A stretch of DNA of 40,288 bases from Nitrospira sp. (GTDB lineage Bacteria; Nitrospirota; Nitrospiria; Nitrospirales; Nitrospiraceae): NCBI GenBank assembly GCA_024281365.1, contig JAMXAU010000005.1, forward strand, positions 1 to 40,288. Reading direction: 5' to 3'. The position numbers and the translations under genes are program-made. Of the stretch, positions 1 through 40,288 are shown one piece after another. Position 1 is the first letter of the stretch. Every line of letters begins with the position of its first letter. The notes beneath the pieces are model-generated. The model ran no database searches and was not told the DNA's origin. It saw only the letters and a list, made by a program, of their open reading frames with translations.

Positions 1-38
1 TATGGCAGCCCCTCCGTCCAATGTCTGGAACCGATTAC

Positions 39-392
39 TTACCAGCGATCACGCTTTCCACCGCCTCCACTGCGACCGCCGCCTCCACCGAATCCACCAC
101 GCCCGCCACCGCCACCACCGGTCCGCGGTTCCTGGGGACGTGCTTCATTGACTGTAAGAGTCCGGCCACCCATTTCTGACCCGTTGAGTGCCGTGATGGC
201 AGCTTGAGCTTCGGCATCCGACGACATTTCCACGAAGCCGAATCCCCGGGATTGCCCGGTGAACTTATCCGTAATGATGCGCGCAGAGGCGACTGCACCA
301 TGCGCTGCGAATAAGTCACTCAATTGCTGCTCGGTCGCCGAGTAGGGCAACCCACCGACATAGATCTGACTTCCGACAAGATTCCCGGACAA
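39..392 (-). CDS. Glycine-rich RNA-binding protein (single RRM)
   Basis: This is a small cytosolic RNA-binding protein of the bacterial RRM type, often linked to cold or stress responses. The single RRM fills about residues 8-85, with RNP2 reading IYVGGL and RNP1 reading RGFGFVEM. The C-terminal tail is almost entirely Gly, Arg and Phe and ends in KRDRW. At 117 residues the length is normal for the family. The start is doubtful. The only in-frame start is TTG at 392, which has no good ribosome-binding site. Two ATGs at 406 and 400, the first 6 nt after AGAAGG, are out of frame by one base. Either TTG is used or one base is missing between about 375 and 406. Function is from family knowledge; the frame conflict is seen directly. 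Confidence 0.88.
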   Translation of the reverse strand: MSGNLVGSQIYVGGLPYSATEQQLSDLFAAHGAVASARIITDKFTGQSRGFGFVEMSSDAEAQAAITALNGSEMGGRTLTVNEARPQEPRTGGGGGGRGGFGGGGGRSGGGGKRDRW

Positions 393-498
393 GGCAACAT
401 CGACATTGTGGGCCTTCTCTGATAGTCACTCAGTATCGCGAGGCCCAGGGCGATACGAGTCAGAGCTACAGTAGCATAGCGCTTTGCCGATTACAACC

Positions 499-1290
499 TT
501 ACTCCCCAACTCGAACCAGAAGCCCTTGATCTTTACAGTAGGCCATTGTTCGGTAAAACCAACCGACCACACCAATCACCAACACCCCGTTGAGCCCAAC
601 CGCCCAGGCCAGATCGCCGAGGGGGGCCTGTCCCGTCGTGAGCACAGCCCGCATCCCCTCGAAAATATGTGCAGCCGGGTTCACCCACGCGATCCCCTGA
701 AGCCAGGCCGGCAAGACCTCCAGCGGATAGAAGACGCAGGAGATGGGTTGAAACAGAAAGACCATGCTCCAGGCCAGGACCTCTGCCTCCTGCCCAAATC
801 GCATAATGAGCGACGTGGTAAACACGCCGATAATCCAGCCGGTCACCACAAGGTTGAGGACGAAGGGGCCGAGCCACAAGCCGATCATCAGTACGTTATA
901 CGAATAAAAAACAAGGGCGCAGACCGCCATGACGATCGAGACCGCCGTGACTTTCATGATGCTCATCGCCATCGTCGCCACAAGAAATTCGCTCGGCTTC
1001 AGCGGGCTTGCAAACAAATTCATGAGATTGCGCGCCCAGAGCTCTTCGAGAAATGTGATCGTGATCCCCTGCTGCGCACGGAACAGGATATCCCAGAGGA
1101 TGAGCGCCCCCAAGAAGAAGGTCACGAACCCGGGAAGCTGTGGTTGGTACCGTGCAAGGTACAACGTGATGAATCCCCAAATCACGAGATCGAGAAACGG
1201 CCAGTAGAAAATCTCCATGATCCGCGGCAAACTTCTCCGATAGAGATACAGATGCCTGAAGATCAGCGCCGTGACACGATGAAGTTTCAT
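499..1290 (-). CDS. ABC-2 type transporter permease
   Basis: A 263-residue integral membrane protein with about six hydrophobic segments in the ABC2_membrane arrangement; it should form the transport channel driven by the ATPase encoded at 1694-2449. An ELWARNL stretch before the second hydrophobic block and a late PLEVLPAWLQ segment are typical of these exporters. I chose ATG at 1290 because it overlaps the stop of the preceding gene as ATGA; a TTG two codons upstream is possible. It is the last gene of a minus-strand run that also encodes a hexaheme cytochrome and molybdenum-cofactor enzymes, so the substrate may relate to respiratory enzyme assembly, but nothing in the sequence identifies it. 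NosY-like and drug or polysaccharide exporters are alternatives. Confidence 0.87.
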   Translation of the reverse strand: MKLHRVTALIFRHLYLYRRSLPRIMEIFYWPFLDLVIWGFITLYLARYQPQLPGFVTFFLGALILWDILFRAQQGITITFLEELWARNLMNLFASPLKPSEFLVATMAMSIMKVTAVSIVMAVCALVFYSYNVLMIGLWLGPFVLNLVVTGWIIGVFTTSLIMRFGQEAEVLAWSMVFLFQPISCVFYPLEVLPAWLQGIAWVNPAAHIFEGMRAVLTTGQAPLGDLAWAVGLNGVLVIGVVGWFYRTMAYCKDQGLLVRVGE

Positions 1291-1697
1291 CCGCAAGTCT
1301 CATGCTTGTGCTCATGGTGGCAGCCGCCGCATCCCTGCTGCGTCCCGAGAAGCTCCGCCATCAACTGTCTCACTCCCGCAACCATATGTGTCCCTGCCCG
1401 TCGTCCATCAGGCATCCGTCGCATCCAGAGCCCCAATAGCACCGTCGGCATACCTATGAGACCAGCTCCGAACACCAGTGTCATGCTCGCCGTTCCCCTC
1501 AGCCACCAGAGCAGCACTCCCACCAATGAGAGAGGAACCACTCCTGCGACCGTGCTTTTCAAAACAACCGGCCACCCGCAGGTCCCTCGGCCTCGGCCGA
1601 TCAGACTCACCCCCAGCCAAAACAATCCCCAGGCCGCGCTGACGACCAATCCCCCCATGACAAACCCCAGGACGAACTCGATAAGCGGATGCATCAT
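1287..1697 (-). CDS. Small membrane protein with Cys/His-rich C-terminal tail
   Basis: I do not recognise this 136-residue protein as a named family. It has three likely membrane helices (about 8-33, 45-67 and 72-92), an amphipathic Arg-rich stretch, and a tail from residue 123 reading CGGCHHEHKHETCG. That tail packs three Cys and four His into 14 residues and looks like a metal-binding site. Its start (ATG 1697, second Met at 1694) overlaps the ATPase stop and its stop overlaps the permease start, each by 4 nt, so it is translationally coupled between the two halves of an ABC transporter. A role as metal sensor, metallochaperone or accessory subunit is inference. The CGGCH stretch formally matches a CxxCH heme motif, but its position after the last helix and the adjoining His favour metal binding. 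Confidence 0.8.
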   Translation of the reverse strand: MMHPLIEFVLGFVMGGLVVSAAWGLFWLGVSLIGRGRGTCGWPVVLKSTVAGVVPLSLVGVLLWWLRGTASMTLVFGAGLIGMPTVLLGLWMRRMPDGRRAGTHMVAGVRQLMAELLGTQQGCGGCHHEHKHETCG

Positions 1698-2449
1698 GAT
1701 GACAAAGAAGCCGTTGATTCCCGTGCCAACTTCAGAAAAACCTCCTCGAGATCTGTTTGCCCGAACCGATCCACGATCGCCTGCGCCGTTCCCTCGGCCA
1801 CCAGCCGTCCACGCTGGAGAAACACAATACGATCTGACATTTCCTCCATCTCCCGCATATTATGAGACGTATACAGAATGCTCAGGCCTGACGATCGCTG
1901 CTCATCTTTTAACAGAGCCCTGATCTTGTACGCCACATCGGGGTCTAAACTCGCGGTCGGTTCGTCAAGAAAGAGGATGCGTGGCTCCGTGAGAATGGCC
2001 TTGCCCAACGCCAGTCTGGTCATCTGCCCGGATGACAACTTCCGGGTCACTTTCCGTCGAAACTCTTCCATCTCGAGTTTTCTGACCACACGGTCGATCC
2101 GCTGCGCGATATCGGAGAGTCCATACAACCTCGCCACCACCCAGAGATTTTCCTCGACCGTCAGCGCTTGCGGCATCGAGATGTAGGTGGACGAAAAGTT
2201 GACTTGCTGCAGAATCTCCTCCCGGTGCGTCGACAGATCCAGGCCGAACACTTCGATGGATCCCGATGTCGGCGTGACCAATCCCAGTAACATCTGAATC
2301 GTGGTCGTCTTGCCGGCTCCATTGGGTCCCAACAATCCAAGGATTTCTCCAGGACGAATCTCGAACGACACGCCATCCACCGCCGTAAAGTCGCTGAAGC
2401 GCTTCGTCAATTGTGAGACCTTCAAAACAGGATTCACCATTGAACTCAT
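1694..2449 (-). CDS. ABC transporter ATP-binding protein
   Basis: A 251-residue ABC ATPase that should power the permease two genes downstream. All motifs are present: Walker A GPNGAGKTT, signature LSSGQ, Walker B ILFLDEP, and the H-loop His in TSHN. The signature is LSSGQ rather than LSGGQ, a common variant. The C-terminal part (FGQTDLEEVFLKL) is the usual short extension of ABC-2 exporter ATPases. An open frame continues upstream to 2656 but overlaps the cytochrome gene; homology begins at VLKVSQLTKRF, so ATG 2449 (or 2440) is preferred, 13 nt after the cytochrome stop. The nearest functional groups are NosF/CcmA-like and antibiotic-type exporters; the substrate is unknown. Confidence 0.92.
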   Translation of the reverse strand: MSSMVNPVLKVSQLTKRFSDFTAVDGVSFEIRPGEILGLLGPNGAGKTTTIQMLLGLVTPTSGSIEVFGLDLSTHREEILQQVNFSSTYISMPQALTVEENLWVVARLYGLSDIAQRIDRVVRKLEMEEFRRKVTRKLSSGQMTRLALGKAILTEPRILFLDEPTASLDPDVAYKIRALLKDEQRSSGLSILYTSHNMREMEEMSDRIVFLQRGRLVAEGTAQAIVDRFGQTDLEEVFLKLARESTASLSS

Positions 2450-2462
2450 CACGTGGGTACAG

Positions 2463-3173
2463 TCAATTGAACAACAAGGCGCCGCCGATCTTGTCGGGAA
2501 GATGGCACGTCTCACACTGTCTGTCCAACACCGTGCCTCCATACTGAGCCTTTCCATCATGGCAGCGAAAACAGTCGTTGAGGGCTCTGGTGCGAAGGGC
2601 CGATCCTTCAGGATGGGATGGATACCAGGGCTTACTGTCGGCAGACACATGGCCACGAGGAATCACAATAGGGTAGCCCTTGATCGGTTCATCATGCACG
2701 ACACCGGCATGGCAGGTCGTACAGCCTTCGCCCTGCCCACGAACCGTGAAGGCCTCCATATGTCGGCGATGACTCACGACCAGCCCTACCTCCTTGACCG
2801 GTAGCGGAAGATCACGAGAGGCAATTTCCGAGACCCGAAGGATGTGTCGATGACAACTCAGACAGACTCCAGAATCCACCGTCGCTTTCAGATTGTGCGC
2901 CTCCGTTGGAGCTCCCACGAGGGTGATAGCGACATCTCTCGCACCAGCCCAGACCTTGTCGATCAACCAACCATGAAGACCGGGCCGCACATGGCACGCG
3001 ACACAACCGACATCTTTATGGGAGGACTTCGCCCAGCTCTTGTAGGAAGGGGCAATGGTGTGGCATCCGGCACAGAACTCGGGGTGATCGGTCAAGGGAA
3101 TCGCAATCCCCGCCAGAGCGACCGCTCCAACCATGACGGCCAATGCAATCGTGGTCCTAGACGTCCAGCTCAT
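2463..3173 (-). CDS. Hexaheme c-type cytochrome, NapC/NirT-like, membrane anchored
   Basis: A 236-residue cytochrome with one N-terminal membrane anchor (about residues 7-27) and six CxxCH heme sites: C34-H38, C57-H61, C104-H108, C151-H155, C201-H205 and C220-H224. The first part resembles the NapC/NirT quinol-dehydrogenase family (HPEFCAGCHTI, SSHKDVGCVACH), which normally carries four hemes; the last two sites form an extra C-terminal segment. It is expected to sit on the periplasmic face and pass electrons between the quinone pool and periplasmic carriers or reductases. ATG 3173 lies inside the end of mobB (17-nt overlap), so the genes are cotranscribed. No dedicated terminal reductase is adjacent, and its partner is unknown. 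Confidence 0.9.
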   Translation of the reverse strand: MSWTSRTTIALAVMVGAVALAGIAIPLTDHPEFCAGCHTIAPSYKSWAKSSHKDVGCVACHVRPGLHGWLIDKVWAGARDVAITLVGAPTEAHNLKATVDSGVCLSCHRHILRVSEIASRDLPLPVKEVGLVVSHRRHMEAFTVRGQGEGCTTCHAGVVHDEPIKGYPIVIPRGHVSADSKPWYPSHPEGSALRTRALNDCFRCHDGKAQYGGTVLDRQCETCHLPDKIGGALLFN

Positions 3174-3675
3174 GCTCCCGGCGCCGAAGCGGAAACTGCC
3201 GAATCAAGAGCGCGGCTACACCGGCGATATCGTCCAGATGCAGCACAGGTACTGGCTGATTAATCGGTTTGTCGGATACCACCGCGAGAAGACCATCGGA
3301 CGAATAGGAAATTTCGCCCAACTGATCGCGCACCACGATGATCTTGGGATAGCCCTCACTCTTCCATCCCTCTGCGATGATGAGATCATACGAGCGATCC
3401 AAGAAACGATCTCGGACCTCTTCGACCTTGAGCTGTTCGGATACATCAGCAAAAAGCGCCAGGCTTCCCTTCGACACGACGATCACACTGCTGGCACCGG
3501 CGCGCTTATGACGCCAACTATCCTTACCCTCCGTGTCGAGATCGAACCCGTGGCCTGCATGCTTGACGGTCGCCACGCGGTAGCCGGCCTTCACGAGTTC
3601 GGGGATGACACGCTCAATTAACGTGGTCTTTCCGCTATTCGAGCGACCAATAAAAGACACGATCGGAATGGACAT
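3157..3675 (-). CDS. mobB: Molybdopterin-guanine dinucleotide biosynthesis protein MobB
   Basis: A 172-residue P-loop GTPase of the MobB family, which assists conversion of molybdopterin to the guanine dinucleotide form used by DMSO-reductase-family enzymes. Walker A is GRSNSGKT at residues 10-17; the TVKHAGHGFDLDTEGKDSW segment and the later LIIAEGWK stretch are family hallmarks. An ATG five codons upstream (3690) lies inside a spacer built of short GTGAC/TGACC repeats, so 3675 is preferred; neither start has a strong ribosome-binding site. The gene follows moeA after a 70-nt repeat-like spacer and overlaps the cytochrome gene. The two cofactor genes together imply active molybdoenzyme synthesis. 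Confidence 0.93.
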   Translation of the reverse strand: MSIPIVSFIGRSNSGKTTLIERVIPELVKAGYRVATVKHAGHGFDLDTEGKDSWRHKRAGASSVIVVSKGSLALFADVSEQLKVEEVRDRFLDRSYDLIIAEGWKSEGYPKIIVVRDQLGEISYSSDGLLAVVSDKPINQPVPVLHLDDIAGVAALLIRQFPLRRREHELDV

Positions 3676-3760
3676 ATAGTGATTGGTCATCGGTCACTCG
3701 TCATTCGCAACGAAGAAACTCTCTACTCCATTGACCAGTGACTAGTGACTCCTTGTTTCT

Positions 3761-5059
3761 CTAACAACAGGAGAGGCGTTGTTCACCGGAGTGTGGACGC
3801 TCCGTGGTGGTCGGCCAAGCTTCCCCGCTCAAGAGTTGGACCGTGACCTTGTCACCAGGATTCAGCCGCTCGATTTCAATCGACACATCGATGAGACAGT
3901 TGGCTTTGACCATTGAGGTCAGAATACCGGAGCCCTGGTCGCCGGTCGTCCGAACTTTGAAGACACCCTCTTCTCGTGTCAGGATCCCTCGCAAGAAATG
4001 CCGTCGATCCGTCCGTTTGGAAAAAGTCTCCTGAAAGATGGCCTGCAGCACCGGTCGTCCATAGGCCCGGCAGCCGCTCATCTTCTGCAACGCCGGCCGT
4101 ACAAGCTGCTCGAACGTCACCATGGAGGACACGGGATTACCGGGAAGTCCGAAAGCTAGCTTGCCGTGAATCAAACCAAATGCCAAGGGTTGCCCGGGTC
4201 TGATCGCAAGTTTCCAAAAATTCATCTCGGCCCCGAGCTCGCGGAAGACCGCTTTGGTGAAATCATAGTCACCCATCGACACTCCGCCGGACAGGACCAG
4301 GATATCGGCATTCAACCCCTGCGAAATCTTTTCCTTGAGGGCGGCCGGTGTGTCGCGGGCAATGCCGAGCAAGAGCGGAACCCCTCCGGCTTCCTGCACA
4401 GCTGCGGCGATCCCATAGCTATTCGAGTTGATGATCTTCTCGTCACTGAACCGTTCATCCAAATCGGCCAATTCATCACCGGTCGACAGAATCGCCACCC
4501 GAGGTCGTTGATAAGCAAACACCAAAGACTTGGCAAGAATCGCGAGCATCCCGGACTCACCGGGACGAATTCTGGTCCCCTGTGCGATCATGCAGTCGCC
4601 TTTTTTGACGTCCTCACCTTGCGGTCTGATATTGGCGCCCTTCGGTTCAGGCTTCAACACGCGTACGGACGTCGGTGTGGGTTCGGTGTCTTCGACCTTG
4701 AGGACCGTATCCGCTCCTCGAGGCATCGGCGCGCCGGTCATGATCCGAATCGCCTGACCAGGGCCGACCGTTTTCGTCGGCATCGTCCCAGCGGGAACAT
4801 CTTCGATAATCGAGAGGGTCACCGGCTTCTGGATGGCATGCTCCTGTTTGATATCCTCCCATCTCACGGCAAACCCATCCATGGCTGAATTGTCCCACGG
4901 AGGATTGTCTCGCTCCGCAACGATGTTTTCACCCAGCACGCGACCCAAGGCATCCAAAATCGAGACTTTTTCAACTCCCAACACCGGCGTCGCATCCAAC
5001 ACAATCCGTTGCGCCTCATGAAGTTGGGTCAATCCGTTCCTGGCATCGGCGGCTTTCAC
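3761..5059 (-). CDS. moeA: Molybdopterin molybdenumtransferase MoeA
   Basis: MoeA inserts molybdate into adenylated molybdopterin to make the active molybdenum cofactor in the cytosol. The 432-residue length is within the family's normal range. Recognisable blocks are SAMDGFAVR near residue 60, TGAPMPRGADTVL near 110, LSTGDEL near 190, the molybdopterin-domain motif GGVSMGDYDF near 260, and FGLPGNPVS near 310. It starts with GTG at 5059, overlapping the mrp stop as GTGA, which shows translational coupling. The C-terminal domain IV runs to the end (GDKVTVQLL) and is followed by a short non-conserved tail. Pairing with mobB and the Fe-S carrier gene mrp fits maturation of a Mo/Fe-S oxidoreductase. 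Confidence 0.96.
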   Translation of the reverse strand: MKAADARNGLTQLHEAQRIVLDATPVLGVEKVSILDALGRVLGENIVAERDNPPWDNSAMDGFAVRWEDIKQEHAIQKPVTLSIIEDVPAGTMPTKTVGPGQAIRIMTGAPMPRGADTVLKVEDTEPTPTSVRVLKPEPKGANIRPQGEDVKKGDCMIAQGTRIRPGESGMLAILAKSLVFAYQRPRVAILSTGDELADLDERFSDEKIINSNSYGIAAAVQEAGGVPLLLGIARDTPAALKEKISQGLNADILVLSGGVSMGDYDFTKAVFRELGAEMNFWKLAIRPGQPLAFGLIHGKLAFGLPGNPVSSMVTFEQLVRPALQKMSGCRAYGRPVLQAIFQETFSKRTDRRHFLRGILTREEGVFKVRTTGDQGSGILTSMVKANCLIDVSIEIERLNPGDKVTVQLLSGEAWPTTTERPHSGEQRLSCC

Positions 5060-6024
5060 TGGCTGATTCCTCTCATTGGCCCGGCGGTCGGCTTTCTCAC
5101 CTTCAGGAGCGATGCCCCTTTCTTACAGAACGCTTCGACCTGATTGGCAATCTGGTGGTAGGCCTCCGCCGTAGGGGTATCAGAGTTGAAAAGCGCAAAA
5201 GGTTCTCCGGCATCCGATTGCGTAACCACGTCCGGATCGAGCGGAATTCGCCCTAGGAACGGAACCCCCATGTCGCTCGCGGAAGCTTCCCCACCGCCCT
5301 TTCTAAATACATCGATATGCGTATGGCAATGTGGACACTCAAGCCCGCTCATGTTTTCCACGATGCCGATGATGGGCACTTCACTATCCTTACAAAACGT
5401 CACTGATTTGCGCGAATCGAGCAGCGCCACTTCCTGAGGAGTTGTGACAATGACAGCGCCGCTGACCTGGCCGAGCAAGTCGATCGTGGTGACTGATTCG
5501 TTGCCGGTCCCCGGAGGAAGATCGATCAGGAGAAAATTCAGATCTTGCCAATCGACTCCGCCCAGGAGCTGATTGATGAATTCATACTTATAGGCATCTC
5601 GCCAGATAATAGGATCATCTGAGTTCTGCAACAGAAACGACATGGAGGCAATCTTTAAATTATACGCCTGGAAGGGAATAATCCCGCCAGAGGTGCTGAT
5701 CTTGAGCTTCTGTCCTTCGGCCCCGACCATCTTGGGAATATTGGGACCATGGATGTCCATATCGCAGATCCCGACATGCCATCCCTTGAGAGCCAAACTC
5801 ACCGCGATATTCGTGGTACAGGTACTCTTCCCTACACCACCCTTGTTGCTCATGATGAGTACCTTGTACTCAATCCGCTCCATCCGCTTGGCCACCAGCC
5901 AACGGCTATGCCCTTCCTTATCCTTTTGACATTGTTCTGTTTCATCACAGATGGCGCAGGCCCACATGTAGGTGCACGCATCTCCGCTTCCACTGTTATT
6001 GATCACATTGAGTTCACGAGCCAT
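5056..6024 (-). CDS. mrp: Mrp/Nbp35-type Fe-S cluster carrier ATPase
   Basis: A 322-residue P-loop ATPase of the Mrp/ApbC/Nbp35 family, which carries [4Fe-4S] clusters to apo-proteins. The deviant Walker A is KGGVGKST at residues 61-68; DMDIHGPNIPKM and LLIDLPPGTGNE follow in the expected places. Near residue 240 there is the CPHC pair that binds the bridging cluster. The N-terminus adds four cysteines (C17, C23, C26, C32), as in the Nbp35 branch, which suggests a second cluster site. The start is ATG 6024, 38 nt after the tatC stop, and the stop overlaps moeA. The context implies that it loads clusters into a Mo-dependent respiratory enzyme; that is inference. Confidence 0.93.
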   Translation of the reverse strand: MARELNVINNSGSGDACTYMWACAICDETEQCQKDKEGHSRWLVAKRMERIEYKVLIMSNKGGVGKSTCTTNIAVSLALKGWHVGICDMDIHGPNIPKMVGAEGQKLKISTSGGIIPFQAYNLKIASMSFLLQNSDDPIIWRDAYKYEFINQLLGGVDWQDLNFLLIDLPPGTGNESVTTIDLLGQVSGAVIVTTPQEVALLDSRKSVTFCKDSEVPIIGIVENMSGLECPHCHTHIDVFRKGGGEASASDMGVPFLGRIPLDPDVVTQSDAGEPFALFNSDTPTAEAYHQIANQVEAFCKKGASLLKVRKPTAGPMRGISQ

Positions 6025-6062
6025 GAATAGTCTTCCTAAGAAATGGTTCGTTCAACATCCTG

Positions 6063-7007
6063 CTAACGCGGTCGTCCTCCGGGAACTCCCACGTAGTCCT
6101 CGCCCGTGGAAGAGTTCGGCATCGCCACCCCAGCGGCACTCCCTCCCACTCCCGCCCCCGCCATCGCCGTCGTTGGAACGGACGGTTGGTCGGACTCGGC
6201 AGCGGTTTTCTTCCCAAAGACTTTCGCGCCAAAAATCCCGACCCAATAGAGCAGAAACATCGGGCCGGCCATCAGCGTTTGGTTGAATGGGTCAGGCGTG
6301 GGAGTCAGGATGGCGGCAATCACGAACGACCCTAACAGCGCCCACTTCCAATATTGGATCAGAAACGGCGCATCCACCCACCCGAGCTTCGCCATAAGCG
6401 TCAGCGCCAACGGCACTTCAAAAATCAGCCCGAACACCATCAGAAACCAGAGAGCGAATCCGACATATTGCGCAATAGAAATCTGCGGCGCAAATCCTGC
6501 GTTGACGCCGTACGAAATCAAAAAATTTAACGCAAACGGCAGAACGAAAAAAAATGAAAAGCCCGCCCCCGCATAAAACGCCGCCGCGCTGACACATACG
6601 AACGGGCCGACAAACCGCCGTTCTTGGGCGTGCAGCCCAGGAACCACGAATCGCCAGATTTCATACAGCAAATACGGCATGGCAAGCACAATGGCACACA
6701 AGCCCGCCACCTTGACGTTCTGCCAGAGCGCCTCCGCCGGAGCGAGAAACACAAATGGCACAGTCGGGAGATCGGTCGGTTCCCATGTCAACTGACTGGG
6801 AACGAACATGTTCTGGAGCGGAACGCGCAGCCATTTGACGAGTGCGTCGGCATATAGGAAGGTCCCCATGAACACGACCGCCAATGCGATCACCGCACGG
6901 GTCAGCCGGACCTGGAACTCCACCAGGTGTTCCATGACCGGCATCTTCTTATCTTCCAGCGGCTTGAACACCGAATCTTGAAGCCACTGGTTCAGTTTGT
7001 TCAACAC
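6063..7007 (-). CDS. tatC: Sec-independent protein translocase TatC
   Basis: TatC is the six-helix core receptor of the twin-arginine translocon, which exports folded cofactor-containing proteins. Family signatures are visible: MEHLVEFQVRL at the N-terminus (the usual HLxELRxR), the PGLHAQERRF loop with its conserved Glu, and FGLIFEVPL in the fourth helix. It starts with GTG at 7007 behind a GAGG site. At 314 residues it is longer than usual (about 240-260). The excess is a low-complexity Ala/Gly/Ser/Pro tail after FGKKTA, probably a flexible cytosolic extension. No tatA or tatB is present here. It heads the run tatC-mrp-moeA-mobB, linking export to cofactor loading. Confidence 0.95.
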   Translation of the reverse strand: MLNKLNQWLQDSVFKPLEDKKMPVMEHLVEFQVRLTRAVIALAVVFMGTFLYADALVKWLRVPLQNMFVPSQLTWEPTDLPTVPFVFLAPAEALWQNVKVAGLCAIVLAMPYLLYEIWRFVVPGLHAQERRFVGPFVCVSAAAFYAGAGFSFFFVLPFALNFLISYGVNAGFAPQISIAQYVGFALWFLMVFGLIFEVPLALTLMAKLGWVDAPFLIQYWKWALLGSFVIAAILTPTPDPFNQTLMAGPMFLLYWVGIFGAKVFGKKTAAESDQPSVPTTAMAGAGVGGSAAGVAMPNSSTGEDYVGVPGGRPR

Positions 7008-7029
7008 AGAGCCTCGTACAAACTGGAAT

Positions 7030-7089
7030 CTGTTGATCCGGCGGTCTACCGATCAGGCTTCTGGCAATCAACAGATCGACGGATCAACA
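7030..7089. repeat. Intergenic inverted repeat between htrA and tatC
   Basis: TGTTGATCCG at 7031-7040 is exactly reverse-complemented by CGGATCAACA at 7080-7089, and CTGTTGAT at 7030-7037 also pairs with ATCAACAG at 7067-7074. The alternative pairings could fold into a hairpin in the 98-nt spacer. There is no T-run, so it is not a clear terminator; a dispersed intergenic repeat is more likely. Confidence 0.5.
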
Positions 7090-7105
7090 AATACCCCTGT
7101 GCTTC

Positions 7106-8608
7106 TTACTTCGGATTGATCGCCACGAAGAGGCTGTTCCCCTGACGATTGACCAGCAAGACCGCAAGCTCGTCTTTTTTAATTTTCTCGGCGGCCTTTT
7201 GGTACTCGCTGAGCGTCTTGACGGATTCATGGTTGACTTCTTGGATGACATCGCCGCGCTGCAAGCCAGCCGCTTCCGCCTGTCCACCCGGCTCCACCGA
7301 GGTGATCACCACGCCAACCGTCTTGGAAGGAATGTTCAATTGGCTCATCAACGCATTGTCCAAAGCCTGGACACGAAGCGATGCCAGCACATTGTCCGGT
7401 GGCTTGATCTGCTCTCCCGCTTCCTTCGGTGGCCCCGGCTCCTTCTTGGCCAAGACTTCGTCAGAGGGACGCTCAGCCACCTTCACGGCAATGACCTGTT
7501 CCTTCCCTTCGCGGACGACCTTCACCTGGGCATCTTTGCCGACGACCGTTCTGGCAACCAGGTTGCGCAGCTGACTGACCGTCTGCACTTCCTTCCCATT
7601 GAACGCCACCACCACATCACCCCGCTTGATTCCTGCGGCATGCGAGGGACCATTTTCATTGACGTCGCTGATCAATACGCCCTTCCGCTGATCCGGAAGT
7701 TTGAAGGATTTTGCCAAGGCCGGCGTGATTTCCTGAATAGCCACGCCCATCCATCCTCGCACGACCTTCCCGGTCTTTTGCAGGCTATCGACGATATCCA
7801 ACGCGATGCTGCTGGGAATCGCAAACCCAATGCCTTCCGATCCGCCGGTCCTTGAGAAAATCGCGGTGTTGATCCCGATCAGATCCCCATTCATATTGAC
7901 GAGCGCCCCACCCGAATTTCCAGGGTTGATGGCCGCATCGGTCTGGATAAAGTCTTCATAGTCGGCAATTCCCACATTTCCACGCCCCAATGCACTGATA
8001 ATGCCGAGCGTCACGGTCGAGCTCAAGCCGAATGGACTTCCGACGGCCAACACGAGATCCCCGACCTGGAGCTTCTCATACTCCGCCCACTTGAGCGACG
8101 GCAGGTCCTTGGCATCGATCTTGACCACCGCCAAATCGGTCTTCGGATCGGTCCCGACAATCTTGGCGGAAAACTCCCGCCGGTCGCTCAGCGTGACCGT
8201 AATCTGGGTCGCCCCTTCCACAACGTGATTGTTGGTCACGATATACCCGTTGGCATCAAGAATGACTCCCGAGCCGGCACTCTGATCAGGTTTGCCGTGC
8301 GGACCGGGAGGGCCATGTGGAGCCGGCGGAATCGGTGATTCACCGCCAGGCTCATCCCCGGGAGGCGGCGTCCCAAACGGGTTCGGTGGAACCCCTCCTC
8401 GCCTCCGGCTCCCTTCCCCTCCACCGGTGACGGCAATGTTCACGACGGCCGGCATCGTCTTTTTCACAATCTCCGAGAACCCCTGGGCCCATGCCGGAGG
8501 AACCCCTGAAGCCGAGACAGGCGACACGCATCCGCTTCCGATCAGAGCAGATACGGCTAATCCACAAGCCATGAGCATGTTCGTCGATTTCTGAGTCCAC
8601 ATGAACAT
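7106..8608 (-). CDS. degP: HtrA/DegP-type periplasmic serine protease
   Basis: A 500-residue trypsin-like protease/chaperone for envelope quality control. The catalytic triad is visible as H128 in NNHVV, D158 in TDLAVV and S232 in GNSGG. Two PDZ domains follow, the first starting near GWMGVAIQE and the second near TVGVVITSVEPGG. The N-terminus has a signal sequence ending near SGCVSP; the cysteine gives a weak lipobox, so the protein may be anchored. Residues about 64-107 form a Gly/Pro/His-rich insertion just before the protease domain, in the region of the regulatory LA loop of DegP. ATG 8608 has a good GGAGG site 9 nt upstream. MucD/DegQ are close alternatives for the name. Confidence 0.94.
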   Translation of the reverse strand: MFMWTQKSTNMLMACGLAVSALIGSGCVSPVSASGVPPAWAQGFSEIVKKTMPAVVNIAVTGGGEGSRRRGGVPPNPFGTPPPGDEPGGESPIPPAPHGPPGPHGKPDQSAGSGVILDANGYIVTNNHVVEGATQITVTLSDRREFSAKIVGTDPKTDLAVVKIDAKDLPSLKWAEYEKLQVGDLVLAVGSPFGLSSTVTLGIISALGRGNVGIADYEDFIQTDAAINPGNSGGALVNMNGDLIGINTAIFSRTGGSEGIGFAIPSSIALDIVDSLQKTGKVVRGWMGVAIQEITPALAKSFKLPDQRKGVLISDVNENGPSHAAGIKRGDVVVAFNGKEVQTVSQLRNLVARTVVGKDAQVKVVREGKEQVIAVKVAERPSDEVLAKKEPGPPKEAGEQIKPPDNVLASLRVQALDNALMSQLNIPSKTVGVVITSVEPGGQAEAAGLQRGDVIQEVNHESVKTLSEYQKAAEKIKKDELAVLLVNRQGNSLFVAINPK

Positions 8609-8920
8609 ATCTGAATTCCTCCAGGATGTGACTCTTGTTCAGAGTCCTATTGGAAATAGGCCCCTACACCAGTTTAACGATCCATTTTACACTACTCGTC
8701 CGACCGGCTTCAAAGAAGAAAAGGTGCGATGACGGGCGCTGAACACAATCCGCATCAATCGGCAAGCGCGTGACACATCATTACCGTACCAGACCATCGG
8801 TATTGTAAACCAGGCCTCCGTTCGTAGCCCCGTTGCATTCATGTGAGGTTTCCAGTACCGTGACCAACAATCAGTCCTATCATGTCATGTAAGAAGACGA
8901 AGGCCTGGCAAGAGCCCAGT
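8609..8920. other. Divergent intergenic region, htrA / caspase-like lipoprotein
   Basis: About 310 nt between two divergent genes. Apart from the GGAGG ribosome-binding site and candidate promoter of htrA, I see no repeat, RNA gene or clear plus-strand promoter. An in-frame ATG for the plus gene lies at 8882, but neither it nor 8921 has a strong ribosome-binding site. Confidence 0.5.
8684..8713 (-). promoter_or_regulatory. Candidate sigma70-type promoter for htrA
   Basis: On the minus strand TTGAAG (8713-8708) is separated by 18 nt from TAAAAT (8689-8684). This gives a leader of about 70 nt before the htrA ATG at 8608. The matches are moderate, and envelope proteases are often under alternative sigma factors, so this is tentative. 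Confidence 0.35.
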
Positions 8921-10777
8921 ATGAACCGACTCCGCGATATGCGCATTCTGACAGAATCTTGGATCGGCGCCGCACTCCTCGTCCTCGCCGGCTGTGCGAC
9001 GCATCTTGAGTTTCCCCCAATGGGCACCCCTCTTGCCGCCAGTGCCAAACTGGAGACATCCTCGACCCTCAAAGACCTCACGCTTCGCTATACGAATACA
9101 TGCGGGCAACTCCAGGAAGTTCCGTTAGGGGAACGCTTACAAGACGCGTTACAGCAGGGCCTTCACCGAACCTTTGACCGTGTGATTGTGGACGGAGGAG
9201 AAACTACCGGCCCACCGGACCATGTCGTCCAGGTCGACCTCGTCGACTCGGCCTTCGACCTCAATAAAGAGGCGCTCTACGACCGCGCTCCGGCCGTCAT
9301 CCATCTCAATGCGATCGCCCGTGTCTATGACCGCACGGGAACATTGCTCCGGCAGACGGACATCGCGGTGTCCCGTCAGGAGCGGTTGCGCCTCGAACAG
9401 ATCTCGAAAAACTGCGATTACATCATTGATCCGTTCATCCAGGACACCTCGATCGACTTTGCGACCCGGGTCGCCCTCACGGCAAAGCAGGTAGCAGGAA
9501 GCTATGACAGTCTCAGTTCCACCGAGTCGACTACTCCATTACCGGGAACCCTCGCTGTGGCCCCCGCCTTGAGCCCGACACCTGCCGACCAACCAAACGG
9601 CCCTGCTGCTTCAAGCACCCTCCGATTTAAGGCGCTCTTACTCGATGAAAACAGTGACCTCTTGCTCGAAGGTGGCGAACATATTCGCGTCCGCGTCGAC
9701 ATCGTGAACACAGGATCAACCCTGGTGGAGCAGGCCTCGGCTTCTTTGAGCGGAACTCGACTCGCCCTCGAACATTTTCCCACGACCGTCTTGAGAATCC
9801 CACCGCTGCAACCGGGCCAAACCAGATCGTTGGAGTTTGTCGCCACCCTACCCCTGCTCGCACAGCCGGAACCAGCCGAAATCCGGGTGATCGTGGAAGA
9901 ACACAGTGGTGCCGCGGCCCCACCTCAAACACTGTCCTTTACGATCGCTCCGACGGGAACCAGAGGCGACGATGTCGATCAGGTATCACCCCAAGCATTA
10001 CCTGTTCAGTCCTCAGACACCTCCGTCATTGCCATCGGCCTCAGCTCGACCCTCACGCAGCAGATTCCATCACGCAAACATGCTGCCCACGATGCGGAAA
10101 CGGTCGCCAAGTACTTCCAAACGCTCGGAGGCGTACCTTCTTCCAATATCGCGCTATTGACGGACCGCAAGGCCACCTCTGCACAGATCGAGAAAACCCT
10201 GCGCGAATGGCTCCCGACTCGTTCGACGAAAGACGGAGTCGTCATTATCTATTTTTCCGGCCAAGCGATGGTCTCCCCGCGGGGAGAGGTCTTCCTCGTC
10301 CCCTATGACGGAACAAAGACCCCAACCAGTCTCTATCGTCTGAGTGCGCTGGAATCGGTCCTTGCGAAGCTCAATCCACGGCAGGCCATCTTGATCTTCG
10401 ACGGAAAGACTGCTGCCATTATCGACCAGACCAAGACACCCGCTACTCCGCGATGGGACCTTGACGGAGAGAACACGATTCGAATGATCGCCGTCGAGGG
10501 CCTTGCCACCGGAATCGATGACGACAACCATCGTCACGGACTCTTTACCTATTATTTACTGCGCGGTCTGCGCGGAGAAGCGGATACGAACCGAGATGGG
10601 AAGATCACCCTCGGAGAGGTGAGTGGATTCGTACGACAGAAAGTCGCCTGGGCATCAAAATCTCAGTTTAATGCGACTCAACGCCCGCAAATGATCCCAC
10701 TGCTGAAACCAGACGACAAAGCCGCGGACCTGGTCCTCACCACACTGCCCTCACTTGCGGCATCGGAAACGCCTTAG
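8921..10777 (+). CDS. Caspase-fold lipoprotein without catalytic dyad, C-terminal EF-hand loop
   Basis: A 618-residue predicted lipoprotein: the signal ends in the lipobox LAGC (residues 22-25). Residues about 230-330 look like an Ig-like/CARDB module (IRVRVDIVNTGSTLVEQ, LQPGQTRSLEF). Residues about 360-545 follow the peptidase C14 (caspase) pattern: HAAHDAETVAKYFQTLGG, ATSAQIEKTL, then VVIIYFSGQA and LVPYDG. The catalytic His of the usual YFSGHG is Gln (Q448), and the usual DxCxSG reads DGKTAA from D494, with Lys at the Cys position. Both catalytic residues are therefore absent. Residues 555-566 form a canonical EF-hand loop (D, N, D, K, T, E at positions 1, 3, 5, 7, 9, 12). A Ca-responsive scaffold or pseudo-enzyme is inference. 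ATGs at 8882 and 8939 are alternative starts. Confidence 0.85.
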   Translation: MNRLRDMRILTESWIGAALLVLAGCATHLEFPPMGTPLAASAKLETSSTLKDLTLRYTNTCGQLQEVPLGERLQDALQQGLHRTFDRVIVDGGETTGPPDHVVQVDLVDSAFDLNKEALYDRAPAVIHLNAIARVYDRTGTLLRQTDIAVSRQERLRLEQISKNCDYIIDPFIQDTSIDFATRVALTAKQVAGSYDSLSSTESTTPLPGTLAVAPALSPTPADQPNGPAASSTLRFKALLLDENSDLLLEGGEHIRVRVDIVNTGSTLVEQASASLSGTRLALEHFPTTVLRIPPLQPGQTRSLEFVATLPLLAQPEPAEIRVIVEEHSGAAAPPQTLSFTIAPTGTRGDDVDQVSPQALPVQSSDTSVIAIGLSSTLTQQIPSRKHAAHDAETVAKYFQTLGGVPSSNIALLTDRKATSAQIEKTLREWLPTRSTKDGVVIIYFSGQAMVSPRGEVFLVPYDGTKTPTSLYRLSALESVLAKLNPRQAILIFDGKTAAIIDQTKTPATPRWDLDGENTIRMIAVEGLATGIDDDNHRHGLFTYYLLRGLRGEADTNRDGKITLGEVSGFVRQKVAWASKSQFNATQRPQMIPLLKPDDKAADLVLTTLPSLAASETP

Positions 10778-11683
10778 CTCTGGCAATTCCTCCCTGTTCA
10801 AACAGCACGAGATTCGAACTCTGTCTGGCAACGTACACGACCAGACCCCAATTTCCTCCCACGATCAATGGAAAGCAGGGATAACCGTTATTAGATATGG
10901 TCTCCAGATACCATTCACCTTTAGGGAAATCAAAGGTCTTCTCAAGTTCTTTGAGTCGATCACCTGAGTAGATTTTTTGTGGCTTCAGGTAGGTCGACAA
11001 ATTACCGCCATTCGAAATATCTTTCACGCATCGGGCGCCCGAGAGAGGGAAGCCCCATTTTTGACAGGGAAATATCTTTTTCATCAAGAAGATTTCGTAT
11101 GCAAGAAAATCAGCGGCTTGAAGAGGAACTGTGGCGGGGTAGTAAATCCCATCAACGGTGCGGTCCTCCTTATGTTTGAATGATGGCGCAGGGAACTCCT
11201 GCTCGTCGAAGTACGCCCTCAATTGACCACTCCCCAGGATCACCTGACTCATAAATATATGCGATGGGCGTTTTGACATTTTTCCGTCTAGCCCATAGCT
11301 TGACACGTTCTGCACAAGCCAAAGCACATAACACATAGGCATTGATCTTTGACTTTCTTTTCCTTTCTTGGAAAAAAGATTCTTTCCAATCATTGATCTC
11401 GATACCGACACTAAACTTATGGAAGGTATGCTTCTTGATCACACCCAACAAATCGCACCATAGGCGTAGTCGCTTATCCTCTTTGCCTTTCCATTTCTAT
11501 AAATTCACCTCTAAAGTTCTGGCAATCTGCCGCATGAAATGTCTTGAGGTGATAATTACCAAGAACTGCCCGCCATTCATCCGAGAATTCAGACCAAACC
11601 TTTGCGCTCGACACAAAACCCGCTACAACCATATAGGGGTGCTCGTGCTCCTGGCCGCTAGCATCAAAGTACGCAGTGAACAT
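10737..11683 (-). pseudogene. Frameshifted DUF3800 family gene
   Basis: Three consecutive minus-strand segments in three different frames make up one DUF3800-like protein. The first (11683-11474) begins MFTAYFDASGQ, the usual DESG-type opening. The second covers about 11490-11235 and includes KRLRLWCDLLGVIKK and PIAYIYESGDPG. The third runs from about 11235 to 10737 and has the family's late motif LQAADFLAYE. The frame changes fall near 11480-11490 and near 11228-11240, the latter at a run of four G/C. Each is equivalent to one extra base. The region is visibly more AT-rich than its neighbours, suggesting transfer. DUF3800 proteins often accompany mobile or defence genes and resemble nucleases in fold. 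Its 3' end overlaps the convergent caspase-like gene by about 40 nt. Confidence 0.75.
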
Positions 11684-12019
11684 ACCTATAAGGGTTGCTG
11701 CCTCATAAAGGACCCAGATGGAGACTCATCGCTAGACGCTAACTGGGGTAATAGGAGTTCATGTTAATACTCCTCGCTATGATACTGGCCTGAACTTCCT
11801 GTTACTGAGTCAAGTACAGTGCTCACGACGCAGACAGAGCCTATGCCGTTTGCTGTCAGTAGTCACGCTCTCGCACAGTATGGTGGAAATCCCACTACTG
11901 GCGTGCAGTCGCTAGTGATGTGATAGAAAAAGAGGGTGAGAAGTTGCCTCCCCACCCTCTCGTTATCAGCTCCGATGCGAATACAGGCGAGTGACCACCT
12001 CTATTCTTACACACAGCTT
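11684..12019. other. Intergenic region between DUF3800 remnant and PPC-repeat gene
   Basis: About 335 nt without a supportable gene. It holds the minus-strand terminator at 11927-11960 and any promoter of the DUF3800 gene. I see no tRNA-like or other structured element. Confidence 0.5.
11927..11960 (-). terminator. Rho-independent terminator of the PPC-repeat gene
   Basis: AGAGGGTG at 11931-11938 pairs perfectly with CACCCTCT at 11953-11960. Read on the minus strand the hairpin is followed by a TTTTT run (the A-run at 11927-11931). It lies 60 nt past the stop of the PPC-repeat gene. The hairpin is nearly the same as the one at 14165-14206. Confidence 0.7.
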
Positions 12020-13858
12020 CTACTGGCTGGTTACTTGTAAGTGAATACTCCCTGTTTCCGCCAGGGCAGGGTTGATGGTGATCGTGTACGTGTCTGTCGT
12101 GGCCAACGTCACCGTATTGAGGTTAAAGTTGGACGCGGAACTCGTCGCCCCTGCCTGCAGGACTCCACTCGGCGTATAGAGATTCACTGCCACGCTATCG
12201 AACTTATTATTGGTCGCTTTGATCGTGATCTGCTGATTGGCCGTACCGCTAAACGTGTAGCGACCACTCTGACCGGCTCGGCTGATCATGATCGGCCTCG
12301 GCGCGGCGTTGATCTTGAGCGAGTCCGACACCTCTGTAGAGAGTGTCAGCGTCATGTTGCCGGTATAGGGCCCCCCCGGACGAACAAGCACGGTATAGAC
12401 TCCGGTGGTCGGCAATGGGTTTGAAATTTCAAGTGCGCCACCTGCCGTCCCTACCGTAGTCGAGGCCAGCGGGATTCCATCCTGGCCCAACAGCGACACG
12501 CTGCTCGACGTCAGTCCTACCGCTGTGAGGCCAAGACTTACCCATTGTCCGGCATTACCATTGAACGTGTATCGTGCGGTCTTGCCTGGTTTATTCAGGC
12601 TCAGAGTCACCGGTGCTCCATCAAGCGCGAGCGTACCAGTAACGGGTGACGACAGCGCAAGGGTCATGCTGCCGGTGTTATTGCCGACCGGATCCACGAC
12701 GATCGTGTAGGCTCCTGTTTCTGGTAATGCCATGCCCGGATCCAGACTGCCGCCGCTGGAACCGATTGTGGTGGATGCCAACTTGCTGCCATCCGGTTTC
12801 AACAACGACAACGTACTCGAGGCGATTGAGACGCCGGTGAGACCAAGATTGACCCATTGGCCCGCCGACGCATTAAAGGTATACAGCGCGCGTTGACCCG
12901 GTACGGTCAATGTCGGGGTAACCGTCATCTGGTCGATCATGATATTGCCCAGGAGATCCGGAGCATTGTAGAGCGCAAGCTTTACGTTTCCGGTATAGCT
13001 TAACTCCGGATCGATCAGAACCACATACGTCCCGGAGGTCGGAAGAACTTGCGCATCGACCACCGCACCCGCATAGGCGAATGAGGTAGGCTGACCCAGG
13101 GGACTGCCATCCGGCTTGAGGATTGACACATACCCGCTTCTGATCGTCACATCGCTCAACTGCAAGCTGACCGCCTGACCGCTGTTACCGGAGAAGGTGT
13201 ACCGAGCGTTTTGCCCGGCACGGCCGATAGCAACCGGTACCGCTGAACCCTGGGGCACGATCGTACCCTCCAGCTCATGTGAAACGGTGATCGTGAAGCT
13301 TCCGGTGTAGGTGCTGAGGGGATCGAAGAAAATCGTATAGGCCCCGGTTGCCGGCAATTCCACAAGGTCTATGCTGCTGCCGTTCATCTCGCTCGAGGAG
13401 ATGGTCGCTCCTGAGTCTGCGGTAAATTGGTACGCGGTGGCAGATGTCTGGACCTGTGTCTGTGAGGAGAGTGGTCGAGTGCCCATGGTGGCATAATAGT
13501 TCCTGACGGCGGTCGGCTGTCTGGCAATCAGACTCCCATCCGGCCCATAGACCGACACCTGAAACTGTGTGAGGCTGACCGAACTAAAACCGAGATTGAT
13601 GCGTTGCCCGGCTGTGCCCTGAAAGGTCATCACGCCATTCTTGTTCGGAGTGGCAATTTTGACCGTCACGGGATCCCCACCGACGACAACACGCCCATTG
13701 TATTCGAGGTCTGCCGCCACGATAGCCGGTGGGAGGGAACCCTCTGCGGCATAAGTGATTTCTGTGGCTACACTGAACGTGATTCCCGCTGACACAAGCG
13801 CGAGCGATGCTGCTACAACTGCTACTCGGCACTGCACCCATGGACATAGGCTGCGCAT
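12020..13858 (-). CDS. Exported protein with five PPC-like beta-sandwich repeats
   Basis: A 612-residue secreted or cell-surface protein with an N-terminal signal (cleavage probably after TYAA, about residue 38). It consists of five tandem repeats of about 95-110 residues. Each opens with a YTFSGNSGQ-like strand, has a central LLKPDGS turn, and closes with LPTTGxYTxxxDP followed by YTGxMTLxL. This is the pattern of bacterial pre-peptidase C-terminal (PPC) domains. There is no attached protease domain, so it is a repeat-only protein. Binding or surface adhesion is inference. ATG 13858 has an AGGAGG site at good spacing. It stands alone as a transcription unit, with terminators on both sides. 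Confidence 0.85.
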   Translation of the reverse strand: MRSLCPWVQCRVAVVAASLALVSAGITFSVATEITYAAEGSLPPAIVAADLEYNGRVVVGGDPVTVKIATPNKNGVMTFQGTAGQRINLGFSSVSLTQFQVSVYGPDGSLIARQPTAVRNYYATMGTRPLSSQTQVQTSATAYQFTADSGATISSSEMNGSSIDLVELPATGAYTIFFDPLSTYTGSFTITVSHELEGTIVPQGSAVPVAIGRAGQNARYTFSGNSGQAVSLQLSDVTIRSGYVSILKPDGSPLGQPTSFAYAGAVVDAQVLPTSGTYVVLIDPELSYTGNVKLALYNAPDLLGNIMIDQMTVTPTLTVPGQRALYTFNASAGQWVNLGLTGVSIASSTLSLLKPDGSKLASTTIGSSGGSLDPGMALPETGAYTIVVDPVGNNTGSMTLALSSPVTGTLALDGAPVTLSLNKPGKTARYTFNGNAGQWVSLGLTAVGLTSSSVSLLGQDGIPLASTTVGTAGGALEISNPLPTTGVYTVLVRPGGPYTGNMTLTLSTEVSDSLKINAAPRPIMISRAGQSGRYTFSGTANQQITIKATNNKFDSVAVNLYTPSGVLQAGATSSASNFNLNTVTLATTDTYTITINPALAETGSIHLQVTSQ

Positions 13859-14249
13859 AGTCGCCCTCCTAATTGCTCAAAATAAGAACGTCGATGGTTC
13901 GGCTGTATTTGCTACCACATGTACTCTTTTATCGCGATTCTGGCTCGTCCGGCGGACTGTACCCTTTTTTGTATGCAAGGTGCAATCCCCCCAAGCCCTC
14001 CAACGCCAATATTCCCAACCCCCAAACGAGGGGATAGCGACACAGACCATCCAGAATCTGGATTGTAGGACCAGCTGAAGTGGCGAAGTGGAGAATGTAA
14101 TACCTACGTCGGAAAGGTATCATGAAAAAGACGAGACACTCGTGCCTGCTGTAGGCCGATACACAAAAAGAGAGGGTGAGGAGATCCCTCCCCACCCTCT
14201 CTTTTTCTCAGCGTTCTTATGAGCTTACGAGAATCTGTCGAGCGATTGA
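13859..14249. other. Intergenic region between PPC-repeat gene and cytochrome c gene
   Basis: About 390 nt. It contains the ribosome-binding site of the PPC-repeat gene next to 13858 and the terminator at 14165-14206. An open frame at 13929-14195 begins inside that terminator and has no family resemblance, so I do not call it a gene. No clear promoter was found. Confidence 0.5.
14165..14206 (-). terminator. Strong hairpin terminator after cytochrome c gene
   Basis: A perfect 14-bp stem: AAAAAGAGAGGGTG at 14165-14178 pairs with CACCCTCTCTTTTT at 14193-14206, with a 14-nt loop. Because both stem ends are A/T runs it can terminate in either direction. It lies 44 nt past the cytochrome stop on the minus strand. 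Confidence 0.85.
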
Positions 14250-14696
14250 TTACTCGCCCTTGCAGAAGCTCCGCTCATAATTGATGATGTTCCACGCTTC
14301 TTCCTCGGTGATCGCAGCCGGGACCAAGGACACCATTCCGGTTCCCGGGCTGCCGTTCTTGATGACCCACATAAGCTCGCCATCTTTCCGCTTCTTGTGG
14401 AACTTGCAATTGGTGAAGTCGCGGGGGCTCGGATTGAGGATCTTGCCCGCTTCGCCCTGTCCATCGCCGGCCTTGCCATGGCAATTGAAGCAGGTGCCTT
14501 TCCCTTCATACAGCGCTTTGCCCTTGGCGATGCTTTCGGGCGAGGTTGCGATCGGATTCTTCAAAGCCTTTGCATCAGCCATCTGATCCGGCGGAACGCG
14601 GGGCTTGGTCGGATCCTTTTCTTCTGCTCCCACGACCGAGACGGAGAGAAACATCACCGCTGCAGCAATTCCCAAAAACTTGGACAGATACCCCAT
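14250..14696 (-). CDS. Monoheme cytochrome c, periplasmic
   Basis: A 148-residue class I c-type cytochrome with a cleavable signal peptide (probable cut after VVGA, residue 24). One heme site, C69-F-N-C72-H73, is followed by GKAGDGQGEAG; M121 in the TGMVSL stretch is the likely axial ligand. Extra cysteines at 97 and 145 could form a disulfide. It should act as a soluble periplasmic electron carrier, and a high-expression role is suggested by its signals: an AAGGAGG site 7 nt before ATG 14696 and a near-consensus promoter at 14796-14825. A GTG one codon upstream is less well spaced. It is monocistronic, with a strong terminator. Its redox partner is unknown. Confidence 0.92.
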   Translation of the reverse strand: MGYLSKFLGIAAAVMFLSVSVVGAEEKDPTKPRVPPDQMADAKALKNPIATSPESIAKGKALYEGKGTCFNCHGKAGDGQGEAGKILNPSPRDFTNCKFHKKRKDGELMWVIKNGSPGTGMVSLVPAAITEEEAWNIINYERSFCKGE

Positions 14697-15076
14697 CACA
14701 TGTCCTCCTTAGATATGTTAAACCCACCCAGCCTGAATAGAACCTCAGGCCGCCGACTCATCTTCTCTACATTCAACGGCCAGTTAAACGCTCGAACTAT
14801 ACCAACCAGTCTAAATTTCTGTCAAGGAAACATCCCTCGGCATCACCGTGATATTTCCTGCTCCCGGGTCGAAGACGTACAAGCCCCATGCCAATTCCTA
14901 TCCAAAAGAAACCCTACGAATCTCGCTATTTATGCGGCTCATCAGATCGCCTCTTCCTGCATTCAATCCATTCGTGACACCTTTGCGCCTCACCGAGGCC
15001 AGCCACGCCTCATTGAGGCTCGTGAGATTCTCATGGTGCTGGTTACATGAAAGGAAATACGCCCAGTGCGGTAGAA
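14697..15076. other. Regulatory region upstream of cytochrome c gene
   Basis: About 380 nt between the rodZ stop and the cytochrome gene. It contains the promoter at 14796-14825 and an untranslated leader of about 90 nt. The part nearest rodZ (about 14980-15030) has small GCCTC/GAGGC palindromes without a T-run. Nothing else is recognised. Confidence 0.5.
14796..14825 (-). promoter_or_regulatory. Near-consensus sigma70 promoter of cytochrome c gene
   Basis: On the minus strand TTGACA (14825-14820) is followed after 18 nt by TATAGT (14801-14796). That is a 6/6 match for the -35 box and 5/6 for the -10 box. Predicted transcription starts near 14789. Confidence 0.75.
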
Positions 15077-16009
15077 CTATCGCTTCAGCACGATATCGCG
15101 GGCGACTTTGCCGCTAGGGCCGAAGGGTTTTTGCGGTTTACCATTGAGCTCAGCTTTCACACCGCCGGCGTTCCCGAGGGTGAGAATAAATTGATCCTGC
15201 CCCGTCCAGTGACCCTTTTCACCGGGCCGAAGCAATGACTCTTGCGGACTCCCATTATCGATCTGCACGACGACCCAGCTCAACTCGGTTGCTTCCAGGT
15301 CCAAGACCAGTTGCCCATCCCCATGGTTCTCGATTGCGCTCAGACCAATCCCCGCCAGGGGACCATCACTGCCAGGAGAACCAAGCGCCCCTGTCGGCGC
15401 TGCGTCGGATTCAACTCGTGACGCCACGACCTCAACCACCGCCGGCTCCTGGCGACGCGGAGCTTCTGCGGTCGCCTTCTGGAGAGCTCCAGCCGGTGAT
15501 TCGATTGATTTGGTTGCGTCGACCGAACGCTCAGGCTCGCGAGTCGCCGATTCCGCCACTTCCTTATTCGGTTGAGTCGTCCGTTTCGTGGCGGAGACCT
15601 GCTCCGGTGCACCGCGCCGGAAAACCGTGGATTGCTCACGACTCAACAGGAAGACGAGCGTCAGGACGGCAATACCAATAGCAATCGCCACCGCTTTTCG
15701 ATTGGCCTGACGCTTACGGTCCTCTTCAATCTGGCGAACCTTGAGCCGTTCCCGCTCATCCTGTTTCTCGTAAAAAGAGCCGGCCGATTGAATAAACCGA
15801 TGAATCGCGTCCTCCTCGTCCAATCCGAGCGATCTCGCATACGACCGCACGAACCCTCGCGCGAAGACCTGATCAGGCAGTTTGGCAAAATTGCCATCCT
15901 CGAGCGCCTTGACGAAATCCGTGCGAATACGAGTTTTCGACGCCACCTCATCGATGGTCAATCCCTTGGTTTCACGGACCTGCCGAAAAAATTCGCCGAC
16001 CGACTCCAT
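15077..16009 (-). CDS. rodZ: RodZ-like cytoskeletal/cell-shape protein
   Basis: A 310-residue bitopic membrane protein of the RodZ type, which links MreB filaments to the cell-wall machinery. The N-terminal helix-turn-helix domain (about 1-75) reads VGEFFRQVRETKGLTIDEVA and FARGFVRSYARSLGLD. One membrane helix follows near residues 107-123 (AVAIAIGIAVLTLVFLL). Then comes a variable Pro/Ala/Glu-rich linker and a C-terminal DUF4115-type beta domain (SWVVVQIDNG, GEKGHWTG). ATG 16009 has AGGAG 5 nt upstream and lies 7 nt after the TPR-lipoprotein stop. It is the last gene of the long envelope/housekeeping run. Confidence 0.9.
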   Translation of the reverse strand: MESVGEFFRQVRETKGLTIDEVASKTRIRTDFVKALEDGNFAKLPDQVFARGFVRSYARSLGLDEEDAIHRFIQSAGSFYEKQDERERLKVRQIEEDRKRQANRKAVAIAIGIAVLTLVFLLSREQSTVFRRGAPEQVSATKRTTQPNKEVAESATREPERSVDATKSIESPAGALQKATAEAPRRQEPAVVEVVASRVESDAAPTGALGSPGSDGPLAGIGLSAIENHGDGQLVLDLEATELSWVVVQIDNGSPQESLLRPGEKGHWTGQDQFILTLGNAGGVKAELNGKPQKPFGPSGKVARDIVLKR

Positions 16010-16016
16010 AGGTCTC

Positions 16017-16706
16017 CTACTTCAATCGCGTCAAGAGATCTGACGCCGCTGTCGCCCACTCGCCCCCCTTGTCCAATGTCGCCACTTTCTTCAACACTTC
16101 GCGCGCGCGCGTCGCATAGCCCAGCTGATAGTACACACGGCCCAGCTCAAGATGCGTCATCGCCGGCGGAACCGTCGGCGGACTGGCGGAGGCCGCATCT
16201 TCGAACGCCTCCATCGCTCCCTGGAGATCGCCCTGGTGCGCCAGGGCACGACCAAGATGAAAGCGAGCCAGATCCGGCGTGGGATACAAGGGATTCGCCA
16301 ACGCCAACCGATAGGATTGCATCGCCTCCACCCACCGATCCTGATTGGCTAAAACTTGCCCCAGGTACGTATGTGCTTCGGAGTAGCTCTCGTCGATCTT
16401 CAGCGCCGCACGAAACTGCTCTTCCGCATACGGCAATTTGCCTTGCAGCGCGTAGACATGTCCTAAGGCATATCGTGCTTCTTTGTTATTCGGGTTCAAT
16501 TGAACAGCTTTCTGGAACGACACGAAAGCCTGCTGCCGATCCCCCGGGAGGCTCGCCACGCCTTCTTGATAATGCCCCTGCGATTTTTGCAGAACCTCTT
16601 TCTCGGTCGCACAGCCCGCCACGACACTGGTGAGTCCAAGCCATATCACGATCAATGCGCGAAAGGCTTGATCTCGATGGGGTCGGTGTCTGTTCCAGAT
16701 CGTCAT
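16017..16706 (-). CDS. TPR-repeat lipoprotein (PilF/PilW-like)
   Basis: A 229-residue outer-membrane-type lipoprotein. The signal carries the lipobox VAGC with C32. After that there are about five TPR units, for example NPNNKEARYALGHVYALQG and SYSEAHTYLGQVLANQDRW. The size and arrangement resemble PilF/PilW pilotins, which help assemble type IV pilus secretins, but no pilus gene is present here, so the role remains open. Its start ATG overlaps the PfkB kinase stop by 4 nt (16703-16706), indicating coupling. Confidence 0.85.
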   Translation of the reverse strand: MTIWNRHRPHRDQAFRALIVIWLGLTSVVAGCATEKEVLQKSQGHYQEGVASLPGDRQQAFVSFQKAVQLNPNNKEARYALGHVYALQGKLPYAEEQFRAALKIDESYSEAHTYLGQVLANQDRWVEAMQSYRLALANPLYPTPDLARFHLGRALAHQGDLQGAMEAFEDAASASPPTVPPAMTHLELGRVYYQLGYATRAREVLKKVATLDKGGEWATAASDLLTRLK

Positions 16707-17614
16707 ACGTCCTCAAAATGCGTGAGTCGCTTGAACTCAGCGAACCGTGCCTGAATCTCTTTGTAATCCAGGATTCGCAATCGGTCAAGACTAAAGGCTT
16801 CTACTGTAAATGACGCCATGACGCTTCCAAAGATGATGGCCTGCCTCATGGCCTCAGGGGAACGGTTTCCGGTGGCGGCAAGATAGCCCAAAAACCCACC
16901 GGCAAAGGTATCGCCGGCACCGGTCGGATCGCGCACGTCTTCAAGCGGAAATGCAGGTGCACCGAATACCTGCTTTTCATTGAACATGAGGACGCCGTAT
17001 TCTCCTCGCTTCACGATGAGATGTTTGGGTCCTCGTGACAGCACCAACTTCGCCACTTTCACGAGATTGGTGTCCTGACCTAAGGCACGCGCTTCGCCGT
17101 CGTTAATGATCAAGACATCGACCTTTTCCAGCACTTTCCACAAGGCCTCCCGCTGGCCGTTGATCCAGAAGTTCATCGTGTCACAGGCCACGAGCGCTGG
17201 GCGTTTCACTTTCTGCAACACATCGAGCTGAAGCTCGGGGTGAATATTCCCAAGGAACAACACATCCGGCTCCCGATACGCCTCGGGAATCTGCGGACGA
17301 AACGTCTCGAACACGTTGAGCTGCGTATCCAGCGTGTGCGCTTCATTCAACTGATGGGTGTACTCCCCTTTCCAGCGGAAGGTCGCTCCTGGTCGCCGCT
17401 CCAATCCCGTCAGATCAATTCCGCGGCTCTTCAGAAACGCGACATGCTGCCGGGGAAAGTCTTCCCCGACTACCGCAATGAGCGCCACTGATGTAAAGAA
17501 ACTCGCCGCCGTGGAGAAGTACGTGGCCGACCCTCCTAGTATCTCCGTCCCTTCGCCGAATGGAGTTTTCACCGTATCCAACGCAACCGATCCAACCACT
17601 AACAATTTCCCCAT
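16703..17614 (-). CDS. PfkB-family carbohydrate/nucleoside kinase
   Basis: A 303-residue ribokinase-fold kinase. The N-terminal half shows LVVGSVALD and the GGSATYFS stretch used for substrate binding. The C-terminal PfkB signature reads DPTGAGDTFAGGF with the catalytic Asp in GAGD. Substrate cannot be told from sequence. Its position 3 nt downstream of mtnP suggests a link to nucleoside or methylthioribose-type salvage, but that is inference. The ribosome-binding site AGGAGC lies inside the end of mtnP. Confidence 0.9.
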   Translation of the reverse strand: MGKLLVVGSVALDTVKTPFGEGTEILGGSATYFSTAASFFTSVALIAVVGEDFPRQHVAFLKSRGIDLTGLERRPGATFRWKGEYTHQLNEAHTLDTQLNVFETFRPQIPEAYREPDVLFLGNIHPELQLDVLQKVKRPALVACDTMNFWINGQREALWKVLEKVDVLIINDGEARALGQDTNLVKVAKLVLSRGPKHLIVKRGEYGVLMFNEKQVFGAPAFPLEDVRDPTGAGDTFAGGFLGYLAATGNRSPEAMRQAIIFGSVMASFTVEAFSLDRLRILDYKEIQARFAEFKRLTHFEDV

Positions 17615-17617
17615 TGC

Positions 17618-18517
17618 CTAACGAGCTCCTTTCTGTGGTGTCAGGGCACGGTCGATGAGTACTGAGAGCTTTTTCCGCACCGCTGTCGGTATCCGCTTCG
17701 GTGCGGTCAAAATCGCATGGTCCAACGCGCGATGACAGGCACACTCGATCGGATGTGCGAACGACGGCATGACCGTCCGGAGAATCTGTTTCGCCAAAGC
17801 GACGTTGCGATGCAGGGTGTCCAGCACGGCCTCCACGGTGACCGCCTCCTCCGTCTCGTGCCAGCAGTCATAGTCCGTGACCAAGGCCAATGTCGCATAA
17901 CACAACTCCGCCTCACGAGCCAGCTTGGCTTCCGGCATATTGGTCATCCCGATCACATCGACACCCCATTGCCGGTAGAGCCGTGATTCCGCCTTGGTCG
18001 AAAACTGCGGCCCTTCCATGCACACGTAGGTACCACGAGCATGCAGCGTGGCTCCGACTCGCTCACCGGCGGAGCGCAACGCGCGGCCGAGCTCCGCACA
18101 AATCGGTTCGCCGAATGCAACATGCGCCACAAGACCCCGCTCAAAAAAAGTCGAGACGCGGCGTTTGGTGAGATCGATGAACTGATCTGGCACCACGACG
18201 TCCCCCGGATGAATCGATTCTTTCATGCTGCCGACGGCACTGACTGAAATGACATGCGAGACCCCGAGGGACTTGAGTGCAAAAATGTTGGCGCGATAAT
18301 TAATTTCACTGGGATTCAACAGATGCCCCTGTCCGTGGCGAGACAGAAAGGCCACCCGAATCCCTTCGAGCATACCCACTCTGATCACATCGGAGGGAGC
18401 TCCGAACGGCGTACGCACTCGAATGGAGCGAGCACCCGTCAACCCTTCAATCTCATAAAGTCCGCTTCCTCCGATCATTCCGACTGTTACCCGCTTATCC
18501 TGTTTTTTGTTCGGCAT
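17618..18517 (-). CDS. mtnP: S-methyl-5'-thioadenosine phosphorylase
   Basis: A 299-residue cytosolic purine-nucleoside-phosphorylase family enzyme. It splits methylthioadenosine (a by-product of polyamine and related synthesis) with phosphate to adenine and methylthioribose-1-phosphate. Family marks are MIGGSGLYEIEGL, the phosphate-loop stretch FLSRHGQGHLLNPSEINYRAN, and MEGPQFSTKAES with GMTNMPEAKLAREAE. AAGGGA lies about 7 nt before ATG 18517. It is followed directly by the PfkB kinase. A hypoxanthine/guanosine-type relative is possible but the substrate-site stretch TNMPEA fits MTA. Confidence 0.94.
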   Translation of the reverse strand: MPNKKQDKRVTVGMIGGSGLYEIEGLTGARSIRVRTPFGAPSDVIRVGMLEGIRVAFLSRHGQGHLLNPSEINYRANIFALKSLGVSHVISVSAVGSMKESIHPGDVVVPDQFIDLTKRRVSTFFERGLVAHVAFGEPICAELGRALRSAGERVGATLHARGTYVCMEGPQFSTKAESRLYRQWGVDVIGMTNMPEAKLAREAELCYATLALVTDYDCWHETEEAVTVEAVLDTLHRNVALAKQILRTVMPSFAHPIECACHRALDHAILTAPKRIPTAVRKKLSVLIDRALTPQKGAR

Positions 18518-18571
18518 ACCAAATCCCTTTTCTCACCATGCCCGCGACACTGCAGGCTGCTGTTGTGATCC

Positions 18572-19537
18572 CTACCCTTGCAGAAATTGTTCGATGCGCG
18601 TGATGACCCGGCTCCCTACCTGTTCAAACGGCTCGCCCTCATCAATCGAGAACCACTCGACGCCGGGCTCTTTTCGAAACCATGTCATCTGCCGTTTCGC
18701 AAACCGCCTGGTATCACGCTTGAACTGCCGCACCAGTTCCCCGTGATCACATTCATTAGCCAAATAGGCGCCAATGTGCCGATACCCAAGACCTTTCATT
18801 GATCCAAGCTCACGCCCATACCCTCGGTCGAGCAACGACCGCGTCTCTTCTATCATTCCATGAGCCAGCTGCCAATCAATGCGTTCATCGATCCGTCGAT
18901 AGAGCACCTCTTTGGGTCGATGAAGTCCAATCAGCAGCGACGAAAAGGGTGCCTCTTGAAACTGATGCTCAGCCTGCATCTCGGACATCAAACGCCCAGA
19001 CAGCCGATACACTTCCAGCGCCCGCATCACCTTCGACTCATCGTTCGGATGCAATCTGGCCGCTGCAGCAGGATCGACACGCATCAACTCGGCATACAGG
19101 CCGGTTCGTCCAGCCTGCTCTCTTAACTTTTTGAGGTCCGCCCTCACGATGGGATCAGCCTGAGGTGCAGGGCACAGGCCTCTGATCAGAGTTCTGATGT
19201 AGAGGCCGGTCCCACCAACGACGAACGGCAGCCGGCCGGCTTCGTATAACCGCTCGATGTGCTCCAGCGCAGTGCGTCGATACCACCCAGTGTTGAAGGC
19301 TTCATCCGGATTCACCAGATCCAGAAGCCGGTGCGGCACAACCTGCTGATCCTCGGCGGTTGGCTTGTCCGTTCCAATATCCATTCCACGATACACCTGA
19401 CGCGAATCCGCCGTCAGAATTTCGGTATCAAAATGCTTGGCTACCTGTATCGCGACTCGACTTTTCCCGACAGCGGTCGGTCCCAGCAGGACGACCAAAG
19501 GCCGGTGGCGATGTGCACTCTCCACACGCATGGTCAT
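18572..19537 (-). CDS. miaA: tRNA dimethylallyltransferase MiaA
   Basis: MiaA adds a dimethylallyl group to A37 of tRNAs that read codons starting with U. The P-loop GPTAVGKS lies at about residues 19-26. DSRQVYRGMDIGTDKPT and the later GTGLYIR motif are characteristic, as is the tail TRRFAKRQMTWFRKEP. The open frame extends to a GTG at 19582, but there is no ribosome-binding site there and homology starts near RPLVVLLGP, so ATG 19537 (321 residues) is preferred; ATG 19531 is also possible. It lies immediately downstream of mutL, as in many bacteria. Confidence 0.94.
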   Translation of the reverse strand: MTMRVESAHRHRPLVVLLGPTAVGKSRVAIQVAKHFDTEILTADSRQVYRGMDIGTDKPTAEDQQVVPHRLLDLVNPDEAFNTGWYRRTALEHIERLYEAGRLPFVVGGTGLYIRTLIRGLCPAPQADPIVRADLKKLREQAGRTGLYAELMRVDPAAAARLHPNDESKVMRALEVYRLSGRLMSEMQAEHQFQEAPFSSLLIGLHRPKEVLYRRIDERIDWQLAHGMIEETRSLLDRGYGRELGSMKGLGYRHIGAYLANECDHGELVRQFKRDTRRFAKRQMTWFRKEPGVEWFSIDEGEPFEQVGSRVITRIEQFLQG

Positions 19538-19614
19538 GTCACGATCGACCAGGAGAGAACCTTGCAGCTCCACGAGATCCACCGGACGTGGGCCACTGCT
19601 TCATACCGCATGAC

Positions 19615-21393
19615 CTACCAACCAGCCCGTCCGAACATCTTTTCGAGATCGTCGATGCTGAGTCGAAAGGACGTTCGTCTTCCATGAGGACAGGTGGTGA
19701 TCTCCCCCTCTGATCGCCACTCTTCGACCAACATCTTGATTTCATCCAGTTGCATGGAGCGTCCAGCTCGGACGGCACCATGGCAGGCCAACGATGCCAA
19801 CACCGGCCGCACTCGCGCCTCGAGCGCGGGAACTCGCTCCCATTGATTCAAATCCTCAAGGAGATCCTCCAGGAACACTTTCGGATCAACTTGACCAAGT
19901 CCGACCGGCGTCGATCGGAGCAAGACCGTGGTGGCGCCGAACGGCTCAATCTCCAAGCCCAACCTCCCGAGCTCCTCCTGATACCGCAGGATCAACGCCG
20001 CATGATCCGGCAACAAATCGAGCGGATCGGGCAGAAGCAGCGGTTGAGCCTGAAGACTGCGGGCCGTCCACGCCCGATACAGTCGCTCAAACAACACCCG
20101 CTCATGGGCTGTATGTTGATCGACTACCACCAGATCTCCCCCAACTTGGGCAACGAGGAATGTCCGGTTGATCTGTCCCAACGCCACCACTTCTCCGGCA
20201 GGCACTCGCACATACGCCTCCGCCGCTTCACTCGCAAACGCCAGCTGAATCTCGGGACCTGGCTGTGGCAAGACGGTCGTCTCCGTTGGACGAGACGTGG
20301 TCATACCCGAAGAATCTGGCCACGAAACAGCGACATGGGGAGTAGCCCGTTCAGATACCTCAGTGTCATCGCGTCCCGGTTCGCCCACTCCACCACTCAG
20401 CCGCTGGCGAACCGCTCGTCGAACGATCTGATGAATAAATTCATTGTCCGAAAAACGCACTTCTCGTTTCGTCGGATGGACGTTGACATCCACGCGCTCC
20501 GGATCGACATCAAGGAACAAAACGAATCGTGGATGGCAACCTCGAGGCAGAAATGAGCCATACCCTTCTCCGACGGCGTGGGACACCGTCAGGCTCCGGA
20601 CAGGTCGACGATTCACAAACAATTCTTGCGGAATACGCGAAGGCTTGGCATGGACCGCATCAATAATATAACCCGTGAGGCTGGCGCCGGTTTGCCCGTC
20701 ATGGAGAGGAAGACCGTGATCAAGAAACGCACGCGGGTACACTTGGGCGATCCGCTCCCTTTCTGATCGCACGGTTGGGTAGTTCAGAAGTTCCTGCGCA
20801 TTCTGGGTGAAACGAAATTGGATGGCCGGCCATGCCAGCGCCGCCTGTTGTACCACTCGAATGATGTGCGTGCACTCCGTCGGGGCAGACTTCAAAAACT
20901 TTTTCCTGGCCGGCTGATGCTCGAACAGCGCCGTCACCTCAATCCTGGTCCCGACGACCGGAGGGGCGTCGGTCATGTTTCCGACGAGTCCCCCCACGAC
21001 GTCCAACTTCGTCCCTACCTCGTCAGAACGTGTTGCGGTCAACAATCGGACATGCGAAACGGCCGCAATACTTGGCAACGCTTCTCCCCGAAACCCCATC
21101 GTCCGAATGGACCACAGATCGGCATCAGACCGAAGTTTACTCGTGGCATGGCGCTGAAACGCACAGATCGCATCCTGACGACTCATCCCCTCTCCATCGT
21201 CGGTCACCCGAATCAAAGAGAGGCCTCCATCCTTCACGTCGATTGAGATGGAACGACTCCCGGCATCAATGCTGTTTTCAAGAAGTTCTTTCACGACGGC
21301 AGCAGGGCGCTCAACGACTTCCCCGGCTGCAATGCGACCAATCACGTCTTCCGGCAATAGGCGGATCTTGGAGCTGTCGTCTGTCTTCAGCAC
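19615..21393 (-). CDS. mutL: DNA mismatch repair protein MutL
   Basis: A 592-residue mismatch-repair ATPase. The GHKL domain shows ELLENSIDAG, VTDDGEGM and TMGFRGEALPSI. The C-terminal domain carries DQHTAHERVLFE, a form of the DQHA(X)2E(X)4E endonuclease motif, plus SLACHGAVRAG and CPHGRR, so it probably belongs to the nicking MutL class used by bacteria without MutH. An open frame extends upstream to 21522, but GTG at 21393 has GAGGAG 9 nt before it and begins just ahead of KIRLLPEDVIGRIAAGEV, the normal N-terminus. It lies 64 nt downstream of cpoB and upstream of miaA. Confidence 0.95.
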   Translation of the reverse strand: MLKTDDSSKIRLLPEDVIGRIAAGEVVERPAAVVKELLENSIDAGSRSISIDVKDGGLSLIRVTDDGEGMSRQDAICAFQRHATSKLRSDADLWSIRTMGFRGEALPSIAAVSHVRLLTATRSDEVGTKLDVVGGLVGNMTDAPPVVGTRIEVTALFEHQPARKKFLKSAPTECTHIIRVVQQAALAWPAIQFRFTQNAQELLNYPTVRSERERIAQVYPRAFLDHGLPLHDGQTGASLTGYIIDAVHAKPSRIPQELFVNRRPVRSLTVSHAVGEGYGSFLPRGCHPRFVLFLDVDPERVDVNVHPTKREVRFSDNEFIHQIVRRAVRQRLSGGVGEPGRDDTEVSERATPHVAVSWPDSSGMTTSRPTETTVLPQPGPEIQLAFASEAAEAYVRVPAGEVVALGQINRTFLVAQVGGDLVVVDQHTAHERVLFERLYRAWTARSLQAQPLLLPDPLDLLPDHAALILRYQEELGRLGLEIEPFGATTVLLRSTPVGLGQVDPKVFLEDLLEDLNQWERVPALEARVRPVLASLACHGAVRAGRSMQLDEIKMLVEEWRSEGEITTCPHGRRTSFRLSIDDLEKMFGRAGW

Positions 21394-21457
21394 AGCACCA
21401 GGCTCCTCATGCACGATGGGAATGGGAACAAGGCAGGACGTCGAACAGCAGGGACGC

Positions 21458-22228
21458 TCATCGGAGCTCGGCCAATTTATGCTTGGCCAACTTGGACTCA
21501 TCCGACGATGGAAACTCCTCAAGTACCCGTTTTAGATTCTTCCTCGATTTGGCAAGATCGCCGGTTTCAGCCGTCGCTAACCCAAGTTTGTAGAGCGCCG
21601 CCGGCATTTTTTCATTCCCGGGATACTCTGCAACAAGATAATCAAAGGTCTGAATGGCTCGACCGTACTCTTTCAGATTGTAATAGGACTCGCCCAACCA
21701 GTATTGGGCATTGGGAGTCAGGGACGTGCCAGGAAAGTCTTTGATGAACCGTTGGAACCCGGCGATGGAGAGCTCATATTTCCCGTTCAGATAATCATTG
21801 TAAGCCAAATTAAACGCCGAGGTGGGCGTGATGCCCGATGCGGTCACCACGGCCTCAACCGGAGGTGTCGACTTCACCGCCTTCGCCGCACGCAGTTCGG
21901 GTGAGGCCTCCAACCTGGCAGATGCCTGGCTCACCGTCTCTTCCATCTTCGCAAGTCGGCTTTCCAGCTTCTGGATACGAGCCGTCACATCATCAAAGCG
22001 TGACTTGGTCACGTCCGTGTCCTTGCTGTCCTTGCTCCGCTCAATCGCTTCCAAGCGACGGACCACCGCATCAACCCGTTGATGATCTTGATCCTGTGTC
22101 TTGGAGATGGTCGAAAGCTGGTCCCGAGTCTGCATGAAGTCCGCATGCTTGGCGCATCCGGCAAACACCATCACCCATCCCAACCATCCCCCTATCACCG
22201 CTGTGGACATGACGGTACGGACTCGCAT
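21458..22228 (-). CDS. cpoB: CpoB/YbgF-like Tol-Pal coordinating protein
   Basis: A 256-residue periplasmic protein of the CpoB (YbgF) type, which couples peptidoglycan synthesis with outer-membrane constriction. It has a lipobox FAGC (C25), a coiled coil at about residues 35-110, and three C-terminal TPR units (AFNLAYNDYLNGKYELSIAG, PNAQYWLGESYYNLKEY, ALYKLGLATAETGD). E. coli CpoB is not lipidated, so the lipobox is a difference. It starts 3 nt after the stop of a longer paralogue. Confidence 0.92.
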   Translation of the reverse strand: MRVRTVMSTAVIGGWLGWVMVFAGCAKHADFMQTRDQLSTISKTQDQDHQRVDAVVRRLEAIERSKDSKDTDVTKSRFDDVTARIQKLESRLAKMEETVSQASARLEASPELRAAKAVKSTPPVEAVVTASGITPTSAFNLAYNDYLNGKYELSIAGFQRFIKDFPGTSLTPNAQYWLGESYYNLKEYGRAIQTFDYLVAEYPGNEKMPAALYKLGLATAETGDLAKSRKNLKRVLEEFPSSDESKLAKHKLAELR

Positions 22229-22231
22229 GCT

Positions 22232-23620
22232 TTACCGCACCTCCTTCAGTTGACCCAACTTGTCGGATGCTTTCCCTGCTTCCACACTTTTCGGGTAGAG
22301 CGTGACGACCTGTTTGAAAGCCGACGAGGCTCGTTTCTTGTCCTTCATAGCCAGATAGGCATATCCCTTCTTCAGAATGGCCGACGGCACCTTTTCACTG
22401 CTCGGATAATCGACCTCTACCTTATCGTACGCATCAATCGCTTTCTGAAAATCTTTCTTACCAAAATACGACTCCCCCAACCAAAAGCGCGCGTTGGGCG
22501 CAAGGTTCGAATTGGGGAATTCGTCAAAGAAACCTGCAAATCCTTGCCTGGCCCCTTCCAAATCCCCTTCCCGAAACAACGCCAACAACCGCTCATAGCG
22601 AACTCGATCAGGGGGATCGGATGTAACCTGAGGAAGTTCCGACTTGGCTGATTCTTGAGGAGGCACGATCGTCATCACACCGCCTGATGTGTCCTGCCCG
22701 GCAGACACTCTTGATGCATCTCCCCCTTCCAACGCCGTCTCATTCGGTCCCAACGACGAATGCTGGGAGGACTTAGTTGCCTGCTGTAATGACACTGGCT
22801 TATGTGATACCTGCTCAACGGTCTTCACGAGGGCATCAATGCGACTATCCTGCTCATCGAGCCGCGCCGTGACTTTTTTGCCGACGGCTTCAAGTGCCTT
22901 GGTGATGGAGACCACGCTCCGATTCACATCTTCCGCATGCATCGCCGCAGTTTTTGAGTCCGCATCGATCTTTGCCGCAAGGTTCTTTGAAGCATGCTCT
23001 CCTTCACCGACACGATCATTCAGACCGGTCAGCGCTTCTCGAAACCCTGACAACGCCTGATTAAACTGCGTAAACTTTTGAGAAACCTGCTCGATCCTAT
23101 TCTGGTGCTCGGTCAGCTCCTTTTGGTGCCCCTCCAACTTGGCATCAACACGCTTTGCTAATCCCTCATTCGTGCGTTGCACGACATCGATGACTTCTTT
23201 CTTGAGTGATTCCATCGCCTTTGCCAGATCGTCCAGCCTTGCCGATACCTTCGCATCCTGGGTCTCAAAGCTCTTCTGCATCCACAGATAGCGAGTACTA
23301 CCGTCGGTTTCCAACTTCGCCGCCAACTGTTCGAGTTTCTTGGTCTGCTGCTCCGCCTGCGCCGACCGGTATTTAAGATCTTCCTGCCTGGTCTGAAGGT
23401 CTTTGGTCAGGTGCAGCGCCTTTTCCAGTTCTCCGCGTAACTGGGGAATTTCATACTCGCGTAGTGTCGTAATTTCTTGAGTCTGCTTGGCACTGGTCTG
23501 CTTGAAGTCTTTTTCAGTTTTTTTCAAGTCGGACTGCTGTGCGACACAACCCGGCAAGAAAAGCCCGCCTACGGCCAAACCCAGTAGCACGCCATGCGTG
23601 GTTCGCAGTTGAGACTTCAT
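22232..23620 (-). CDS. Second, longer CpoB/YbgF-like coiled-coil lipoprotein
   Basis: A 462-residue lipoprotein (lipobox LPGC, C25). A very long coiled-coil region covers about residues 30-280, with heptad-rich stretches such as RNEGLAKRVDAKLEGHQKEL. A short linker follows, then the same C-terminal TPR arrangement as CpoB (NARFWLGESYFGKKDFQKAI, SAILKKGYAYLAMKDKKRA). An open frame continues upstream to 23683, but ATG 23620 precedes the signal sequence. Lying between pal and cpoB in one operon, it looks like a diverged duplicate. A role spanning the periplasm from the outer membrane is inference from the coiled-coil length. Confidence 0.87.
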   Translation of the reverse strand: MKSQLRTTHGVLLGLAVGGLFLPGCVAQQSDLKKTEKDFKQTSAKQTQEITTLREYEIPQLRGELEKALHLTKDLQTRQEDLKYRSAQAEQQTKKLEQLAAKLETDGSTRYLWMQKSFETQDAKVSARLDDLAKAMESLKKEVIDVVQRTNEGLAKRVDAKLEGHQKELTEHQNRIEQVSQKFTQFNQALSGFREALTGLNDRVGEGEHASKNLAAKIDADSKTAAMHAEDVNRSVVSITKALEAVGKKVTARLDEQDSRIDALVKTVEQVSHKPVSLQQATKSSQHSSLGPNETALEGGDASRVSAGQDTSGGVMTIVPPQESAKSELPQVTSDPPDRVRYERLLALFREGDLEGARQGFAGFFDEFPNSNLAPNARFWLGESYFGKKDFQKAIDAYDKVEVDYPSSEKVPSAILKKGYAYLAMKDKKRASSAFKQVVTLYPKSVEAGKASDKLGQLKEVR

Positions 23621-23686
23621 GCCTTGCACTCCAGTGGATCGACTACAACGAGGATACGCTCCTGCCAACAGCGTGTCCCACACGCA

Positions 23687-24391
23687 CTATTTCCCCACCT
23701 TCACGACAAGATGCCCTCGACGATTCATCGAGTAGCAGTGCTCCCCATGTTCTGTGCAAAACGGGCGTTCTTTCCCATACGAGACGACCGAGAGGTGCTG
23801 GGGAACCACCCCCAGCTCGACGAGGTAGTTCCGAACGGCTTTCGCCCGCTTCTCTCCCAACACCAGGTTATACGCGGAGGTGCCTCGTTCGTCACAATGT
23901 CCTTCAATCTTCAGCTGAGCCTGCGGATTTGATTTGATCCACTCCGCATCGTTCGCAAGCGCGTGGCGCCCTTCGTCGGTGATAGAAAAACTATCATAGG
24001 CAAAAAATACGTCCCGCAAGCCGGCCGCCGCCGATGCCGTCTGCTCCGCACGTATTTCAGCGAGCTGGCGTGCAGCACCGCCAGGATCGGACTTGGCCAT
24101 CAGCGTGTTGCCCGGAGTCACCGTTCCATTTCCGTTGTGACCACCGCCTCCGAGTCGTTCTTCTAAGGGGTTCCGATCGAATCCACGCAGACTACTCGTC
24201 TCATCCTTCCCGGACAACGATGTGTCGGGAAAGCTTGAACTTGCCCCACCTTTTGCCCCTCCTCGTGCCATCTCTTCCTGTAACGCACGTGTGTCTCCTC
24301 CCGATTGAACCGCCTTCCTCGAGCAAGCCGGACTCAACAGAAGGAGCACGCCAAGAATCACTGGTAGGGGGGTGACTACTAATGTCTTCAT
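23687..24391 (-). CDS. pal: Peptidoglycan-associated lipoprotein Pal
   Basis: A 234-residue outer-membrane lipoprotein (Cys at residue 23 in SPAC). The C-terminal OmpA-like domain (about 125-232) has DVFFAYDSFSI, the binding-site segment KIEGHCDERGTSAYN and LGEKRAKAVRNYL, which hold the peptidoglycan-contacting Asp and Arg. The N-terminal 100 residues form a Gly/Ser-rich linker longer than in E. coli Pal. It is the outer-membrane endpoint of the Tol system, with tolB 79 nt upstream. Confidence 0.95.
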   Translation of the reverse strand: MKTLVVTPLPVILGVLLLLSPACSRKAVQSGGDTRALQEEMARGGAKGGASSSFPDTSLSGKDETSSLRGFDRNPLEERLGGGGHNGNGTVTPGNTLMAKSDPGGAARQLAEIRAEQTASAAAGLRDVFFAYDSFSITDEGRHALANDAEWIKSNPQAQLKIEGHCDERGTSAYNLVLGEKRAKAVRNYLVELGVVPQHLSVVSYGKERPFCTEHGEHCYSMNRRGHLVVKVGK

Positions 24392-24470
24392 CGAGTCGAT
24401 TCCCTTCTCATCAGGTGTTCTTTCTTTTCATACAGTGGAGGACGATTCTCGTCAATGCCTTGCACAAAAA

Positions 24471-25811
24471 TCACGAGGCAGGAGACCACGTCGGTGCGCT
24501 ATTGTGAGTTCCCGTGAAGGTAATTCGTTCCAAGTCCTTCCCGTCCGTATTAATCATATAGATATGGCTCTTCCCGTCCGCCGTGGAACTAAACACAATG
24601 TGACGTCCGTCAGGGGACCACGAAGGAGAATCATCCACCCCCGGCCCGGTCGTCAACTGTACGCGCTTCTGCCCATCGGGCGTGATGAGACAGAGCTTGT
24701 ACTCTTTCCGTGGAGTCCGGCACACATACGCGATCCAATTCCCTCGAGGAGACCAGGCGGGGGCGGCATTATAATCTCCCTCAAAGGTCAATCGGCGCAC
24801 ATTGGATCCATCCGCGCTGATGAGAAACACTTGCGGTCCGCCGCTTCGGTCGGAGGTAAAGGCCAACTCGCGGCCAGACGGTGCCCAGGAAGGGGAGAGA
24901 TCTCCGCCGGCATTGGTCGTCAACCGTTGCACCGCCTTGGTGTGGGTGTCCATGCGATAGAGTTCCGCATTCCCCTCAGAGCTGGACGAATACGCGAGAA
25001 AATTCCCGTCCGGAGAGAGTGCCGGCGTGATGTTCAGTCCGCCCTGTGAGACCAGAGTCCAGCGTTTTCCAGTCGCGAGCTCAAGGAGATCGATATCTTG
25101 CGTATTCCGATTGCGGTACGTCGTAAAGACCAAAAATCGCCGATCAGGGGACCAGCGCGGCATCAAATTCAAAAATCCGTCGGCCGTCAGTTGCCGCGGG
25201 TCGTAGCCGTCATAGTCCATGATGAATAACTCGCGCGCCGAACCCAGCTCAGACACATAGGCGATTTTTGTCCGAGCGATCCCCGGTTCTCCGGTATACC
25301 GAAACACCAGCTCATCGGCAAATCGATGGGCCATCAGTCGCACCACCGATGTCGAACCGACATAGCGTTTCCCACCGACCACCTCGTTATTCCCCGCATC
25401 ATAGACATAGCCGTCCATATTCACATCGGAATCTTTATTCCCACTCTTGATACCAGCTCGTCCCCACACCACCACCGACACGCCATTCCCAACCGCGTGC
25501 TTGAAGGATGGATCCGGCTCAGCTCCGAGTTGGCCAGCCTTAATGCCGAGACCATTCACATCAACAAGAGCAAACACCAGGGAGCGCCGTACATCTGTTT
25601 TGAGCACCTCCTCAATACGGCTACCGAGCTTCACGCGCCCTTCCGGCGATTCCGTACCACCCAGATTCTCAATTCCGGCAATCGCCAATGGAATTTTTTG
25701 AAAATCAGGCCTCGCCGCTTCAAGAAACACGTCGGCAGCACCGGATTCGATGATCCACACCAGGCCAACCAGGGCACAGAAACCGGCAATCACAAGCGTT
25801 CGTAACGTCAT
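24471..25811 (-). CDS. tolB: Tol-Pal system beta-propeller protein TolB
   Basis: A 446-residue periplasmic protein with a signal peptide (cut probably after ESGA), an N-terminal TolB_N domain (FLEAARPDFQKIPLAIAG) and a C-terminal six-bladed propeller built of WD40-like units such as PRWSPDRRFLVFTTYR, PALSPDGNFLAYSS and PSWSPDGRHIVFSS. It shuttles between TolA and Pal. AAGGA lies 7 nt before ATG 25811, and the start is 3 nt after the tolA stop. Confidence 0.96.
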   Translation of the reverse strand: MTLRTLVIAGFCALVGLVWIIESGAADVFLEAARPDFQKIPLAIAGIENLGGTESPEGRVKLGSRIEEVLKTDVRRSLVFALVDVNGLGIKAGQLGAEPDPSFKHAVGNGVSVVVWGRAGIKSGNKDSDVNMDGYVYDAGNNEVVGGKRYVGSTSVVRLMAHRFADELVFRYTGEPGIARTKIAYVSELGSARELFIMDYDGYDPRQLTADGFLNLMPRWSPDRRFLVFTTYRNRNTQDIDLLELATGKRWTLVSQGGLNITPALSPDGNFLAYSSSSEGNAELYRMDTHTKAVQRLTTNAGGDLSPSWAPSGRELAFTSDRSGGPQVFLISADGSNVRRLTFEGDYNAAPAWSPRGNWIAYVCRTPRKEYKLCLITPDGQKRVQLTTGPGVDDSPSWSPDGRHIVFSSTADGKSHIYMINTDGKDLERITFTGTHNSAPTWSPAS

Positions 25812-25814
25812 AAT

Positions 25815-26885
25815 TTATCCTTGAGGCTCGCCCACGGTAAAGGTGAAGTGGGCATCAAAGTATGAATCGGAAATATCGGCCGGGAAGACAGGCAGAGGAT
25901 TTGCGCTCAGAACCGCCCGCTTCCCCGCCAGATCATAATATTCATTCCCAGACGATTGTTCGATGGATACACCCGTGACTTTCCCGTCCCGATGAAGTCT
26001 GAATTGGACGATTACCACATACACCTGGTTGGTCAGGTCCAGAGGCGGAGCACTCCAACTATTGCTGATGCGTTGTCGGACCAGTGCAAGATAGGCATTC
26101 GACCCAGGAGCCATTCCTGGAACCTTCAGCGTCGTGTCGACGGCCTTGACGCTCGGCACTTTTGCCTCAACCTGAGGAGCCGGCTGGGAGGCAGGTTTTG
26201 AGGGAATATCGACCGAAGCCACGGCTTTGGGCACTTCCAGCTTGTTGATCTTCTTGAACTCTTCGTCCAAGTCTTTTGCAAGATCCTCCGTCAGGGACGA
26301 AGACGATTTCTGGGTCACAGGCTTCCCCGTGAGATCTCTCGTATCCGACACGACCGGCACATCAGGCAGTTTCATAGCCGCTGTCGCCCTGGGCTTCTCC
26401 TCAGGACTGATGTCTCCGCGCTTCGGAGCATCCGGCGGTAACTCGATGCCCTTCATGATCTCGCTCATCATATCATTCGATGATTTCGCCCGAGTGACAG
26501 GAGGAGAAACCGGCGGGGAGGAAGCAGACGAAGGCGGGACAGGTGCCGGCTTTGGAACGGGAGCAGCCTTTGGTGGTGCGATCGTCGTGGTACGCTCGAC
26601 AGGTTTTGGCGAATCGACAGACTTATGCTGCAGCGCTGGCCTCGGACGTTCTAGGTCTTTCTCTTTTGAAATCGGTTGGCTCTTTTGAGGCTCAAGGGTT
26701 TTCACCTGAGGCGCCGGGAGACTGGCCAGCGAAATCTCGACGGACGCGAGCGGTCGTTCACCATGACGCGGCAAGCGAATCCACGCCACGATGGCCAAAA
26801 TCCCGAGATGCAACACAAGGGAGACGAACAGGGCACGGCTCAGGCGGCGAGCCAGCTTCGCCTGCCACTCATCATCCGATATCAT
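25815..26885 (-). CDS. tolA: TolA-like energy transducer (TonB C-terminal fold)
   Basis: A 356-residue inner-membrane protein. A cytosolic N-terminus, one membrane helix (about 18-36), a Pro/Lys/Ala-rich periplasm-spanning region, and a C-terminal TonB/TolA domain from about residue 265 (YLALVRQRISNSWSAPP, VQFRLHRDGKVTGVSI) are all visible. It transmits proton-motive force from TolQR to TolB/Pal. Unlike E. coli TolA, the middle part is Pro-rich rather than a long Ala/Lys/Glu helix. Its start overlaps the tolR stop as ATGA. Confidence 0.92.
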   Translation of the reverse strand: MISDDEWQAKLARRLSRALFVSLVLHLGILAIVAWIRLPRHGERPLASVEISLASLPAPQVKTLEPQKSQPISKEKDLERPRPALQHKSVDSPKPVERTTTIAPPKAAPVPKPAPVPPSSASSPPVSPPVTRAKSSNDMMSEIMKGIELPPDAPKRGDISPEEKPRATAAMKLPDVPVVSDTRDLTGKPVTQKSSSSLTEDLAKDLDEEFKKINKLEVPKAVASVDIPSKPASQPAPQVEAKVPSVKAVDTTLKVPGMAPGSNAYLALVRQRISNSWSAPPLDLTNQVYVVIVQFRLHRDGKVTGVSIEQSSGNEYYDLAGKRAVLSANPLPVFPADISDSYFDAHFTFTVGEPQG

Positions 26886-27166
26886 ACCGGCTGTTCTTGC
26901 TTCAGGAGATGTAACTTTCGCTCGAGCTGAGCCACGCTGACTTGATCTTTGTCGAGATACAGTCGTTGATCTTTTTCGATCGTCAACACTGCTCGAATTT
27001 CAGGTTTGATGGTGTTCGAGGCGGAAGTCGGCAACTTGATGTCCATTCCACGATACAGCATCGGCGCGGTCACCATGAAGATGACTAATAACACCAAGAC
27101 CACATCGACCAGCGGAATCACATTGATCTCGGCCAAGAACCGACGCTGCCGTGTCTCGAAAATCAT
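26882..27166 (-). CDS. tolR: TolR/ExbD-like protein, C-terminally short
   Basis: A 94-residue inner-membrane protein with a single helix carrying the functional Asp (D21 in LVDVVLVLLVIFMVTAP), followed by the periplasmic KLPTS segment and the strand region VLTIEKDQRLYLDKD. Usual TolR/ExbD proteins are about 130-150 residues. Here the frame stops after LKQEQPV, where family members normally continue with a YLRAD-type strand and a further helix and strand of about 40-45 residues. TGA at the end overlaps the tolA ATG, and no other frame supplies the missing part. Either a shortened functional TolR or the product of a deletion. It overlaps tolQ by 4 nt. Confidence 0.88.
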   Translation of the reverse strand: MIFETRQRRFLAEINVIPLVDVVLVLLVIFMVTAPMLYRGMDIKLPTSASNTIKPEIRAVLTIEKDQRLYLDKDQVSVAQLERKLHLLKQEQPV

Positions 27167-27864
27167 CCCTTGACTCCGACGGCAACCGGATCGGTGGACT
27201 TGGTCTGCGGTGGGATCAGAGCCAGAAGCTCCACCACAACGGAATCCATCTGCAAGGCAGTACGCCTGATGCGCGTCAGGAAGTAATTGTAAGCAATGAC
27301 TGCGGGGATCGCCGCAAATAACCCGGCAGCGGTGGCGATCAAAGCTTCGGACACTCCGGGGGCCACGGCCGCAATACTGGCCGTGCCCTGTGCGCCGATT
27401 TCCCGAAACGAATCGATGATCCCCATCACGGTTCCCAACAACCCTACGAACGGGCTGATATTCCCGGTCGTAGCAAGGAACGGAAGGAAAGACTCCAACT
27501 TGGCGATTTGACTTTGAGCGATATGGGCCGCCGTCCGCTCCATCACATGCCGATCAAAGGCGAGCGCGCCGTTCTCTTTCATCTCCGTAGGGATGTAGCC
27601 GATCCGCTGGACGACGGTATGAAAAATCTTTGCGCAGGGACTTCCGGTAGTTTGTTGCACCTGCCGCGTGACCTCTTCGACATCCCTCGCTCGCAATAGC
27701 ACCGCCATAAAACGGCGGTCTTTCTCGTCGGCCGCGCGAAAGCTCGCCCACTTATAGAAAATAACCGCCCAGGAAATGATGGAAAACCCTAACAATAGCA
27801 AGAGGACCACTTTGGAGACGATCCCCAACGACATGATGACTCCCAGTGGGCCAGCTTGAAACAT
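27163..27864 (-). CDS. tolQ: TolQ/ExbB-like proton channel subunit
   Basis: A 233-residue inner-membrane protein with three helices (about 12-32, 130-155 and 172-195). The signatures GNISPFVGLLGTVMGIIDSF and VAPGVSEALIATAAGLFAAIPAV are diagnostic for the MotA/TolQ/ExbB family. With TolR it forms the proton-driven motor of the Tol system. It opens the operon tolQ-R-A-B-pal-cpoB-like-cpoB. The ribosome-binding site AAGGAGG lies 15 nt before ATG 27864, a longer distance than usual; no better start is in frame. Confidence 0.95.
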   Translation of the reverse strand: MFQAGPLGVIMSLGIVSKVVLLLLLGFSIISWAVIFYKWASFRAADEKDRRFMAVLLRARDVEEVTRQVQQTTGSPCAKIFHTVVQRIGYIPTEMKENGALAFDRHVMERTAAHIAQSQIAKLESFLPFLATTGNISPFVGLLGTVMGIIDSFREIGAQGTASIAAVAPGVSEALIATAAGLFAAIPAVIAYNYFLTRIRRTALQMDSVVVELLALIPPQTKSTDPVAVGVKG

Positions 27865-27937
27865 ACGAGTCTCGACGTGCCTCCTTAGATTTCAGTCGCT
27901 CTGTGCAACGTGGATTGTACCAAACACTGGGGAAAAA

Positions 27938-28013
27938 TGGCGGGGCCGACGGGATTTGAACCCGCGACCTCCAGATTGAGATCTGCGTCTGAACCAGGCT
28001 GAACGACGGCCCC
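27938..28013 (-). tRNA. tRNA-Glu(CTC)-like gene with compressed anticodon arm
   Basis: Minus-strand tRNA of 76 nt. The acceptor GGGGCCG/CGGCCCC, discriminator G, encoded CCA and T-arm (GGGTTCAAATCCC) are intact. The D-arm (TCGTTCAGCCTGGTTCAGAC) resembles tRNA-Glu genes but pairs poorly. The anticodon arm is two nucleotides short: CAGA pairs with TCTG, giving a 4-bp stem and a 6-nt loop TCTCAA, from which CTC (Glu) is the most natural anticodon. It may be a mutated gene, a pseudogene or hold two base-call deletions. A possible promoter, TTGTCA (28050-28045) and TAGCTA with a 17-nt spacer, lies just upstream. Confidence 0.65.
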
Positions 28014-28148
28014 GCAAAATCTAGCTATGGCGGAAGATTGAAAATGACAAGACGCTCTCAGTTTGGTCGCCGATCAAGCCCCGAGCTGAGGAACAAACCC
28101 TCCGTACAAAAGCACTCTCCCTGCCGCTCCTTACCACAATACTCCATT

Positions 28149-28224
28149 TGGTAGGCGGAACAGGGATTGAACCTGTGACCTCTGCCTTGTAAGGGCAGCG
28201 CTCTCCCAACTGAGCTATCCGCCC
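28149..28224 (-). tRNA. tRNA-Val (anticodon TAC)
   Basis: A regular 76-nt cloverleaf on the minus strand: acceptor GGGCGGA/TCCGCCT (first pair G-U), D-arm GCTC/GAGC, anticodon stem CTGCC/GGCAG around loop CTTACAA, T-arm ACAGG/CCTGT, discriminator A and encoded CCA. Anticodon TAC reads GTA/GTG valine codons. Confidence 0.96.
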
Positions 28225-28247
28225 AATTTCCTTAGCAACCTCCGCGG

Positions 28248-28276
28248 AGCCTATCAAGTCCATACTGCCTTGTCAA
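28248..28276 (-). promoter_or_regulatory. Promoter of the tRNA-Val gene
   Basis: Minus strand: perfect TTGACA (28276-28271), 17-nt spacer, then TAGGCT (28253-28248). Start of transcription is predicted near 28241, about 17 nt before the mature tRNA. GC-rich -10 boxes are common for stable RNA genes. Confidence 0.65.
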
Positions 28277-28337
28277 CCAGCAGACATCTCTTTCACCTCT
28301 CGCGTCACATCCATACGTACGAAAGAACTCTTCACCC

Positions 28338-29288
28338 TTAGGCTTTTGTTCCACCCGAGCCTCGTCGCATAAGCTGTCTCGGGAAAAATTGTTTATGAAC
28401 ATGCTTCAGCCGGCTCCGTTCTATATGCGTGTAGATCTGAGTCGTCGCAATATCGGCATGCCCCAGCATCGTTTGAACGGCTCGAAGATCTGCTCCCCCT
28501 TCCAGCAAGTGCGTGGCAAACGAATGTCGCAGCATGTGCGGCGAGATCGACTTCGCAATCCCAGCGCGTCGTGCCCGCTGCAGAAGCAACTTCCAACAGG
28601 CTTGTCTGGTCAACCCCTGCCCACGGCGACTGACGAACAACACTCGCGTGGAGCGGCGCTTCAGAAGCACCGGACGAATGTGATCAAGGTACTCACGCAA
28701 CAGATCTCGTGCAGTCTGTCCCATCGGGACCAGGCGCTCCTTGGTACCTTTCCCCACGACCCGAAGGCAACCGAGATTGAGATCCACTTGAGACAGCGTC
28801 AACCCCACGAGTTCTGAGACACGAAGACCTGACGCATACAACAGTTCCACCATCACCCGATCGCGTTGATCCTCTACCCGATCACGCACTGGCAACTCCA
28901 ACAGAGCGGTCACCTCAGACCTCGTCAACGTCTTCGGCAATCGAACAGGCCGGCGCGCCACCGCAACTTCACGAAGAGGACTCCCCTCCAAGACACGTTC
29001 CCGCACAAGAAATCGATACCAACCTCGCATGGCCGAAAGAATCCGGGCAACCGACGAGGTCGCAAGCGATTCCTGTTTGAGAGCGGCCAAAAACGATCGG
29101 ATCACCTGCGATGAGACGACATCGTTCATGCGCAGTCGATGCATCAGCAAATGTTGCTGCAATCGAAACAGATCACGCCGGTAGGCCTCGACCGTATTCG
29201 TGGCCAACCCTCCCTCAACTCTCAGTTGTGTGAGATATCGTTCAACCAGAGGGTCGAGGAGCGCGGTCGATGGGGCAGTCGTGGACAT
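28338..29288 (-). CDS. xerD: Tyrosine recombinase XerD
   Basis: A 316-residue site-specific recombinase that resolves chromosome dimers at dif. The N-terminal SAM-like DNA-binding domain occupies about 1-110. The catalytic set is present: Arg in ASGLRVSELVGL, Lys in GKGTKERLVP, His and Arg in HMLRHSFATHLLEGG, His in LGHADIATT and the nucleophile Tyr in IYTHI. The ending RLKHVHKQFFPRQ and the active-site context are closer to XerD than XerC. ATG 29288 is chosen over a TTG one codon upstream. No phage or integrative-element genes accompany it, so it is the housekeeping enzyme despite the nearby tRNAs. Confidence 0.92.
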   Translation of the reverse strand: MSTTAPSTALLDPLVERYLTQLRVEGGLATNTVEAYRRDLFRLQQHLLMHRLRMNDVVSSQVIRSFLAALKQESLATSSVARILSAMRGWYRFLVRERVLEGSPLREVAVARRPVRLPKTLTRSEVTALLELPVRDRVEDQRDRVMVELLYASGLRVSELVGLTLSQVDLNLGCLRVVGKGTKERLVPMGQTARDLLREYLDHIRPVLLKRRSTRVLFVSRRGQGLTRQACWKLLLQRARRAGIAKSISPHMLRHSFATHLLEGGADLRAVQTMLGHADIATTQIYTHIERSRLKHVHKQFFPRQLMRRGSGGTKA

Positions 29289-29351
29289 CAAGTAACCGAA
29301 CTATAGCCAACTCGCGCATTCCGCACAATGACACTCCCATTATAGTTCTCC

Positions 29352-29380
29352 TTGACAGGCCACCGCCTTTCCGATACTAG
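29352..29380 (+). promoter_or_regulatory. Sigma70-type promoter of the LpoA-like/S2P/trpS operon
   Basis: TTGACA at 29352-29357, a 17-nt spacer, then TACTAG at 29375-29380. Transcription would start near 29387, 25 nt before ATG 29412. This placement also argues against translation from codons upstream of 29412. Confidence 0.65.
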
Positions 29381-29411
29381 TCTGCGTACGGTCTACCATC
29401 GGCCGAACGGA

Positions 29412-31388
29412 ATGCTCGCCTATTCACATCGCCTACTGCTCAACGCTGCTCGACTGTTGCTGGTTCTCACCATCAGCGGGACATTCACGCTCGGTGAGGC
29501 CCTTGGTCTCACACGCTCGGAACTGACAGGAACGACAGAGTCCCCCAAACCCATCGTTCCCATCCCACCAGTATTGAACCAGGCCAAGCAGTTGATTGAA
29601 AAGGGCGCGTCCGAATCGGCGGTGACCATACTCCGTCGATTCTTAACCACGACTCCTCCTCCTGAACACCTTGACGACACCTACTTACTACTCGGCGCCG
29701 CCCTCTACGGCATCAAAGACTATCCGGAAGCCCTTCGTTCTCTCAACCAGCTCCAGACGGAGTTTCCTGAATCCGACCTGCTAGACCGGGGCAAGCTCTT
29801 GATGGCCCGCACCCATGCAGCGATGGGCAATTTTGATCTGGCTCTGCCGTTGTTGGCTCAAGTTCGGACTACCACGCAGGACGAGAGCACGAAGCGTGAG
29901 GTGCAGCAGCTGACAGCCGAAATCCTGGCCAACAAGAAAGATTATGTGCGAGCGATCCACACCTTGCTGGAAGGAATGGTCGGCAGCTCAGACGCACAGA
30001 TGACCGAGACACGGGAACAAATCCGCCAGTTCATCTCGGACAAGCTGGATAAGCGTGGCCTGATTCGCGTACGCGAAGCCTATCCTCGCTCATATCCCGG
30101 GGACCTCGCCTCACTTCGTCTGATCGACTATTACACCGGACGAGGTGAGGACCACTTAGCAGAGCGGGAAACTCGGCATTTCCTTGCGGCGTTTCCCGCC
30201 CACCCCTCCGTCTCAAAAGTGAACGAGTCCCTCGATCTCATCAAAACGAAATTGAAAGCCAATCAATATCTCATTGCAGCCGTCCTTCCACTGTCGGGAC
30301 CGCTGTCCACCTTCGCCACGGATGTCCTTCAAGGCATTCAACTGGCGGTAGAACGGGCTCGTGAGCAGCCAGGGTCACCACCCGTTGGACTGATCGTCAA
30401 AGACCATGACGCCGACCGGCAGGGCTTTCTGGACGATCTTTCGACACTGCTCCACGAGGATCGCCCGCTCATCGTCATCGGTCCGATGTTGTCTAAAAAT
30501 CTTCCGGTCATGGCTGAAATGGCCCAAAAGACCAGAATCCCATTAATCACACCGGCCGCCACACTCCCGAATGTCCGGCGGATGGGCAATTACCTGTTCA
30601 GTACGGCACTGACCTATGGGATGCAGGCCGAACGGATCGCAACCTACGCTGCCAAGGAACAGGGCTATCGACGGTTCTGCATTCTCTATCCCGATACCGT
30701 CTATGGCCGTGAGTTAGCCCGCCTGTTTGCGCAAGATGTGCGGCGGCTGGACGGCGAAATTATCGCCATGGAAGCCTTTAAGGAGGGGGACACCAATTTT
30801 GCTCCCCAAATCCAGCGGCTCAAGGCCGAGGACCTGAAAAAGTACGGGTTGGCAGTCCCCGTCGAAGTGACCAATCCGACGGGCAAACCGCTGAGCCGAA
30901 ACGAGAAACGAGTCCTCTACACACCAGGCTTCGATGCAATCTTCATCCCCAGTCGCTCAAAAGAGATCGGCCTCCTCGCCGCCCAACTGGCCTTCCATGA
31001 TATCAAGGCTCCCCTTCTCGGCACCAACGGATGGAATTCCCAGGATTTTGCTCGCACCGCGGATCGTGCCGTCGACGGCGCGACATTCGTCGATGGCTTC
31101 TTCATCGATAGCCTCAATCCCGGTGTCCAGGAGTTTGTCCAACGACACCAGAAACGCTTTGAATCCCCTCCCTCACTCTTCACCATGCAGGGCTATGATG
31201 CCGCGAGAATTGCCATTGATGGAATTCGCCATGGAGCCACCACCGGGGACGCCCTGCACGAGTACCTCGCGACCTCACGCAATCTCCCGACACTGACGGG
31301 ACCGGCCGGATTCGGATCTGACGGTGCTCTGCACCGACCGCTCTTTCTTCTTCAAGTGAAACAAGGTAAGTTTGTGCAACTGAACTGA
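29412..31388 (+). CDS. TPR plus periplasmic-binding-fold protein, LpoA-like
   Basis: A 658-residue exported protein. After a signal sequence (about 1-32) there is a TPR region (about 50-260; DTYLLLGAALYGIKDYPEALRSL) and then a type I periplasmic-binding fold of the Peripla_BP_6 kind (about 270-650; AAVLPLSGPLSTFATDVLQGIQLA, VIGPMLSKNLPVMAEMAQ, PLLGTNGWNSQDF). This order, TPR then binding fold, is that of LpoA, the outer-membrane activator of penicillin-binding protein PBP1A. No clear lipobox is present, unlike E. coli LpoA. A classical ABC substrate-binding protein is less likely because no permease or ATPase is near. It leads an operon with a site-2 protease and trpS. Confidence 0.85.
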   Translation: MLAYSHRLLLNAARLLLVLTISGTFTLGEALGLTRSELTGTTESPKPIVPIPPVLNQAKQLIEKGASESAVTILRRFLTTTPPPEHLDDTYLLLGAALYGIKDYPEALRSLNQLQTEFPESDLLDRGKLLMARTHAAMGNFDLALPLLAQVRTTTQDESTKREVQQLTAEILANKKDYVRAIHTLLEGMVGSSDAQMTETREQIRQFISDKLDKRGLIRVREAYPRSYPGDLASLRLIDYYTGRGEDHLAERETRHFLAAFPAHPSVSKVNESLDLIKTKLKANQYLIAAVLPLSGPLSTFATDVLQGIQLAVERAREQPGSPPVGLIVKDHDADRQGFLDDLSTLLHEDRPLIVIGPMLSKNLPVMAEMAQKTRIPLITPAATLPNVRRMGNYLFSTALTYGMQAERIATYAAKEQGYRRFCILYPDTVYGRELARLFAQDVRRLDGEIIAMEAFKEGDTNFAPQIQRLKAEDLKKYGLAVPVEVTNPTGKPLSRNEKRVLYTPGFDAIFIPSRSKEIGLLAAQLAFHDIKAPLLGTNGWNSQDFARTADRAVDGATFVDGFFIDSLNPGVQEFVQRHQKRFESPPSLFTMQGYDAARIAIDGIRHGATTGDALHEYLATSRNLPTLTGPAGFGSDGALHRPLFLLQVKQGKFVQLN

Positions 31389-31398
31389 GCGCAGGGGT

Positions 31399-32139
31399 AT
31401 GAGTTCGTTGTCACAAATTCTCCACACCATCTCGTATATGGGACTCCCGCTCCTGTTTGCCATGGTCCTCCATGAGTATGCCCATGGCTGGATGGCGGAA
31501 AAGTGCGGCGACTCAACCGCAAAACTTCAAGGTCGCCTCACCATCAACCCTTTGGCGCACATTGACCCATTTGGTACCGTTATTCTCCCCCTGATTTGCC
31601 TGATGCTGCCGGGAAGTTTTCTCCTGGGCTGGGCCAAACCGGTCCCGATCAACCCAGGAAACATGCATCAGCCTCGGCGCGACATGGCCCTCACGGCGGC
31701 GGCCGGACCAGGAATGAATCTGTTGCTGGCCGTCGCCAGCGCCTTGCTCCTGGCTTTGATTTTAACGATCGATCCCTCCTTGTCCATCCGTAACACCGGG
31801 GACGCCGAGACGACGTCCAATCTGTTCGGGACCATGTTTCTGCGACCGATTGCCGTCATGGCCCTCTACTCGGTGATGATCAATGTCTTCCTGGCTCTCT
31901 TCAACCTGCTTCCCATTCCACCGCTCGACGGTGGCCGTATCTTGACGGCGGTCTTGCCGCCTCAACCTGCCATGGCGTTAGCCAGGTTGGAGCCATACGG
32001 GATGCTCATCTTGGTGGGACTGATCGTGTTCGACAAGGAGCTGGGGATCCTTCACATGATCACAGGAACCTTTGTAAAGACCTTGTCTGGAACCATTCTG
32101 TCCACCGCACTCGGCCTACGCCCAGGAGCAACTGAATGA
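31399..32139 (+). CDS. Site-2 protease family (M50) membrane metalloprotease
   Basis: A 246-residue multi-spanning zinc protease. The HExxH motif is HEYAH at residues 25-29 within the first helix, and the third zinc ligand lies in NLLPIPPLDGGR in a later helix. It is the compact type without a PDZ domain, expected to cut membrane-embedded substrates. It starts 10 nt after the LpoA-like gene, with a GCAGGGG-like site in the gap, and its stop overlaps the trpS ATG as ATGA. The substrate is unknown. Confidence 0.92.
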   Translation: MSSLSQILHTISYMGLPLLFAMVLHEYAHGWMAEKCGDSTAKLQGRLTINPLAHIDPFGTVILPLICLMLPGSFLLGWAKPVPINPGNMHQPRRDMALTAAAGPGMNLLLAVASALLLALILTIDPSLSIRNTGDAETTSNLFGTMFLRPIAVMALYSVMINVFLALFNLLPIPPLDGGRILTAVLPPQPAMALARLEPYGMLILVGLIVFDKELGILHMITGTFVKTLSGTILSTALGLRPGATE

Positions 32140-33128
32140 CGGCAATTCGAAAGCGAGTTTTGAGTGGGATGCAGCCCAGCGGCCTGATGCACCTTGGCAA
32201 TTACCTGGGAGCACTGGAGAATTGGAAGGCCTTACAAGAACAGTATGACTGCTACTTTTTCGTCGCGGACTGGCACGCCCTCTCGACGAACTATGCCGAC
32301 ACCAGCCGTATTCGGATGTTTGTCCGCGACATGTTGATCGATTGGTTGGCTGGCGGCATCGATCCGGAACGTGCCACGATTTTTATCCAATCCCGGATCC
32401 CCGAACACGCGATCTTACATCTCTTACTCTCAATGATGGCTCCCGTCTCCTGGCTCGAACGCAATCCGACCTACAAGGAAAAACAGGAGGAGATCAAAGA
32501 GAAAGACCTCACCACCTACGGTTTTCTCGGCTACCCCGTCCTGCAGGCCGCCGATATCCTCTTGTACAAGCCCGATTTCGTGCCGGTGGGCAAGGATCAA
32601 CTCCCGCATCTGGAGCTGACGCGGGAACTCGCGCGGCGCTTCAATGATATCTACAAGACACCGGTGTTTCCCGAGCCGAAGGAACATCTGACGAAGTTTC
32701 CCAAGGTAATCGGCACCGATGGCCGCAAGATGAGCAAGAGCTACCATAATACGATCAATCTCTCGGACACAGAACCGGCTGTCCGACAGAAACTCAAAAC
32801 CATGGTGACTGACCCTGCCCGTGTGAGACGGACCGACCCCGGCAATCCGGACCTCTGTCCGGTTTATGAATTCCATAAGATTTACTCTCCCCAGGGGATT
32901 CAAGACCAAGTCAACAAAGACTGCCGAACCGCCTCGATCGGCTGCATCGACTGCAAAAAACTGGTGGCGGATCGGTTGGTGGAGCAGTTGACACCGATCT
33001 GGGACATACGTGCGAAGCTCACCCAAGATTCATCCCAGGTCGATGAGATCGTTGACGCCGGCAGCAAACGTGCCGCCACTGTCGCAAAAGCGACCCTCCA
33101 AGAAGTCAACGAGGCCATGAAGATTTAG
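32136..33128 (+). CDS. trpS: Tryptophanyl-tRNA synthetase
   Basis: A 330-residue class Ic aminoacyl-tRNA synthetase charging tRNA-Trp. The HIGH-type motif is HLGN at residues 19-22 and the second signature is KMSKS at 198-202. YPVLQAADILLYKPDFVPVGKDQ and HLELTRELARRFN are typical. The length is normal. It is translationally coupled to the site-2 protease gene by a 4-nt overlap. Confidence 0.97.
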   Translation: MTAIRKRVLSGMQPSGLMHLGNYLGALENWKALQEQYDCYFFVADWHALSTNYADTSRIRMFVRDMLIDWLAGGIDPERATIFIQSRIPEHAILHLLLSMMAPVSWLERNPTYKEKQEEIKEKDLTTYGFLGYPVLQAADILLYKPDFVPVGKDQLPHLELTRELARRFNDIYKTPVFPEPKEHLTKFPKVIGTDGRKMSKSYHNTINLSDTEPAVRQKLKTMVTDPARVRRTDPGNPDLCPVYEFHKIYSPQGIQDQVNKDCRTASIGCIDCKKLVADRLVEQLTPIWDIRAKLTQDSSQVDEIVDAGSKRAATVAKATLQEVNEAMKI

Positions 33129-33209
33129 GAGTTGTCCCAGAGCCGTCCGCTCGTCCGTTGACCAACACATAGCAACAAAAAGTGGGCCTGAAAGAGTCAA
33201 TCGATCCGT

Positions 33210-33329
33210 TCATACCCATTTGTTTCTTCTGCTCCACTGTTCGAGTACCGTCTCCACATCGGTCTCATCGATTCCAGGTGTCTCCTGAAGATCATCAGTT
33301 GTGATAAGGTGTCTTATTCCACAAATCAT
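33210..33329 (-). CDS. Possible 39-residue small protein
   Basis: A short minus-strand frame from ATG 33329 to TGA 33210. The product is acidic with an amphipathic end (TDDLQETPGIDETDVETVL then EQWSRRNKWV) and reads more like a real protein than most chance frames. There is no ribosome-binding site and no family is recognised. It could be the remnant of a longer gene. It is divergent from the exported protein at 33350. Confidence 0.25.
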   Translation of the reverse strand: MICGIRHLITTDDLQETPGIDETDVETVLEQWSRRNKWV

Positions 33330-33349
33330 TTAGTTAAATGGAGTACGGC

Positions 33350-33658
33350 ATGAATCGGCCTTGGTATAGCCTGGGTGGCCTCATCCTCAGCCTTGCCCTC
33401 ACACCTTCAATAACCTCGGCGGCTGATCCACCTTGCGATACGTATCCACCAGCCAAGCAGTCCCGCTGTGCGGAGATCTGGAAAGCGCTGAACAAGGAAG
33501 ACGGACCGCTCATCGCACAATTTGGATTGGATCAACAGAAACGACGGGAAGAGGGAAGAATCAACGCCCAGCAACATCTTGCCGAGAACATGACCTTCAT
33601 CAAACAATCCACTCAAAAGCGGATCGAGCGGCTCAGAGAACGCATGGCCAAGGAGTAG
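33350..33658 (+). CDS. Small exported protein of unknown function
   Basis: A 102-residue protein with a clear signal peptide (cut probably after SITSA, residue 24) and a mature part of about 78 residues. The mature part has two cysteines close together near its start (PPCDTYPPAKQSRC) and then a charged helical stretch rich in Gln, Arg and Glu. I do not recognise a family. An ATG at 33338 is in frame, but GGAG is well placed (6 nt) before ATG 33350. It stands alone after trpS. Confidence 0.7.
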   Translation: MNRPWYSLGGLILSLALTPSITSAADPPCDTYPPAKQSRCAEIWKALNKEDGPLIAQFGLDQQKRREEGRINAQQHLAENMTFIKQSTQKRIERLRERMAKE

Positions 33659-33663
33659 CCTTC

Positions 33664-33790
33664 AGCCGTTGAAAAACGCCGCCTGTGTTGTTCTCGCATC
33701 GCTTAGGGGCTCATCGTACAACCCGACGTATGACTCGCCTCGTCGCTCGCTGCGGCCTCGTTTGTGGAGGGGCGCGTCTCGGCGCGCCGG
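33664..33790. repeat. Dispersed-repeat-like intergenic element with hairpin
   Basis: The spacer between two convergent genes has no coding character. It starts with CGTTGAAAAACGCCGCCTG, continues through TTCTCGCATCGC and CTCGTCGCTCGCTGCGGCC, and ends with a GGCGCG/CGCGCC hairpin (33771-33776 with 33783-33788). From memory such stretches recur between genes in Nitrospira; within this window it occurs once, so the family assignment needs a genome search. Confidence 0.35.
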
Positions 33791-33851
33791 GGTTGGGCGG
33801 GTGAAATCGACGACCGTATTGAGCAACTGCAAGCCGAACGAGTACCTTCCG

Positions 33852-34490
33852 TCATACCCGGACAAACTGATTGGACTCTTTTTCGAGACCGATCTCTGTC
33901 TCAGGCCCGTGGCCGGTAATCACCGTCGTCGCATCGGCAAGCGTGTAGAGCCGTTCTCGGATCGATTCTTCAATCGCCTGAAAGTTTCCGCCCCACAGGT
34001 CGGTCCTGCCGATGCTGCCCCGGAACAGGGTGTCACCTGCCAGTACCAGCTGGTCATTCGGCACATGAAAGCTCATCGACCCAGGCGTATGGCCCGGCGT
34101 ATGGAGCGCAATAATCGGCACCTGCCCCAGCATCACCTTTTCATCATCGACGAGCCAGTAGTCCGGTGAGAGGGCCGGCACATAGGACGCCCCAAACATG
34201 CGGCATTGCAGTTCGAGGTTTTCCCACAGCTTGAGATCATCTTGATGGAGACAAATCGTTGCGCCGGTCGCCCGCTTGATCTCGCTGGACGCCAGAAAGT
34301 GATCAAAATGGGCATGTGTATGCAAGATGTGACTAACCGTGAATCCCAGTCGCTGCACTTCCTGAAGAATGCGCTCCGGGGCTCCGCCAGGATCGATCAC
34401 GACCGCTTGCTTCGTGACAGGGTCACCGACGATCGAACAATTACAGCCGAGCGGCGGGACTGAAAACGTTTTTCGAATCAGCGAAGCCAT
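33852..34490 (-). CDS. MBL-fold hydrolase, glyoxalase II-like
   Basis: A 212-residue metallo-beta-lactamase-fold protein. The metal-binding motif THAHFDH is followed by His in HTPGHTPGS, Asp in AGDTLFRGSIGRTD and a final His in ITGHGPET, which is the full ligand set for a two-metal site. The short length and the SIGRTD segment fit the glyoxalase II-like/persulfide dioxygenase-like group; the exact substrate (S-lactoylglutathione, other thioester) cannot be told. ATG 34490 is preferred because family homology begins at once; ATG 34511 is also in frame. Confidence 0.92.
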   Translation of the reverse strand: MASLIRKTFSVPPLGCNCSIVGDPVTKQAVVIDPGGAPERILQEVQRLGFTVSHILHTHAHFDHFLASSEIKRATGATICLHQDDLKLWENLELQCRMFGASYVPALSPDYWLVDDEKVMLGQVPIIALHTPGHTPGSMSFHVPNDQLVLAGDTLFRGSIGRTDLWGGNFQAIEESIRERLYTLADATTVITGHGPETEIGLEKESNQFVRV

Positions 34491-34529
34491 AGAGTCGCAT
34501 GCTACCGCCATAGGACCGTGCGGCGCAAG

Positions 34530-35174
34530 TTAGGGACGTGCTGCGTCATCCGCGCCATCGCGAATGGTCCACACCACTTCCGCATCAAAGAGATGCCATA
34601 CCTCTTCCCGCCGATGAAACCACACCAGGAACCCTGCTCCGGTCCCATCACGACGCCTATTCTCGACATACACGAGAGCTTGATCATTCTTCAGCGTTCG
34701 CCCCACACGCGAGAACGCCAGACGATCGAGCACAGAGCGAGCGTGCACCGCCGTCTTATAACCATGCAGAGTAGGAACCGCCAGGCGTGCCTCTACGTCA
34801 TCGCTCGTCTCTTCGGACACAAATCGATAGCGCACACCAAATCCAAATCTGCCTTCGAGTCGGCTCTGTGCTTGGTTGGCACCGATAAAATCGCGGACCA
34901 GCTCTTGCGGTATCATTCCATTGAAGAACTCTTGCTGCTGAAAAAACGCCATCGTCATGGAATCAGGTTGGTCCGGCACAAGCCGTGACACCGTCATACG
35001 TTCCAGTAGGACCAAGTGGATCTGGGATGTAAGAAATTTGCCCTCAATGACCCGGTCGTACAGGTCATAGTCCTCCGGTAGAACAGCAACACCAACCTGC
35101 CTTCCCTCCATCGCACGCGACAACCCTATGAAAAGAAATAGCAATAGCATCGCACAGGCAACCATCTTGTTCAT
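34530..35174 (-). CDS. Exported protein of unknown function
   Basis: A 214-residue protein with a signal peptide (CAMLLLFLFIGLSRA, cut near residue 21) and a mostly alpha/beta mature part. I do not recognise a family. Features seen are VAVLPEDYDLYDRVIEGKF near the start and a C-terminal VWFHRREEVWHLFDAEVVWT. The frame extends to 35228, but ATG 35174 directly precedes the signal sequence. It is divergent from the coiled-coil lipoprotein at 35284 and 39 nt upstream of the MBL hydrolase. Confidence 0.7.
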   Translation of the reverse strand: MNKMVACAMLLLFLFIGLSRAMEGRQVGVAVLPEDYDLYDRVIEGKFLTSQIHLVLLERMTVSRLVPDQPDSMTMAFFQQQEFFNGMIPQELVRDFIGANQAQSRLEGRFGFGVRYRFVSEETSDDVEARLAVPTLHGYKTAVHARSVLDRLAFSRVGRTLKNDQALVYVENRRRDGTGAGFLVWFHRREEVWHLFDAEVVWTIRDGADDAARP

Positions 35175-35227
35175 GAGAGCGGACCGATCGAGGAGCCATT
35201 TCCAACAATCAAATTTCCGATATCGCA

Positions 35228-35256
35228 TTTACAAGTTGAGGCGAAGCGTAGATAAT
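35228..35256 (+). promoter_or_regulatory. Promoter of the coiled-coil lipoprotein gene
   Basis: TTTACA at 35228-35233, a 17-nt spacer, and GATAAT at 35251-35256, each matching 5 of 6 consensus bases. Transcription should start near 35263, leaving about 21 nt before the GTG start and including its GAGAGGAG ribosome-binding site. Confidence 0.6.
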
Positions 35257-35283
35257 CTTACCAGTCAACTGAGAGGAGCACAC

Positions 35284-36003
35284 GTGCAGGATAAAACACT
35301 GGGCAGTCCGCAGTCACTGGGAATTGGCATCGTCTGGTTCATGATCGCGCTCGGCTGCGCACCCGATGGGAGTCGGGAGAATCCTTTCCGTGTGGAGAAT
35401 GACGCACTCAAAAGGCAACTGGCGAAGCAAGAGTCTCTCTTAAGCTCTTTGCAGGACGGGAATAAGGTCATGCAGCAACAGATCGATCTGCTCAATCAGG
35501 AACTCCGCGATGCCAAGAGCAGCATGGAGGTGACCAAAGCCGACGCGAAACGGCTCAACGAGCAAATGGAGCTGCAGCTGGCTGAAACGAAACGAATGAT
35601 CGCCGCACAGATGGCAGAATCGCTCAAAATCGAGGAGAAAGGTGCGCAATCCGACACCCTGCCTCGGCCAATGCCGACCGTGGCCAAAGTAGTTGAAGAC
35701 GCCCTGGCGCGGAACGGATATCATCTCAAAGTTAGCGTCAAGACCGATCAACGGGCGGTCTATGTGACTGAGCGTAAGATTTCTACCCCCGCGACGCTTG
35801 AGATGACGGGCTCACGAAACCAATATCTCGTCTCACTTGAAGCCCTTCCAGATAGTGTCACGAAGCTTGGGGTGAAAGCAGAGTTCGAACGGGTCGCCCA
35901 GGGAGGGCGGATCTTGAGCGTGAGTCACGAGGAAACCAGTGAAATCGAGCGCCGCCTGATCAGCGAAATCAATAAGGCGCTTGAAAGCCCTCAAAAGACA
36001 TAA
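35284..36003 (+). CDS. Coiled-coil lipoprotein-like protein of unknown function
   Basis: A 239-residue protein starting with GTG behind GAGAGGAG (5 nt). The signal region ends in MIALGC, a non-ideal lipobox with C25. Residues about 35-115 form a coiled coil (LKRQLAKQESLLSSLQDGNK). The C-terminal half (about 130-235) is a small alpha/beta domain (VVEDALARNGYHLKVSVKTD, RRLISEINKALE) that I do not recognise. The frame is open far upstream, to 35128, but the promoter and ribosome-binding site fix the start. A periplasmic structural or regulatory role is only a guess. Confidence 0.75.
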   Translation: MQDKTLGSPQSLGIGIVWFMIALGCAPDGSRENPFRVENDALKRQLAKQESLLSSLQDGNKVMQQQIDLLNQELRDAKSSMEVTKADAKRLNEQMELQLAETKRMIAAQMAESLKIEEKGAQSDTLPRPMPTVAKVVEDALARNGYHLKVSVKTDQRAVYVTERKISTPATLEMTGSRNQYLVSLEALPDSVTKLGVKAEFERVAQGGRILSVSHEETSEIERRLISEINKALESPQKT

Positions 36004-36082
36004 CCCCACTTTATTCACGAACGCTGCTCCTGTAACCGTCGATACTCCGCTACGAGAATATCCGTCGCCCAACCCTGAGTTC

Positions 36083-36150
36083 CAGGTTTCATGTTTCAGG
36101 TTTCAAGTTTTCGGACAACCTGAAACATGTGACTTGAAACATGAAACTGT
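36083..36150. repeat. Inverted repeat made of GTTTCA/TGAAAC units
   Basis: CATGTTTCAGGTT at 36090-36102 is perfectly reverse-complemented by AACCTGAAACATG at 36117-36129 (14-nt loop). Flanking GTTTCA and TGAAAC units extend the symmetry to about 36150. It lies in the 275-nt spacer before the Ycf46-like gene. No T-run, so it is a repeat or regulatory hairpin rather than a clear terminator. Confidence 0.65.
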
Positions 36151-36278
36151 TAGCCGAGACGTTTCACGAGATGCGTGATCCAAGTAGCTTCCCCAGGAAC
36201 AGCCATGAATAAGGTGGGCTCGTGATATTCTGTGGTTTTCTTGGTCAGCATAGAGCCTCGTGCTAGCATTTTCGTCCG

Positions 36279-37838
36279 ATGGCTCTCTCAACGACCGTCC
36301 ATGATCTCCGTACACTGATCCGCTCTTCTCACCCTCTCGTTGTCATTGAAACAGTGGAAGAGGAGCGGGTGCTGGCCCTCCTGCAATCCGTCACAGCTCA
36401 GGAACGGATGCCGCTCTTCGAATGGTCAGTGACGAGAGGGCTGACCCGCGCCGATGATGGCCCGACTCTGAGCAAACTAACCGCGACCCCCTTAGCAGTC
36501 CTTCAGCACCTCCATGGGTTAACGGTCGAAGCAGTATTTTGGCTGAAAGATCTCGGCCCCCACCTGCAAGACCCAGCCGTGTGCCGCCAGCTACGGGAGG
36601 TTGCAGCCGTCTACAGTCGAACGCGGGCCACCTGCGTCCTGACCGGCCACCCGATCGCGCTGCCACTGGATCTCGACAAGATCGCCGTCCGGCTGGACCT
36701 GAAGCTCCCGGATCGAGAGGAATTGCGGTCAATGCTCCGAGGTCTGCTGCAGTCACTCGGCCCGAGATCCGTCTCTCGCCCACATTCCACCATCCGTGTG
36801 CATAGCCTGCTCAATTCGCTCGGCAAAGCCAGGACACCAGACAATAATCCCGCCGGTGATGAATCCGATTCGATCCTCCGGGCATTACAAGGCTTCACGC
36901 TCCATCAAGCACGTCAGGTGATCGCCCACTGTCTCGTCGAGCGAGGTACCCTCTCGGCCGAGGATGTGCGGACCATCCTGAAACGCAAGATGCAAGCGAT
37001 CAAAGACGGCGGTCTGCTTGAATACTATCCGCTGGAGGATAACCGGTTTGAGTTGGGCGGATTCAACAATCTCAAAGCGTGGCTGGACCGCGCCCAAGTT
37101 GGGTTTACCCCGGAAGCCAAATCACTCAATCTCACCCCGCCTCGAGGGATCATGTTCGTCGGCGTGCCGGGCTGCGGCAAGTCTCTGGCGGCAAAGGCCA
37201 TCGCACGAGAGTGGAAACTCCCCCTACTGAAGCTTGATGCCGGCCGATTATTCGACAAGTTCATCGGAGAATCGGAAAAGAACTTTCGGAAGGCGATCGA
37301 AATGGCTGAGTCGTTGTCCCCGATTGTCTTATGGATCGATGAGATCGAGAAAGCGATGGTCGCAGGAGGCGGTAATGGTGAGGCCGATGCAGGTCTGAGT
37401 CGTCGCCTGTTTGGAGCGTTTCTCACATGGTTACAGGAAAAGAAGCATGACGTATTCGTGGTCGCTACGGCCAATGATCTCTCATCGCTCCCCCCGGAAC
37501 TTCTTCGGAAGGGCCGATTCGATGAGATCTTTTTTGTCGACTTACCGGACGATGCCGAACGCGCGTCGATCTGGAGAATTCATCTTGGCCTGCGCAAGCA
37601 AGACAGCACCCAGTTCGATCTCGAGAAGATCGTCAGCGCCAGCGATGGGTTCAGCGGATCTGAAATTGAGCAAGCCGTGGTGGCTGCCCTCTATCGGGCA
37701 CTCCATCAAAAAACGCCGCTCACAACCGATCTGCTCATTGAAGAATTAACCCATACCATTCCCCTGTCCGTGACCAGGCGAGAAGATATTGATGCACTGC
37801 GACAGACTGCGGAAGGGCGATTTGTAAACGTACGGTAG
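36279..37838 (+). CDS. Ycf46-like AAA+ ATPase
   Basis: A 519-residue cytosolic protein with an N-terminal degenerate ATPase-like domain (HPLVVIETVEEERVLALLQ) and a C-terminal AAA domain. Walker A is GVPGCGKS at 295-302, Walker B ends in D354-E355 (WIDEIEK), sensor 1 is in ATAN, and the arginine-finger segment reads RKGRFDEIF. The two-part arrangement is that of Ycf46, known from algal plastids and cyanobacteria, where it has been linked to regulation of inorganic carbon use; its role in other bacteria is not settled. ATG 36279 has no strong ribosome-binding site. The next gene begins 14 nt downstream. Confidence 0.88.
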   Translation: MALSTTVHDLRTLIRSSHPLVVIETVEEERVLALLQSVTAQERMPLFEWSVTRGLTRADDGPTLSKLTATPLAVLQHLHGLTVEAVFWLKDLGPHLQDPAVCRQLREVAAVYSRTRATCVLTGHPIALPLDLDKIAVRLDLKLPDREELRSMLRGLLQSLGPRSVSRPHSTIRVHSLLNSLGKARTPDNNPAGDESDSILRALQGFTLHQARQVIAHCLVERGTLSAEDVRTILKRKMQAIKDGGLLEYYPLEDNRFELGGFNNLKAWLDRAQVGFTPEAKSLNLTPPRGIMFVGVPGCGKSLAAKAIAREWKLPLLKLDAGRLFDKFIGESEKNFRKAIEMAESLSPIVLWIDEIEKAMVAGGGNGEADAGLSRRLFGAFLTWLQEKKHDVFVVATANDLSSLPPELLRKGRFDEIFFVDLPDDAERASIWRIHLGLRKQDSTQFDLEKIVSASDGFSGSEIEQAVVAALYRALHQKTPLTTDLLIEELTHTIPLSVTRREDIDALRQTAEGRFVNVR

Positions 37839-37852
37839 CAAGAGGAGGACCG

Positions 37853-38695
37853 ATGCAACATATCGCCACCATGATTGTCCTCGCAATCGTAGCTCTAACA
37901 GCCTGCGCCACCCCGACCAAGAAGCCACAGCTAGTGGCCATTGAATCATCCACTTCAGTGCAAAACCTCAGCAAGAACATTGACCGATCATCGTTGCCCA
38001 TCCTTCGCCAGCCGGTACCGTTCAGTTCTTACGCACCAACTCCCGCCTCCATCCCCACCTCCCTACCCAGTCGATCCGCCATCGTTCACTCAGCCGTACG
38101 GTTATTAGGATCAAAGACCATCACCATTCAAGGTCGGCGCATCAACTATGACTGTGCAGGAGTGACACGTGCCATCTTTTTGGAGCACGGGATTGACCTC
38201 TACCGAAGTAGCCACCCCGAGGTGAATGCGAACGGCGTCAGGCTCATCCACAACCATGTGCGCCAGCATGGCATGCTTCATCAAGACCTGGATGTACGCC
38301 CAGGTGATCTGGTGTTCTTTGATAACACCTGGGATTTCAATGGGGACGGTCTGCTGAATGATCCGCTGACACACGTCGGCATTGTCGAGCAGGTCGAGCC
38401 GGACGAAACGGTCATCTTCATCAGCCGAGTGGCTGGAGCCGTTGCACGCTACCGGATGAATCTGAGCCAGCCCCATGTCCACAAGACGGCCGAGGGACGT
38501 CTGTTGAACGACTATATCCGACGAAAACGCCCAACGGATCCCGAGAACACGGCCCGACTAACCGGCGAGTTATTTTCCTTCTATGGGAACCTGCTAAGCC
38601 CTCAAAAGAACGAGCCTTTCCAGGGACGATCTGATCAGCATTCATACGAGCAACGGGTCTCCGACATCTCATCCTCTGCAGTTACGGAACAGTGA
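37853..38695 (+). CDS. NlpC/P60 or CHAP-like lipoprotein (predicted peptidoglycan hydrolase)
   Basis: A 280-residue lipoprotein (lipobox LTAC, C18) with an AGGAGG site 6 nt upstream. A Pro/Ser-rich linker leads to a papain-like domain: the nucleophile C101 lies in YDCAGVTRAIF, GDLVFFDNTWD follows, and H174 lies in PLTHVGIVEQ. These are the Cys and His of NlpC/P60-type cell-wall hydrolases. Between them DFNGDGLLND looks like a calcium-binding loop and is not a standard part of the family. Residues after about 225 form a charged, probably flexible tail. It is in one operon with the Ycf46-like ATPase. Confidence 0.82.
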   Translation: MQHIATMIVLAIVALTACATPTKKPQLVAIESSTSVQNLSKNIDRSSLPILRQPVPFSSYAPTPASIPTSLPSRSAIVHSAVRLLGSKTITIQGRRINYDCAGVTRAIFLEHGIDLYRSSHPEVNANGVRLIHNHVRQHGMLHQDLDVRPGDLVFFDNTWDFNGDGLLNDPLTHVGIVEQVEPDETVIFISRVAGAVARYRMNLSQPHVHKTAEGRLLNDYIRRKRPTDPENTARLTGELFSFYGNLLSPQKNEPFQGRSDQHSYEQRVSDISSSAVTEQ

Positions 38696-38893
38696 GGGAC
38701 ACTTCATGGCACCCTGGTTTCCTCTCATCATATCGGAGATACCTGAGTGCGAAGGCTCACACTCAGTCCAGCTATGAGTTTGAGTACGACTACAGAACGA
38801 CCGGCTGCCATCCGATAAGAATCCCAGTGAGTCACTCACAGAGGGATGGTACCTGAATCCTTAACTTTCAACCGAGCTGCTAAAATAACTACT

Positions 38894-39325
38894 ATGGCTA
38901 TTTCATCAAAGCACACAGACGTCCGAGAAACCAACCCACTGCGGCGAACCTTGGCCGATGTTCGGCATGGACTCTTAGGCTTGCATAAAGCCCTGATTGT
39001 CGCCGAGCAACTGACCTATGAGCGGATTTATGGCCGAGTGGATTCCACTGGCCAGCTCCTCCAGCTGGTGATGAACGACCCCTGGTTTACCTGGCTCCAT
39101 CCATTATCGAACATGGTTGTCCGTATCGACGAACTGCTCGACGGACACGATCAACCAACGGTTGATGACGTCGCAATCTTATTGACGGAGATCAGAGGAC
39201 TCATTCGCCCCTCTGAACTTGGCGATGGATATGAGCGGAGTTATTATGAGGCGCTTCAGCGCGCCCCAGACGTCGTACTGGCCCACTGCGAGATAAAGAA
39301 ACTGCTGACACTCCCATCGGTATAA
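38894..39325 (+). CDS. Small cytosolic protein of unknown function
   Basis: A 143-residue soluble, helix-rich protein without signal or membrane segment. A central stretch QLVMNDPWFTWLHPLSNMVV and the following RIDELLDG have the look of a conserved core, and I believe homologues exist in other bacteria, but I cannot name a family. ATG 38894 is preferred; an in-frame ATG at 38846 would add a segment without character. Neither has a strong ribosome-binding site. A textbook terminator follows 30 nt after the stop. Confidence 0.72.
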   Translation: MAISSKHTDVRETNPLRRTLADVRHGLLGLHKALIVAEQLTYERIYGRVDSTGQLLQLVMNDPWFTWLHPLSNMVVRIDELLDGHDQPTVDDVAILLTEIRGLIRPSELGDGYERSYYEALQRAPDVVLAHCEIKKLLTLPSV

Positions 39326-39355
39326 CGTTTCACCAGTCTAGGGCTCACGATGAAT

Positions 39356-39397
39356 GACCGCCGTCGGTCCTTTGGACCGACGGCGGTCTTGCTTTCT
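39356..39397 (+). terminator. Rho-independent terminator
   Basis: A perfect 15-bp stem, GACCGCCGTCGGTCC at 39356-39370 with GGACCGACGGCGGTC at 39374-39388, has a TTT loop and is followed by TTGCTTTCT. It ends transcription of the gene at 38894-39325. Confidence 0.88.
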
Positions 39398-39490
39398 GAG
39401 CACACCTCCAACTCCCGTCACACAATCGGCAGGTAGCATGAGGCCGGCGCGCCTGAAGATAGCCCAAGTCCATCCCTTGTATGATGCAGC

Positions 39491-40165
39491 ATGGCAAGAC
39501 AACGAGGGAACCGCCCTACACACAGGATACCGTTAGCCATTTCCAGCAGACACTGGGGGATTCTCCTCCTGATCATAGCTGCCCTATGCCCAAGTCATGT
39601 CTACACCCAAGGCCGCTCTGTCGATGTCCTGATCACAGTCGTAAAGGATAGGGTCGTTGCCCTACCAGGGGGCGGGAGTCCCGTTGAAGAGCCACTGGGA
39701 GTCAATGAAACGATCGTCACCGCTTCGGCTCACGGACCAGCGGGACTTGCTCAGACCACTCGCAGACTATTGGGCTTTTCTTCGGCCTTACACCGATGGA
39801 CGGAGGTGCAGCTGGGTGTCGAGGAACAGGTGGAGCAACATCAGGTATTGCCGCGCATGCTTTTGGTCCAGACCAATCGACGGGTCCATGGGTTTCAAGA
39901 AAGTCGTGGCCATTGGTTCAGCGAAGCGTTGGGACCGAATGAAACCGTTCATCAACTGCACGGGCGAGGCCATGTCGCCGTCGCGATCACGCCTGAGCGA
40001 GCCTTGGCATTTTCTGCTTTCACGGGAGGGTTCTTCTCGATTCGCTTCTCACCGAACGAGCAGGTACAGTCGATCGACCAGACACACGACGTCACCGTGG
40101 TCCGAACCACCGTCCGTCAATTGGCGTTCCGTTCACAAATCGGCCTCTGGACGGAAATGAGATAG
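39491..40165 (+). CDS. Exported tandem-repeat protein, predicted five-bladed beta-propeller
   Basis: A 224-residue protein with an N-terminal signal or anchor (about 22-39). The rest consists of tandem units of 38-39 residues: 53-90, 91-129, 130-168, 169-207 and a half unit 208-224. Each unit has an RxLxF-type strand, a W/F turn, then G-x-N/E-E-x-V (LGVNETI, LGVEEQV, LGPNETV, FSPNEQV) and a closing beta strand. The N-terminal strand VDVLITVVK (44-52) resembles the closing strand missing from the half unit, so the chain could close a five-bladed propeller. No family is recognised; function is unknown. ATG 39491 lacks a good ribosome-binding site. Confidence 0.72.
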   Translation: MARQRGNRPTHRIPLAISSRHWGILLLIIAALCPSHVYTQGRSVDVLITVVKDRVVALPGGGSPVEEPLGVNETIVTASAHGPAGLAQTTRRLLGFSSALHRWTEVQLGVEEQVEQHQVLPRMLLVQTNRRVHGFQESRGHWFSEALGPNETVHQLHGRGHVAVAITPERALAFSAFTGGFFSIRFSPNEQVQSIDQTHDVTVVRTTVRQLAFRSQIGLWTEMR

Positions 40166-40177
40166 GAACGGCTCCAA

Positions 40178-40288
40178 TTACGAATGGCTCTGTCGCTTCC
40201 AGAGATATCCTGCAAAGGCCGTGGCTCCAAGGACACACAGCATGAGTAGCAAGAGACAGCCCACTGCGAAGACTCCCGCCCAGGGAGC
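40178..40288 (-). CDS. C-terminal fragment of a membrane protein (gene runs off the window)
   Basis: The minus-strand frame entering from the right edge is open for 36 codons to TAA at 40180-40178. It encodes one hydrophobic helix (VFAVGCLLLLMLCVLG) and ends in a short basic tail (YLWKRQSHS). This looks like the last membrane helix of a longer protein. It converges on the propeller gene with a 12-nt gap. Confidence 0.5.
   Translation of the reverse strand, partial: APWAGVFAVGCLLLLMLCVLGATAFAGYLWKRQSHS

Follow-up and report, generated by a model that had tools for sequence, protein, structure and literature searches.

The gene considered here occupies positions 39491–40165 (+) of the window, i.e. 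the whole 40,288-nucleotide stretch of DNA that was analysed. It is an open reading frame of 224 amino acids with its stop codon at 40163–40165, and the dN/dS between orthologues (about 0.1, at most 0.17) argues that the gene is real; judged from these comparisons, it is under strong purifying selection. The first 39 codons (39491–39607, +) encode a putative signal peptide, recognised in the family alignment by a hydrophobic stretch followed by A-x-A and then Q or E. Q1 of the mature protein would directly follow the cleavage site, which is of the AxA type in most orthologues (e.g. AFA followed by Q); this agrees with the export proposed in an earlier note on this DNA. The resulting mature protein is a single domain of 185 residues, a length that would place it among the small natural propellers. 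It begins with an arm (QGRSVD; 39608–39625, +) that carries no predicted strand and whose R3 is invariant in the orthologues of the window's own group (group A, see below). Upstream lies the gene of a 143-amino-acid protein (38894–39325, +), which has no Pfam match and is syntenic in group A. The two genes are separated by a perfect 15-bp hairpin, GACCGCCGTCGGTCC, with a T-rich tail (39356–39388, +). Several orthologous loci have a hairpin in the corresponding position, with stems that have changed yet remain paired. The hairpin is probably a terminator of the upstream genes, so that the propeller gene is likely a transcription unit of its own.

Relatives are present in 94 of the 175 genomes of the same family (Nitrospiraceae), or in 66 of 114 if only good genomes are counted, and often there are two per genome. 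Since about 40% of the good genomes show no match, the propeller is dispensable. Profile searches recovered further relatives from families beyond Nitrospiraceae within its order and class, and a tree divides the proteins into group A, a paralogous group B and a sister-family group. Phyla beyond Nitrospirota were covered by a pattern-based scan of contigs only, the matches of which were titled Nitrospira or Nitrospiraceae, plus one titled uncultured Nitrosospira. Searches of plasmids and of viral contigs returned no relatives. Significant matches were absent from Pfam (single protein and 26 members), from NCBIfam (propeller protein) and from the sequences of the PDB (single sequence and profile); hits of a few members to Nre_C (best E 0.0011) and bPH_3 (0.0054) were attributed to chance or to a local resemblance between beta-hairpins. 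The TolB propeller encoded in the same window bore no likeness to the propeller protein on comparison. This is a new, unannotated family of Nitrospirota with a fold that is itself well known; the earlier note had considered an undescribed family possible. The genome of the window, a Nitrospira MAG, also holds a group B copy (G000:C162:25246-25766; L080, about 5247–5767). This copy is split over two reading frames, owing either to a frameshift in a pseudogene or to an error of assembly, and likewise sits behind an ABC exporter gene (L002).

The protein is built of repeats. Self-similarity of residues 41–224 is highest at a lag of 39, with a second peak at 78, and in 5,000 shuffles no lag between 15 and 79 gave a value as high as the one observed at 39, which bears out the constant unit length noticed earlier and fixes the period at exactly 39. 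In profile-profile comparison (hhalign, with unit profiles built from 79 relatives), units 2, 3 and 4 match each other at 93–97% probability (2-3 96%, 2-4 97%, 3-4 94%) and units 2 and 5 at 95%; unit 1 is degenerate. A repeat search of the DNA detected no 39-codon repeat, i.e. the repeat exists at the protein level only, and the duplication is therefore old. Insertions and deletions within units are nearly absent from the family alignment, and unit number and length hardly vary. Relatives with other unit numbers, the search for which had been recommended, were not found by a single-unit profile in 295 genomes, where an intact gene gives 3–4 unit matches and shorter matches resemble frameshifted remnants. 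The supposed shortness of 39-residue blades turned out to be ordinary, the typical propeller blade having 40–50 residues (PMC6805158).

Conservation follows the same period. Among 43 diverse members, T50, R53, L54, W64, W103, W181, E34, E73 and E112 are 98–100% conserved, and most full blades carry T at unit position 15, R at 18, G-F-S/Q at 21–23, L at 34 and E at 38; position 29 is W in most full blades and F in blade 4. The resulting blade signature reads T-x2-R-x2-G-F-x6-W-x8-E and corresponds to no family in Pfam or NCBIfam. Its glutamate, located in the loop between strands D and A (mature E34, E73, E112 and E151), is retained in 88–100% of 43 aligned relatives and corresponds to the E of the G-x-N/E-E-x-V mark that had first drawn attention to the repeat.

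Models of the mature protein were computed with AlphaFold2 from alignments of group A proteins only. The run with the window protein and 21 orthologues reached a pLDDT of 93.0 and a pTM of 0.87, but only one of five models was confident; in the run with an orthologue of 72% identity (L051) as first sequence, pLDDT (93.0) and pTM (0.87) were the same, and four of the five models exceeded 82. Both models display 19 strands, grouped 3+4+4+4+4, whose spacing indicates the order B-C-D followed by four times A-B-C-D. The predicted turns A-B and B-C are tight, the C-D loop is short and the D-A loop is the longest, as in propellers. From the strands of both models and the conservation of the family signature, blade 1 (39626–39712, +) would comprise strands B, C and D and the D-A loop with the conserved E34, with a degenerate signature. 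The following blades would each comprise strands A–D: blade 2 (mature 36–74; 39713–39829, +) with T50, R53, G56-F57-S58, W64 and E73; blade 3 (mature 75–113; 39830–39946, +) with T89, G95-F96, W103 and E112; blade 4 (mature 114–152; 39947–40063, +) with T128, R131, F135, an AFTGGFF loop and E151; and blade 5 (mature 153–185; 40064–40165, +) with T167, R170, W181 and the C terminus. The earlier count of four full units and a half thus holds for the sequence, which contains four full 39-residue periods and a partial one, but not for the predicted strands, where a blade of three strands precedes four of four.

The recognisable matches in the PDB (Foldseek and VIA-align) are propellers, namely RCC1/UVR8, WD40, HIRA, AND-1 and the designed Tako8 and Ika4, with a best Foldseek E of 6e-7; a structural search of a viral library gave the same picture. 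In VIA-align, HIRA reached Z 9.2 (140 residues, 5.0 Å) and AND-1 Z 9.1 (166 residues, 7.6 Å). Since Z values of 7–8 are common, these matches are evidence of the blade architecture, not of kinship. No structural match had a TMq above 0.5, and the 50 matches listed include no known natural five-bladed propeller, which does not exclude likeness to one. A propeller-type fold of repeated four-stranded antiparallel blades, with the five blade units proposed at the outset, is supported by these predictions. A straight solenoid or stack, one of the outcomes that would have spoken against a propeller, is disfavoured by the propeller matches and by an idealised comparison of rmsd values.

We regard it as probable that the blades would form a closed five-bladed ring. 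The idealised rmsd geometry favours about five blades per turn, with a fit that is only rough. Ring closure is not proven by the superpositions, because their rmsd (5–8 Å to seven-bladed targets, 6.6–7.0 Å to the four-bladed Ika4) exceeds that of an idealised five-fold ring. The predicted lack of an inner strand in blade 1 also speaks against the ring, and the suggestion that an N-terminal strand closes it is not supported by the strand order: in both models the last blade is complete with four strands, the first lacks its innermost strand, and only a 6-residue arm without any extra strand precedes it. This may suggest an incomplete propeller instead, an open or strained arc of 4.75 blades whose closure would require homo-oligomerisation or a partner; it would fit the three-stranded first blade, the high-rmsd superpositions and the missing natural five-bladed target among the matches listed, and engineered five-blade WD40 fragments are known to dimerise instead of closing (PMC6805158). 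However, the pTM of 0.87 was obtained for a monomer, the strand pattern and unit number are near-constant in the family, as a closed unit would require, and a straight stack is the less favoured geometry in the idealised comparison. Such an arc appears unlikely to us.

Among known propellers, those of the WD40 type (HIRA and AND-1 SepB being the best by VIA) share with the family the blade architecture, the repeat length and a per-blade set of conserved polar residues with a Trp. WD40 and PQQ repeats both measure about 40 residues. WD40 propellers have seven blades as a rule, compared to five units here, and display no sequence match to the family. The Trp-Asp that ends strand C and by which WD40 is defined (PMC8023676) is absent, its position being taken by F-S/Q, while the conserved Trp of the family lies in strand D. 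PQQ-like propellers (e.g. BamB) share the repeat of about 39 residues, strands A–D, the Gly and Trp around the C-D loop, and the location in the envelope. BamB is a scaffold of outer-membrane assembly, and PQQ propellers have more blades. No Pfam PQQ model appeared among the matches of 26 members up to E = 1, and the family's invariant Arg in the B-C turn and Glu in the D-A loop are not known as features of the PQQ motif.

Tachylectin-2 is likewise a secreted single domain with five blades of near-equal length, each of about 47 residues in contrast to 39 here. The protein might thus be a lectin that binds sugars (its own exopolysaccharide or LPS) between its blades in the manner of tachylectin-2; it is an exported single-domain propeller with equal-length blades, the periodicity would give multivalent sites, and secreted tachylectin-like families exist in bacteria (PMC8023676). 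However, tachylectin-2 forms its sugar pocket with a GW motif in the D-A loop (PMC8023676), a motif missing from the present family, whose loop D-A' reads L-G-x-x-E. Neither tachylectin-2 nor any other lectin yielded a sequence match or appeared among the structural matches listed, and we consider a lectin improbable.

The strongly conserved residues are periodic and no non-periodic catalytic or metal-binding set stands out, which argues against an enzyme, while the fold together with these periodic residues suggests a scaffold. On balance we lean towards a secreted single-domain five-bladed propeller of 185 residues that acts as a binding scaffold in the envelope. The T-R-W-E set of each blade would hold the ring, taking the part of the WD40 tetrad, and the periplasmic scaffold would offer an envelope partner either the edges of its blades or its central surfaces.

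Gene order may hint at the nature of this partner. In the sister family, the gene lies directly 3′ of accD-folC-lptD on the same strand, with either an overlap with lptD or a gap of at most about 45 bp (6 genomes, 3 genera). In group B, it follows an MsbA-like ABC exporter at 61–128 bp in 4 loci and with one extra gene in between in 2 others; the best models for this exporter are MsbA-related, with a score that falls short of MsbA's own curated cut-off. From these neighbours, a link to LPS and the outer membrane can be drawn, and it is a tentative possibility that the periplasmic scaffold binds a partner in the envelope, most likely one concerned with outer-membrane/LPS assembly. Against this link, genes other than LPS genes flank the propeller gene in group A, and in three outer genomes (G451, G281, G296) it does not adjoin lptD. 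LptD was found in all 14 genomes tested and LptE in 9 of 12; of the three genomes that gave no LptE match, two belong to one genus. The idea of a substitute for missing LptE was thereby rejected. In three of four loci, the gene directly upstream of the group B propeller encodes a conserved protein of about 380–425 amino acids with a C-terminal hydrophobic segment (L136:8461-9663 and relatives in L098, L134 and L138), for one member of which Pfam and NCBIfam gave no match.

In group A, the propeller gene stands downstream of a conserved block encoding a coiled-coil protein, an AAA+ ATPase, an NlpC/P60 lipoprotein and the 143-amino-acid protein. The group A propeller could hence be a subunit of another envelope machine together with the ATPase, the lipoprotein and the 143-amino-acid protein, a neighbourhood retained in most group A loci. 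The hairpin terminator between gene and block counts against this, and the flanking genes differ in another genus of the family (g14), which means that the arrangement may be plain synteny; we hold such a machine to be doubtful. The scaffold remains our preferred reading. In its most specific form, that of Nitrospirota-specific minimal five-bladed propellers with a T-R-W-E blade code, a three-stranded non-velcro closing blade and a dedicated accessory role in the periplasm for both LPS export and assembly, we would give it little credence.

The data add an unannotated, well conserved family of exported propellers in bacteria of the nitrogen cycle (nitrite-oxidising Nitrospira), and offer a case for comparison with designed and tachylectin-type five-bladed propellers. 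If the link to lptD and MsbA is true, the family would represent a new periplasmic factor that takes part in assembling the outer membrane outside the Proteobacteria.

Two further genes of the window may be mentioned. Positions 12020–13858 (−) encode a secreted protein of 612 amino acids with repeated PPC (pre-peptidase C-terminal) domains, in which no peptidase domain was found, and positions 8882–10777 (+) encode a lipoprotein-like protein of 631 amino acids with a caspase (Peptidase_C14) domain.
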